Source: Xanthostigma xanthostigma
Taxonomy: Eukaryota; Arthropoda; Insecta; Raphidioptera; Raphidiidae
Assembly: GCA_963575645.1 (NCBI GenBank)
Contig: OY754467.1
Coordinates: 36,887,108 to 36,951,107 of the forward strand
Length of the DNA stretch: 64,000 nucleotides
Direction of reading: 5' to 3'
Numbering within the stretch: position 1 is the stretch's first letter; the number at the start of each line of letters is the position of its first letter. Shown piece after piece: positions 1 to 64,000 of the stretch. The translations under genes were made by a program, and so were the position numbers. Below the pieces are notes generated by a model that saw only the letters and a list, made by a program, of their open reading frames with translations, did no database searches and had not been told where the DNA came from.

Positions 1-509
1 GGATGTGACAAAACATGCCGAAGCCTCCCCCATGCATTAAAAAGCCAAGGTTCTTTCAATATACACACTTCCCAGCAGGTGTTTAATGTTTGCAAAAGAT
101 AAATTGAACAAATCTTTTATGCTTTAAATTTTGAGACAAGTTAAATTCATATATATCAAGTTTGATCACAATACCGATATCTCATTTCGCTTAGAAGTTA
201 AAATTCTCCAAGGATGAACTGCCCCCAGGCTTTTGAAAAAAGGACCCCGAAATTACATTATTTGTTGCATGATTTGATGATAGTGTAGTAATTGGTGAGG
301 GCCCCTTCAACTCCATACCATTTTAAAATTCTAGAATATATTACATTGACGCCGCTGTATCGTTTGCAAAGAATTTCACGAGATTTTCTTCTCAAGTCCT
401 GTGGAGCCCCATTTATCTTGGGATCCGACAGCTCAATATTCGAAAACCCTAGAACTTACATAACCCTTAAAACTGCATAAATGCGGTTACTATTTTATTT
501 TATTTTAGA
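1..509. other. no gene recognised
   Basis: AT-rich sequence without a convincing exon, RNA gene or terminal repeat. The only open frame (292-480) is short and has no recognisable motif. Confidence 0.5.
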
Positions 510-849
510 ACTAGCGGTCCCGCCCGGTTTCACCCGGGTGCAAAAAAACGAATAGGAGATGAAGGACATGAGTACGCACATTCATCTTAGTTTACCGAGA
601 TGATTGTTGTGTCTAAATTTCATGATGAGCAGAGTTACCGTTCAAAAGTTTTTGTCGGACGGACAAATTTTGAGTTACATTTTACAACATTTTTCATTGA
701 TGCTCCGCTCGTATTGATCGTAACGTGATATTATATAGCCTAACCTTCCTCGATAAATGGGCTATCTAACAAAAGAACAGTAGATCCTGAGATTAGCGCG
801 TTCAACCAAACAAACAAACAAACTCTTCAGTTTTATATATTAGTATAGA
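510..849 (-). mobile_element. Non-autonomous Helitron, copy 1
   Basis: Read on the minus strand, the 340-bp element starts with TCTATACTAATATATAAA (849 downward) and ends in CTAGT at 510. A short hairpin (CCCGG GTGAAA CCGGG) lies about 8 bases before that end. A 5' TC, a 3' CTRRT, a subterminal hairpin and insertion between host A and T are the Helitron hallmarks, and all are present here (A at 509, T at 850). No Rep/helicase coding is visible, so it was mobilised in trans. Near-identical termini occur at 2170-2766 and 10140-10796. Confidence 0.85.
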
Positions 850-1289
850 TTGGTGAACAGGTCTACGTAATTTCAAAGTGTAATAACTCGACGCGATATT
901 TATTGTGATTTAAAAAGCGTACAAGAATGTTTATTGGATGATTTTATTGCTGAAAACGACACTAATTAAATCATTTATATATTTTTTAGCAAGATATTTA
1001 CTTTTTATTGAAATCAGTTTGCAAAGAAAATAATAAAAAGTGGATGGAACATTTTGTGAAGAGTCGTTTAGTTGCGTCGTTAACTTAACGTAACGTAACT
1101 GCAAACTAAAGAGCAACAATCAATGTTTTAATTAGCACGTAAGTATACTCTATCTAGTATACAATAATTATCGGTCTCTTTTACTAGCAAGTTTCGTAAT
1201 TGTGAGCTGCGAGCATTAATTCATGGATGGGCAATTTTTAAGGTTCCATAATGTTAAAAATTAATTGATTATTTAATTCTAAAAACGAT
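850..1289. other. no gene recognised
   Basis: AT-rich spacer. The short open frame on the minus strand at 931-1119 has no recognisable domain. No terminal repeats were seen. Confidence 0.45.
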
Positions 1290-1760
1290 TGAATCATGTG
1301 TAATCATCGGTAATAAATATGTGTACAAAATTTCAAATCAATCGGAAATGTGACGTCCGCCATCTGGGATTTACAATGACGTCACATACCTGATCGCATT
1401 TCACTCTTCAAACTATTTTATTTGATACCCATGTCAAGAGGGTTGTAAAGAAAAAAGTATCCCGCCATCTTGGATTTACAATGACGTCACATGCCGTCGT
1501 GTTCCACTCGTCAAATTCTTTCATTTGACCTCCATGTCGAGAGTCTTGTGAAGAAAAGGGTAATCCGCCATATTGAATTTATCAGTTGTCATCGGACTTA
1601 TATACGTGTGCAAAAGCTCTAGCTTAATTATGATCTAGTCGAAATTTTGATTGCAAGTTTTGACCCAAACGGAACAGATTGACTGACAAACGTAGCAAAT
1701 TAATTAATAAAAGCTTGTTAAAACGGTACCCTGATAGTGCGAGTTCGTTGACTGTCTGTC
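1290..1760 (+). repeat. Dispersed repeat with CCGCCAT / TGACGTCA units
   Basis: Two imperfect units of about 115-125 bp carry CCGCCATCT or CCGCCATCTTGG followed closely by TGACGTCA (around 1368-1385 and 1462-1490). A third CCGCCATATTG lies near 1566. Each unit also has a phrase like TTTGATACCCATGTC. The same phrase order is found in every unit of the 120-bp satellite at 28.9-31.2 kb and, inverted, at 43.54-43.69 kb. The 3' part, with its run of CTGTC repeats, resembles the tails of insect non-LTR-type repeats, but no reverse transcriptase is present. Confidence 0.6.
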
Positions 1761-2169
1761 TGTCAGTCTCCATGTCACAGTTAATTTTCTCAAGAACTAC
1801 CTCTGATACCGACTTGAAAATTTAACACAATTATACAAATTTTGTATGATCTAATAGTCAAAATCACAACAAAAAAAATGTTTTTGTATATTTTTGAAGG
1901 ACGAACTTTTGTATTTGTAATACAAATGTGTAACAATGAATTATAAACGTACACTTTTCAGTATAAATTTCACTGAGTTATCTACAGTTTATTTGGTCAC
2001 TATTCAATTTCTTGGCATAGCTATTTTCAATAAAAAATTTAAGTTGTTAATTGTATTGTATTTATTTAGTATTAAATATTGTATTTGTTGTTCGTTGCCA
2101 TGCTTACCTACATATAATATGTACCACGTTTTCGTAATAAAATTATCTACATTTTCATATTATATTACA
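1761..2169. other. AT-rich spacer, no gene recognised
   Basis: The open frame at 1936-2232 runs into the Helitron terminus at 2170, so it is not a gene. It has hydrophobic stretches typical of translated AT-rich DNA. Confidence 0.45.
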
Positions 2170-2766
2170 ACTAGCGGTCCCGCACGGTTTCACCCGGGTG
2201 CAAAAGAATCAATGGGGAAGGAAGGGACATGAGTACACACATTCATCTTAATTTACCGAGATGAATGTTGTGTCCAAATTTCATGATGATCGGAGTTACC
2301 GTTCAAAAGTTTTTGTCGATAAAGAGCAGTATTTAAACTTTTTTTAACTAATAATTTTTTTAAATGGATTAAATAAAATTAAAATAAATAATGTAAGCCT
2401 TAAAAAATAAAAAAAAAATAAAAATATATTCACCCAACGTGGGACTCGAACCCACGACCCTGATATTGACAGTCGCATGCGCTACCGATTGATCTACCTG
2501 AGGTTGTGTTCTTTCATCACTAATATGAGTATATCTAGTTAGTGCATTTCACATGAATAGAAGCTTATTTTTGAGATACTTTTTGCAACATTTTTCATTA
2601 AAGCTCCGCTCCTAATGGTCATAGCGTAATATTATATAGCCTATAGCCTTCCTCGGTAAATGGGCTATCCAACAAAAAAAAATTTATTCAATTTGAACGA
2701 GTAGTTCCTGAGATTAGCGCGTTCAAACAAACAAACAAACTCTTCAGCTTTATATATTAGTATAGA
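2170..2766 (-). mobile_element. Non-autonomous Helitron, copy 2, with insertion
   Basis: The minus-strand element begins at the TC of TCTATACTAATATATAAA (2766 downward) and ends with the CTAGT complement at 2170. Host A at 2169 and T at 2767 match an A|T insertion site. Against copy 1 it holds about 250 extra bases (about 2320-2572) carrying a tRNA-like sequence, and about 10 bases of the Helitron are missing at that junction. The 3' hairpin has one changed base (CGCACGG instead of CGCCCGG). Confidence 0.85.
2437..2508 (-). tRNA. tRNA-like sequence, probably a SINE head and not functional
   Basis: On the minus strand a perfect T arm can be seen (GTGGG TTCGAGT CCCAC, an RNA polymerase III B-box type sequence). 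A D-arm with an AATCGGTA loop and an anticodon loop CTGTCAA, reading anticodon GTC (Asp), are also present. The acceptor stem and anticodon stem are poorly paired, with several mismatches in each. An A-rich tract of about 90 bp follows the 3' end. It looks like a decayed tRNA-derived module inside a Helitron and not a working tRNA gene. Confidence 0.5.
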
Positions 2767-3661
2767 TATAGATATAGAAGACGGGTATAACTGCAAAATA
2801 CTAATTCGAAGGTGCCTGTCTACCTGATTTAATGACAGGAATCAAAATGTCGACCAAACTTTGGCATTTTATATACGCATATTTTACTTTCGATTGGTAA
2901 TAAATTTATCAGAAAACTCGATAACTTCATTTCAGAAATAAAATAAACAACTTGAATTTTTTATTAAATATAGCTGTGCCAAGAGATTGAATGGTAACCA
3001 AATCAATTTTTCTTTATTAATACATTATATTATGAAAACTCAAATTTCATTAGAAAACTCGATGAACGAAGATCGAGCCAAATCGGGATCTTGTACTATT
3101 AGTATCGTTTGTTCGATTGTATGGGTTGTTTTATTAGACAAATTAATAGACATCGTGTCATTGATCAATTACTGACATTTAGAGTGGTGATTTGGCCATC
3201 CTTAGAGGAAGTCGTGCAACCAAACGAAGCCAAGCCAAGTGAAGTAAGTACTTTCACCGCCCTGTAATAATCGTTAAACTTTAACCATCACACAGTCAAC
3301 TTTTATGGCCGAACACCACAGGTCTTCTAATTATTGAGTTTACGGATGCGTCACTATCAGAGGCTCCGCCCTGCTTGGTTGCTGTTTTATTGTGTTCGTG
3401 CATGTCTCCACTCGGGAGATTCGACGCACCTTTAAATTGTCTCATCTTCATTTCTCATTGTGCGACGCTTCATAACCTCAAAATTACTATATTGTTAATC
3501 ACAGAATATCGATACAGGTGGATCAAAATTCGATCAGGAAAATTAGTACTTTTCGAGACAATTTTTGAAGTTGTGTTTTTTAACGTATGCCTTAGGACTA
3601 CGTTAAATATATATAAAATATGTCTAAATATACAGAGTAATTTTTAAGTTGATTCTTTTTT
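2767..3661. other. no gene recognised
   Basis: Starts with a short GATATA repeat, then AT-rich sequence. Open frames at 2987-3175 and 3375-3647 show no domain, signal peptide or codon bias that would support a gene. Confidence 0.45.
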
Positions 3662-4138
3662 TAACAGAGTGTAGAAATCAAATAGATGAACAAATATTTA
3701 AGTATCTACCTTTTTTATGAAAACTCAAAAATGAAAGAGAAACGGTCTTTCAAAGTTTTATTAATTTTTGTCAAATTTTGAGGTCGCTCGTGACGTTATG
3801 TTATGTCACTATGGAAATATGTTATGTCATTATCAAGTATTCACAGAAATTGTTCGAAGTTGTCCACGTTTTGTTGGACACAAAGACGCGTGCGTCGTAG
3901 CCATGCTTCCTGTACATGCTTGTAGTAGCGATAAGGGGGCCTTCCGCAAATTATTCGGGATGCATTTCCGATTCGTGCTATCATTTCTTCGCGTGCGTCA
4001 ACCGGGCTTGTGAATTAATTAAATAACATTTTAAAAATTTAATTCAACTTTGAACGGCTGTTTCTCTCTTATTTTTAAGTTTTGATAAAAAAGTTACTTA
4101 AAATATTTGTTCGTCTATTTGATTTCTACACGCTGTAA
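3662..4138. mobile_element. TIR element, family CAGMGTGTAGAAATC, copy 1
   Basis: About 477 bp bounded by long inverted ends: TTAACAGAGTGTAGAAATC at 3662 and GATTTCTACACGCTGTAA at 4120-4137. The inversion extends inward over the stretch that reads AACAAATATTT near 3690 and AAATATTTGTT near 4100. The interior has no coding signal; the open frame at 3768-4013 is also interrupted in the second copy (17447-18398). Classed as a MITE of unknown superfamily. Confidence 0.75.
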
Positions 4139-4161
4139 AAAAATAATCGACTTAAATTTTT

Positions 4162-4337
4162 TAACTTCCCGCTTTAAAAAAAAAAAAAAAAAAATTTTTT
4201 TTTTTCAAAAATCGGGAAGTTATTGGTTTCACCCCGATTTTCAAAAATCGAGTTTTCGCCAGATCTCGACGTTTTGGGGTCCTAGGAAGCTATTGAAACT
4301 ATTTTGGCGATGATGTCCGTAGGGCTGTATGTATGGA

Positions 4338-4377
<40 letters not shown>

Positions 4378-5253
4378 AACCTTTTATATCTTTTGAACGG
4401 AGTGTCCGACTGAAACGTGGTTTGCGGCATCTGACGTGATCTTGGTGAACTTAGACTTCCTGAAAATTTGAAACGATTCGGCCCAAAAAATTTTGAGAAA
4501 TCTTAAAAAAACAAGTTTCAAAAATTTTTAAAAATTTGTTTTTGTAAAAAATTTTCTAAACTACTAAACCGATTAATTCCAAAAACTAATCAGCTCTTCT
4601 CCTTAACAAACTGCGTCGATTTCCGCAAACCGCATCAAAATCGGTTCATTTGTTCACGAGAAACCGTGAACGAAAAAATCGTAAAAAAGTGTTTTTTTAA
4701 AATGACTCTTAAAATTGTTTTATCAGATTGATTTTTTTGTAATAAATTACTTTCTTAAGCTAAAAAAACTGCGTCGATCGCCGCAAACCATATCAAAATT
4801 GGTTCATTTGTTCATGAGATAACGTGAACGAAAAATTAGGAAAAAAGTAATTTTTTAAAATTACTCGTAAAATTCTTATCAAATCGATTTTTTTGTAATA
4901 ATTTACTTTCTTAGGTTAAAAAAACTGCGTCGATTGCAGCAAACCGCATCAAAATCGGCTCATTTGTTCACGAGATATCGTGAACGAAAAATTTTTAAAA
5001 AGTGTTTTTTTTTAAATTTCTCGTAAAATTCCTATGAGATCGATTTTTCTGTATAAAATTACTTTTTAAGGTTAAAAAATTGCGTCGACTGCCGCAAATC
5101 GCATCAAAATCGCTTCATTTGTTCATGAGATATCGTGAACGAAAATTTCGTAACAAAGTGTTTTTTTTTTGAGCTCGAAGAGCTAAAAAATAAACTTCTT
5201 GCTATATTTGACATATTTTTGAGCGTTTTGAACTCGAAAATAGCGGGAAGTTA
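4162..5253. mobile_element. TIR element with internal tandem repeats (AACTTCCCGC family)
   Basis: The element is bounded by TAACTTCCCGC (4162) and GCGGGAAGTTA (ending 5253). The left end also folds on itself, since CGGGAAGTT recurs at 4212-4220 in inverted orientation. The interior holds a GT-rich microsatellite (4331-4376) and then four units of about 157 bp (near 4605, 4765, 4920, 5078). Each unit has ACTGCGTCGAT, CCGCA, CATCAAAAT and CATTTGTTCA-GAGATA-CGTGAACGAAAAA. No coding region is evident. Confidence 0.65.
4331..4376. repeat. (GT)n / (ATGT)n microsatellite
   Basis: A run of GT dinucleotides is flanked by GTAT tetranucleotide repeats, inside the AACTTCCCGC element. Confidence 0.9.
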
Positions 5254-5587
5254 CAGGGATGGCCTGCAGGGTCAAACTACTTTTCAAATTTTTTTCATTA
5301 AACCGACACAATTTATCTTTAAAATGAAGTGTTTGTTTAAGTAATATTTTATACGATATGGACAAATCCTCATTATTTCTACTTATTCTATCGTGTTCCA
5401 AATTTTCCCGATTAAAAACTGAACCACCTCTATAAAGCGGTCGACGTAAGCTCAACGAGTAATTTTAATGGCCACTACGAACTGATTGGACTGTTTTGTG
5501 CTATAACCAAAGACCAAGTATGAAGTATTTCTATAAGACACTCGAACAAGGAAGATGATTATAGCGACAATGAACTGCCTTCAAAGA
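5254..5587. other. no gene recognised
   Basis: Short spacer between two inverted-repeat elements. The overlapping open frames on the two strands (5135-5344, 5183-5455) cross the element boundary and are not supported. Confidence 0.4.
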
Positions 5588-5748
5588 ATCTACTAAAAAG
5601 AGAAAAAATAACTAAATTTTGAAGTTGGCGCCAATTTATTTTCTAAAACTTTTTATATAGCTAGCTACTTTTATTTAATTGGCGCCGACCTCAAAATTTT
5701 ATTATTTTTCTCGTTTCAGGGGATTTTTTTAGACGGTTAAATATTATT
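5588..5748. repeat. Palindromic (foldback) repeat
   Basis: Imperfect inverted arms of about 55 bp surround a short centre containing TAGCTAGCTA. The left arm reads AAGTTGGCGCCAAT and the right arm ATTGGCGCCGACCTC, with matching AAAAATAA/TTATTTTT outer parts. No coding. Confidence 0.7.
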
Positions 5749-5980
5749 TTATTTTTCACTTTTTAGTGGCTTTGCAAAACGTAGTTTATATACCTACATT
5801 GTTAACTGACTTATTTCTTAAGATATTTGATTACTGAAATATAAAAAAAAAATCTGAAGCGGTAAATAAAAAATTAATCAACCAATTTCAAAGGTTCATT
5901 CATTGAAAAATGCTTAATTTAAAAAATTGAATAAACCGGTTCAGTAAAGTATATACATCATTGGTAACTTCTATTTTGTA

Positions 5981-6406
5981 ATAGGTCATATGCATGATTT
6001 TTTTAATATTTTTAATAGATTATTTAGTCAACCATAATACGGAAAAAATTGATAATCATTTAAAAATGTAATATTATCATAAGAAAAAAAATATTAAATT
6101 TCACATTCAAAAATAGACAGTTTAAACAATCCGCCATGTTCGTGTTGTTTTCTCTAAATACTGACATAATCTAACTGTGAGACGACATCGTTGTCATGGA
6201 AACTGTTGTTGATATATACTCTGACGTCACGATACATTTTGAAAATTCGAAAATTGCGCTTATTTTCTACATTTCTTTTTTTATTATTTGTATTTTTTTC
6301 AGTGATTGGAATAATAAAATAACCATTACGATATGATCAAGAACTAAAATATATTTCGAAATAAAAATTTAAACCAATTTGGAGTCTCATGCATATGACC
6401 TATTGG
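5981..6406. mobile_element. Possible small TIR element
   Basis: AATAGGTCATATGCATGA at 5981 is matched by TCATGCATATGACCTATT at 6389-6406, an 18-bp exact inverted pair about 425 bp apart. The interior is AT-rich and includes CCGCCATGTT (about 6131) and TGACGTCA (about 6221), the motif pair that recurs elsewhere in the window. Only the termini support this call. Confidence 0.5.
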
Positions 6407-6509
6407 TTAAAAATACGATCCTAATCATTTGAAAATACAAAAACTCAAATCTTTTATTAAAATCTGATTACTCTTCAATAAATAAAATTATTGACCAATT
6501 TTTTAGACA

Positions 6510-6740
6510 ATATATATTAGTAAAAATTATACAATTATAACTCAATTAATTGACGTTTTGATCCGAATTTGGTTCTTCTTCCGAATTAATATTTCGTTCT
6601 TTAAAAAAATTGACTTAAATTCTTTTACAAAATAATTAGTAATTAATTTTTGTATTTTTAGCTCAATTCCGAAGAAGCTCCAAATCCGGATCAAAATATT
6701 TAATTAATTGAATTATAATTGTATAATTTTTGTTAATACA
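6510..6740. repeat. Inverted repeat, arms about 75 bp
   Basis: The left arm (about 6510-6585) holds ATTATACAATTATAA, then ATTAATTGA, TTTTGATCCG and TTCTTCCGAATT. The right arm (about 6663-6740) holds the reverse complement in the mirror order, with several mismatches. The centre is AT-rich. Probably a decayed foldback element. Confidence 0.55.
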
Positions 6741-7267
6741 TTGACTGCAAAATTGTAAGATAATTTTATTTATCGAAAATACAAAAAACGACATAGACCA
6801 TTCAGACATGCGGTCGTGAATATAATGACACAAAAACAATACAAATACGCTACGTGTAGCCATTTGCACAAATAAACGAACGAAAGTAATATTTATTCCT
6901 TTCTCTCTCGAGCGTTGAGATTAAATTTTAATGCAATATCGCGATGTGCATCTGTCTATTTATTTTTTTTAATTTGCGTTAGATTCATAATATTTCAACA
7001 ATGGAGAAATTTAATTTGTTTTCGTCTCGAATATAATTATTTTTAATATACTGTATATATTTTACTTTCCTGGCGTTTTCATTATTGCAATTTTAATTTT
7101 ATTTTTAAATAACCTTAAAATCAAATAACAAATTTGGTCGTTTTTATGGTTACGTATCACCCCAAGGGTTCTACCCTGCTATATTTTCACTATTCTAATT
7201 ATTGTCTGTCTGTCTGTGAAATTAACTGTGAAAATAGCTTAAACCGGACAAATGCTAATTTTTAATA
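6741..7267. other. no gene recognised
   Basis: AT-rich; no exon, repeat terminus or RNA gene could be supported. Confidence 0.4.
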
Positions 7268-7281
7268 GACTTTTATTTAGG

Positions 7282-7601
7282 TATGATAAAATTATACGGG
7301 ATACAAGGCTAAATATAAAAGCAATTTTTATTCACTAGATGACTAGAACATCATTTAATCGTCAACATTTCGGCAGAAATTCATGTCTTCTTCAGGAACT
7401 TAAAAATGTTTAGTAAAAAGTCATAAAATTTTACTAGGCATTTTTAAGGTACTGAAGAAATCATGAATTTCTGCCGAAACGTTGACGATTAAATGATGTT
7501 CTAGTCATCTAGTGAATAAAAATTGCTTTTATATTTAGCCTCGTATCCCATATAATTTTATCATACCATAATAATATAAAGGTGTCTTATTTTTTTTTGT
7601 T
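7282..7601 (+). mobile_element. Palindromic retroposon-like element, copy 1 (Penelope-like suspected)
   Basis: A near-perfect foldback starts with TATGATAAAATTATACGGG and mirrors itself to CATATAATTTTATCATA. It is followed by a one-sided T-rich tail (AAGGTGTCTTATTT...TTGTT). GACTTTTATTTAGG flanks the element on both sides (7268-7281 and 7602-7615), a 13-14 bp target duplication, far longer than most TIR transposons make. Both arms carry CTGAAGAA...CTGCCGAAACGTTGACG (or its complement). Long, variable duplications and inverted terminal copies are known for Penelope-like elements; that assignment is inference. Confidence 0.7.
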
Positions 7602-7615
7602 GACTTTTATTTAGG

Positions 7616-8070
7616 GGGCTTTCGTACATCGAAAAGGGGGCTCAATTTTTTTTCAAAGATTAGTCATATGGAGTGTATCAGAATATTATTTTTTTTTGTT
7701 TGTACCTTGTACATCGACTAAAGGTAAAACATGAGGTCACAAAGTGATCAATTTTAGTACCGTTGAAATCGAAAAAGGGGAAGCGTTTTAGTTTTCGTCT
7801 GATCCAGCCCAATTTGCCATACCGCGCCTATAGAAGTTTCACTTCAAAAAACACATTTCACTTTTAAGAGCTGGATTATTTTTGCGGTTTAAGTAGGTGA
7901 GTGTTATAAAGTTCAAACGACTTTCTGATTTCAATAAAGATTTGAAGTACATCGTTGTCGGAAACAAATGCACATCGAAGTCTCGCACCCGGCCAGTTTT
8001 TGTGAACATCGATGTTCATTTGAATACCGACAGGGTTTGCTAATAGTCATCGCCCCTGGTATACAGCATA
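7616..8070. other. no gene recognised
   Basis: Sequence between two mobile elements with short G-runs. No coding signal or repeat boundary was recognised. Confidence 0.4.
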
Positions 8071-8082
8071 TCTTTATATATA

Positions 8083-8658
8083 CAGTATGTAAACGCGTAA
8101 GGTGCACATAGGGAAATTAGCATTGGGAAAAAATACTTGGATCAGAGTTAGCCATGATTGCATTAATTGTTATTTCTATTTAATTATCGTGGTAATCTTG
8201 AGGATTTCTATTTTATTTTGATTTATTTTTATTATACTTGGCTTTTTAATAATAAAAAGCTCTAATAAATCATTATTTTAATTTTTTTGTACAAAAATAA
8301 AACAAAAAAACAACTCCATCTGTTTGAAAACATTTCATTCAAAAATTGTCTGACTGGTATGATGTAGGTATGCGTGTTGGTAAGTCAGTGACCCAATGTC
8401 TTTAGGTTCAACAAGAATAGGCGGAGATATTTGATCTCGCACCATATTTAAGTATTTTTGGGAATTTAATGTCCCATTAATAAAAAAAGTCTGATTATGT
8501 TGTAATCATTTGAATATTTTCTTCGGTAGTATACATATTCATTTTGCAAAAGAATATTATCTGTCAAATTGAAAAACAAGATTTCAAGGCTCACTCTGAT
8601 CCAGTCATTTTTTCCCAATGTTAATTTCTCTATGTGCACCTTACGTGTTTGCATACTG
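8083..8658 (-). mobile_element. Tc1/mariner-type element with 71-bp TIRs
   Basis: Ends CAGTATGTAAACGCG (8083) and CGTGTTTGCATACTG (ending 8658) are flanked by TA (8081-8082, 8659-8660). The TIRs match over about 71 bp with few changes, including GTGCACATAG, TTGGGAAAAAAT and GGATCAGAGT. TA duplication and long TIRs fit the Tc1/mariner superfamily. A broken transposase fragment is readable on the minus strand inside, so this is a deletion derivative and not an unrelated MITE. Confidence 0.8.
8336..8502 (-). pseudogene. Tc1/mariner-type transposase remnant
   Basis: The minus strand reads through about 55 residues before a stop. The part FFINGTLNSQKYLNM followed by RDQISPPI is typical of the region between the first two catalytic acidic residues in many insect mariner-type transposases. 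Downstream residues resemble the decayed Q-D-A-H-T segment (HAYLHHTSQTIFE), with the expected catalytic Asp not seen. It ends in a stop codon inside the element, and sequence upstream of it is interrupted by stops. Family assignment is from memory of the motif, not from a search. Confidence 0.6.
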
Positions 8659-9092
8659 TATAAAAATCTCGTGTCTCGATGTTCGTCCGCGCTAATCTCT
8701 GAAACCACTCAACCAATTTTATTGAAATCTTAAAAATATGTCTTCTTGGTCCAAATTACGCTATAGAATAGTTTTTATTAAATATTTTGCACAAAATTAC
8801 GGTGTTTTGTGAAAATAAACTGTTTTAGTAACATGCAGCGACATCTGATAGAATTTGTTTAAAGCTTTTAGTTCAGAACCAACCCAAAAAAACTGTTTTA
8901 ATACCAAGTAGCAACATCTCAAGCTATTAGTTCAGAAGTAAATCTGATAGAATTCGTCCAAAGCTATTAGTTCAGGAACAAATTTGGTTGAATTTGCTCA
9001 AAGCTATTAGTTCAGACGCAGGGCCGCAAACGAAATACATTTTGCAGGATTATATTCATCGCACTCGGGTGAAACCGGACCAGACCGCTATT

Positions 9093-9678
9093 ATCTATAT
9101 AAAAATGCATTTGTCCAAATTACAGAATTAAGTTCCGCGCTTACATTTCAAAACTTGGATAAAACAAAAAGAACATAAAACAAAACGGTATAAATCAACG
9201 ATCGAATGAACCCAATTTAACGGTGAATGTTTTCCGCTTGATTTTGTGTAACGTCGTTCACAGAGGTTAATCAAGTGAGCACATTTGTGCACAAAATGTC
9301 AGATTTATGCGCTGAAACAATGTCACATCGACCAATCTGCGATGCGAAACGTCAATTGTTCAACGGTTTTTTTTACTCTACTTGGTTTCACTTAAAACAA
9401 GTGAAGTGTGAACAAATGATGCATACCTTTTGTCGTTTAAAAATTGTGTGTATGAGATCTGATATTATCGTTGCGTTGATTTGGACAGGTAGAGAAATTA
9501 TAGAATTACGAACGAGAATATGAAACTCACTTCCAATCAATAATGATTGATAACTGATGTGAAATAGGCTAATGAAGTTGACTTTGGCTGAAACCAATAA
9601 TAATTAAACACAATAGGTAACGTTATACCGTACTTTCTCCGCGCATTGTGTTATGTACAGTAAAGCCTCTATTATCCA
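9093..9678. other. no gene recognised
   Basis: Contains overlapping open frames on both strands (9275-9523 plus, 9388-9597 minus) with no known domain. No splice-supported exon or repeat terminus was found. Confidence 0.4.
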
Positions 9679-9879
9679 TCTATACTAATATTATAAAGAA
9701 GTAAAGTTTATAAGTTTATACATTTTTTCACCAATATTTAGAATGGACCTTCAGGATGGACATAAGCTATTATCACGTTAAAATAAAAATGCTTGTCGTG
9801 GAGACCAATTTTGCAACGTAAATCGACGAAAAAACACCGCAATCTACAAATTCGAGCGAAGCCGAACCGGGCCGCTATC
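9679..9879 (+). mobile_element. Short Helitron-like element
   Basis: About 200 bp, starting TCTATACTAATATTATAAAG after a host A and ending GAACCGGGCCGCTATC before a T. The 5' end is that of the Helitron family at 510-849, with AATATT where that copy has AATATA. The 3' end has decayed from the expected CTAGT. No coding. Confidence 0.6.
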
Positions 9880-10139
9880 TATCATAATTCAGTGTTAACA
9901 TTACTTGCAGTTTCTTTTCTTTTTCATGTAATAAAATTATAGAGAACTATATAAATATATTTTGAACATTTGGGGGCGCTTCGAGTGCATTTTGAGGTAG
10001 AAATACGTGATTATTTAACGTTATAAATCTCGAAAGTCATATGAATGTGGAATTGATAAATACATAAAAATATAGGTACGAATATAACAGTAAATATATT
10101 CATGCTTTTTGTATTACTTGACTCAAGACAATTTTTAGA

Positions 10140-10796
10140 TAATTACTAATATATTAAGCTGAAGAGTTTGTTTGTTTGGTTGAACGCGTTAATCTCAGGA
10201 ACTACTGGTTCGAATTGAATTTTTTTTTCTGTTGGATAGTCCATTTATCGAGGAAGACTATAGTCTATATATAATATCATGCTAAAACCAATAGAAGCGG
10301 AGCATCAATGAAAAATGTTGCAAAATATAACTCAAAATTTGTTCGTCCGACAAAAACTTTTGAACGGTAACTCCGATCATCATGAAATTGGGACACAATA
10401 TTCATCTATGATAAAATTATTCGGGATACAAGGCTAAATATAAAATCAATTTTTATTCACTAGAATATCATTTAATCGTCAACGTTTCGGCAGAAATTCA
10501 TGTCTTCTTCAGGACCTTAAAAATGTCTAGTAAAAAGTCATAAAAATAAAATTCTAAACATAAAATACGGTCCTGAAGAAGAAACTTTGACGATTAAATG
10601 ATGTTCTAGTGAATAAAAATTGTTTTTATATTTAGCCTTGTATCCCGAATAATTTTATCATACCATAATATCAAGGTGTCTTATTTTATTTTGTTAATAT
10701 TCATCTAGGTAAACTAAGATGAACGTGAGTACTCATGTAATTGTACCCCCCCACTCGTTCTTTTGCATCCGGGTGAAACCGGGCGGGACTGCTAGT
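10140..10796 (+). mobile_element. Non-autonomous Helitron, copy with nested palindromic insertion
   Basis: This copy belongs to the same family as 510-849 and 2170-2766, but lies on the plus strand. The 5' end is mutated (TAATTACTAATATATT), and the 3' end is intact (CCGGGTGAAACCGGGCGG, then CTAGT ending at 10796). The body is interrupted at 10408-10695 by a palindromic element. Removing that element restores the order seen in the two sister copies, so the Helitron was here first. Confidence 0.85.
10408..10695 (+). mobile_element. Palindromic retroposon-like element, copy 2 (nested)
   Basis: Same family as 7282-7601, with the foldback arms starting TATGATAAAATTATTCGGG and the one-sided tail AAGGTGTCTTATTTTATTTTGTT shortened by a few bases. 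The host Helitron sequence AATATTCATCT is duplicated on both sides (10397-10407 and 10696-10706). Sister Helitrons contain this stretch once, which proves an 11-bp target duplication. The right arm is shorter than the left because part of it (around the ATTTCTGCC segment) has been lost. Confidence 0.8.
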
Positions 10797-11070
10797 GTAC
10801 TATATATAACAAGCATAGGAATAAAACCGCAATCGAACCATTAGGGCGCAAGGATATTATATTTCCGTCTTTTTTTTTGTCGTAATATCTGGTTGGTGTT
10901 GATTGGCTAACGTCATAAATAAAGACATAGAACTTTTGATAAAGAGACATATACTCCATGCTAATATATTGTCGGAATAACCAGGGAATTATTTCGAAAA
11001 AAGAGACTCCGATATATTTCCGATACGCTTTGTTGGCTTCGCTCACTGCACATTGAGTAAATAGACAATG
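10797..11070 (-). repeat. Fragment of the element family at 15043-15871
   Basis: CGCAATCGAACCATTAGGG (about 10829), a T-rich tract, and GATATATTTCCGATACGCT (about 11010) have clear counterparts at 15398 and 15652 in the same order. On the minus strand both copies can be read as a short peptide with AYRKYI, which only shows shared ancestry. No terminal repeats of the parent element remain here. The longer open frame at 10792-11154 is therefore repeat-derived. Confidence 0.6.
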
Positions 11071-11271
11071 CGTGGATATAGTAATTATTAAATAGGTACA
11101 TGATAATAACAGAACAAAAATTCTACGAGATTTCAGATAGCTTCCATATTTCAAGTTCGATATTCACATTTTTGAAAAAAAAATTAAAAAAATGTTTTCC
11201 TAATTTTTTGTTTCGTTTGTTTCAGGTGAGTGTGAAATCCTGATGATGCCGTTTTGTGAGTACCTGCATAG
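11071..11271. other. no gene recognised
   Basis: Short AT-rich spacer. Confidence 0.4.
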
Positions 11272-11323
11272 CAAAATAGTTGGCAAAACCAAAAGTGCAC
11301 ATCCCGCAAGTTTTCCACTGTAT
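11272..11323 (+). repeat. Outer inverted repeat, left
   Basis: A stretch with GTTGGCAAAACCAAAAG and GCACATCCCGCAAGTTTTCC is matched in inverted orientation at 13050-13101. It marks the outer limit of one of the nested foldback structures of this cluster. Confidence 0.75.
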
Positions 11324-11455
11324 GATAAAAAAAAAAATGACAATTAAAAAATATTTTTAATAAATTTAAAAAGATTTAAAAATTTAAAGAAATAAATAAT
11401 TAAAAATTGAAAAAATATTTTTTTTTAAGTTTGCAAAAATAAAAAAAATTAAGTA

Positions 11456-11700
11456 CTATACATAATATAATATATAATTAATATCAAGTGGAATAAAATA
11501 AAACAAAATAAAAAGAAAAAAAAAGAAAAAAATCAATGATATCGTAAGGAATCGAACCCAGGACCTTGCCCTTGGCGATCCGACGGCATAACCATTACGC
11601 CACGGCTGCCTAATACGTATAGTGGTGTTATCACGGTATACAAGTGTAGCACTTGTTTTATGGATTACACTATGTTTAGCCAGCAATTATTATATTGTTT
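11456..11700 (-). mobile_element. tRNA-like SINE module A
   Basis: Read on the minus strand: a leader with GCTACACTTGTATACC, then the tRNA-like head (11615-11545), then an A/T-rich tail that includes CCACTTGATATTAATTA. The leader and tail match those of module B (11712-12002), but the tRNA-like heads differ. Confidence 0.55.
11545..11615 (-). tRNA. tRNA-like sequence A (Arg-like arms, degenerate)
   Basis: The minus strand shows GTGGCGTAATGGTTATGCC, an A-box/D-arm like that of arginine tRNAs, and CTGGGTTCGATTCC, a good B-box. The T stem has two mismatches, and the acceptor ends (GGCAGCC at the 5' side, ACGATATC at the 3' side) do not pair. It is probably a SINE head or pseudo-tRNA. Confidence 0.5.
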
Positions 11701-11711
11701 TTAAACTATTA

Positions 11712-12002
11712 ATTAGCTGTCAAAAATAATAAAAAATAAAAAAAATATATGAGAAATATATTATATATAATATATAAATATTAAGTGGAATTAAGTGGAA
11801 TAAAATGGAATATAAAAAAAAAAAAATTCTTATGTCAGCGGGAATCGAACCCGGCACCTTGGGATTACATGACTTACGCTTTAACCGTTCGGCCACACCG
11901 ATGCCGTACAACGCCTTTGTTATTATGGTATAGAAGTGTAGCAGTTATTTTACGTATCATACTACATTAATTGAGTATATTTATTATGTTTTTTGTTTTT
12001 TT
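11712..12002 (-). mobile_element. tRNA-like module B, minus-strand copy
   Basis: This module is an almost exact inverted copy of 12455-12740. Minus-strand order: leader (TACGTAAAATAACTGC, TACACTTCTATACC), tRNA-like head at 11905-11836, then tail with CCACTTAATTCCACTTAA. Near-identity with the inverted copy implies recent duplication or gene conversion. Confidence 0.7.
11836..11905 (-). tRNA. tRNA-like sequence B (Leu/Ser-like arms, degenerate)
   Basis: On the minus strand GTGGCCGAACGGTTAAAGCG resembles the D arm of leucine and serine tRNAs, and GCCGGGTTCGATTCCCGC is a near-perfect T arm. The acceptor stem does not pair (GGCATCG against TGACATA), and no clean anticodon stem forms. It differs from the plus-strand copy at one anticodon-region base (CATG against CCTG). 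Confidence 0.55.
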
Positions 12003-12436
12003 ATTGCACATACCGCTAAACTAGCGGTATGTGCTTTATTATCGCTTTGTGCATCAGAGCTGACTTTCGTTCAGATAAGAAGTTATATCTAAGTTAATTT
12101 CACACGAAATCCATTCAAAATGAAACTTTTTGAAAAGAGGAGATTCTGATCTATAAAACAGAACCATTTTTAAATCAATTCGAGTTCATAAATACTATTA
12201 AAATTGTAATTGAAAATCACAAACAGCAGTTGTCGGTTGGTCTGTACGTATGTACGTACGTACGTACGTACGTACGTACGTATGTACGTACGTCACGACT
12301 CTACAGATCGCAATTTTGGTCGGATCCCCTTGGGTTATATTTTATTCACTTTGTTTACTATCAGACCAGAACCCTATTTAAATTCACTAAAATGTGTTCA
12401 GTAGTTTAATTTTTATAAACAGTTTTTTTTTTTATT
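12003..12436 (+). repeat. Foldback arm, left
   Basis: The arm is matched, essentially without change, by 13104-13560 in inverted orientation, so the two copies encode identical 64-residue reading frames on opposite strands. The outer end is itself a hairpin (GCACATACCGCTA AAC TAGCGGTATGTGC). The arm also holds a self-complementary (ACGT)n tract at 12243-12290. Confidence 0.9.
12243..12292. repeat. (ACGT)n microsatellite, left arm
   Basis: About twelve ACGT tetranucleotides with two ATGT interruptions. The tract is its own reverse complement, so it can fold locally as well as pair with the matching tract at 13261-13310. Confidence 0.95.
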
Positions 12437-12454
12437 ATTTTTGACAGCTAATTA

Positions 12455-12740
12455 AAATAAAAAAACAAAAAACATAATAAATATACTCAATTAATGTAGT
12501 ATGATACGTAAAATAACTGCTACACTTCTATACCATAATAACAAAGGCGTTGTACGGCATCGGTGTGGCCGAACGGTTAAAGCGTAAGTCCTGTAATCCC
12601 AAGGTGCCGGGTTCGATTCCCGCTGACATAAGAATTTTTTTTTTTTTTATATTCCATTTTATTCCACTTAATTCCACTTAATATTTATATATTATATATA
12701 ATATATTTCTCATATATTTTTTTTATTATTATTTTTTTTT
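12455..12740 (+). mobile_element. tRNA-like module B, plus-strand copy
   Basis: Inverted copy of 11712-12002. The module is bounded by AATTAGCTGTCAAAAATAAT-type sequence, which occurs three times in the cluster (about 11709 and 13102 forward, 12432-12453 inverted). Confidence 0.7.
12558..12640 (+). tRNA. tRNA-like sequence B, plus-strand copy
   Basis: Same D-arm-like GTGGCCGAACGGTTAA and T arm CGGGTTCGATTCCCG as at 11836-11905. The acceptor stem does not pair. A run of T (polymerase III terminator type) follows directly at about 12635. It could still act as a polymerase III promoter, but not as an amino-acid acceptor. Confidence 0.55.
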
Positions 12741-13049
12741 TTTCATTTTATTTTTTTCATTTTAATTTTTTAATTGTTTTTTTTAATCTATTGCACATAC
12801 CGCTAGTGTAGCGGTGGGATATTCTTGAAAAATAGTGTTTTGGGATATTGTGTCTATAAAATGCGTTCTTCGATAAACTAGAAAGTCAATAAACTAGGAC
12901 AAGAAACTCAAAAAATCGGGATTTTTGAGAGCAAAACCCGTGCATAATTGCTAAAAAAAATTTCTTATTTTACTAATGTTTCTCGTATATTTTTATTTTT
13001 TTTTATTTGTTTTAATCTATTTTCTCAATTTTTTTCATTATAATATAAT
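12741..13049. other. Spacer of the foldback cluster
   Basis: AT-rich. It contains a partial third copy of the hairpin (GCACATACCGCTAGTGTAGCGG, about 12784-12805) and no gene. Confidence 0.5.
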
Positions 13050-13101
13050 GTACAGTGGAAAACTTGCGGGATGTGCACTTTTGGTTTTGCCAACTATTTT
13101 A
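13050..13101 (-). repeat. Outer inverted repeat, right
   Basis: Inverted match of 11272-11323 (TACAGTGGAAAACTTGCGG, then GCACTTTTGGTTTTGCC). Confidence 0.75.
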
Positions 13102-13103
13102 AT

Positions 13104-13560
13104 TAGCTGTCAAAAATAATAAAAAAAAAACTGTTTATAAAAATTAAACTACTGAACACATTTTAGTGAATTTAAATAGGGTTCTGGTCTGATAGTAAAC
13201 AAAGTGAATAAAATATAACCCAAGGGGATCCGACCAAAATTGCGATCTGTAGAGTCGTGACGTACGTACATACGTACGTACGTACGTACGTACGTACGTA
13301 CATACGTACAGACCAACCGACAACTGCTGTTTGTGATTTTCAATTACAATTTTAATAGTATTTATGAACTCGAATTGATTTAAAAATGGTTCTGTTTTAT
13401 AGATCAGAATCTCCTCTTTTCAAAAAGTTTCATTTTGAATGGATTTCGTGTGAAATTAACTTAGATATAACTTCTTATCTGAACGAAAGTCAGCTCTGAT
13501 GCACAAAGCGATAATAAAGCACATACCGCTAGTTTAGCGGTATGTGCAATAGTTAAAACT
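13104..13560 (-). repeat. Foldback arm, right
   Basis: Inverted, near-identical copy of 12003-12436, including the (ACGT)n tract at 13261-13310 and the terminal hairpin (GCACATACCGCTA GTT TAGCGGTATGTGC) near 13519-13547. Arm lengths differ only by small indels in the A/T run. Confidence 0.9.
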
Positions 13561-15042
13561 GAAAAGTGAAAACCAAATGCTTTGATAAACTTCTACACAA
13601 TTTTTAATGAATAAAAATGTTGTACTTTTAGTTTTGTAAATATCGAATACGAATAATTAGCAAATAAATATATTACTCAATTTGAAATTAAAATAATATA
13701 AAAAACACGTAAAATTGAATATATATTTTACAGTAATTTTTTTCTTTTTGTGATAAAAATATGATAAAAACAACGTACGCCGTAGATTCACAAATAGGTC
13801 ATAATATATAGGTACGTCTAGCAGCAATGTATTTAGATTAGAATTTACTTATTTATATATACGTACATATTATTATGTATTAACTCACAACTGCGAATAA
13901 GTTCCTTACAAAGTTTCGAAACTGCCGTTTCCATTATTCGTGTGATATAAAATGTCTAGTTCTCAAGTTCTAATTTGATGGTTTCCAGATAAGAACTTGT
14001 ATTTTTTATTTATTATCAAAATAGCATATTAAAGTGTAAATATGTATTGGGACTAATACGTATGATTTTTTTTAAACGATCAATTGTGAGGTTTTATCTA
14101 TCTTGTGTGTACACCGTCTTGACAACTCCGTACCATATTTTACCACGTTTTTATTAACTCGCTTTCTTGTATGTCTGACATGGTGGAATTTCGTAATTGA
14201 TTTTAATCTTACTTCCTGATGAGATAGAGGCTTGGAATTTTTAACATAACTCAGAAATAGATGAAAATACAAGAACAATACTAAAAAGAAGAAAATAATA
14301 CAAGAAATTAAAAAAAATTATATACCACGTTTTTAAAACGAACTAAAAAATATAAAATAATTTCTTTACAGACAGATTTTTAACTTGTAGGATTTGAAAC
14401 GAAAAACGTGCGCATGCGGCAATTATATAAGTGTAGAGCACAGAACAGTAATTGTTCTGTGGTGTAGACTGTAGAGAGTAGCTATCAATGAAAAAGTCTA
14501 TTTATGAGATAAAACGAATAAAGCGTCCCACGTCGCCACGTCCATCGAGCTCTCGCTCCTTCGTAACAGTTCGTTCAATTTTGGCGCTTATTGTTAGAAA
14601 CCTTCGGCTTTAACCAAAACTTCGGCCCCAAATTCGCTTTATATTTAAAAAAAAAACTGTACCTACTTCTTTCAACTACTTTTTGGAAACCTGTCCGAAA
14701 ATAGTGGCCCGCCTCACCCCTCCCTACTACTGACCTAACAACATAAGTAGCTTGATTTCATTAATAAAATTGCGGGGACCAGTGATGAGATCTTGCCAAA
14801 GGCCCCAAAAAAAAACTTGTTACGGACCTGCTGTTGACAAAACCAAACGTTCATAACTATGATTAAGTTTAAAAAAAAAATCTAGACAAAATTGTATATC
14901 TGTCTGTCAAACACGCTATTTCTGTGATTGCACAAGTGCCGACGACTTGCAACATCATTTTTGTATTGTAAAATATACAATTAAGTGTAAAACAGCAGAG
15001 GAACACAATATTGCATAAATAAATAATACATGCAGTGGCTTA
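13561..15042. other. no gene recognised
   Basis: About 1.5 kb of AT-rich DNA. The 68-codon minus-strand frame at 14072-14278 has no recognisable domain. A denser G/C patch at 14515-14600 is not an obvious exon. Confidence 0.4.
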
Positions 15043-15871
15043 GGGCCGCTGCACACGAGGCTAGAAACTTTGCTGGGATTTCTGCTGGCCGGCAGGCTGG
15101 ATACGAGGCTGGAAATGACGTCACAGTGGACTCGCCTGCTAGCTCACAAGATATATTTTAAAATTAGAACAGGGGCTATTTTTCTTGCTAGGTCGTCTGA
15201 TAGTATGAGCCAGAGTACCAATCAGGAAGCAGTATCTTGTCACGTGGGCGACATGAACAAACGCCTACAAACAAACACTGTGCCATACCAGAGATGCCAT
15301 AGTGTGTGTTCTGTGTTTAAAGACAATAAATGTCCACTTTCGTTACCGTTCTACATATTATACTTTTATTCTATACTGAGCATAGGGATAAAATCGCAAT
15401 CGAACCATTAGGGTATATACTTCTGTCTTTTTTTACGCCGTAAGCACTGGCGTATCCAGGAAGGCAAAACCTGGCTTAAGAAATTTTTAATTTGCCCCCT
15501 CCTGAGCAAAAAGTTGTCTACGCCCATGTTCACGTCATAGAAAAAAACAAAGTTTTTGAAACAGAGATACTTTATTCTGATTGAATGCAAGTACATCAAC
15601 CAATCTTATCATCGGAGAAATCAGGGAATTACATCGAAGAAAGAGACAGAGATATATTTTCGATACGCTCTGTTGCTTTCACTCACCGCACAATGATTCA
15701 TATGTCGTTCTATCACTGCGCGCGCACCGAGTCCACCTACAAAGCAAGCTTGTAAAGACGTCTCGTGTGAAATGAGCACATAATAGCAATCAAGAAAACC
15801 AGCGCTAGACAACTAGTAGTGAAATCTAGCAAGGGACCTAGTGGCAAATCTAGCCTCGTGTGCAGCGGACT
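15043..15871. mobile_element. PIF/Harbinger-type non-autonomous element, GCTGCACACGAGGCTAG family, copy 1
   Basis: The ends GGGCCGCTGCACACGAGG (15043) and CCTCGTGTGCAGCGGACT (ending 15871) are inverted repeats flanked by TTA on both sides (15040-15042, 15872-15874). A 3-bp TWA duplication with GGCC-type ends fits PIF/Harbinger. Inside, 15130-15420 is related, inverted, to 16490-16727. A hAT-like end (GCACTGGCGTATCCAGG, about 15445) may mark an internal insertion. No intact transposase. Confidence 0.75.
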
Positions 15872-16340
15872 TTACTGTCTGTAGTCCATAGATTATTCTT
15901 ATTAAATTATTTGCACTGACTACTGAAGATTGCCATTGCTAGAGGACTAGACAGACAATAGGTTTGTTCCTATACAGAAATTCACCGTCCGTGGACGCCA
16001 GCAGTGTGAGCAGTTAATTTTTTATTGTTCCAGTAGCCGTATCGTCCAAAACTAATATGGTTCAAGCTTCCACCGTGCAAAAGTCTACTGGACAACTCTA
16101 CTGGAAACTTATTATTGATTTTAACAGCAGTATATAAATCCATTTTCTTTTTATCATATTATACACCGTTGTCTATATCTTACCCAAAAAAATGTAGGTA
16201 ATAAATTAAATTTGCGATAAAATAGTGAAATAAAAAAAAAGTTTCATCAAAAGTCGTCAAATAGTTAAATCCGTTAAATTCATTATTACATACATAGATT
16301 TTATGCGCGATTCCACTCCCCTTCCGCACCGACGCATTTT
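15872..16340. other. no gene recognised
   Basis: AT-rich spacer between two elements of the same family. Confidence 0.4.
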
Positions 16341-16344
16341 CACT

Positions 16345-16777
16345 GGGCCGCTGCACACGAGGCTAGTTTTTCCGCTACATTCTTTGCTAGATTTAACTGC
16401 TAGTTTTCAAGCGTTGGTTTTTGTAATGGTTCTTATGGGTTGGCTTCACACGATGCGTATATTGAAGTTGGTTTTGACGCGCGCGCAGTGATAGAATGCT
16501 AACAAAAGTGGACGTTTATTGTCTCTGAACAGAACACACACTATGGAACAGTGTTTGTTTGTGGTCGTTTGTCCATGTATCCCACGTGACAAGATACTGT
16601 TTCCTGATTGCTCAAAACAATCGGAGGAACAAACAAGAAAAATAGTCCCGGTTCTAATGTTGAAATCCATCTTGTGAACTCGCAGGCGAGTCCGCAGTGA
16701 CGTTATTTCCATCTGGAGCAAGCCCAAGTTCCAGAAGTGTTTCTAGCAAAAAAACTAGCGAGGTGTACAGCACTCTA
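16345..16777. mobile_element. PIF/Harbinger-type element, GCTGCACACGAGGCTAG family, copy 2
   Basis: The left end GGGCCGCTGCACACGAGG (about 16345) is intact. The right end is decayed (CTAGCGAGGTGTACAGCACT, ending about 16775). The interior lies in the opposite orientation to copy 1: minus-strand translation of 16446-16727 gives a peptide resembling the plus-strand one at 15070-15411. The relationship shows that the interiors are homologous, not that a protein is made. Confidence 0.6.
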
Positions 16778-17446
16778 AAATGCAGCCCGTAAGAACAAAC
16801 CTATAAGATAGTACAGGTTGTTACCAAAGCTGCAACGCGAGATGGCGCCGCTTCATTACAATATTGTAAACGAGCTCTTTAAGTTTTCAATTTGAATAAC
16901 GCATATATACCCACTGAATTTCAATTTGCATCGATTTAAATGTAATATATACTGCAAATAAATAATGTTTTATACGCGATGTCACAAAAAATCAAGAAAA
17001 CTGAAAAGTAAGTTTGAAGCACGAAGAATTGTAAAATGGACCCGATCGGGTCGTTTAAGGATGGTATTTAGGGAATGAAAACTGTTTTTAGGTCCAAAAA
17101 TACCGAAATAATTACCAGAATTGTTTCAAATTTGAAATGTAACTCTTTAGTATATATTAAAATGTGTTGCTATAATTTAAACAAAATCAACCCCACAGGA
17201 CCGGACTTACGAATTTTTAGAAAACAAGTTTGCGGATATGAAATAATGCATTTTCTGGCTGAAGAGTGTATTTAATTTGGTGCAGATGTTGGATTGACAA
17301 TAATATTGCAATTATGAAAAAAAATATATTATTTTAATAAGGGGTGTGTTAAGGTGTTAATTTTTTTTTGTCGAAATAATAAAGGCACACTGTCTGTAAC
17401 AGCAAATACACTATACATGAGAATTTTTAATTAGATTCTTTTTTTT
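16778..17446. other. no gene recognised
   Basis: Contains GAGATGGCGCCGC (about 16840) and AT-rich sequence. The short frame at 17075-17275 has no domain. Confidence 0.4.
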
Positions 17447-18398
17447 TAACAGCGTGTAGAAATCAAATAGACGAACAAATATTTCAAGTAACTTTTTTAT
17501 CAAAACTCAAAAATTCAAGAGTAACGGACCTTCAAAGTTTTTTTAAATTTTATCAAAATTTGAGGTCGGCTCTGACGTTATGTTATGTCAATATGGGAAT
17601 ATATTATGTCATTATCAAGTATTCACAGAAATTGTTCGAAGTTGTCCCCGTTTTGTTGGACACAAAGATGCGTGCGTCATAGCCATGCTTGTAGTAGCGA
17701 TAAAGGGTCTTCCGTGAATTATTCGGGATGCATTTCCGATTCGTGCTATCATTTCTTCGCGTGTGTTAATTAAATAAATAAAATTTAATCAAACTGTGAA
17801 CGGCTGTTTCTCTTTTATTTTATGAGTTTTTAACCGACTTCAACAAAAAGGAGGAGGTTCTATGTTCGTCTGTATATATATATATTTTTTTATATGTATG
17901 TTCACCGATTTCTCCGTCAATTATGGACCGATTTTCAAATATTTTTTTTATTCGAAAGAGTGCACTTCCGAGGTGGTCCCATCGGAACCAAGTCAGGATC
18001 TGATGGTGGATCCCGGAGAAATCGAGGGAAACTCTTAAATTTCAAAGGCATGCAAAATGTTTTTTTTATGTATGTTCACCGATTTTTAGTGTTAGATTAA
18101 CACTAAAAAGAGAAAAATAAAATATTTTTAACAAAAAAATTGAACCGACTTCAAAAATGGCACCAAAAAGTAAAAAAATAATTGCGTATTGAAATGTTTT
18201 GGAGTCGGTGTCAAGTTGTCAACCAAAATGAAATCTATTCCGAGAACTACACCGACTCCAAAACATTTCAATACGCAATTATTTTTTACTTTTTAGTGCC
18301 TTTTTTGAAGTCGGTTCAATTTTTTTGTTAAAAATATTTTTAATAAAAAAAGTTACTTAAAACATTTGTTCGTCTATTTGATTTCTACACGCTATTAA
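17447..18398. mobile_element. TIR element, family CAGMGTGTAGAAATC, copy 2, with nested insertion
   Basis: The same inverted ends as 3662-4138 (TTAACAGCGTGTAGAAATC and GATTTCTACACGCTATTAA) and the same interior. The interior includes TCGGGATGCATTTCCGA, then CGTGCTATCATTTCTTCGCG. About 515 bp (17831-18347) not present in copy 1 interrupt it close to the right end. Confidence 0.75.
17831..18347. mobile_element. Nested element with CCGACTTCAA motif and a foldback half
   Basis: The insert begins TAACCGACTTCAACAAAAAGG. Its right half (18120-18345) is a foldback with arms of about 92 bp that include AATTGAACCGACTTC and GTATTGAAATGTTTTGGAG, mirrored around a 30-base centre. The CCGACTTC phrase is common in insect repeats. 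It is younger than its host because copy 1 of the host lacks it. Confidence 0.65.
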
Positions 18399-18944
18399 AA
18401 AGAAGAATAAACTTACAAATCATTTTGTATTGTCGACAGGGTTTGGCACTGCGACCCGAGTTTTTATTGTAATAATATCAGAAAATTGTGGAAGTTTTTA
18501 AAAGAATGATTACTACTAATGAAGGGTGTGGTTCTAGTCAACAATATGAAAGGCACAAACAAGGATGTATTTCCCGACCAAATTAATCAGAAACAGGTTG
18601 TGATACCTGTTCGATATTTGCATTTATCTGCGTGCAGAATGAGTCATTTGTAAATGGCCGGAGGCGGTGTTAAATGTCGGAGGCTCTACTCTTCTCACAC
18701 TGTCGGCCTTATTTCTGTTTCACTGTCGTTATAAACTCATTAGTAGCTATATTCCTCTTTTCGAAACTTGAAATCCGATACAGTTTAGGGCGACTGTTTA
18801 ATATGATCATTCCGCGTAAGTCCTTATTACGAAAGTTTGATTGAGTGCGTGTGCATACAAAATGCATTAAAAACATTTCCAGAAATCTCTAATTTTTAAG
18901 AAAAATCTTATTCTATCCATGTTGATAATGCTTTCAAAATAAAC
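18399..18944. other. no gene recognised
   Basis: Spacer without a supported feature. Confidence 0.4.
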
Positions 18945-18946
18945 TA

Positions 18947-19445
18947 CAGTGTAAACTCCATTTAACGTCACTCGATATAACGACATAGTCCTTAAAAAAT
19001 TCCTAACTTTAGTTGGTTTACCTTGTTGCTCATGATACACTCTAAATAACGACAACAATACGTCATCATTATGCAATACACAGTAATTGTTTGTTATTTT
19101 GTTGCTTTGTTGTTCGGAATAATGCGTACCGAAGATTATACGAAATTCGTTCTTTTGTTTGTTGTGATTTTAGCTTAGCTGCTTATCAATAAGTTATCAT
19201 ATTCTTAGTTGCCCATAACTTGCAAACTGTGAACATGGCGTGTAAAAGAAAATCTTTGTGTGTTGACGAAAAAGTTTTATTAATACGCGCAATAGAGGCG
19301 GGAGAAAAGATAAGTGATGTTGGAAGACGCTTTGTATTATAGTAAAAAAATATTAATGATTATTCTTCTCTCCGTTTAACGACAACTCTCAATAACGCCA
19401 CAAAGTGCACAGTGTCTTGAGTGTCGCTATATAGAGTTTACAGTG
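18947..19445 (+). mobile_element. Tigger/pogo-type element, copy 1, with transposase start
   Basis: The ends CAGTGTAAACTCC (18947) and AGAGTTTACAGTG (ending 19445) are flanked by TA (18945-18946, 19446-19447). The subterminal phrases GTTTAACGACAACTCTCAATAACG and CGATATAACGAC recur in the copies at 44012 and 48286. The interior keeps the first 35 codons of a CENP-B/pogo-like transposase. TA duplication and that fragment place it in the Tigger/pogo branch of Tc1/mariner. Confidence 0.8.
19235..19342 (+). pseudogene. Tigger/pogo transposase N-terminal remnant
   Basis: A 35-codon frame from ATG to TAG includes KRKSLCVDEKVLLIRAIEAG and then EKISDVGRRF. This is the pattern of the N-terminal helix-turn-helix (CENP-B N / Psq-like) that binds the element ends in pogo-type transposases. 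The rest of the protein, including the DDE domain, is deleted. Identified from motif memory; a profile search would settle it. Confidence 0.65.
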
Positions 19446-19499
19446 TATATAAAAATATCATTGTGTTCCTACATGACAGAACCAGATTATTATACATAT

Positions 19500-19857
19500 C
19501 AGGGGTGGCCAACTTCATTATATATATGATCGACTATTTTTCTTATAAATGTTTCGCAATGTACCTACTAAAATCTTGACATATTTTGACACATTCAAAC
19601 ATATTATGTCTTATGTATTAATAAGTGACAATCGGGTAGAGGGGCCTATATTAAACAAACATGGTATTTTATTAATGGCATTTATTAATCGGAAAGTAGA
19701 CACCAGAAAAAATACAAATTAAATTTAGTTTTAAAATTTGCCTAGAACAATTTTTTAATCACTAATTGAATTTTAAAATGAGCTTAGTATGAATTCGTTT
19801 CTTGTCGTGTATGATCGACCAAAAATCGCTTCGCGATCGACCTGTTGGCCATTCCTG
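19500..19857. mobile_element. hAT-type non-autonomous element (CAGGGGTGGCCAAC ends)
   Basis: CAGGGGTGGCCAAC at 19500 is matched by GTTGGCCATTCCTG ending at 19857, with one mismatch. Both flanks read ATACATAT, the right one with two extra bases (AT) before it. The TIR pattern is that of hAT elements. The interior repeats the phrase GATCGAC near both ends. Confidence 0.7.
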
Positions 19858-20618
19858 ATATACATATTATATTACTTGATTTAAATAAGTGATGAAGTTG
19901 AAATCAGGTAAAAAGTGACAAAAATAGCACACAAAATATACAGAAGAAAAAAAATACATTTAAAAAAAAATTAAGACCTTCTCAGTATTTTTGACATAAA
20001 GAAACTTTAAAATGTTAATTAGACTACCCGTAATTTGAAATCTCACGTCGTACTGTAAAGAAATATTGACAAATATCTCATTTTCCTCGCACTTTTATTA
20101 ATTGTTTTTTTATATGTATTAAAAGAATCGTAATTTTCCGACTTCGTTCGAAAGTTTCACCTCTATAAAGTCCGAACAATTTTTTTACGGTCGCCGCTCG
20201 TACAAATACTTAATGAGAATAGAGACGTGTGTAGTTTCAACCTTCACATTGACTTTGTTCTCTGACCGGGATCTGAACCTACGCATCTCTACGGTGGGCG
20301 TGTAGTGAACTGCTTATTTTGGTGCATATCCGTTATTTACCGTTAAATATATTATAACATCTTTGTTCAATAACAAACGATCTTGTTAATACTCAGTAAT
20401 ATCTGAATAACAGTAATTTGATTGTCTTATAATTATTTATTTCGGTTGGGATGAGTCTCTGTTATGTAATACCTTATTTGTAACCGAACTGAAGACTTGA
20501 TCGTAGTGTAGGATTTGTTGATTATAGCGTATCAACTCATTTTAATACTTTTTAATAAATTTCCAAGGCCCCGAAAAACCTAGATCCTCTTGCTCCTGAC
20601 GGTTAGAATATAATATTA
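19858..20618. other. no gene recognised
   Basis: AT-rich. A weak tRNA-B-box-like match on the minus strand around 20260-20310 was not strong enough to annotate. Confidence 0.4.
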
Positions 20619-21490
20619 CTAGCAATTACCCGCGGCTTTGCACGTGATTGAGACGAAACACGGACGCATTCCCATCATTTGAAATAGTTCCTCCTTTCTC
20701 GTCGTGATCCTCCTAATTTTCAAAATTGATGACATTCACGTGATCAACGTCCTGACAAACCTTGAAAATGACACCCATGTTGATTTTTATAGACTATTTA
20801 CCTCTTTTCACCTTCTGAAGGGACTGTTTTTGAACAAGCACGAAACACGTATTTGTTTATTTATTGACAGGAGTAATCCTTCGCATTTTCGAATTAATAC
20901 ATCTATCTTATATGATTTCTTCATGCAAGTTTTGAACCCCCGTTAAGGCCCCCATACACCTCGTTGTTTTTTGGCAGTTTTAACCGCACGGGTAAAACGG
21001 TCGGTGTGTGGCCAAAAACCGTCCTTCTTACCGGCGTTCAAAAATATCTGCTGCTGTTTGATTTAAACCGTCCGTTTTAAACGTGTCGTTCAAGTCGGCC
21101 CGTGTGTGTGACGACGCAGTTAAAAAGGACGGGTTTTGTTCGACTCTGTAACGTTGTAAGATCCATCAAAGCAGATTAGATGATGCAACGACTTCAGAAA
21201 AACTGAACGAAACAACGCCTAGTGTATGGATATGGTCGTTGTTCGTGTTTACCCGTACAGTTTTGCCCGTGCGGTTAAAACTGCCAAAAAAGAACGAGGT
21301 GTATGGGGGCCTTTACACCCGTTTAGGGGCTGAACTTTCAAAAATCCGTTCTTAGCGGATACCTACGACATAATAACTTTCTGTGTGCCAAATTTCAGTC
21401 CAATCCGTCCAGTGGTTTGTGCTGTGCGTTTATAGATCAGTCAGGCAGTCGATCAGTCAGTCAGGGTTTCCTTTTATATATTTAGAAGAT
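20619..21490 (+). mobile_element. Dispersed repeat starting TACTAGCAATTACCCGCGG, interrupted by a Harbinger-type element
   Basis: The head phrase ACTAGC-ATTACCCGCGGCTTTG is related to the heads at 28467, 60322, 62017 and 63781. The tail has CCAAATTTCAGTCCAATCCG and a run of CAGTCAG repeats, typical of the 3' parts of insect non-LTR (RTE-like) retroposons. The interior is cut by 20946-21312. No reverse transcriptase is present. Confidence 0.5.
20946..21312. mobile_element. PIF/Harbinger-type MITE with long TIRs
   Basis: AGGCCCCCATACACCTCGTT at 20946 and AACGAGGTGTATGGGGGCCT ending 21312 are inverted. The TIRs extend further inward (GGCAGTTTTAACCGCACGGG). TTA is duplicated on both sides (20943-20945, 21313-21315). 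The interior has repeated CCGTCCGTTTTAAACG-like phrases and no coding signal. Confidence 0.85.
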
Positions 21491-21961
21491 TAAACCATCC
21501 GGAGACAGTTAATTTATCTGTAGTCTTTTCATCACAAGTTGTAAACAAATAATGTAAACAAAATACGAATAAATGTAGAATAAAATATATATATTTCGTT
21601 GTTCTACTTTATGTAGCTGGTAATTTCGGTGATATTTCAAGGCCATGCCATATAGATGTATTCATGTACAGCGTATGTAACACTTCTTGATCCGTGTCTG
21701 TGGTCTCTGCCCGTCATCGCAATCAGGTGAGACTGTGAGAGAAATTCACTTCCTACTTAAACTTGGCGCCGTTCAGTTGTCAGCCGCGAGATATCTAAAC
21801 GTTATCTGTACATCCGCTCCCGAGTAACAACTAACTAAACAGTTTCAAGTTAAATTATATTATGCACCAAGACCTCAATTTGCGTCTTTCAACAATTAAC
21901 TAGGGGTGTGCGAATAGTTGATTTCACTTTTCGAGTCTCTGATGAATTCGATTTCTGAGAT
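21491..21961. other. no gene recognised
   Basis: AT-rich with one moderately GC-rich patch (21700-21800). No exon supported. Confidence 0.4.
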
Positions 21962-22560
21962 CGTGTTGTACAAGGACATAAAAAAACGACCACGTGCATG
22001 TCGGACTCGCGCACCGAGGGTGCAGTTCAAACGTGTAGATATTTAAATAGCTTGTCCATAACGGGAATCGAGTGACGAGTCTCGGAGATTTTTCCCGCTT
22101 ACCCGTTGGAAAACTGTTGTCTCCATACACTGACAAACGTCGCGGTCAAATTGTAATGAGTTCAGATGGACTACTGATGTGTATTGTACCTCGTGGCTAT
22201 ATCCGATAGACTAGTTGTCGTACCGTGTAGTATGCGAGAGTTCTCGTATTGTGCTGTATAAACGCACCGGTAGCGGAGGCTTGTATATATTAGAGCTGTT
22301 ACTGTGTACGTCCGTAGCATGTGGCAGTTTAAAACATTATTTTTTTTTTATTTAACTACAAAATGGTTTTCGGATTTTTCCCTTTACTTGTGCTATAAAA
22401 TATTGCTTCTTGCCAAATTTCATGATTCAACGGGAAGTACCCTATAGGTTTTGATTCTTAAAAGTCTTGACAGACAGACGGACGGACGGACAACAAAGTG
22501 ATCCTATAAACCTATAAGGGTTCCTTTTTTCCTTTTGAGATACGGAACCCTAAAAATAAA
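21962..22560 (+). mobile_element. Dispersed repeat, CGGACTCGCGCACCGAGGG ... CGGAACCCTAAAAA family
   Basis: The repeat holds GTCGGACTCGCGCACCGAGG near 21998. A ladder of AACGGGAAGTACCCTATAGG and GACAGACGGACGGACGGAC follows, then AAGTGATCCTATAAAC and the end GATACGGAACCCTAAAAA. This phrase order is a widespread repeat in insects. An inverted partial copy (34410-34760) includes the GCTACCGGTGCGTTTGTACAGC segment. No coding. Confidence 0.6.
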
Positions 22561-23557
22561 TGCAGAGTGCGTCGAAAAAAACGCTTTCTATTTTTTTAAG
22601 AGCATTAATGTTACGAATCGTTTTGTGGCATTGACGCCTTTTTATAGAGAAAACCATTAATTAAATTTCGTAAAATACACGATTTCAAAAAAAAAGTAAT
22701 CAAAATACTCTAAAAAACGTTCACGAAAATTAAAATTAAATGTCGTACGCAGAGAAAAATCTGCCCTATAATTTCTTTTGTAAACATTGTCCCGTCGAAG
22801 TAGGCATTCTTTCAAAACCTATGAATATAGCGAATCTGGCTTTTTCAGAAAGATCTTTCGACGAAGTACATGTTATTGAAAATGTTTGTTTTATTTTTTG
22901 CTATTTTAATCGAACCCCGCGAACGACGGTTCGGCTCGCTTTTATAGCTAAATGGGGTAAAACAAGATCCGAGTGTCGGTAATGAAATCTCTAGGGTGCC
23001 CTGTTACAGTCCCACTTGTGCTCTACGTGTTTACACGGGGTATACATACGCCGCTGTACATGAATACTGGAATAATATGTGCTGTATACAGGCCGATCTA
23101 TTTTTAAATGATTTTTATTTCGTACATTTCGTATATTTGTTTATTACTAATTAACTATTTTTGTTTCAAATCTTGCGACAGTTGTGTCAACTATACTTCC
23201 CGTTATCCGATTGAGCTGAAATTTTGCATACGTATGCAGTTCCGATTACAATACAACTGACTGACCGGTTCGGCTTTCGTTCCGATGCAAATGACACTTT
23301 TAATAAGGCACACTAAAAACTTAAAAATAAATTAGGTAAAAAAGGTTTTTAAGTTAAGCGGCTTTATTGTACAATCGATGATGTACATAATTGAGTCACC
23401 ATAGGGGGATTTGATTAAATAAAATCGTGGGGCACATTTCGTAGATAACATTCATTTATTTGAGATTGGAAATCGTATTTAGACTATCTTCTTCGACCAT
23501 GTTACTATAAATGTCCCCAACGATTTTGTTTTAGTTTAATCAAGCCTCCCCCCCCCC
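22561..23557. other. no gene recognised; possible repeat tail
   Basis: An 80-codon frame at 22740-22982 includes a Cys-x2-Cys pair (CKHC) but no recognised fold. At 23180-23300 the phrase CCGTTATCCGATTGAGCTGAAATTTTGCAT resembles retroposon 3' sequence. A poly-C run (23545-23560) follows. Confidence 0.35.
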
Positions 23558-23862
23558 CCGGTGGCGTATTTAGGCGTAGGCGAAGCGGGCCCTCGCCCAC
23601 GGCGTCGCGCTTATGGGGAGCTCGTGTGGGATTCCCTTGCGTGCTGATTTGGGACCAATCGCCATAAACTATATTATACCTACGCTAAATAAGTAGTACG
23701 ATTAGTATCTAGGTATTCTAAAAGACCCTACAAAATATAATCTACATACAAATATGGTAGGATCATTGTATTGTTTTTGAGAACAGATACCTACCGAAAG
23801 AAAAGGGCCTCGCTGATGCGACTTCGCCCACGCGTCTAGATTAGCTCACGCTACGCAACTGA
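23558..23862. mobile_element. Possible hAT-type element
   Basis: The start CGGTGGCGTATTTAGGCG and a decayed mirror near 23820-23860 (CTTCGCCCACGCGTCTAG) resemble hAT-type ends. Target duplication was not identified, so the boundaries are uncertain. Confidence 0.3.
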
Positions 23863-23879
23863 AGCTTTTTTACCTATTA

Positions 23880-24192
23880 GTATATCTCATGTTTCGCTCT
23901 CAAGATCACGTTGTAGTACATGTCTTTGTACACAGAAGGAGCCACAATTCAGAAAAAGTAAGAAAGAGACCGCCCAGTTCCATCTCACGTCAAATCATGT
24001 CATAATGTTCTTTGTGCAGTCACAGTTCAGACGCATTTTTCCTCAAAAAATTATTTTAAAAGTGATTTTTTTGTTTTTGATGATTAATAGTCCTGTTTGG
24101 ATATTGTCAAACAATGGTTTTTTTTCAACCTTGTGTTTTAGTCTAACTCTGAACATCTACAATGTGATCTTGAAAGCGCAACATGAGATATA
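23880..24192. mobile_element. TIR element, CATGTTTCGCTCTCAAGATCAC ends (copy A)
   Basis: TATCTCATGTTTCGCTCTCAAGATCA (23882) is mirrored by TGATCTTGAAAGCGCAACATGAGATA (ending 24192). The interior GTACATGTCTTTGTACACAGA and CAGAAAAAGTAAGAAAGAG is shared, inverted, with the adjoining element at 24191-24500. Confidence 0.65.
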
Positions 24193-24500
24193 ATTGTATG
24201 ATCGAAGCTCAATCGTATAATTATGTCGATTGTTTCGCTCGAAGAGATCACCCCTAACCCAAGCCTTGTTCCATTAAATGGTAAAGGGAAGGAGAATCAG
24301 GATCTCCCACCCATGATCTCTTCAAATCGTATTCACTTTGAACTTTATGACATAATCTGACGTGAGATGGCACTGGGCTGTCTCTTTCTTACTTTTTCTG
24401 AATTGTGGCTCCCTCTGTGTACAAAGACATGTACTACAATGTGATCTCTTCGAACCAAACAATTGATATAATTACGATTGAGCTTCATACAATTTAATTT
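24191..24500. mobile_element. TIR element, AATTGTATGATCGAAGCTCAAT ends (copy B)
   Basis: AATTGTATGATCGAAGCTCAATCG near 24191 is mirrored by a stretch ending CGATTGAGCTTCATACAATT near 24498. The interior is an inverted relative of copy A. The two elements abut, and together they form a larger palindrome-like arrangement. Confidence 0.65.
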
Positions 24501-25443
24501 TTCTTTTAACACGGTAGTCCTAGAGCCGACCGTCAGACTTCTTACGTATCGAATACACTTTCCTCTCAGGAGAAACATAGTTTGCATTCCAGCGTTTTTT
24601 GAAAATCAACGCTCCCAATAATCCGAACTCGTAGCAGTCGGTTTGTGTATACCGATCAGCGGGTTTATATATAGTTGAACTTTTGAATGATACTCTACAT
24701 ATTATCAACCTGCTAACATATACCTATAGTTACCATGGGTATGAAGGTAGATACTATATCAGTGAACAGTGTTTAATACATAATTCAAAACGCGTCAGTG
24801 AAGGGTTGGCGGGAGCGACGGGGGAAGAGGAGGGTGGAGTAGTTCATGCGGTCGGATGAATCGTGCCTGAATTCATATGGTTCCTATTGTGCACTGTACA
24901 TACGGGTTATTAATAAACATCTTGGGTTACCTTTGTAATTTCGGCTCCATGTAACCATAAATTTTAATTATTGCTTTGCGTTCAATATTTTCACAGAGTC
25001 GCCAAAATAACTGCTATTGAAAAGGTGACGCCCTATTTGAAATTGAAGTAAAACAACGCAGCAATAAAATTAAGGGAAATTTCAAAGAGTGCATCAATTG
25101 TGGATAAATTGTTTTTCATTTTTTATCTTTACTGCCAGCTCCTCTCCCCCATATTTCCGAATAGGTGTTTCAGTGAAATGTTGCGGCAGTGACTTTTGTG
25201 ACAAGCAGTTTCAACAGTTCTACAGAGCTTATCGTATCTAGAGCTCATACAATCCTCCTTGGTCAGCTGTGAAAATGTTAAGATGATTCTGTATCTGTAA
25301 TCTATAGTATTTAACATTTCTTTTGAGAGTACCGGAAGTAATTGTTTGTTCTTTCTTTTATTTTTCTAAAAAAATATTCTTTATCACGTTACACTTTATA
25401 CCATTAAGTTGGAAGCTTTGAGTTTCAAAATTATCTGTGGTAC
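24501..25443. other. no gene recognised
   Basis: Two short minus-strand frames overlap here without recognised domains. No splice-supported exon. Confidence 0.4.
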
Positions 25444-25451
25444 CAACTGTT

Positions 25452-25764
25452 TAAGGCCGTAGCTAGGATTTCATTTCGGGGGGAGTCGAGCTTTAGACCA
25501 GAAACACCAAGCAACAACTTTATTTGAAAATAAGCGAGCATATATTATAATTTTACATAAATTATAAATACCTACTTTAATTAAAAGGCAGCCGAAAAGA
25601 TTACGATGAAAGTGTTAATTGATTCATTTAATTTATTAACAATTTCGATTTTACTCGTTCCGAAAAACGTGGAATCCAATTAGTGTATCATAGATCCGAA
25701 AAAAGGCTAAGGTATTTCGGGAGGGGTTTCAACCCCCAAAACACTCTCCCTGCCTACAGCCTTA
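25452..25764. mobile_element. hAT-type MITE with 8-bp target duplication
   Basis: TAAGGCCGTAG (25452) and CTACAGCCTTA (ending 25764) form the TIRs, with one mismatch. CAACTGTT is duplicated exactly at 25444-25451 and 25765-25772. The 8-bp duplication is the hAT signature. The interior has GGGGGGAGTCGAGC and GGGGTTTCAACCCCC, and no coding signal. Confidence 0.8.
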
Positions 25765-25772
25765 CAACTGTT

Positions 25773-26398
25773 TAATATAAACATTTCTTCTTATTGTGGT
25801 ATTTTTGAGGTCAGCTACAACAATTATCTGGGATTATTGTTAGTTATTATTATTCTTAATAAATGAAAATCTAATTGATACTCTCATCAGCTCTCAGATT
25901 AGAACCTGGGAACACTAGATAAAATCTAATATTTTTGAGTTAAAAATAAAAATAATGTCTCTATGCTTTCTCTGAATAGTCATAATTTTCTCAGCATCGA
26001 AAAAATCATCACAATGGAATTTTCCCAACTTTGCAGTGTAGAACTGGTGTAGATTTTTCTGCTTTCTATTTTTTGGTGAGTGAAGTATTAATACTATGGG
26101 AAATGTATGCTAGTTTGCAGAACAAATTGACTTAGACAGAGTGCCCGTCGGAAAAAATTTTACTGACACATATAATCCCCAAACTTTGTATATGGCTTCA
26201 TTAGGCCTAGTCTGACACCTATTTCCTCTATGACTTTTCTTGATTTTGGGGCGTTTTCCCTCTAAATTTTCCGAAAGGTGTCGTTTTGACGACATGTAAA
26301 TAGATACTGTTTGTTTTGTTAATAGGATAGCTTAAACAACTTCAACCAAAACGCTAAAACAATATTCTCTGACAAATAACATGAACCATTTAAAATGT
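25773..26398. other. no gene recognised
   Basis: The 61-codon minus-strand frame at 26110-26295 is lysine- and arginine-rich without a recognised domain. GTGTC-containing phrases recur before the hairpin at 26400. Confidence 0.4.
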
Positions 26399-26399
26399 C

Positions 26400-26435
26400 T
26401 GACACCTCGAATATGCGAACATATTCGAGGTGTCA
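26400..26435. repeat. Perfect 16-bp-stem hairpin
   Basis: TGACACCTCGAATATG, loop CGAA, CATATTCGAGGTGTCA: a perfect stem with a four-base loop. No T-run follows it, so a terminator role is not implied. Confidence 0.85.
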
Positions 26436-27928
26436 TCCATATATCTAAAATCTCGCAAAACGTATCTGTAGCTTAAAATCTACTGGTTTTTAGGCTATGC
26501 GCCCACATGGACACTTTTTCTTAGTGACCTTTAAACTATAAAATAAAACCATTTTTGATCAATTTAACCGCGAACCAAATCCAATAACGTTTGTGCGGGG
26601 TCCTTTTGATAAAGGTTTCCTAACTTTACATTCTGTTTTCTAGTTTCTATGAGTGAAATATGAATATAATGGGAGATGTAATACGCAGCTGGTGTAATGT
26701 CCCGAGGCGGTTATTAAAAAACCTACATATATGTCTGTGTAGATATAGGATACACGAGTGTATGTGCAGATAAAAAGATAAAAGAGAACAAAACGAACGG
26801 ACGTTTTAAACACACCTTGCCTATAGACACTCGATCATCAATATAAATTGATCTGAAACAACTGCAAAACAACAAAACAAAAAACAACAGCTGATACAGC
26901 CACCTGGTTGAGTTCTTTCGTTGATGGAACCTAGTTGGATGACATTTTCAAAATTTGAGGACTTTAAAAGTTTCTTTTCAAGCCTTATGGTATTAAACGG
27001 TAACTGACGGGTCACTTTTGGAAATTACTGTTGGATTGATTAAATGGACTTTATTTATTTTACTTTACGCACTAGAACGAAATGGGTCATTTTACTACCG
27101 CTATATAGAGACATGAAATTCAACTATTTTATGGGGTTTGCAAAAACTGCTATTATAAATGATTTAGGACTGACAGTTGACATTTTTTAAATGCAAATTT
27201 ACTTATTCCTTCATAATTTTATCTCGTTGTTCCATTTACGGTTCTCGGAAATTATCAGAGGCGGACACAATTTTTTTTTTAAATTGAAGCTTTTAGTCCA
27301 CAGATCTGTTATCACTATTTTTTTTGTGTGAAATTTCTTTAAAAGGGGTGATTTCAAGCGATAATAATAGTAAAAAAGACGGGGGGGAAGCGGGGAGCAG
27401 AGGAACGTAAACACAGAAAATTCATTGATGTTCATGATACATAAGTGTGAGATAAATGTAAATATGTACGTATGTCGGAGATTATGCAAACAGTTTGACA
27501 AGTCGACTTTGACAATAATTGAAGTGTATATTTAAATTAGACAATTAAAATTTTATTTTGTTTCCAAATAATTTAAGAAAGTGTTTATGTTAATTTAATT
27601 CCAAAATAAAGTTTTTAAATATAACATAAACTGTACCAAGTCTAAAATTTGATCTTAGATCAGGAAAAAAATAATGAAAATGGTAAATGTATCAAATGAT
27701 GTTAGATTCTTTTTGAAAATTAATTCTGACAGCTTTTTTGTGATAATCATAACAACGATAGACAGATCTCACATAGACATTTTCTTTGAATTTATAACAA
27801 ATTAAATATATAGGTACACAACATGATGGATCAAGCTAAATCAAAAGAAATATTAGGTACTGTAAATGGAAACTAATGCAAGAGGAATAAAATGATTGTC
27901 CTAGGTCTGTGTCAAAATATCGTGTTAC
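26436..27928. other. no gene recognised
   Basis: About 1.5 kb. The minus-strand frames at 26821-27015 and 27211-27501 show no domain. No terminal repeats were found. Confidence 0.4.
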
Positions 27929-28660
27929 CATTCCAACCCACAAGTGGGGAATGGTACTAGTTTAGGTCAAAAATCACTTTTCAAAAATTTTCCAATATCT
28001 TTCCGTTTTGAGGTCCCCCGAATCCAAAAAACAGATTTTTGGAAAATCTCTGTGCGTCTGTTTGTCTGTGAACACGATACAGGTCAAACGGATGAGCGGA
28101 TTGAAACCAAATTTTGGGAGGATGTTTGGTATGCAAATATGAAGAGCCCTATTGTTTTTGGGGAAAATCGGCGCATGCGCAGAAGAGATATATGCTAAAA
28201 CGGTATTTTTTATATAATAATGGTATACTTTTCATAACGGCTTATTATTCTATTTATTTTTTCTAGAAAGTTTTGTTGAAAAAAAAATTTTCTAAACATT
28301 ATAGTTTCGGAAATATTTTGAAAATAAAAAAAAATCATCCGCTCTTTTGTTTTATGGATCTGTCAGAAATAAACTAGTTAAGCATGCTTTGATTAATTTT
28401 TACATGACGTGGAACATACTATGTAGGTAACCATGGCACCGAATAGTTAATATCATATTGAATACTAGCCATTGCCCGCGTCACCTCACGCGATATCAGA
28501 AATTTTATTTTCTTTATTATAATCAAAAGTCAACATTTTTGAAGTTGGAATGGTCCCGTCGCCCAATTGGCTGGAATTATTTTAAAACAATATCAAGATA
28601 CATGCAAAAAGTTTTGCACGGGTACACTAGTTATTATTCCAGCAGACAGCCACGACCAGA
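27929..28660 (+). repeat. Left arm of the satellite-bearing element (CCATTCC family), copy 1
   Basis: The arm opens with ACCATTCCAACCCACAAGTGG folding back to GGGGAATGGTA. It continues with GTGAACACGATACAGGTC, GGATTGAAACCAAATTTTGG and TCGGCGCATGCGCAGAAG. Sequence to 28660 matches 44761-45555 throughout, with small indels. The GGATTGAAACC to CATGCGC part is present inverted at 31440-31600, on the far side of the satellite. Confidence 0.75.
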
Positions 28661-28879
28661 GAAGTAAGTTAGTGACTAGGTTTAAAATAAAACCAGTGGG
28701 AGTATATGCCCAAGTAATTCAAGAATTACAAGGCGCGAAATTTTACATCATATATCCCGGTGTTTTGTTTGAAAATCGGTGTATATTTATCGTTCATCCC
28801 GGAAATTTTTTTTTAAAAACTACACATTTGCCCCTTCCCGTTTCAGTGCGAGACAATTCGCATACCCCTTTTTCAAAGC

Positions 28880-31205
28880 TTAGTCCGGCATCTTTAGAAG
28901 TCCGCCATATTGATTTTGAGTGATGTCACTTTATTTTTCGAGTTATTCTCAGCAAGCCCTTTCATTTGATACTATTATTGTAAGAAAGCATAATACAATT
29001 AGTTCGCCATCTTTAGAAGTCCGCCACATTGGATTTAGAGTGACGTCACTTTATTTTTCGAGTTATTCTCAGCAAGCTCTTTTATTTGATACCCATATTG
29101 TAGGAAAGCATAAAAATCTAAGTCTGCCATCATTAGAAGTCCGCCATATTAGATTTAGACTGACGTCACTTCATTTTTCGAGTTATTCTCAGCAAGCCAT
29201 TTCATTTGACACCCATATTGTAGGAAAGCATAATAAAGTTAGTCCGCCATCTTTAGAAGTCCGCCATATTGGATTTAGAGTAACGTCACTTTATTTTTCC
29301 AGTTATTCTCAGCAAGCTCTTCTATTTGATACCCATATTGTAGGAAAGCATAAAAAACTAAGTCCGCCATCATTAGAAATCCGCCATATTAGATTTAGAC
29401 TGACGTCACTTTATTTTTCGAGTTATTCTCAGCAAGCCCTTTCATTTGATACCCATATTGTAGGAAAGCATAATAAACTTAGTCCGCCATCTTTAGAAGT
29501 CCGCCATATTGGTTTTAGAGCGCCGTCACTTTATTTTTCGAGTTATTCTCAGCAAGCCCTTTCATTTCATACCCATATTGTAGGAAATCATAAAAAACTT
29601 AGTCCGCCATCTTTAAAAGTCCGCCATATTGGATTTAGAGTGACGTCACTTTATTTTTCGAGTTATTTTCAGCAAGCCCTTTCATTTGATACCCATATTG
29701 TGGGAAAGCATAAAAAACTTAGTCCGCCATCATTATAAGTCCGCCATATTAGGTTTAGACTGATGTCACTTTATTTTTCGAGTTATTCTCAGCAAGCCCT
29801 TTCATTTGATACCCATATTGTAGAAAAGCATAAATAACTTAGTTCGCCATCTTTAGAAGTCCGCCATATTGGTTTTAGAGTGACGTCACTTTATTTTTCG
29901 TATTATTTTTAGCAAGCCCTTTCATTTGATACCCATATTGTAGGAAATCATAAAAAACTTAGTCCGCCATCTTTAGAAGTCCGCCATATTGGTTTTAGAG
30001 TGACGTCACTTTATTTTTCGAGTTATTCTCAGCAAGCCCTTTCATTTGATACCCATATTGTAGGAAAGCATAATAAAATTAGTCCGCCATCTTTAGAAGG
30101 TCGCCATATTTGATTTAGAGTGACGTCACTTTATTTTTCGAGTTATTTTCAGCAAGCCCTTTCATTTGATACCCATATTGAAGGAAAGCATAAAAAACTT
30201 AGTCCGCCATCTTTAGAAGTCCGCCATATTGGATTTAGAGTGACGTCACTTTAAATTTCGAGTTATTTTCAGCAAGCCCTTTCATTTGATACCCATATTG
30301 TAGGAAATCATAAAAAACTTAGTCCGCCATCTTTAGAAGTCCGCCATTTGGTTTTAGAGTGACGTCACTTTATTTCTCGAGTTATTCTCAGCAAGCCCTT
30401 TCATTTGATACCCATATTGTAAGAAAGCATAATAAAATTAGTCCACCATCTTTAGAAGTCCGCCATATTGGTTTTAGAGTGACGTCACTTTATTTTTCGT
30501 ATTATTTTTAGCAAGCCCTTTCATTTGATACCCATATTGTAGAAAAGCATAAAAAACTTAGTCCGCCATCTTTAGAAGTCCACCATATTGGTTTTAGAGT
30601 GACGTCACTTTATTTTTCGAGTTATTCTCAGCAAGCCCTTTCATTTGATACCCATATTGTAGGAAATCATAAAAAACTTAGTCCGCCATCTTTAGAAGTC
30701 CGCCATATTGGTTTTAGAGTGACGTCACTTTATTTTTCGAATTATTCTCAGTAAGCCCTTTCATTTGATACCCATATTGTAGGAAAGCATAAAAAACTTA
30801 GTCCGCCATCTTTAGAAGTCCGCCATATTGGATTTAGAGTGACGTCACTTTATTTTTCGAGTTATTCTCAGCAAGCCCTTTCATTTGATACCCATATTGT
30901 AGGAAAGCATAAAAAACTTAGTCCGCCATCTTTAGAAGTCCGCCATATTGGTTTTAGAGTGACGTCACTTTATTTTTGAGTTATTCTCAGCAAGCCCTTT
31001 CATTTGATACCCATATTGTAGGAAAGCATAAAAAACTTAGTCCGCCATCTTTAGAAGTCCGCCATATTGGTTTTAGAGTGACGTCACTTTATTTTTGAGT
31101 TATTCTCAGCAAGCCCTTTCATTTGATACCCATATTGTAGGAAAGCATAATAAATTTAGTCCGCCATATTTAGAAGTCCTCCATATTGAATTTAGAGTGA
31201 CGTCA
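28880..31205 (+). repeat. 120-bp satellite, about 19 units
   Basis: Units of 120 bp start with TGACGTCACTTTATTTTTCG. Each continues with a short CAGCAAGCCC segment, TCATTTGATACCCATATTG, a GGAAAGCATAA segment, CCGCCATCTTTAGAAG and TCCGCCATATTGG. Units are mostly 90% or more alike by eye. A few single-base deletions (near 30348, 30976, 31095) shift the register. Early units alternate between an AGATTTAGAC and a GGATTTAGAG variant. Because 120 is a multiple of three, the array leaves a 272-codon open frame (28920-29738), which is a by-product and not a gene. Confidence 0.95.
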
Positions 31206-31413
31206 CACAGCTAACCATGCATTGTCATCCAAACTAAACGTGTATACAAATTTTTATCTCAATCGGTTGAAGATAACTGCTTCAAAATTACCGAAGGCAT
31301 TCTAGTCGCTCACTTAGTAATTTAGTCGCTCACTTATTAATTTAGTCACTCAACTATTATTTTAATATTCAAGTTATTAAAACAGTATCTCATCATCAGT
31401 CACCAAGTTTTTT

Positions 31414-31600
31414 TTTTATTCGACCGTTTTATAATTCCCCTTTTATTATTATATAAAACAACATTATAAGAGATATATTCTTTTACGCATGCGCCGATGT
31501 TCCCCAAAAACAATAGGCCACTTTATATTTGCATATCAAACATCCTCCCAAAATTTGGTTTTAATCCGCTCATCCGTGGTGTCGGAATGGTAAGAAATGT
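31414..31600 (-). repeat. Right arm of the satellite-bearing element
   Basis: Inverted match to 28040-28250: TACGCATGCGCCGATGTTC, then CAAACATCCTCCCAAAATTTGG, CCGCTCATCCG and GTCGGAATGG. The arms lie on opposite sides of the satellite, so the satellite sits inside a foldback-like element. Confidence 0.65.
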
Positions 31601-32260
31601 CAAAAGTGACGTTTGCATTTGTCAAAGTATTATGTTCTAATAATTAGTTATTCAAATTGTTAACTCAGAAGGCGTTGCATTTTACAAATATTGAAACGGC
31701 ATCCGTTTTTGAACAAATGCTACCTTTTTATTTCATTATTGTAATAAATAATATTATCGACCAATTTTATTTTAAGACAGAACATACGCAATTTTTAAAT
31801 TGCCGTGTTAAACCGTGCAACAGAGAGAGATAACCGAAAGATGTTTGCCATCGGTTATATCAAATTGAATTTATTTCTATATAAATGTGTATGAAAAAAC
31901 TGTTTGGGCATTTTCTGTTGTACGAATCTTATGTAAAATTTTCTCCTCTTTCGTTTAAGACAGGTTTCGAACCGATCTGATTTAAATTGAGCGAGTTATA
32001 AGCGAAAAATTTCGTTTTTTCCTTATTGCTCCCCTCTGGGGTCAAAATTCAAAAATCGGCCGACGTTACGAGCTAAGTTACGCGGAGACGAATCGAACAA
32101 AAAAAATTTTTTTGAAATCGGTTAAGGCGTTTGGTCTGTACGCGTGACACAAAAAAACGTGACACACAGATTCACAGATTCACAGAATCACAGATTCACA
32201 GATTCACAGACAAAGCGAGTACATATAGGCGCTTTAGCTTACGCTATTCGCGCCTAAAAA
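31594..32260 (+). repeat. Dispersed repeat, copy 1 of three
   Basis: The repeat begins AAATGTCAAAAGTGACGTTTGC and continues to GGCGCTTTAGCTTACGCTATTCGCGCC. Sequence to about 32000 matches 57215-57610, and 31850-32260 matches 42035-42690 inverted. It includes TTCTCCTCTTTCGTTTAAGAC and AACCGATCTGATTTAAATTGAG. The plus-strand frame at 32131-32436 crosses its end and is not a gene. Confidence 0.7.
32159..32210. repeat. (GATTCACA) minisatellite
   Basis: About six copies of an 8-bp GATTCACA-type repeat. The inverted copy of this element at 42316 has only one, so the expansion happened here. Confidence 0.9.
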
Positions 32261-33035
32261 GTAATGGTTTCAATATATCTGGCCGCTCTAAGCCCGGACC
32301 TAATCGGCCTTATGGAAAGTCCGCCTCTGGAAATTACTCATCCGACCCTGATTTACTGCGATATGAAAGAGACGGTTCTAGTAATAAATGCTTCTATTTA
32401 CGATTTAGCATAACGTGCGCGGCTGTCAGTTTTTAGCGGCCACACCAGATCATATTATTATTTGTTAATGGGTTTGTTACGTAAGCTTCTGTGTGGCTCA
32501 ACAAAAACCTATTCACCACACATGTAATATACATTTTACACATACACACACTTAACCTTCAATTTCCTAATTTCTTATATTTGCCAACCTTGCGTCTAAT
32601 TGCGTTTATTGTTCTCTTGAATTCATATCACGTCTTCAGTTAACTCGAATCGCTACGACTGACTCACTCACTTACTCAATCACTGATTTAATTATATTAG
32701 CTATGGGCTATGTGCAAGGAGGCGGAGTTATACATTTTTCGATGCGAGCGTTTGTGGTAAGCACTAGGGGAAACTTCAACTTCAAATTTTCCATATGTCA
32801 GTGAGCAATGTTTTATTAAAAGTGAAAATCGTTACCTATAATTTTATGAAATTTTTTAATTACAAAGAAAACATGGGCAAAACTAAGCGATCTGGAAATG
32901 CTTGTTGTGTTCCGGGGTGTTGCGCTGATGGCGATTTAAGTAAAATCAAGACCATTAGCGCCATAATTTAACGTTCCGCTGTCAGTGTAAACATATTAAC
33001 ATCAGTTTTCCATATTACATTTTTTTTGACACATC
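32261..33035. other. no gene recognised
   Basis: Unclassified sequence with no exon supported. Confidence 0.4.
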
Positions 33036-33620
33036 ATGGCCAACTAAAGTTTTTGACTAATCACCTTAGAAACATGTCGCGATTTCCATAAAAAGTGAGT
33101 TCAATAATTCTCTATTACCCACTAGCGGCGCTAGTAGGCTTCGTGCACACAGCCTCCTAGTCAAGAACTGAGATTCATGAGAAAAATAGATCCAAGTCTC
33201 CAAAAAATATGTACAATAGCTTATTCGATTCGAAAAAATATTCCGAAAAAGACGTTTTTTTATTTTTTTCGCCGTCAAAAATTGCATTTGTTAACAAAAA
33301 ACGAAAAGACAAAAAAGCCCCGCAGAATGGCCAACAAAATTTTTTGACTAATCACCTTAGAAACATGTCGCGATTTCCATAAAAAGTGAGTTCAATAATT
33401 CTCTATTACCCACTAGCGGCGCTAGTAGGCTTCGTGCACACAGCCTCCTAGTCAAGAACTGAGATTCATGAGAAAAATAGATCCAAGTCTCCAAAAAATA
33501 TGTACAATAGCTTATTCGATTCGAAAAAATATTCCGAAAAAAACGTTTTTTTATTTTTTTCGCCGACAAAAATTGCATTTGTTAGCAAAAAACGAAAAGA
33601 CAAAAAACCCCGCAGATTTT
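33036..33620. repeat. 291-bp direct tandem duplication
   Basis: Two units start GGCCAACTAAAG/GGCCAACAAAAT (about 33038 and 33329). They share the same 73-codon reverse-strand frame (33066-33287 and 33357-33578), differing at two residues. Phrases include CTAGCGGCGCTAGTAGG, a short palindrome. Near identity over the full unit points to a recent duplication. Confidence 0.9.
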
Positions 33621-33829
33621 TGGCAATTACTCAAAAACTATTTAAGTGATAAGGGAAATTGAAAAAATGATTCTTAAAGAGGAGAAAATTTTCAATAAAA
33701 TAGTCCCACCTCCCTATCTCTATTATTTATAGTTTTAATTTAACGTTGAAAATAGGGTTCCGCGCGGTCGTGACAGCTCGAGCGCTCCGCCTGTTCAAAG
33801 AGTATTTAATTTTTTTATAGTATTAAATA
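33621..33829. other. no gene recognised
   Basis: Short spacer. Confidence 0.4.
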
Positions 33830-34190
33830 ACAATTAAAAAATTGGTTGTCTGTAAAGTCGGTTTACGGACGATAGTTTTACGTGATAACATATTCCGCTC
33901 GAATATCATATTTAATAATACAAAACCTAAATTTTAGTAGCTGTCAAACTTGGGCCGATCGTGCTTCTCTGTCGCTTATACTGCGCTCTCGCTTGCACGC
34001 ACAGGGTCAGGCGGAACGTTACGGCGTTACACTTTTTCGTGCGTGCAGCTAGTATTTCATCAATTTATAAGACGTCAAAAATCTGTAGGTATAAATTATG
34101 GTGTCATCTTAACACTAACAAGAAAAAAGTTCTGTTGAATTTTTTTTTAAATTTATTTTTTAAAAAGGGGCTGTCGTTAACTAAATAATT
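33830..34190. mobile_element. MITE-like repeat, TTGGTTGTCTGTAAAGTCGG family, copy 1
   Basis: The repeat contains TTGGTTGTCTGTAAAGTCGG and GGACGATAGTTTTACGTGATAAC, later CACGCACAGGGTCAGGCGG and TTTATAAGACGTCAAAAA. The second copy (57088-57780) has the same ends but is split by an unrelated repeat. The boundaries are approximate. Confidence 0.6.
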
Positions 34191-34409
34191 TTTTTCGAAA
34201 AATCGTGTCCATTGAAAACAACAAAAAATGCTTAAATAATTGCCTATATATTTTTTTCTTCATGGAGCCCTTTTTACATATTATTGTATATACCTAACAA
34301 GATCACGTTATAAAAGTTTTTAAAAATTGTTTAGTTTGTTTATTATAATTTTTTAAAGTTAACAAAAAAATTAAAAATTCGCATTTTTTAAATGTTTTGT
34401 TAACTTTAA

Positions 34410-34760
34410 AAATCCGTAACATGCTACGCACATTAACAGTTCTAATATAAAACAAGCGTCCGCTACCGGTGCGTTTGTACAGCACAATATGAGAACTGTC
34501 GCATACAACACGGTATGACAACTAGGCTGTCAGATAGAGCCACGAGGTACAATACAGTTCAGTAGTTCATCTGAGCTCATTGCAATTACACGCTTAGTTG
34601 GCAAACTGACCACGACCTTTGTCGACATACAGTTTTCTAACAGCTAAGCGGGTAAAATCTTTGAGACTCGGTTCCTGTGATGGACGAACTATTTACATAC
34701 CTACAAGTTTGTATACAACCCTCGGTGCGCGAGTCCGACTCGCACTTGGCCGTTTTTTTT
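34410..34760 (-). mobile_element. Inverted partial copy of the CGGAACCC-family repeat
   Basis: Reverse-complement match to 21990-22330, including GCTACCGGTGCGTTTGTACAGC and GGTGCGCGAGTCCGACTCGC. The CGGAACCCTAAAAA end is absent. The frames at 34303-34521 and 34619-34834 are repeat-derived. Confidence 0.6.
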
Positions 34761-35280
34761 TTTGTTACGTCATTACTTCTATCTTTGAAAACCGGAGCTT
34801 AACCTTCCAAACGCTAGTCAAACGCTTTTACTAAATCGACTACTTCCTTATTCATTTTTAATAAATTAATGTTAACAAAAAAAAAAACTATTGAACATTC
34901 TTAATTAGCATTATTTGGAATAAAAATACAATTAAATTGTAATTTTGTTAGTAATTAGTAATTAGGTTCGCTTGCAGTGGCAAGTATAAGCAGCTAATAA
35001 AACATAAATATTATACAGGTACAGCGTAATATATTATAAGTATAACGTATAGCTCAAGGCCGCAGCACGTACTCTTCAATCATCAATGAAGCGTTCAGGT
35101 CGGAGCGCACTCGGAGCGTATATTGCGGTCCTTCTCTACACTGTGTATTGTAAACAGACTACCCGTGTAAACAAACTGCGTATAAAATTTACTGTACATA
35201 ATGTTAAAATATAGCACAGTCGATTCATTAATATTAATGTACTTGCTCATTCCTTCACTATCGACACCCTAAATAATAAT
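34761..35280. other. no gene recognised
   Basis: AT-rich stretch with one GC-richer patch around 35060-35120. No exon supported. Confidence 0.4.
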
Positions 35281-35285
35281 CATGT

Positions 35286-35523
35286 AGGACCGTGGGGTGT
35301 AGCGTAGTGGTGAGAGCACTAGACTCGCATTCGGGGGAGGTACCGGGATCGAATCCCGGCGGGCGCAGATGTGGCTGGGAGTTTTTCCTGCTGCCTCTCG
35401 CCGAGAAACGGTAATTCCTGTACCGGCCATCTTGTTGAGGTTTTCCATGGTTTCCCTCAATGATTCCAGATAAATATCGAGATGGTTCCTTATTCAATGC
35501 CATGGCCAAATACCCTTCAAACT
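35286..35523 (+). mobile_element. tRNA-derived SINE
   Basis: The head GTGTAGCGTAGTGGTGAGAGC resembles the D arm of alanine tRNA. The anticodon-loop-like CTCGCAT and the T arm CCGGGATCGAATCCCGG follow. The body reads CTCGCCGAGAAACGGTAATTCC, GAGGTTTTCCATGG, TTTCCCTCAATGATTCC and ATGGTTCCTTATTC, phrases that recur in SINEs of several insect orders. It is a good candidate for a full-length or nearly full-length copy. The target duplication was not identified. Confidence 0.8.
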
Positions 35524-36949
35524 CGTTTGCTCAAAAGTTGCCAACCTTATCCTAATGTCCTTAAAATGCCTTTATTCGCCGATTGCTTATAATTAAGTGG
35601 AAGTTTAAACATCTAGAAAATAACGGGAAGTGTGATAGATGGAAAATAGTAATGGTGCGAATGGCGTCTGTTATGACATAAAGTCGAGAAACGAACGTTA
35701 AACGCATTATTATTATAAAATGATAGTTCAAATTCAAATGAGATTTGCGTATTATAAAAATAGATGAGGTAAAGGACAAAAAAATGTATTATTTATATTT
35801 TTTTTTAATTTTAAACTACCAAAATTCGGATTTTTGTAAAAAGAAAACTGTTGTAGATTTTCTCGATGATGACACATTTCCGACCCCCAAGTGATAGATG
35901 TTAAATCATTCCAAATTATGGGCATAGTTTCTTCTTCTGAGAGGAATACGAGCAATTACCGGTCACCGGTATAATCCGTTAAGTGTGAACAAATACATCG
36001 TATGCCTTCGCGCTTCAAGTATAATAATATGTCTATTATTTTATTAATCCATAGAGAAAATGTGCGCGGATTCTAATTTACGTGAAGGTCGAACGTGATT
36101 CGATTTCCGATAAACAAATTATTGCAGACACTAAAAAATTTAACGATGGAATCATCCATATATTTATTTTAGAATTGATTGTTGAACCCTTAAGACTTCC
36201 GCACTCTTTAACTTGAATGCTTTCTCTTCGCCCAAAAACGGTATTTTTAATGCTCAAAAACGTCAAATGAAGAATTAAGATTCACACTACAGGAAATATC
36301 ATTGAAGTCTGATTTACAACTCACATAAATTTCAAAGAAATAAAGTTGGTTTTCAAAAAAAAAAAAAAAACGGTAACCAAAATAAACAGACCTGGTTCCT
36401 CACAAAGAAAATCCCAACTATTAGCTTGGTACGTAACGGCAGCACCGCCTACTGTTCGTTAATTTTTCATGCCCTTATAACATGTCGAATAAGCATTTTT
36501 CAAATAACTGTAATAATATAATTAAACGAAATCTTTATCGAAATTTTTATACCCAGTTATAAGGAGATATAGTGCTTGTGTTGTTGCACTGGAAAAACAT
36601 ATTGCGTTAATTTAATTATTATTTGAAAAAATGTATAAAGCACAAATACATTACTCGGTGTTTACTTCCACAAGGACAACTAGCGCTGCTAGCGGACAAT
36701 AGAGCGGAATTGAACAGCCCTGTTATTATTATTGTTTTAAACCGCGAAGATTCTTAAGGAACGATATGGCAAGGAGCGCGACGAAAACGACATCTAACGG
36801 CCACATGTAATCATATATATTAATACGCTAAGGTTAAAGATGTTTGCCTCCCTTTTTAGAAAAAGCCACACAATTTCTCCACATAAATTATATATCATTT
36901 TACAGATAATTGCTTGCTCTACTGACATCGACAACTAAAAAATTTATTA
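35524..36949. other. no gene recognised
   Basis: AT-rich, with several short minus-strand frames lacking any domain. No terminal repeat found. Confidence 0.4.
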
Positions 36950-37290
36950 TTGCTTTTGTTTTTGTAAATTAATTAAAATACAGCAACGCTGAACAACGTC
37001 TGCCATCTGACGGTTTTAATTTTGAAACAACGTCAACACTTCGATCTGTCATCTGACCTTCATATTGTAATACAACAGACACAATACTGCATACTGCCAT
37101 CTAAGGGCTTTAATTTTGAAACAGCGAGCAACGCTGAACAACGTCACAGCAATGCTGCATGATGCCATCTGACGGCTTAGCTCAACGCTTTTGCTACTTG
37201 CGCCTCTATATGACAATTTTAGTAAAATATTTCTTCGATCTGTCATCTGAGGTTCATATTGTAATACAACAAAAAGAAGAACGTTATAAG
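36950..37290. repeat. Degenerate tandem repeat with GCCATCTGACGG phrases
   Basis: The phrases TGCCATCTGACGG-TTTTAATTTTGAAAC, CAACGCTGAACAACGTC and TTCGATCTGTCATCTGA each recur two or three times with insertions. It looks like an old, scrambled duplication. Confidence 0.6.
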
Positions 37291-37499
37291 CAGTGTGCAA
37301 AATTAGAAACGAATTGAATACCTGGAATCATATTTAAAAAATAATTTTGTAAAGTGATAATTATTATACTTATTTAGTGCGAATAATTCGCACAGGTCAC
37401 TCAAGTCATACTCTATAACCGTTGCGTGATTTGTTGCTTATTTAGTCTACAGCTCACGCTGCGGTCGATTCTATACTCCGTATATACTGTGATAATACA

Positions 37500-37722
37500 T
37501 CCCATCGAAAACATCAATGTGAAAAAGGGCGCCGAGTACAATATTCATTACAAAAAGAATTGAGATTTAAAAGAGTGCCAAGTTTTCACTTGTCAAGTTT
37601 TCGTGTTTTATATTATGATTTATACCTAAACTTCATGTTTATACGTGTGAAAACTTGGCACCCTTTTAGATCTCAATTCTTGGCCCCCTTTTTCACATTT
37701 ATGTTTTTGATGGGTTTCATTA
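37500..37722. repeat. Foldback repeat
   Basis: Inverted arms of about 65-70 bp: CCCATCGAAAACATCAATGTG and GAGATTTAAAAGAGTGCCAAG on the left, their complements on the right (CTTGGCACCCTTTTAGATC and CACATTTATGTTTTTGATGGG). Confidence 0.75.
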
Positions 37723-39160
37723 CTTTTTGTAAAGATTATATTATTTATCATTCAAAAGTGATTTGTAAAATTAATCTTTTTTCCGGTACCTATAGTTTTC
37801 CTTTTCGAAAGGCGTGTTAATAAAAATCGATTGCTTAGAAAATATTAATTCAAATCCTAAAAGTTCACTGTTTTCTGATTTTTTCCTTGGTATACACACA
37901 ATTGCCTAGCTGGACGACAAATTTCAACTTTCTAGGGCATCTGGAAGTGGGTTAGGTTTTTGATCTATATGTCAGTGTGTCAGTCAGTCAGTGATAAAAA
38001 TGCTAATTTTTAGACTTTAATATCTCAATAACCGTTTGAGCTGTATTTATGAAATGTGAGGTTCTAGTTAATCTAAGAGGTCTTAATAAAAAAACAGTTG
38101 TGTGGTTTTAAGAAACCACGACGCAAGTGAAACTTTTATTGGATTGTAGGCGTTGGATTGTAGACACTTATCCATCACGATTAATTATAAACAACAATAT
38201 TCACATGAATACACGAATAAAAACATGTAAACACTGTACAGCACTTGCCCGCATGACAGACTGACTATGTGTTATACCATACTACACGGTCATAGCTGAT
38301 GCTAACCATGGGCGCCGCCATATTGGCCTTGGCTGCTTTACCGAGCGCCTACTCCGAACTCCTTTCATTTTGCCTCTACTCCGCGTCCGCCTGTAATGCG
38401 ACATGCAACAGACGGCCAGAAAAATTCGGGGCGATAGAATAAAAGTTTCACTTTAAACACTTTAATAAACCAAATTTCATGTGTTTGTTAAATAGATGAG
38501 TTATTAAGGGATCAAAAGTGGCTCCAAATTGTTTGTGGATTATAACACAAAGCTGTTGCTTCCTTTTTCTTTGTTGAACCTGGCTTGACACACTGCCGCG
38601 TGTCTAGATTACGCTTTTAATGACTACAACTCTGCGGTTTAAATATTAACTTCAAACAAATCGTATGTACGAGTAAATGATAGTTATCAACGGTTCTATT
38701 TCGGTTCTTTGAAGATATCAATGGATTTGAATATGTGTTAATACAAGAGTATCTTGTGACAGAAACTCTCTGTATATAATTCCAATGCATATACACAATA
38801 CGTACCGAATGCATCCCGCATGTGCAGCGCTAACTCGGGCACTCGGAAGCTCAAAGAAAACTCTCAAAACTAGGTCGACTACTTTTCCTATTCAAACACA
38901 CAATATCCATACCGCAGCTCGTGTTTTTTTTTCTCACCAGGACTGTTCAAACTATTTACAACTAAGGGCGTATAAAGAGTGGGGGGGGGGTAAAATTATA
39001 ATAATCTTAACAATATTTCGAGCCTGATGATAAACTTGTAAACGTGTCCTATTACACATCAAGATTTCGTACTAAAAGTACCGGAACACTAACTTTTAAC
39101 CTTAATTTTTGAGAAGACATTTTAACCTTCTTAGGGGTTATTTTTGGAAAAAAAGTAATT
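37723..39160. other. no gene recognised
   Basis: Includes CAGTCAGTCAGTG (37980), a common repeat-tail motif, and a CCGCCATATTGG stretch at 38318. No exon could be supported. Confidence 0.4.
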
Positions 39161-40035
39161 TATGTCCTTCCCCAGAGTTCAAACTATCTCCGTATTAAAT
39201 TTTATCACAATAGGACCAGCGGTCTGGCCATGAAAGCGTAACTTTATACAATATTACGACCCTCACTTCATCCCCATAGGGGTTGCATTTTGAAAAAAAA
39301 GTAGCTTACGCCCTTCCTCAGGCCTCAAATTATCCCCATGTAAAATTTCGTCATAATCGGCCTAGCGGTTTGGTCCTGAAAGCGTAACAGACAGACAAAC
39401 AGCCATAGTTAGTTTTGCATTTATAACATTAGTATCAGCATTGCCAGACGTCCCGATTTTGGCGGGACGTCCCGATTTTTAAATCAAAATTAAATGTCCC
39501 GCGCGGGACAGGCTCAATCCCGCTTTTCGGGGATAACTTTAAAAGAAGTTAAATCTTCACAGAAATATCATGAATAATATAAGTATAATTCAAAATTCTT
39601 ATAAATAATTAGTCTTTTATTGTAAGTTGCAATTTGTAACGCTCACTCCACAGACTATTGTTTGAAACGCCATATTTTTCTAATGAATAAAACTTTTTTG
39701 ATTTTGATTTGTTTTTTTTTTTTTTTTTTTTTTATTCTGAAGACGAATAAGACTCAACTATTTAACGATAGGATAAATCTGATTTAAAATATTATATTTT
39801 TATTAAAATACATTTTCTATGGCTATTTTTGCTATCTATTGTCAAGTAAACGTAATTTTAATTCAAATAAAAAGATATACCTACCTATAGGTATTTGAAA
39901 ACTTCTGATTATACTTATACGTTTTTTTACTAATGTCCCGCTTTCGACGAAAGAATCCCGCTGTTTTCACTCAAAGAGTTCCAAAATCCCGACTTGGCAA
40001 TAAAAAAAACTGGCAACGCTGATTAGTATGGATAA
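39161..40035 (+). repeat. Retroposon tail interrupted by a hAT element
   Basis: Two tandem ~140-bp phrases (TCAAACTATCTCCGTATTAAAT..., TCAAATTATCCCCATGTAAAAT...) end in GAAAGCGTAACAGACAGAC and TTTATAACATTAGTATGGAT. This is typical of RTE-like 3' ends in insects. The hAT element at 39436-40021 is inserted in the last ATTAGTAT. Confidence 0.65.
39436..40021. mobile_element. hAT-type MITE with 8-bp target duplication
   Basis: CAGCATTGCCAG (39436) and CTGGCAACGCTG (ending 40021) are TIRs with one mismatch, a standard hAT pattern. ATTAGTAT is duplicated exactly at 39428-39435 and 40022-40029. The interior has CGTCCCGATTTTGGCGGG near the left and AATCCCGACTTGG near the right. Confidence 0.9.
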
Positions 40036-40197
40036 AAAGATAACAAGGTTACAACTATTATAAAAAATAAAAAACTATAGGTACATTCAATTCATTTAAA
40101 ACAAAACTACAACGTAAAAATTAATAGCCATTGTGGGTCGAACTAGTTGCTAGGGACCTTCGTATTATTATCATGTCGCTCTAAGCGGCCAGCTCAT

Positions 40198-40690
40198 CAA
40201 CACTTCGTATCCCGCTTATATACCTCTCGTGGAAAGTACGTCACTCATTTGTGAACGCGTTTGTGTAACGTATTTGTGTCACTAATTTTCGTTTCACTGA
40301 TTTTACTCTCCAAATCGTGGATGCGTCGCTTAAGAGTTTCGTTTCAATATTACTGAAAAATGTCCGTATTTGTTTTGTACCTCTTGTGGAAAGTACGTCA
40401 CTCATTTGTGAACGCGTTTGTATAACGTATTTGTGTCAATAATTTTCGTTTCACTGATTTTACTCTCCAAATCGTGGATGCGCCGTTTAAGAGTTTCGTT
40501 TCAATATTATACTGAAATATGTTCGTATTTGTTTTGTACCTCTTGTGGGAAGTACGTCAATCATTTGTGAACGCGTTTGTGTAACGTATTTGTGTCACTA
40601 ATTTTCGTTTCACTGATTTTACTCTCCAAATCGTCGATGCGCCGCTTAAGAGTTTAATACTGAAATTACAGAACAATGTCCGAATTTGTT
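40198..40690. repeat. Tandem repeat, about 158 bp, three units
   Basis: Units around 40215, 40375 and 40535 share TACCTCTTGTGGAAAGTACG, TCATTTGTGAACGCG and TTTACTCTCCAAATCG. Similarity is high throughout, so the expansion is fairly young. Confidence 0.85.
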
Positions 40691-41490
40691 TTGTGACCAC
40701 ATGCTTGTAAGTAAAGCACGGCCGTCGTGTTCACAGCGCTTGGAAAAGCTGAAGTTGCAACAGAGCGAAAAATGACTAGAGAGATGTTTTACCACTTGTC
40801 AGCACATGTACGTGTATATTGTACAAAAACAGTCCGCGCCGTCCTGGTAATAGCTTAAATGGCCATCCGTTTCTTTGCAAATATGAAATGCACGTCTTCA
40901 AATCTCGCCCAGCTTTCTTTTCGAAGGTGCAGACACCAGGGATGTAGATATAGAAAAAAACAAACGCTAGTGAAAAGATATTAGTTATCGGCGTAACTAG
41001 TAGTCTAAGTTATTCATGGCGTGTCATGACTTAGCCTACAAGTTGCGCCCATAATTTTATTCAACAATTGCGCGTTATTCATGTTTTAATTATAATGAGA
41101 TGTTGTAAATATCTATTTATTTCTTTAAAAAAAAAACTGTCAATACTAACAGCACCAAACAGCACGATTCAATGTTTTGGTTTGAGGTTATCCGGTTATG
41201 AATAAACTCCATGTCGAAAACATTCGGTCTCTCAATTTTAGTCTCAATGGGTAACAACGGAGTTGTTGTTACCTACTATTTCGTTACGACTCAGAAAATA
41301 GTTACGTTTATTTTCATTACTCCACAATGGCCGAGCTAGTAGGAATCTTCATTGAGTTATGACAAGTAATTGTCACCAGTCGGTAAATGGCTATTTAGGG
41401 TTCGGTTTTTAGGCATGATAAAACATGAATAACGCGCATGAGTTGAATAAACATACTTATATTTGTATTACATAATTTTATTATATCTAA
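40691..41490. other. no gene recognised
   Basis: No exon, RNA gene or repeat boundary supported. Confidence 0.4.
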
Positions 41491-41492
41491 AG

Positions 41493-41600
41493 GTCGCTGC
41501 ACACGAGGCTAGAAAGGCTGCTATAGATTCCTAGCTACAGATTTGCCTACTAGTTTTTTAGCGCTGGTTTTTTTTATTGCTGGCTACGTAAACAAGCAAA
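41493..41600 (+). mobile_element. Left end of a GCTGCACACGAGGCTAG element
   Basis: TAAAGGTCGCTGCACACGAGGCTAG, the PIF/Harbinger-type end also seen at 15043 and 16345. The body is lost after about 100 bp, where the transposase remnant starts. Confidence 0.65.
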
Positions 41601-41601
41601 A

Positions 41602-41823
41602 TTGCCGTATATGAATTATTTTCTTTGAGGGTATGTGAAGTCATTGGTTTATGCTGATAAACCAGAAACAATAGAAGCTTTGGAAGCCAACATGACTCCT
41701 GTTATGGATAAAATAAGGCCTGAATTATTCGAAAAAGTGGTCCAAAATTGGTCTGATCGAATGCGGTTCCTCAAAGCTAGTCATAGTGGACATATTATGT
41801 CGGAAATTATTTTTAAAACTTAA
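41602..41823 (+). pseudogene. Tc1/mariner-type transposase C-terminal remnant
   Basis: A frame with one premature stop (41626-41628) reads LPYMNYFL, stop, GYVKSLVYADKPETIEALEA and later KVVQNWSDRMRFLKAS, ending EIIFKT. The usual family segment is DYFLWGYVKS; the tryptophan codon TGG has become TGA. This is the last DDE segment and C-terminus of an insect mariner-type transposase with the rest missing. Family assignment is from motif memory. Confidence 0.75.
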
Positions 41824-42055
41824 ATGTCATAAAATTATCTTTCAAATAAAAAAAAATTGCTTTAATTTTAATTTAATTAACTGTTTATTTCTATTTAAAG
41901 TTCTGTCACTCTAAAAAAAAAACACCCGATACATGACCAGAATTATATAATTTTTCGCCTTTTGAGCTATTCTGTCCATGTAGGTAAACGATTATTAATT
42001 ATTAGGTGAAATGCGTACTTATATTTTTAATTTTTTAGGCGCGAATAGCGTATAT

Positions 42056-42077
42056 AATAATAATAATAATAATAAAT
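42056..42077. repeat. (TAA)n microsatellite
   Basis: About seven TAA repeats forming the LINE tail. Confidence 0.95.
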
Positions 42078-42300
42078 TTTTTATTGTACATAATAAAACG
42101 TACAAAAGGCACGGTTCAACTTTAAGTTGATCTTCCACCTAGCCAAGTTACATGACAAAATTTTTACAAAATAAAAAAAAAATATACTAAAAAATATTAC
42201 AGTAACAGTTGTTCTGTCAGTAGTTTATTATAAATAAATTTTGAAAAATTGTTCTTATTATAATTTTTAACATGAGCAGGCAGATCATTCCACATATTGG
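42056..42300 (-). mobile_element. 5'-truncated LINE (CR1/Jockey-like) with (TAA)n tail
   Basis: On the minus strand the sequence ends ATGTACAATAAAAAATTTATTATTATTATT, a (TTA)n/(TAA)n tail typical of insect CR1- and Jockey-like LINEs. It is inserted in a repeat whose uninterrupted form is at 31594-32260. Only 3' UTR-like sequence is present. Confidence 0.6.
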
Positions 42301-42690
42301 ATGCAACGTATGTACTCGCTTTGTCTGTGAATCTGTATGTCACGCTTTTTTGTGGATTGTGTACAGCTCAAACGCCTTAACCGATTTTAAAAACTTTTTT
42401 TGTTCGATTCGTCTCCGGGTAACTTAAATCCTAACGTCGCCCGATTTTTGAATTTTTGCTCCAGAGGGGAGCAATTTAGAAAAAACGCAGTTTTTCGGCT
42501 TATAACTCGCTCAATTTAAATCAGATCGGTTCGAAACCTGTCTTAAACGAAAGAGGAGAAAATTTTACATAAATTTCGTACAACATAATTTGCCCAATCA
42601 GTTTTTTTATACACATTTATATAGAAATAAATTCAATCTGATATAACCGATAGAAAACATCTTTCGGCAGTAGTGCTGGCCCTATGTTTC

Positions 42691-43539
42691 ACGAACGGTC
42701 CTCATAGGTACAACGTTTTCTCAAAGTGGTGAGATTTTGCCGTTTATAAACGTTCCGCGACGACCCCTTTGTTACGACTACATCCCTGGCAGCCAATGCA
42801 TTGTTGCAGGTAGCGTTGCATATAAAATAAAGTGTCGATGAAAAAATATAGATATAATTTTTAACAATTCTTCAAATTTAAAGTACTATTACTGCATTTT
42901 GCACATGCATTTTTATTGGAAATTAATGGTTTTCGCACCGAGATTTCAATCAGTCTATTACATTTATTTTTATTCAAAGCATTGTTAAAAATAAACAATA
43001 AGTACGGCCGTTTGATTTTTGAACTCCTGAAGTACATGCGCTGCCGATAGCACGATATTGAAAATAATAATCATAAAAACAAATTGAAAGCCGGGATAGG
43101 CTGTATGATAATTTATCCATTAATGAAAAGAGATTATCAGGGTAGGTAATTCTCGCATCTCGATCATACTATTAATCTTAACCGATAAACAATTAAATTA
43201 AAAGTCCCGGACCTCCACCATATTCCAACCGGCACCTCCACCATAATGTGAATAAAATACCTAGTCGGCCAAAGTGTCTTTTTACATTATTTTACATGTG
43301 TGAGACTTTTCTTTGGCCGAGTGAATAGTCAACCATTTTGTATTTCTATAAAATTTCTACAGCTAAGTTGTTAGCAACCAGTTTGACAAGCTTTTATTTA
43401 ACTTCACCTGTTAATGTTAGCCAGTATGTTTAGGTCAAATATTGCAATCAAATTTCGACTATTTCTAATTAAGCTCGAGTTTAAATCTTAACATGGTATG
43501 TATTTAATATAGTATAACTGATATAATTGTAAATCTAAT
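42691..43539. other. no gene recognised
   Basis: No supported features; a short direct duplication of CCTCCACCAT occurs near 43215 and 43235. Confidence 0.4.
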
Positions 43540-43690
43540 ATGGCGGACGCCCCAAGATGGCGGGTTACGTTATTCTTTACAACCTTTTGACATGGGTATC
43601 AAATGCAAGAGTTTGACGAGTAGAATACGATAAGCTATCGTAAATCGAATATGACGGACGCCCCCAGATGGTGGATTGCCTTTTTCTTAC
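43540..43690 (-). repeat. CCGCCAT-type repeat, inverted copy
   Basis: ATATGGCGGACGCCCCAAGATGGCGGG and GACATGGGTATCAAATGC are the reverse complement of the phrases at 1365-1510 and of the satellite unit. The TGACGTCA site is lost here. Confidence 0.6.
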
Positions 43691-44009
43691 ATTATCAATT
43701 TTTATTTATTTATTTTATAATTATCATTTTATTGAAATGTAGGTACTGCAAAAAAAAATAATAACTTAGGTTCATAATCATGGCATGATAGTTTATTAGT
43801 TAAAGCCCACGTTTTTTAAGTTAAATTTTTAAAAATTGTATTATCCTTTTTTGTACGTTTTAATGAAATGCTCGTCTTTGAAACGTTTCTTTTTTCTATT
43901 TAATATTCTTTGTGTTTGAAGGTTATTTTATATTGCCTTGTCAATTTTCATTTGCTAATGTTACAATTTTTTTAGGCCACTACCTACTAACCTAGTATCA
44001 ACTACCAAC
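43691..44009. other. no gene recognised
   Basis: AT-rich spacer. Confidence 0.4.
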
Positions 44010-44011
44010 TA

Positions 44012-44449
44012 CAGTGTAAACTGTATATAGCGACACTCAAGGGACTCACTTTGTGGCGCTATTGAGAGTTGTCGTTAAACGGAGAGAACAAATAATCCAT
44101 TAATATTTTTTTACTATAATATGTATTTCTCATAATATATAAAAACTACTGATCAATAAACATTCATATCACAAATTTCAATGCTTATTATGGATAAGCA
44201 GCTGATCTTAACATATGAAAGATAATTCCAACAAACAAAAGAACGAATTTCTTAGAATTTTTGGTACGCATGATGCCGACAACAAAGCAACACAATAACA
44301 AACAAGTACTGTTTATTGCTTAATGATGACGTATTGTTGTCGTTATTTAGAGTGGGTGTGTCGTTATTTAGAGTATATCATTGTATGAGCAACAAGGTAA
44401 TTTCGACGTTTGTCGTTATATTGAGTGACGTTAAATGGAGTTTACACTG
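44012..44449. mobile_element. Tigger/pogo-type MITE, copy 2
   Basis: CAGTGTAAACTGTATATAGCG (44012) and TGGAGTTTACACTG (ending 44449) are flanked by TA (44010-44011, 44450-44451). It keeps the GTCGTTAAACGGAGAG and ATTTAGAGTGGGTGTG phrases of the family and lacks the transposase start found in copy 1. Confidence 0.85.
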
Positions 44450-44760
44450 TATATTTTAAATAAAATTTTTAATAAGAATAAAACGATAAGTAGGAGCTTA
44501 AAGGGCTGTTAATTTTTTGTCATTGTTTAACAAGTTTGACATCACATAAGTTGAAGTGAGACAGAAATTAAACAGCACTGTAAATTTTAACACTGACCGG
44601 TGGCCATACAGAATAATAATAATCCATAACTTTAATCCTATTAAGTTATAATAAGCTCTATTTGCGTTGCCTCTCGTATTAATTAAATGTCGGTTATTAC
44701 TTTTCTATTAATTTTGAATTTTCCGCGTCTATAAGCTACAATCTCTCTCTTGATTTTTTA
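44450..44760. other. no gene recognised
   Basis: AT-rich spacer without supported features. Confidence 0.4.
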
Positions 44761-45555
44761 CCATTCCAACCCACAAGTGGGGAATGGTATTAGTTTAGGT
44801 CAAAAATCACTTTTCAACAATTTTACAATGTCTTTTCGTTTTGAGATCCCACGAATCCAAAAAACATATTTTTGGAAAAACTGTGCGTCTGTTAGACTGT
44901 GAACATAATACAGGTCAAACGAATGACCGGATTGAAACCAAATTTTGGGAGGATGTCTGGTATGCAAATGTGAAGGGCCCTATTATTTTTGGGGACTATC
45001 GGCGCATGCGCAGAAGGGATATATGCTATAACGGTGTTTTTGTATAATAATGGTACACTTTTCATAACGGATTATTATTCTATTTATTATTTCAAGAAAG
45101 TTTCGTTAAAATTTTTTTTTTTAAACTTCATAGTTCCGGAAATATTTTGAAAATAAAAAAAATCAGCTGTTCTTTTGTTTTGTAGATCTGTCAGAAATAA
45201 ACTAGCTAAGCATGCTTTGATTAATTTTTACATAACGTGAAATATTATGTAGGTAACCATGGCAACGAATAGCAAATATTATTTTAAAGAATAGCTTCTG
45301 TTGCTACATTGTTAAAACATTCATTGTTACATGTCTATATTAGAAAAAAATATTTCTCAAACAATGTCACCATCGGGATACGAACACCGAATCTTTCCAC
45401 TGTCGCGGCGGACTGAGTTACATTACCAGCAAATATTATATTAAATAATAGCCATTACCCACGATATCAGAAATTTTATTTTCTTTATTATAGATACTAT
45501 AGGTATTAAATGTCAACATTTTGAAGTTGGAATGATCCCGTCGCCCAATTGGCTG
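44761..45555 (+). repeat. CCATTCC family element, copy 2, with SINE insertion
   Basis: Matches 27929-28660 from ACCATTCCAACCCACAAGTGG through CCCAATTGGCTGGAATT. Differences are mostly single bases. It has an extra 131 bp (45297-45427) that copy 1 lacks. Confidence 0.75.
45297..45427 (-). mobile_element. tRNA-like SINE with 25-bp target duplication
   Basis: The 131-bp insert is flanked by AGCAAATATTAT(T/A)TTAAA(G/T)AATAGC on both sides (45272-45296 and 45428-45452), with two mismatches. The copy at 28450 has a single, diverged equivalent. On the minus strand it starts GGTAATGTAACTCAGTCCG, D-arm-like, and continues to GGTGTTCGTATCCCG, B-box-like. Long target duplications are the mark of LINE-mediated retroposition. 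Confidence 0.65.
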
Positions 45556-45627
45556 GAATTTTTTATGTTTATGTAACGTTGAACAAATGAAATAAAACTA
45601 CTATTTTTTTTTGTTTTGATTCGACAG

Positions 45628-45833
45628 GTCTCGACGCAACGGTGGATCTGCTTACGGAAGTGATGAGAGACCCAAATCGTGCTGCGGACTTCTGCTGACG
45701 CAAACGGTGTCCATCCGTTGGTTCATCGTCATGATAGCTTTTGTCGGCGTGTGCTGTGTCGTCGTCGGTACCGTACTAGGCGCCATGAAGGCGTCGGGAC
45801 GCGATCATCTCACCGTCTCGCTGCTCATGATTG
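45628..45833 (+). CDS. Two-pass membrane protein with PPxY tail, coding exon with both membrane segments (partial 5' end)
   Basis: Exon between a TTGATTCGACAG acceptor and a G|GTAATT donor. The first base completes a codon started in an unseen upstream exon. Residue numbers here count from the first full codon. Residues 1-30 are polar and end in an arginine, with CC at 18-19. Residues 31-53 (WFIVMIAFVGVCCVV onward) form a membrane segment. A 7-residue link with KASGRDH follows, and 61-82 starts the second segment (LTVSLLMIGVG, continued in the next exon). The GC-rich codons contrast with the AT-rich surroundings. The protein is not recognised by name. Upstream exons are outside the window, or are too short to see in 1-45627. 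Confidence 0.9.
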
Positions 45834-45900
45834 GTAATTTACTCGATACTTAAGCTAACATTATTCGGTTTCAACTTGGGGATTTCTTTTGAAGTAATTA

Positions 45901-46256
45901 CAATAAAACCTCCTATAAGTTGAACTTCGAAAAGTCCAAAAACCTACAAAACTCGAAAAAAATGTTTGGTTCTTTTCCCTTCAAGTCTCAAATCTTCCAT
46001 TACTCAAAATCTCAACTCTGTAGGCCGAAATAATCAGTGAGCCATTACGATACATATTTTCCCTCCATAGCTCGAAAAAATTAATTGGACCTCTATATCT
46101 CGAAGATAGCAATATTCTCTAACTCAAAATTAGTTAGAATGAATCTTAACCTCTACAAGTCGAATATTTCCTTACAAAATCCGCCTAAGTCGAAATTTTT
46201 ATAACTCGAATTTTTTGTCGTTTCCATTGGAAGTTCGACTTGCAAAAATTCTACTG
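45901..46256. mobile_element. Decayed Tigger-type MITE in intron 1
   Basis: The left end CAATAAAACCTCC follows TA (45899-45900). The right end ...TTCTACTG (46256) is the mirror of a CAGTAGAA-type start. Inside are repeated phrases of GTTCGACTT, CTCGAA and TATAACTCG type, typical of Tigger-like elements. Age has blurred the ends. Confidence 0.55.
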
Positions 46257-47359
46257 AATTAAAATCTTGAGAAATGACATTAAAGTTGATATATCAACTT
46301 GTAATTTAATCCAGAAGCGTAGCTTATGTTTTTATAATGTGAATGCAGTTATTATGTACGTGTTGTGACATTATGGTAAAACGAGGTATTAGCGAGTTTT
46401 AAAGTCAGACGAGTCATAATATTAATCATTACATTTTTTGCACGTACCTCCTATAAAATGTCTTATTTTCACATCATAATTATATTGGCGATAATTTTTT
46501 TAAAGATCTAAGGGCGTAAATATTTTTTTTTCTGGTCAGGGGGGGGGCTAAAGCAAAAAATCTATATTTTTTTAAGTTTTATTAATATCACACAAGAATA
46601 CTTACAAAGGAAGGTGTCAAGCAAAATATTAATTCCCAAACCAATGTTCCAAGTACTTTTTGCCATGCTTTTTTGGAACATTGTGTATACAACAAAATTT
46701 TAAATTTTCTTTGTGATTTGCTATTCATTCAAAGTTTATGTATAATAAATGATCTAGTAAAAGTGAAAAATGAAATTCCGCGGATATTATTATCGACAGA
46801 AACCAATTAATTGGTTGGAGTGATTAATTTTTCGACTGGAACACAAAGGCGGCTCTGCCATTATTGAATGGCGACTAAGGGTTGGGGCGACGTCCGAACA
46901 GTTCACGGGGTCACCAGCTGCCGCGGCCAGAGCCTACATCAATCATCTTTTTTTAATTAATCAAATCATATACAATCGACGCAGCTTTTTTATTAATCTG
47001 TGCGTCAATATGATTATTATACACAGCCAATGGTTTTCAAGCGTTTTTTTTTACAAAAAAAATGTAGGTGTATATTTTTCACACCGGTCTTGTCTGTCTG
47101 TTAGTTGCACTCCAAACTTAACCGGATCTATTTTTTTTTATTTTTACAGAAAATATTGCCTCGTGATATTAGGACCAGACTTTTAAAGAACTTGGCGGAC
47201 AATTTTATTAGATACCTATATACCAATAAACAAATAAATAAAGTGAAAAAGTTCGTTATTTGTTTGTCGCGGATAAGCTCAGGAACTACTAAACCGATTA
47301 AAAAATTTCTTGTACTGTTTTATAGTCCACTTGCTCCCGATTGACACATCTTTATAATA
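46257..47359. other. Intron 1 sequence, no other gene seen
   Basis: It includes a poly-G run (46540) and a GC-richer patch (46840-46930) with a decayed repeat look. A retroposon-like stretch at 47140-47340 includes GGATAAGCTCAGGAACTACTAAACCG, resembling Helitron 5' sequence. Confidence 0.4.
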
Positions 47360-47766
47360 GCTTTATATATATAAAAATCTCGTGTCACGATATTCGTCCG
47401 CGCTATTTTCCGAAACCATTGAACTGATTTTAATAAAATTTTGTAAATGTGTCTTGCTTGGTCTAACTTACGCTATAGGGTAATTTTCATTAAATATTTT
47501 ATACAAAATTACGGTTATTTGTGAAAATAAAATGTTTTAGTGACATGTAGCGACATCTCATAGAATTTACTCAAAGCTATCAGTTCAGAAGCAAACAAAA
47601 AAAAAACTGTTTTATTACCAAATAGCGACATCTGTTGTAATTCGATCAAAGCTATTAGTTCAGAAGCAAATCTGGTAGAATTTGCTCAGACGCCGGGCCG
47701 CAAACGAAATACTTTTGGCAGAATTATATCTATCTCACCCGGGTGAAACCGGGACGGACCGCTGGT
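47360..47766 (+). mobile_element. Helitron of the TCTTTATATATA family, intron copy
   Basis: Its start is CTTTATATATATAAAAATC preceded by G instead of T. Its 3' end CACCCGGGTGAAACCGGGACGG, then CCGCTGGT before a T, fits CTRRT. The body matches 8659-9092, including TCGTCCGCGCTA and AAAGCTATTAGTTCAGA. The end lies only 80 bp before the acceptor of exon 2, inside the intron. Confidence 0.75.
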
Positions 47767-47845
47767 TATTACATAAAGATAAAAGGAGGGGATGAACAGT
47801 GAGCGAAAATTTCTGAGCTAAATTCGTGTACGTTTTGTTTTTCAG

Positions 47846-48218
47846 GTGTTGGAATCGTACTGGTCACAGTGAGTGGTGTGGCGTGGCGTCTGACGTCACA
47901 CGACGCACCGACGTGTCGGGCGATGCTAGGGCTTGGCGGTTCGGACGACGGCACAGGTGGCGGCGGCGGTGACAGCTGCACCAGACGATTCGTTCCGCGG
48001 CTTCCGCCGTCGTACGGAAGACCGCACCATCCGTACGCGGCGATGATGTATCCGGAGTTTCAGTACAGGCCGCCGCCTCCCAGTTATCAGGCGTCAATGC
48101 AAGAATATCGTCTCAGATTGTTGCTGCTGGACAGACACGCTCCCGTTATGGCGCCAGGTGGACAACATGCCGTCACCCCGCCACCTACCTACAGATCGAA
48201 TTCGGGAAGTCTATTAAG
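47846..48218 (+). CDS. Same gene, exon with end of membrane segment 2 and three PPxY motifs
   Basis: The acceptor CGTTTTGTTTTTCAG precedes GT, which completes the Gly codon split by the intron. The donor AAG|GTATGAGT follows at 48219. The second membrane segment ends at VAWRL (80-84). A cytosolic or luminal tail then holds a Gly run (106-110) and PPxY motifs at 122-125 (PPSY), 146-149 (PPSY in PPPPSYQ) and 181-184 (PPTY). PPxY is the ligand of WW domains, for example in Nedd4-family ubiquitin ligases. The stretch PEFQYRPPPPSYQASMQEYR has the look of a conserved block. The topology and the role are inference. Intron 1 is 2012 bp. Confidence 0.9.
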
Positions 48219-48285
48219 GTATGAGTGTAACTGTCGGCAATCATTACGAAGATGTTGGCTTTTTAGATCATTATTTTTATTGTTA

Positions 48286-48720
48286 CAGTGTAAACTCTAT
48301 ATAGTAACACTCAAAGAACTGTGCACTTTGTGGCGTTATTGAGAGTTGCCGTTAAACGGAGAGAAGAAATTATCCATTAATATTTTTTTACTATAATATG
48401 TTTTTACTCATAATATGTACATAAAATTTACAACTGACCAACAAACATTCATCTGATTTAAACATAATATGAAAGATGATCCCAATAAACAAAAGAACGA
48501 ATTTCTTAGAATCTTGGGCACGCATGATGCCGACAACAAAGCAACACAATAACAAATAAGTACTGTTTATTACTTAATGATGACGTATTATTGTCGTTAT
48601 TTAAAGTGGGTGTGTCGTTATTTATTTCTGTATGAGCAACAAGGTAAACCTACTAAAGTAATTTCGACGTTTTAAGGAGTTTGTCGTTATATCGAGTGAT
48701 GTTAAATGGAGTTTACACTG
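48286..48720. mobile_element. Tigger/pogo-type MITE, copy 3, in intron 2
   Basis: CAGTGTAAACTCTATATAG (48286) and TGGAGTTTACACTG (ending 48720) are flanked by TA on both sides (48284-48285, 48721-48722). About 90% like copy 2 by eye. It starts only 68 bases after the donor of exon 2. Confidence 0.9.
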
Positions 48721-49059
48721 TATTAGGATTTTGGAAGAATGTTCCGAATATTTATTTAGTTTGAATGTTTTGGGATGTTATCATTGACGGGAAGTTGAAG
48801 AACAATTTATAAAGAAGATTTATCGATCTTTTTCTTGTGAAAGAAATTTCTAAAATTTTTTTTTATTTTCGGGGCTTGTGACCACAAGCGAAAGATCAGT
48901 AGAACTTTTTTTTAAATTCTTCCTCAACTAAACTTTCCTTCATCTTATTGGAACTTGGAACAAAACTAATTACCTATTGACAGTTTTGAAATATTGTTTT
49001 TTAATACTTTGCCATATTTTTTTAGGGTCTTAGGACATTTTTTGAAATATTGTTTTCAT

Positions 49060-49256
49060 AGAGATATTACACTAGAGTACGCGACTGAGCCATGAAAGTG
49101 TCTGCTATTCAGAGAGAGAAAAGTTCCTTATCTCCATGGTAACTAATGATACAAAACAATGCTGATTTGAGTAAACATATATAATGATACGGCAGACACT
49201 TTCACTTATGGCAAGCATACCCGCTAGCCTACTCTAGTACTTATATCTCTGTGTTT
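49060..49256. repeat. Imperfect inverted repeat in intron 2
   Basis: AGAGATATTACACTAGAGTACG and GAAAGTGTCTGC are mirrored at 49185-49256 (GCAGACACTTTCA and CTCTAGTACTTATATCTCT). Probably a decayed foldback MITE. Confidence 0.65.
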
Positions 49257-49376
49257 TTAATACTTTTCCATATTTTTTTTGGGTTTTAGGGCATTGTTTT
49301 GAAGGTTTTGATATATTATTGCTTTGAACGTTTTGAATTATTGATTTGATGGTTTTGGAACATTGTTTTCGTTGTA

Positions 49377-49864
49377 CAGTGGTACCTCGACATACGAGTT
49401 TAATTCGTTCCGCAACCTTGCTCGTATCTTGAATTATTCGTATCTCGAAGCAAATTTCCCCATACAAAACAATTGAACTACCATTAATCCGTTCCAACCT
49501 CCAAAATGCCACTCCAGTTTGAATAATAAAAACGTATTTATAAATGACAAATATTTATTGTACAAAAACAAAAAAGAGAATGTAAAGAAATAAATTAGAT
49601 ATCCTCACTGGTCTTTGCCTTTTTCGCTACATTTTTCTCGCTTTCACCTGTAGGCCGTTTAGAAAAAAAACATGTCCAAGAAGGTTTGTTTCTTCCTCCC
49701 TCTCAGAATGTTCCGGAAATGAGTTAGGCAAGTGTCATTAAACCTGCTAAACCGAACTCGTATCTCGAATTTCGCTCATAACTTAAAGCAAAAAGTCACT
49801 CGCTCGCCGGCTCGTATCTCGAAAAACTCGTATGTTGGGGCACTCGTATGTCGAGGTACCACTG
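49377..49864. mobile_element. Tigger-type MITE in intron 2 (CAGTGGTACCTCG ends)
   Basis: CAGTGGTACCTCGACATACGAG at 49377 is mirrored by CTCGTATGTCGAGGTACCACTG ending 49864, without mismatch. TA flanks both ends (49375-49376, 49865-49866). The interior repeats CTCGTATCTCGAA in both orientations. The ends have the pattern of Tigger elements. No transposase fragment was recognised. Confidence 0.9.
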
Positions 49865-49866
49865 TA

Positions 49867-50492
49867 TTAGAACACTTTTTTGTGGTCTTAAAATGAAGAG
49901 CGGTTTTAAGGATATTTTTTCATGCCTTTGTGTCAACAAGAATTTAAAACCTTATTTGAAGAATTTTGAGACATTGTTTGTAACTTTTCCGGTTTCGAGG
50001 GACTGGTTTTAAAATGGATTTGAAACTTTGTTTATAGACCTATTGAATATACCTACTGCTGCTAGTGTTTTAGAATAATGTTTTCAAGGTTTTGGAGCGT
50101 TGCTTTCACGATTTTAGAACATTATTCCTAAAATTTTAGTACAATATTGCTATGATGTTTTAGTTGTTTTGATAGTTTCAGGACATTATATTGAGGTTAT
50201 CCGGGAATTTATCCAGTTTAGACTTTAGAGATTACATTTCCCTAGATAGAACATGTTAATCGATAGAGTATGGTTGTGGGCTATCTCAATCCTTTTGGAA
50301 GAACACTTTTCACACAGTGTCGGATTAAGACTCCTTGATGCCCTAAGCATTTCTTGGCAATGGGCCCTCACCTCCAACAGCAGTCTAAAAAATTCTAATA
50401 TTATCCCACTCTTTCATGTTAAATTTATAAAAAAAAAATTCAAATTTTGAATGTCATAAACTTTTTCATTAATTATTTTGGTACCGTTTCAG
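49867..50492. other. Intron 2, no gene seen
   Basis: AT-rich. The frame at 50253-50450 has no recognisable domain. The branch-point and acceptor region precedes exon 3. Confidence 0.4.
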
Positions 50493-51000
50493 AGGACCAC
50501 TGTCCAATAGACGCGACGCAACACAATCGGAGTACAGCTGCCCGCCAAGCTATCGGTCACGAACCAGTTCGAGCCGACCTAACCTCGATCCCGGCGGTGG
50601 CGGAACAACGACAGTCAACGGAGGCGCCGATCACAGCCGAGAACAGTCGATCTCACTGTCGGACTCAAACGGATCAGTTGTTAATGTCGTCAGCATATTG
50701 ACCAATCAAGTGGGCGACGACAGTATTGAAAACATTTCGTTAGATAATATAAAAGTAGTGCCGGACGCGGAAATAGCGCCGCTGCGGATGCTGTTGAAAA
50801 GTGCCAGTGAAAACAATATCGACGGTGAAATGACAAAAGACGGTAACCTGGTGACAATTGTTCAGACGGGCAGCGATCAAGGTTCTGTCATTGTTACGGT
50901 GTCCGGATCACAGATGTCCTCCGCCACGACTGCCAACACAAGTGGAGCTCATCAATTGACCGAAATGAATAGTGAAATGGAAATATTAGCTCATTTATAG
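50493..51000 (+). CDS. Same gene, last coding exon with fourth PPxY and TAG stop
   Basis: The acceptor TTGGTACCGTTTCAG joins the split Arg codon AG|A in frame. A fourth PPxY is at residues 210-213 (CPPSYR), followed by Ser/Arg-rich and Gly-rich parts (T-S-S-S-R-P-N-L-D-P-G-G-G-G). An acidic stretch follows (DDSIENISLDN), and the tail ends TEMNSEMEILAHL. The three exons together give 361 visible residues. The late tail is rich in Ser, Thr and Asn and probably disordered. Four PPxY motifs suggest regulated turnover or trafficking of the membrane protein, which is inference. Intron 2 is 2274 bp. Confidence 0.9.
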
Positions 51001-51226
51001 TTGTTATTGTTTCTGCGTAGGCACTTGTTTTTTTTATCTTATCCTCGTACATCCGGTATAAATCACTCTGACTTATTTTGGAAAGAAAATAACGCGAAAA
51101 TTGAATGTCACAGCGGAAGAAATAGTGCCTGAAGTAATTCAGAAATTTGATTCAAGGTCAAATTTGTGTATGTCTGGTTAACGGGTTGAATTTAGTAAAA
51201 AACAAATGGTTTCTTGTCGAAATAAA
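51001..51226 (+). other. 3' UTR with polyadenylation signal
   Basis: AATAAA at 51221-51226, 221 bases after the stop codon, is the first canonical signal. Another AATAAA at 51370 lies inside the hAT element that follows. Confidence 0.55.
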
Positions 51227-51299
51227 CAAAAATAATTAATTATCCACAAAAACGTCTATGTGTAATGTCGAGTTGCGTGGCTGCGTAGTTGCAACCAGG

Positions 51300-51540
51300 C
51301 AGGCGCGGTCGCAGCCTGAAATTTTGGGGGGGGTCACTCACTACACTAATAAAAAATAGGTATCTGGAATAAAATAAACATTATTGCACAAGACAATTTT
51401 CAAATGGAAGTCGTCTTTTTGTATTGTAGCTAAAATTTTCCTTTTATTATTTGGCAAATTTTTTAGATTTTTCAATTTGACCTTAGATTTTGGGGGGGGT
51501 CATGTCCCCTGTGACCCCCCCCCCCTTCGGACCGCGCCTG
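51300..51540. mobile_element. hAT-type MITE with 8-bp target duplication
   Basis: CAGGCGCGGTC (51300) and GACCGCGCCTG (ending 51540) are perfect inverted ends. CAACCAGG is duplicated exactly (51292-51299, 51541-51548). The interior is AT-rich between two G- or C-runs (GGGGGGGGTCA and TGACCCCCCCCC) that also mirror each other. It lies downstream of the host gene. Confidence 0.9.
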
Positions 51541-51548
51541 CAACCAGG

Positions 51549-54500
51549 TTGCAGTTGTCAGTTTACCAAATACTTATGCTGGGTTGCAGAAAAGGTTGTC
51601 CTGATTTGACAGTGATCTTAGATGGTGAACATACATATTTCTCTGTATGAAAAGTGTAGTAGAGTTTTAAATCGAAAAATAATTGATCGACTGAAACGAT
51701 GTTTTTCTTAAAGTGTATATTCATGTATTTAGCATCGTTTTTTGTACCTACAGTTTCCACTTCGAAACAACGGTTTTCTACGCATTTTGATCAAAATTTT
51801 GCTGTGAAAAGCGACCTTTTTTCTATGTAGAACAACTATTTGTTTTTTTGTTAGTACAATCTAATGTTCTAGACCAGTGATGTCAAAGACAAGCTATCTC
51901 AATTCGGCCCGCGACTAGAATCTATCCAGTGAGGATTCCAATCTCTTCAGAAAATAACTACCTCAAATATTACACTTGACATCAATGGGCTTATCAAAAA
52001 CAAGATACCTCGGGTGTCTGAATCCTCAAGTTCAAGATAATTTATCCTTTTTATTACCTTTATATGAAAATAGATTTAAACAAAATAAATAAAGCTTTTA
52101 ATTTAGTTGTTAGTGGTAGTTTTGTTCCAGAAATATGTATTGAAAGAGATTTAATTTGGTTGAGGAACGATTGAAAAAATAAGCTTTAGTAGCACTTATG
52201 GCTTTTAATTCTAGTAGGTATGTGTTTTGGCCCGCTAACATACCTAAATCTTATAAACGGTCCTTTAGAAAAATTAGTCTGACACTCCTGTTCTAAACGA
52301 CAGCGAGTTTTAATACGACATTCGACTGCTCCTGGTGTATGGAAACTGTAATTATATGATCACAATTTAAGATCATTGTCAAATCAATTTTTTTGAAAAT
52401 TCTTTTTGCAGCCCAGCATTAATGTCATTGGAAATCACGTCACATAAAATTGCAAACCCGCGAAACAGCACTCAACAAACCACATTTATAGCATAGAAAA
52501 AGTGTTTCTACTATTTGGCTATTGTAATGAATATGTCTGTAATGTCGAATATTCCAGAACCTATTAATATTAACCGTTAATGAGACACATACGATAAATG
52601 ATTTTAAATTCCTAATTTCCAAATATTCACAGATAAATTAATGTTTTATTCATTTTGTATTGGATACAAAAATAAATAATAAATTTATGAGGATTTTGAA
52701 TGCTACTTCAGGGACATTTCCATTGTGAAATCTGTCTTTTTTTTAATTATTTCATGTTTTTTTTTGGTGTGTTTTAATAAAAGTCCTTCGCAAATGCGTT
52801 ACCCGCAGGTCAGGTCCAGGCTTTGTGAATATAAGCCAAGATACTAAAATGAAAATATCATAGGGCTACTGTAAAAACTTTTTAAAAAAATATAGTTAGT
52901 GAGTTTTGGCAGTAACCCCGCAATAAAATAAATTATATCGTTTTATATCTAAATAAAACATCTCAGTCATAACTATTTTTAAAATTAGGTTTGTCCGTTA
53001 TTCATTCATTTATAAAAATCATTTCGATAGCCTAAGATCACAATTTTTTTGACGTTTAATTGTTCGCCGTTTTTATGAATGTTATTTCTATGTATCAGCT
53101 TTATACGGTGTATCCAAATTTGTGTTCCCCAATTAATCAATACACTGTATAATAGAATATTTCACAGTGGCGGCTCACGGGTCCAAAGGTTAATGAAGTG
53201 CTTGGGGTTGGCTCAGGGACATAGGCAGAAATTTTGTTTAGGGAGGGCTGAAATACGCAGAAGGTGATAGATATACTTGATTTTATCGCATTGTGTTTTT
53301 AACTCAAGTTTCCTCCCTTGGTTTCATCCTTGCCTTATACTTCATACTTTACGAAAATCCCTTCTTTGTTCCAAATGTTTTTTGTTCTAAAAAGCAAGCA
53401 AGGCCAATAAAAAAGTTTTTGTAACTACAACGTTCAGAACACCAGTAAATAAACTTTATATTATACGTTTAGGACGACCATTTTATTTTAGATCTTTATA
53501 TCGCCACCTTTCCATAACATAGTACGTCGTCGTTGATCGGATTCATTGTTGATATACCTGAAGCAAGCAGTAAACAGTTATCTGTTGGCCACTGCATGGG
53601 TGACATATTACGCCGTTTAGTTGCACACATGAAATCCAACCATAATTATGCTTTTACTATGGCGGTGACCGCGCTGACGTCATGGTTGCAGTAGCAACGG
53701 GCGTTGTAAGTGCAGATTACACAATAGCCAGGCACAATTCTTCATTGTAGTGTGTATGTGCCACTACAATGCCGCCTTGTTGCTAATTTTGTGATAATAT
53801 ATGATTGCACGATATTGTTACTTTATTAGAATTTGAATTAAATACAAAATTTATTTATTACACGTATCAAAAAAAAAAACATTTTATGGGAAAGGATCTA
53901 AAAGAATGATGAAAGTACACTTCACCCAACTTCACCTGAATAGCTGCCACTGATATTTTATTACAATTCTCAATTTTAGTCGCTATCGAGATATTAAATT
54001 GAATCGTTAAAAATATTATTAATTTGTTTTCTCCGTTTAGTTACTTCAATATTGTTACTTAGTTAGGTTTTAAACGATTTTATTTTTTCTTTTAAAACTA
54101 TATATACACGCAGTAAAGTCCTGATTATCTAATTCCGACATGCTCACGAAACTTTTCTAATTATAGACTAACAATAAGAGAAGCTATAAATATTATTTCT
54201 GTAAAAAAATAGGTATGAGTCTGTTTTATGAAGTGAAACTTCTTTAACGATGTATCTGCTTGAACTTTTCTGTAACGTTACAGGGGAAATATAAGAGGAA
54301 ACTTGATAAGGCAAAATTAAAGGGGAAATGATTCAAAATGTAAGTATAGGTATTATTATATGGATAACGCATCAACGAAATGAGTTCATAACTGTAAAGG
54401 AGTTTCACTTCCCCCGTGAGCGTATGTGGGTGAGTTTCACGTACCAAAGAGTGAACAAGGAGGGATCAAAGAGATCGTTCGGATTATATATTTTACACAT

Positions 54501-55734
54501 AGTTATAATTCGAACGAATTGTGTTAGACATTTTTTTTCACAGAAATAAAGGAAATATCTGCTCATTTTTTAAGTATTTTGTTTAAAGTAGTCTGGATGG
54601 GTTTTATTAATTGACTTGAAAAAATTTGTTTCGTTAATTAAATAAACGTTTTTCGGATTTTAGAGGCGTTTGGATTAGACTATAGTTATGGATTATCAAG
54701 ACCGTACTGTATATTGCAATTGGTACAGTATAACAAATATTAATAAATACAATTTTGAAATTCGCCAAAAGCGACATTTTCTGTTCATCCGTGCACTTGT
54801 CAGGACGGATAATCGGGATTCTACTGCATACAAAAAAGTGTGTTTCGCAACACTTAAAGGAACTGTAACTTCTTATGCAGTATTCAAAGGCTACACTCTA
54901 AAATTTAGTTTTTATGTGAACTTTACGCAAAATTTACAAACGTCCGACAAGCAGTGATTCTTGTTGATTATATCTAAAATGCAAATTTTTAAATGGACAA
55001 AGCTATATACAGTTCGACCGGCAAACAATGATCAGTGTTGACACTTTGATTTTCCCCTAACCCTAAAATGAAAATCCCCTGAAAAACATAGTGTACAAAA
55101 TAATTTCCCCTAAATTTTTAAAATTGAATGTTTCTTATAAATAATAAATTATTTTTAAAATGTGTTTTAATTAACTAAAAAATAAATTACATTAAAATGT
55201 GTTGTGTTTACTGTTGGTAATACAGAGTCAGTATTTAGACTAGCTGACGTAGGAGCGCTTGTCCAGTATTTTTAAATTGGTATTTTTTAGTATTATAATT
55301 AGGGCCACGTAAAAATATTTTACTCTAAAAAAATATATACCCTAAAAATTTCTCTGTATAGAAAAAAATCCCCTAAATTTAGGGAAAAATACCCTAAGGT
55401 GGAAACACTGTCAGCGACTGGACATAGCTATGAACGCAATCCGGCAAACAGTAATATGTGGTTTACACTACACATTACAGAAGTGAACATGCATAAGGCA
55501 GTGGCGGATACAGGTTTTCAGGGCGTGGGGGGCGACCGCCGGTTTTATAAGGAATAATATTGTAAATTTGTGTATATATTCAAAATTTCGAACGAAATCG
55601 GAGAACATTGTTAAATTCTCTGACTCTGATTCACCACTGACCTCAAACAACTTCAAACAAAGAATAATAATACCGAAAAACCGAAATCTACTTAACTTTT
55701 TGGCTTTATATTTTTTTGTTAAACCGTTTGCGGT
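51549..55734. other. no gene recognised
   Basis: Long stretch with no supported exon. A possible hAT-like end CAGTGGCGGCTCACGGG lies at 53166 and another, CAGTGGCGGATACAGG, at 55500, each without a confirmed partner or duplication. Frames at 54328-54549, 54688-54957 and 55468-55785 show no known domain. A G/C-richer patch (53660-53770) looks unremarkable. Confidence 0.4.
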
Positions 55735-55774
55735 TGTTTGTTCGAAAAATTCGAAATTTATATACCAAGATCCC

Positions 55775-56345
55775 AGATCCGCCAAACCTACATCATTTCA
55801 GTACTGCTAAGATTTTATCAGTAAATGTACAATATTTAGTTAAAAACGTATACCAATTTGCTAGCTTGAAAGCGGGGCCCTTTTAAAGGTAACAGGTTCT
55901 AAATGTACATGAAACACGTGCTTACCTACGTACGCAATGGTATTAATAATGCATGCATATGAGTGCGAGTGAGAGCATTAGATGATTTTTTTGACATATT
56001 CATGAAATGTAGGTTTTTTATTTGTTTACACACAGAGTAGTCCGTGAGTTTAAGAGAAAAACTCCATGGAATCAAATAAACAACCTAAATTTCATAAAGC
56101 TGTCATACAAAAAAATCATCTAATGCTCTTACTCTACCTCATAGCATGCATTATACCATTGCGTACGTAGATAAGCACGTGATTTATGTACCTTTAGAAC
56201 CGGTTATCTCTAAAAGGCCGCCGGTTTAAGCTAGCAAATTGGCATACGTTTTTAACGAAATTTTGTACATTTACTGATAACATCTTAGCAATACTGAAAT
56301 GACTTAGATCTGGCGTGTCTGGGATCTTGGTCTATTATGGTCATT
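55775..56345. repeat. Large foldback repeat, arms about 260 bp
   Basis: The left arm includes CATTTCAGTACTGCTAAG and CAGTAAATGTACAA, then TACGTACGCAATGG, AGAGCATTAGATGA and CAACCTAAATTTCAT-like phrases. The right arm (to about 56345) repeats all of them inverted in mirror order. The arms differ by scattered substitutions (for example GAGCATTAGATGAT and ATCATCTAATGCTC). The centre is near 56050. Confidence 0.85.
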
Positions 56346-57087
56346 TTCTCACTACAGTAGGCGGTTTGTAATTTTTTTCACTTTGCCCACTGCCGTTTAA
56401 AAGTATCAAGATAGCAGCAAGCTTGGCAAGTAAGAAGAATGGGAAAAGCGATCTATAACGGCGTGTTTTGTAATTTCAGGGTTAATCATAGGCGATATCT
56501 GCACTGTCAATCGCCCTGACTAAAGACGAACTGACCATATTTGTGCCCTTGTTAGAAAACATAGGCCCGTTCGACCCGAAACGTTTGTTCGCAGAATTGA
56601 CGCTGCTATGTTCTCTAAACGATACTGATGTTTTTAATAGCGTTGAATGGCCTGAATTCGCATAAAAAGTTACTGCACTTCAATAAAAAGCCTATACAAT
56701 ACATAGTTAAAATTTGTAGCTTTAAAACTGTTGCTGTAATTACTATATTTTTATGTACAAATATGTATATTATCATTATTGAAATTAGTACTGAACTTGT
56801 GTATGTAAAAAGAAAGTCATATACCATGTATATGAAAATATTACAATGTGTATTGTTCCTTTGTATATTTCAAATATAAATATTTTAATTACAATAATAA
56901 TTACATTATGTACATATTATATATTTAGAAATACTAAATATATTTATATTATTAAAAACTTATTTATTGTTGTTTTATTTTGCATGTCGAAAAAGTTTTA
57001 TTATAGATGCGTATGTTGAGTAGATCGATCTGAGATTTGCCGGGAGAGAAGTCTCCTTAGAAAATGAGAATTCACTTAAAAAAAAAA
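56346..57087. other. no gene recognised
   Basis: Spacer; the overlapping frames at 56615-56879 are AT-rich translations. Confidence 0.4.
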
Positions 57088-57780
57088 TTGGTTGTCTGTA
57101 AAGTCGGTTTACGGACGATAGTTTTACGTGATAACGTATTCCGTAATACATAACCTAAACCTCCCAAAATTTGGTTTCAATCCGCTTATCCTTGGTGTCG
57201 GAATGATAAGAAATGTCAAAAGTGACGTTTGCAACTTACAAAGTATTATGTTCTAATAATAATTAGTTATTCCAATACTTAACTTAGAAGGCTTTGCATT
57301 TCACAATATACTAATGTCAAAAAATTGAATTAAACATTAGAAATGCAGCTGTTTTCATGTTAAGACAAGACATACGTTTGCTTCTAATTTCCATGTACGG
57401 CAAACAAAGACAACTGACCGCGTCGCCCCATGCATTACACAACATTGCATTTATACAGCTATTTTTCTATATAAAATAAAATATTTTTCTATATAAATTT
57501 GTATAAAAAAACTGTTTAGGCAAATTCTGTTATACGAAATCTATGTAAAATGTTCTCCTCTTTCGTTTAAGACTGGTTTCAAACCGATCTGATTTAAATT
57601 GAGCGAGAAATTAGCAAAAAGCACGCACAGGGTCAGGCGGAACGTTACGCGTTAGGAACGTTAGGAACGTTACGTTACACTTTTTCGAACATGCAGCCGG
57701 TGTTTTATCAATTTATAAGATTGGTGATTCATCAATTTATAAGACGTTATCACGTCAAAAAATAAGTTTCAGAACTAAAA
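57088..57780. mobile_element. MITE-like repeat, TTGGTTGTCTGTAAAGTCGG family, copy 2, interrupted
   Basis: The start matches 33840 (TTGGTTGTCTGTAAAGTCGG, GGACGATAGTTTTACGTG). It breaks at 57163, resumes at 57619 with GCACGCACAGGGTCAGGCGG, and ends near TTATAAGACGTTATC. The break holds another repeat (57163-57618). Confidence 0.6.
57163..57618 (+). repeat. Dispersed repeat, copy 3, nested
   Basis: Matches 31553-32005: CCTCCCAAAATTTGGTTTCAA, GGTGTCGGAATGATAAG, AAATGTCAAAAGTGACG, TTCTCCTCTTTCGTTTAAGAC and TGATTTAAATTGAGCGAG. It sits inside the copy of the TTGGTTGTCTG repeat and so is younger than it. Confidence 0.7.
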
Positions 57781-58018
57781 CCCGACTACTGAAAAGTATG
57801 AAACATGAAAATATTCTCATCTGAGGATAGCCGTGGTCATATGCCACCTACCCTAACAAAATATGACATTTTAGCAGTAGTAAGTGATCATAAGCTCTAA
57901 GGCAAAGTGCAGCACGCTATACATCTAGAGGGGCCTCATATATATGAGGTGGCATACGACCACGGTTATCCTCAGATGAGAATATTTTCTTGTTTCATAC
58001 TTTTCAGTAGTCGGGTTT
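57779..58018. repeat. Foldback repeat, arms about 72 bp
   Basis: AACCCGACTACTGAAAAGTATGAAAC, GAAAATATTCTCATCTGAGGATA and GTGGTCATATGCCACCT are mirrored at 57945-58018 (AGGTGGCATACGACCAC, TCCTCAGATGAGAATATTTTC, CATACTTTTCAGTAGTCGGG). Confidence 0.85.
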
Positions 58019-58321
58019 TAGTTTTTAAACTTATTTTTTATTTAAATTATTTTTTTTTTACTTACTTCTTATTTGTGTTCAATTTGCTCACCCCAGAGAC
58101 TGCAATTCAAAAATAAATGTAGTCTATGTTACTCGGGCCATAATAACGAATCGATTGACACCTTATTTATCAAAATCGGATGAATAGTTTAGGCGCTACG
58201 GTGGAATATCCGTAAATGCAAACATACATACATAGCCATTCCTTTTGGCTTCGCCGTAGTCGGGTAAAAAAAGCTTTTTCAATGTAATTGATTACCAAAA
58301 AAAAAAAAAAAATGCCACACT
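58019..58321. other. no gene recognised
   Basis: Short AT-rich spacer. Confidence 0.4.
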
Positions 58322-58800
58322 GTCTATGGGAAAAATCACGATTTTCGAAATTTTCCAAAAACTCGCTTTTAAGTTCTTATCCTAACAGAAAGTGACTCTC
58401 CAAATAAAAAAATAAGCTCAACTTTTGGTTCTGTGGGCATTTGAAGTATGTTTAAACACCGAAACGACATTCTAACGTTTCTATCTCCGAAACGGTATTA
58501 GATACAGACCTCTCGGGTGAGCTCATTGAATTCAGCGTGTCGCTTTCTGTCAGTAAACCGAATTTGAAATATATCCAGACTTTCCAGAAGCGCACTTCGA
58601 AGGGTATATCTTCAAAACGGTAAGTAATAGGAAGAAACGGAGGGGCTTGGTGACTACAGTGTGTCATTTTCGATAAGCCTATCGAATTTGAATCGGATCT
58701 GAGAGATTTTCCAAAATAGTTCAAAAAAACACTACGTCTATGAGAAAAATCGAGTTTCTTGACGATTTTCGACATTTTCCAGAAACTCACTATTTTGTCC
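58322..58800 (-). repeat. Inverted relative of the 60.4-60.8 kb segment
   Basis: AAAATAAGCTCAACTTTTGGTTC and GAAGTATGTTTAAACACCG are the complement of CGGTGTTTAAACACACTTC and GAACCAAATGTTGAGC at 60447-60503. The relationship continues toward 58800 with more divergence. Confidence 0.65.
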
Positions 58801-59350
58801 ACACGGGTTAGTGGTCACTTACGCCATATAGAGGACTTCCGTGCAAAATTTCATACTTCTAGATCCACCGGTTTAGGCTGAGTGTTGTTCGTCAGTCCAG
58901 TGTTAAAGTTTTAACTAAGTGGATTAACCCCATAGGAGATGAATTTTCAAAAATCCTTTCTTAGTGCTTACTTACGTCATATGGGAACTTCTGTGCAAAA
59001 TTACATGCTTCATTGCTTCTAGACCCATCGGTTTAGGCTGTGCGTTATACGGTCAGTCAATGTTAGAGTTTTAACTAAGTAGGTATATTAACTTAGGGGA
59101 TGAATTTTCAAAATTATTTCTTTAGTACACAATATCCACGTTATATAAGGAGCTCATGTGTAAAATTTCATTGCTCTAGACCTACCGGTTTAGCCTGTGC
59201 GTTGTACGGTCAGTCAATGTTTAACTATGTAGATTAATCCCCTTAGGGGATGAACTTTCAAAAATCCTTCTTAAGTACACATCCACATTATATAGGAAAC
59301 TCATGTACAAAATTGCATTGCTCTAGACATACCGGTTTAAGCTGTTCGCT
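58801..59350 (+). repeat. Tandem subrepeats, about 130 bp
   Basis: Four imperfect units share CGGTTTAGGCTG-GCGTT, ACGGTCAGTCAATG, TTAACTAAGTAGATTAA, CCTTAGGGGATGAA, TTTTCAAAAATCCTT and CTTACG-CATATAGG. The same unit occurs once in each 1.7-kb repeat at 60830-61080 and 62510-62740. Confidence 0.75.
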
Positions 59351-59544
59351 GTCTGTCAGCCTTTAGAGTAGAAAAAGTGAAAACAGTAGAATTTTTTATT
59401 GCAGTAATATCGATAAAACGTAAATATCAGAAATTTGCTATCCGGCACCCAGAAACAGTTAAGAGGTATTTATAGCAAATAAAAAAAGACGTCAGGCTGT
59501 TATCTAATTAATTATATTTTTAAAATTTTAACCCCTTCCACAGT

Positions 59545-59888
59545 CAGGACCGGACTAACCCACTTTGGCCTTTTTGAAACCTGAAAAATAGTTGGTAAAA
59601 AATACATTCAAATATGTCTTTTTTTGAGTGTATAAAAAAAATTCCAAATTAACGGAAAATTTAGTTTTTAATATAATGAAACATAAGAACACGGTTTCTT
59701 TAGTTTTTAGAATATCCATATAAAAAACAATACATTTTTGTTTATTTGTTTATAATACACAGTTGTCCAACGGAAACGTAAACTATCTTGTTTAGAAATC
59801 TGTTAAACATAGACAGTTTGACCGGGTCCTTTCTTAAAACCGGACCCTAAAAATTTGTCTCATTTGGTCTATACAATAATCCGGCCCT
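59545..59888. mobile_element. hAT-type MITE in repeat copy 1
   Basis: CAGGACCGGACTAACCC at 59545 is mirrored by AATAATCCGGCCCTG (ending about 59888). CCACAGT (7 bp) lies on both sides, one base short of the usual 8. The same element recurs at 61270-61615 and 62953-63434, at the same place in each 1.7-kb unit. Confidence 0.7.
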
Positions 59889-61269
59889 GCCACAGTATTG
59901 CAATAGGTATTGCATAATACTAGTTTTAAAATTCGTCTTTGACAAAATATAAACAAGCAGGTATAATAATAATTCATTTGGTACCAAAACAGTCCTTTTT
60001 GGTATTTTTGTAGACATTAAAAATTTAAAGCTAAGATAAAAACATAAAAAATATATCATTTTAGTGTTAAATCTATATAATTTACATAGATATTATGCAT
60101 GCATAATAAGCTTGATAAGGAAACAACAGAGTAATTATTGTTGCAGCGTTTCAAGTCTAAATATGTATTTCAAAACTTTAATAAAACAGACATGACCTCT
60201 CGATTTAGTACTGCTCTATATGCAGTATTCGACATTACGCAATCTCTGAAAACTCGTCAGTCAATAATATAAACAAAAAAGTATCAGGCGCCCAGCTAAA
60301 TAATAATTTTATACATAAATTAACTGTTACCCGCGACTTTGTCCGCGTAGAATTTATGTTTCTAAGCTTGGTATATTTGAATGTATACTATTTGCAGTCA
60401 TAAATTTTAAGCTAACATTTCAGAGATAAAGACGTCCAAATGTGGCAACGGTGTTTAAACACACTTCAAATGGCCACAGAACCAAATGTTGAGCTTATTT
60501 TTTTTTTGGAGTATCATTTCCTATTAGTATAAGCCGTGTGGATCTAAAAAGCGAGTTATTGGAAAATGTCGAAAATAGACTAAAAACAAGATTTTTCACA
60601 TAAATAAGCCTTTGTTTTTTTGTAATGTTTTTTTAAACTTTGGATTATCTCTCGGAGCCGATTCAAATTCGGGAGGCTTATGGAAATCAACACGCTGGAT
60701 TCAATTAGCGCACCCGGAGATAGGGCCACCTGAAGTGCGTTTCTGGAAAGTCTGGAATACGCATGGGATGCGTTGTCCGTCAGTAAGTCAGTGTTAAAGT
60801 AGATTAGTCTCCAAGGGAAATAATTTAAAAAAAATCCTTTCTTAGTGCTCAAGTACGCCATATAAGTTGTGTGCAAAATTGCTTTTAGACCCACCGGTTT
60901 AGGCTGTGTGTTGTACGGTCAATTAATGTTAGAGTAAAAACCAACTAGATTAACCCCCTTAGGGGATGAATTTTCAAAAATCATTTTTTACTACACCACC
61001 CACTCATGTACCAAATTTCATTACGCTAGACCTACCGGCTTAGGCGTGCAACTGTTTGTCAGCCCTTTAGGAGACTTTTTTTTATTTATGGAAAAAAAGT
61101 GTGCTTCGACTACCAATTAAGAAAAAGTGCAATTTCGATAAAACGTAAATATCAGAAATTTGCTATCCAGCACCCAGAAACAGTTAAGAGGTATTTATGG
61201 CAAATAAAAGAAGACGTCAGGCTGTTATCTAATTAATTATATTTTTAAAATTTTAACCCCTTCCACAGT

Positions 61270-61615
61270 CAGGACCGGACTAACCCACTTTGGCCTTTTT
61301 GAAACCTGAAAAATAGTTGGTAAAAAATACATTCAAATATGTCTTTTTTTGAGTGTATAAAAAAAATTCCAAATTAACGGAAAATTTAGTTTTTAATATA
61401 ATGAAACATAAGAACACGGTTTCTTTAGTTTTTAGAATATCCATATAAAAAACAATACATTTTTGTTTATTTGTTTATAATACACAGTTGTCCAACGGAA
61501 AAGTAAACTATCTTGTTTAGAAATCTGTTAAACATAGACAGTTTGACCGGGTCCTTTCTTAAAACCGGACCCTAAAAATTTGTCTCATTTGGTCTATACA
61601 ATAATTCGGCCCTGC
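61270..61615. mobile_element. hAT-type MITE in repeat copy 2
   Basis: Same element and same flanks as at 59545-59888, very similar throughout. The right end reads AATTCGGCCCTG. Confidence 0.7.
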
Positions 61616-62952
61616 CACAGTATAGCAATAGGTATTGCATAATACTAGTTTTAAAATTCGTCTTTGACAAAATATAAACAAGCAGGTATAATAATAATTA
61701 ATTTGGTACCAAAACAGTTTTTTTTTTGTATTTTTGTATATTTAAAATAAAGTTGAGATAAAAACATGAAAATATATAACTTTAGTGTTAAATCTATTTA
61801 ATTTAAATGCATGCATAATAACTTTGATAAAGAAACAAAAAAGGAATTAATGTTTCAGTATTCCAAGTCTAAATATTTCAAAACTGAAAAATTACAGACA
61901 TGACTTCTTGATTCAGAACTGCAATATACGCAGCATTCAAAATTACGCAATCTTTAATCACTCGTCACAAAAATATCAGGCGCACAGCTAAATAATAATT
62001 TTATACATAAACTAACTGTTACCCGCGACTTTGTCCGCGTGGATTTTATGTTTGTATTTGAATGTATACTATTTGCAGTCAGAAATTTTAAGCTAACATT
62101 TCAGAGATAAAGACGTCCAAATGTGGCAACGGTGTTTAAACACACTTCAAATGGCCACAGAACCAAAAGTTGAACTTATTTTTTTATTTGGAGTGTCATT
62201 TCCTGTTAGTATAAGCCGTGTGGATCTAAAAAGCGAGTTATTGGAAAATGTCGAAAATCGACTAAAAACAAGATTTTTCACATAGATAAACCTTGGTTTT
62301 TTTGTAATGTTTTTTTAAACTTTGGATGATCTCTCGGATCCGATTCAAATTCGGTAGGCTTATGGAAATCAACACGCTGGATTCAATTTGCGCACCCGAA
62401 ATAGGGCCACCTGAAGTGCGTTTCTGGAAAGTCTGGAATACGCATCGGATGCGTTGTCCGTCAGTAAGTCGGTGTTAAAGTAGATTAGTCTCCAAGGGAA
62501 ATAATTTTAAAAAAATCCTTTCTTAGTGCTCACTTACGCCATATAAGTTGAGTGCAAAATTGCTTTTAGACCCATCGGTTTAGGCTGTGTGTTGTACGGT
62601 CAATCAATGTTAGAGTAAAAACCAACTAGATTAGCCCCCTTAGGGGATGAATTTTCAAAAATCATTTTTTACTACACCACCCACTCATGTACCAAATTTC
62701 ATTACGCTAGACCTACCGGCTTAGGCAGTGCAACTGTTTGGGGACTTTTTTTTATTTATGGAAAAAAAAGTGTGCTTCGACCAATTAAGAAAAAGTGCAA
62801 AAATTTCGATAAAACGTAAATATCAGAAATTTGCTATCCGGCAGCCAGAAACAGTTAGAGGTATTTATAACGAATAAAGCAAGACGTCAGACTATTATAT
62901 TCTATTATCTAATAAATTATATTTTTAAAATTTTAACCCCTTCCACAGTCAG

Positions 62953-63434
62953 GGACGGACTAATCCACTTTGGCCTTTTTGAAATCTGAAAAAAAGTTGA
63001 AAAAAAATACCGAAATTAAAATATTTCTTTTTTTTGAGTGTATACAAAGAATTCCAAATTATTGGAAAAATTAGTTTTTAGTAAAAAAACATAAGAACTC
63101 ATTTTCTTTAGTTTTTAGAATAACCATATAAAAAGCAACACATTTTTATTTATTTGTTTATTATACACAGTTGTCCAACAGAAAAGTAAGCTACCTTGCT
63201 TACAAAATATCTGTTCAAAATACCTGATACTTTTGTGTTTACCTATAATTTATATTGACTGACGAATGTTTAAAGATTTTATATTGTCGAATGCTACGTA
63301 TACATTTTTGTTTATTTGTTTATTATAGAAAAGTAAATCTTGTTTCTGTTCAAAATAGACAGTTTGACCAGGTCCTTCTAAAAACCCGGCCCTACACATT
63401 TGTCTCATTTGTCTATACAGTAATCCAACCCTGC
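62953..63434. mobile_element. hAT-type MITE in repeat copy 3, with internal duplication
   Basis: The ends are decayed (CAGGGACGGACTAAT and AATCCAACCCTG). The interior is about 130 bp longer than in copies 1 and 2, because the stretch containing ACATTTTTGTTTATTTG appears twice. Confidence 0.6.
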
Positions 63435-63592
63435 TCACAGTATTACAATATAATTATTACACAATGGTTTTAAAATTCGTCCTTGACAAAATACAAACAA
63501 GCAGGTATAATAGGAATTATTTTAGTTAAATTAATTAAATTAGTACTCGACATTACGCAATCTTTAAAAATTCGTCAGTCAATAATTAATTA

Positions 63593-63723
63593 GGCCTAGT
63601 TTATATGAGAGGCGTTCAACGCGCGTTGGCCCAACGCGCGTTTACAGTTCTATACAACTGTATAGAAACTGTAAACGCGCGTTGGGCCAACGCGCGTTGA
63701 ACGCCTCTCATATAAACTAGGCC
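63593..63723. mobile_element. Perfect palindrome MITE, PIF/Harbinger-type
   Basis: 131 bp. GGCCTAGTTTATATGAGAGG at 63593 is matched by its exact complement ending at 63723, with a 57-bp arm free of mismatches and a centre CTATACAACTGTATAG. Each arm contains AACGCGCGTTGGCCCAACGCGCG. TTA is duplicated on both sides (63590-63592, 63724-63726). The GGCC ends and TTA duplication fit PIF/Harbinger. It sits within the third 1.7-kb copy and is absent from the other two. Confidence 0.9.
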
Positions 63724-64000
63724 TTAACATAAACACAAAAGTATTAGTCGCACAGCTAAATTATAATTTTATACATAAACTAGCTGTTACCTGGGACTTC
63801 GTCCGCGTTGAATTTATGTTTATAAGCTTGGTATGTTTGTATGTATACCTACTATTTGCAGTTAGAGCTTTAAAACTTAACATTTCCGTTTGGATATATT
63901 TTTGTTTTGTTTTGCAGAAATTTCCTAAACACCTGTCAATAATCTCAAGAGTGAAGCACAATTTTTTTCTCTATAAAAAAGTGCTCTATTAAGATCAAGG

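Follow-up and report, generated by a model that had tools for sequence, protein, structure and literature searches.

A 120-bp tandem array with YY1-type and CRE motifs in Xanthostigma xanthostigma, the probable central repeat of a HINE (non-autonomous Helentron)

Tandem array and motif content

The window (the whole stretch of 64 kb that was analysed) contains a tandem array with a period of 120 bp, for which Tandem Repeats Finder gives 19.5 copies with 92% matches, in agreement with the roughly 19 units of 120 bp reported in a preliminary description of this DNA. The array is embedded in a longer repeated element, designated element A, and two degenerate copies of a second unit family (family 2) are located elsewhere in the window (Table 1).

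Table 1. Position and strand of element A, its parts and the family-2 relatives of the array in the window
Feature	Position	Strand	Remarks
Degenerate family-2 copy	1357..1581	+	same motif order
Element A, HINE-type (non-autonomous Helentron), 3565 bp	28693..32257	-	copies with different flanks; joined-flank empty sites of other copies
Element A 3' module	28693..28874	-	palindrome GTAATTC..GAATTAC 21 bp from 3' end; subterminal repeat TTCGCGCCT 38 bp from 3' end
Central tandem array	28875..31206	+	consensus unit carries CCGCCATCTT, CCGCCATATT, TGACGTCA and box TTTCATTTGATACCCAT
Tail common to both HINE carriers of the array	31207..31302	+	CAGCTAACCATGCATTGTCATCC..CTCAATCGG..
20-bp tandem repeat TAGTCGCTCACTTATTAATT within the tail	31303..31364	+	Tandem Repeats Finder
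About one unit of the NRF1-type (~123-bp) repeat family	31420..31520 (limits approximate)	+	ACGCATGCGC at 31485
8-bp CACAGATT microsatellite near element A 5' end	32165..32210	+	Tandem Repeats Finder
Element A 5' end	32225..32257	-	TTAGGCGCGAATAGCG..CTAAAGCGCC hairpin enclosing 5' subterminal repeat AGGCGCGAA
Degenerate family-2 copy	43533..43720 (limits approximate)	-	

On the opposite strand, the YY1-type word CCGCCATNTT reads AANATGGCGG, the YY1 consensus core, and TGACGTCA is the complete palindromic CRE. Within the array, exact matches number 12 for CCGCCATCTT, 16 for CCGCCATATT and 16 for TGACGTCA, and looser YY1-type words number 31 (any CCGCCAT) and 36 (GCCAT). When the 19 near-complete units are tallied, the last partial unit (about 31148-31206) being excluded, CCGCCATCTT is exact in 12/19, CCGCCATATT in 15/19 and TGACGTCA in 15/19, and all three are exact together in 7/19. 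The earlier statement that every unit has all three motifs is therefore correct for the consensus but not for individual copies. The naming of the motifs as YY1-type and CRE stands at the sequence level, the motifs being exact, and exactly spaced, between two diverged unit families (see below). For the proposed comparison with shuffled units, one unit was shuffled 100,000 times with its dinucleotides preserved; 188 of the shuffled sequences contained CCGCCATNTT (on either strand), 53 contained TGACGTCA and none contained both. The two YY1-type boxes look like the product of one internal 17-bp duplication and so do not represent two independent events.

A repeat frame of 272 aa is present at 28920-29738. 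It arises because one of the six frames of the 120-bp unit is free of stops, which is estimated to be expected fairly often by chance when a repeat period is divisible by 3; a coding array was rejected on this ground, the frame being probably fortuitous. A family search of positions 1-4800 of the window gave no match.

Boundaries and insertion sites of element A

Both flanks of the array are themselves repeats and are paired around arrays. The right flank has 414 candidate places in the genome (40 of 414 scored) and the left flank, corresponding to the 3' module, has 1,410 (40 of 1,410 scored), the loci derived from them being chosen by flank similarity. Other copies align to the window from about 28691 to about 32261, and sequence divergence from copy to copy begins to the left of CCAGTGGGAGTATATGCCC and to the right of GGCGCTTTAGC..GCGCCTAA. 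Element A, whose Helentron sense is that of the minus strand, ends in CCAGTGG (28693) and CGCCTAA (32257), these limits being exact to within the flanking A-run. Its 3' end has 641 exact copies genome-wide.

Among the 17 loci examined, 14 copies of element A have both ends; they span 1,584-5,007 bp, at least one of them (L013) including a nested element B (1376-4661 of that locus), and array length varies between copies. The base before the element is A in 14/14 copies and the base after it is A in 13/14; CCTAA is followed by AAA in 13 of the 14 and by TAA in one, and variable terminal T runs were not clearly seen. Joined flanks matched across the junction for 7/14 copies and, when compared with the fetched loci, gave no junction-spanning match for the other 7/14; the window's own copy had no match. 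Three of the empty sites are ungapped with 19-20 of 20 positions identical (L017, L066 and L020), the match of L017 being an inverted copy within the same locus; in the best match of L032 the junction is identical and a 3-bp gap lies 9 bp away; and the matches of L065 (paralogues 3-6 bp shorter), L046 and L038 are gapped or poor. Where an empty site was found, the A|A (TT) target shows no target-site duplication. Another region of the window (57203-57546) resembles parts of element A and its insertion sites, and corresponds to another A-like or related repeat.

Element B, a second carrier of the array

The same array-plus-tail module is carried by a second HINE, element B, whose ends are unrelated to those of element A. 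Its plan matches that of element A in different letters, with TTTTGACGTGATAACGT at the start and the complement 38 bp from the end (subterminal repeat ACGTGATAACGT; distance counted by hand), and with the palindrome GTCCGTAAACCGACTTTACAGAC near the end. The orientation of the module relative to the ends is the same in both HINEs. At the first 16 listed loci of the CCGCCATCTT..CCGCCATATT doublet, which were not picked by flank, 14 have a family-1 array, and upstream of all 14 lies the 3' end of element B (10) or of element A (4); of the remaining two, one is without such a unit and one has a diverged relative. The 3' end of element B has 20,702 exact copies genome-wide.

In element B, moreover, the 5' terminal sequence occurs a second time immediately ahead of the array (L009, L010, L012, L013, L015, L016, L018, L019, L021 and L022), so that the order in Helentron sense is 5' end, tail, array, a further 5' end and finally the 3' end; L010 is without the B 5' end beyond the array. 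This order looks like the result of read-through into an adjacent copy of B, by which tail and array would have been captured. In L012 and L022, only the 5' end of element A was found downstream of element B.

Assignment to the HINEs and comparison with known systems

Canonical Helitrons (Helitron1) have a 5' TC and a 3' CTRR and insert between A and T. This assignment was rejected for element A, which has 5' (T)TTAGG and an A|A target; its 3' end reads CTGG by coincidence. A classical satellite would form long arrays in heterochromatin, unconnected with mobile elements; this reading was likewise rejected, the arrays here being short, dispersed and in 14/14 cases beside an A or B end. The satellite described at first is therefore not a free-standing one: the array very probably forms the tandemly repeated centre of a non-autonomous Helentron (HINE) that spread through the genome.

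HINEs are described as carrying one subterminal repeat close to the 5' end and another 38-60 bp from the 3' end, together with a 3' palindrome; they insert at TT without target duplication, their T runs vary in length and some contain tandem repeats (PMC4067079). A TT target is also given for Helentrons (PMC5148889). In element A, (i) AGGCGCGAA adjoins the 5' end and its complement is located 38 bp from the 3' end, as in the subterminal inverted repeats of HINEs, (ii) the palindrome GTAATTCTTGAATTAC lies 21 bp from the 3' end, (iii) insertion is at TT without target-site duplication, as indicated by the flanking A (14/14 before, 13/14 after) and the three ungapped empty sites, and (iv) central repeats are present in the form of the 120-bp array and the CACAGATT microsatellite. 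In minus-strand sense, a run of T precedes the element, and AGGCGCGAA is enclosed in a strong hairpin at the 5' end (-18.7 kcal/mol). Judged by its structure, the array-bearing element is a HINE with an unusual conserved motif cassette.

Helitron_like_N matches number 89 genome-wide, of which 43 are in open frames of 1,498-2,509 aa. The sequence covered at the Rep/helicase matches (eight loci and one 901-bp stretch, all too short to be decisive) contained none of the A or B ends. Many places in the genome (C4:22521072, C6:30865189, C2:24891614 and others) have Helitron Rep/helicase genes whose scores are nearly the same and whose open frames are about 1,555 aa long, which suggests recent activity of canonical Helitrons.

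Several known systems share part of this organization. The HINE/DINE-1 elements, as described in PMC4067079, agree in the positions of the subterminal inverted repeats, the 3' palindrome, the TT target, the lack of duplication and, in some elements, central repeats, but the termini and central repeats of the present elements are other sequences than those given there, and variable T runs were not clearly seen in them. The Cg_HINE elements of the Pacific oyster likewise have dispersed satellite-like arrays as central repeats, and some contain two different arrays (PMC7492417). Each Cg_HINE has its own combination of flank and repeat, whereas here one repeat is common to two HINEs with unrelated ends, which is a modest difference. 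The term "transcription factor" is absent from the main text of that paper. Tandem units with YY1 motifs inside a mobile element are also known from the 5'UTR monomers of mouse L1 Tf, where, according to PMC11602158, the YY1 sites are responsible for synergy between monomers and distant monomers are modelled as enhancers; in contrast to the present case, that array is a retrotransposon promoter of unrelated sequence and mobility, and function was shown there. The Drosophila DINE-1-like elements cited in PMC4067079 are Helentron relatives that disperse sites to which host proteins bind (the cases named are MSL sites in D. miranda and Cyp genes), although the factors are others and the present sites are sequence matches. 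Finally, the D4Z4 and DXZ4 macrosatellites are tandem arrays bound by YY1, as the arrays here carry YY1-type motifs, but these are human arrays of kilobase units at few loci, are not transposon central repeats and have demonstrated binding (PMC3465993).

In IMG/VR, neither the cassette nor any of three sequences from the ends had a match, and a literature search with six sequence strings of the element returned no paper. Title and abstract searches (YY1/CRE tandem repeats, Helitron binding sites, pleiohomeotic satellites) gave no paper describing this array among the matches listed.

Genome-wide abundance of the motifs

The 623-Mb genome contains 11,680 copies of the CCGCCATCTT..CCGCCATATT doublet and 0 of its control. 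Arrays of similar make-up are thus present elsewhere in the genome; their absence would have spoken against the preliminary description. CCGCCATNTT occurs 42,957 times vs 1,909 for the reversed pattern, about 23,360 of these sites being within doublets; CCGCCATNTTGGNTTTANNNTGACGTCA occurs 7,933 times (control 0) and TGACGTCA 58,816 times vs 8,900 for its control (6.6-fold). Since every word of a high-copy repeat becomes enriched, these counts indicate supply and not selection. Outside the array, several TGACGTCA sites form pairs about 145-153 or 66-75 bp apart (100 matches listed, first 0.75 Mb of C1), a spacing that suggests further CRE-bearing repeat families.

Conservation of the motif cassette

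Conservation within family 1 was measured on 521/589 units from 47 loci, weighted per locus, some of the loci having been picked by flank similarity. Mean identity to the consensus is 0.961, and the boxes reach 0.963 (first YY1), 0.983 (second YY1), 0.968 (CRE) and 0.988 (box4, TTTCATTTGATACCCAT); the proportion of windows equal to or above the box is 68%, 18%, 55% and 1.9%, respectively. No special conservation of the YY1 and CRE motifs is thus seen among these copies, and only box4 stands out. This decay within family 1 counts against selection on individual copies and fits dead transposon copies. When CpG columns are excluded, motif columns are slightly above the rest in both families (0.974 vs 0.958 in family 1; 0.942 vs 0.900 in family 2). 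In family 1, the decay is as slow at CpG columns (0.9595) as at the others (0.9611), and there is therefore no sign of methylation-driven loss in this family.

The second unit family has a consensus of 122 bp and the same box order (33/44 units, 13 loci). In window ranks, its second YY1 box and CRE are in the top 7-9%, box4 is at 15% and the first YY1 box at 42%. In the 93 ungapped columns of the comparison between the two consensus sequences, the YY1-YY1-CRE columns are identical at 28/28 and box4 at 17/17, against 28/48 for the rest, and the boxes start at 0, 17, 37 and 76 in both families, with identical spacing of 17, 20 and 39 bp. The difference between motif columns and all other columns gives p = 2.7e-4 in a Fisher test that treats columns as independent, and random footprints of the same size were all identical in 513 of 200,000 draws. 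The first, gapped comparison of the families had given 28/28 vs 62/85 (p 6e-4). A rigid-shift test does not discriminate, another shift also giving 28/28; it was set aside, and the argument is based on the ungapped comparison and the random footprints. The motifs were named before the families were compared, which makes the test a fair one, but it involves two consensus sequences only. Free variation of the motifs next to conservation of the remaining unit is not the pattern found: family-1 motifs vary about like the rest, and they are identical between the family consensuses.

Because the boxes are fully identical at identical spacing and the rest of the unit is not, the YY1-YY1-CRE-box4 cassette is likely to be under constraint, as far as two consensus sequences can indicate. 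To our knowledge, box4 corresponds to no known binding factor. That this fourth box is equally kept shows that the YY1-type and CRE motifs would not be the whole story, and the constraint may concern neither YY1 nor CREB, since the conserved blocks reach past the motifs and include box4.

Proposed mechanism and alternative explanations

Taken as a whole, the observations are best explained if the array is a HINE central repeat that the element carried to many places, and this explanation is likely overall. The element would be mobilised by a Helentron Rep/helicase encoded at another locus, and the array would grow and shrink by slippage or unequal exchange. The cassette would be kept in the mobile lineage because host activators would bind its candidate sites, and the element would thereby remain in germline chromatin that is open, transcribed or replicating; dead copies would afterwards decay evenly. 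Activator recruitment as the cause of retention, by analogy with the YY1-bearing monomers of mouse L1 Tf promoters, is proposed tentatively. One match to a CREB-type pKID exon is present in the genome.

The most serious competing account, and a quite possible one, is a HINE central repeat without regulatory role, in which the motifs hitch-hike and the identity between families reflects common ancestry and uneven drift. The roughly average conservation of the family-1 motifs, the enrichment of any word in a high-copy repeat and the equal conservation of box4, for which we know of no factor, all agree with it; uneven drift accounts less well for 28/28 and 17/17 identical columns vs 28/48 at identical spacing over 93 ungapped columns, which is reflected in the Fisher p of 2.7e-4 and in the 513 of 200,000 random footprints. 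The four boxes could instead serve the replication or recombination of Helentrons (Rep nicking, strand pairing, array expansion) and not host factors. Such a role would suit box4, for which we know of no host factor, and the fact that the module keeps one orientation relative to the termini in both HINEs, whose ends are unrelated. This is unlikely, given that the YY1-type and CRE boxes agree with host-factor consensus sequences over nearly their whole length. Oyster HINEs, moreover, have several unrelated central repeats (PMC7492417).

The preliminary description had considered the array as a potential sink for such proteins or a site of chromatin regulation. That its main role is to titrate Pho and CREB, or to serve them as a Polycomb-response-like site, would be in keeping with the genome-wide excess of CCGCCATNTT (42,957 vs 1,909, about 23,360 in doublets) and with the YY1-bound tandem arrays of humans, D4Z4 and DXZ4 (PMC3465993), but it appears very improbable, because the arrays at the loci examined are short, dispersed and inside mobile elements and because site number alone is no proof of titration. 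A chromatin role is possible by analogy, as YY1 binds human D4Z4 and DXZ4. Under the preferred reading, that of a HINE central repeat with a retained cassette, an ordered host-factor cassette identical in two diverged families offers a directly testable reason why HINEs often keep central repeats, namely as activator platforms. If this is true, tens of thousands of YY1-type sites would have been newly supplied to the genome by one transposon class, and genes close to them would be affected.

NRF1-type repeat and other tandem arrays

A separate tandem unit of about 123 bp carries the palindrome GCGCATGCGC, an NRF1-type word, which has 15,435 exact sites genome-wide vs 54 for the reversed pattern. 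Short tandem runs of this unit were found in L010 (4607-4853), L012, L013, L016 and L066 (4390-4641). In the window, sites of the unit are located at 28171, at 45002 and, inside element A, at 31485, the last in a degenerate unit, where ACGCATGCGC differs from GCGCATGCGC by one mismatch. YY1, CRE and NRF1 sites are housekeeping-type motifs, and the presence of three such candidate motifs on repeats of one genome is suggestive. It is conceivable, although rather unlikely, that selection has kept the central repeats of Helentrons here as cassettes of activator sites, with YY1-YY1-CRE in one repeat and the NRF1-type palindrome in the other. The elements would then act as mobile multi-unit enhancers that recruit host activators, would thereby stay in open chromatin and would contribute a large share of such sites in the genome. 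If so, NRF1-type sites would likewise have been re-supplied, through another repeat.

A tandem array with a 156-bp unit occurs in the window (4608-5167) and also in L010 (5651-6199) and L016 (4701-5258); this array is dispersed, and may possibly be another transposon central repeat. Further tandem arrays of the window have units of 291 bp (33036-33616), 157 bp (40221-40694) and 160 bp (58841-59359).
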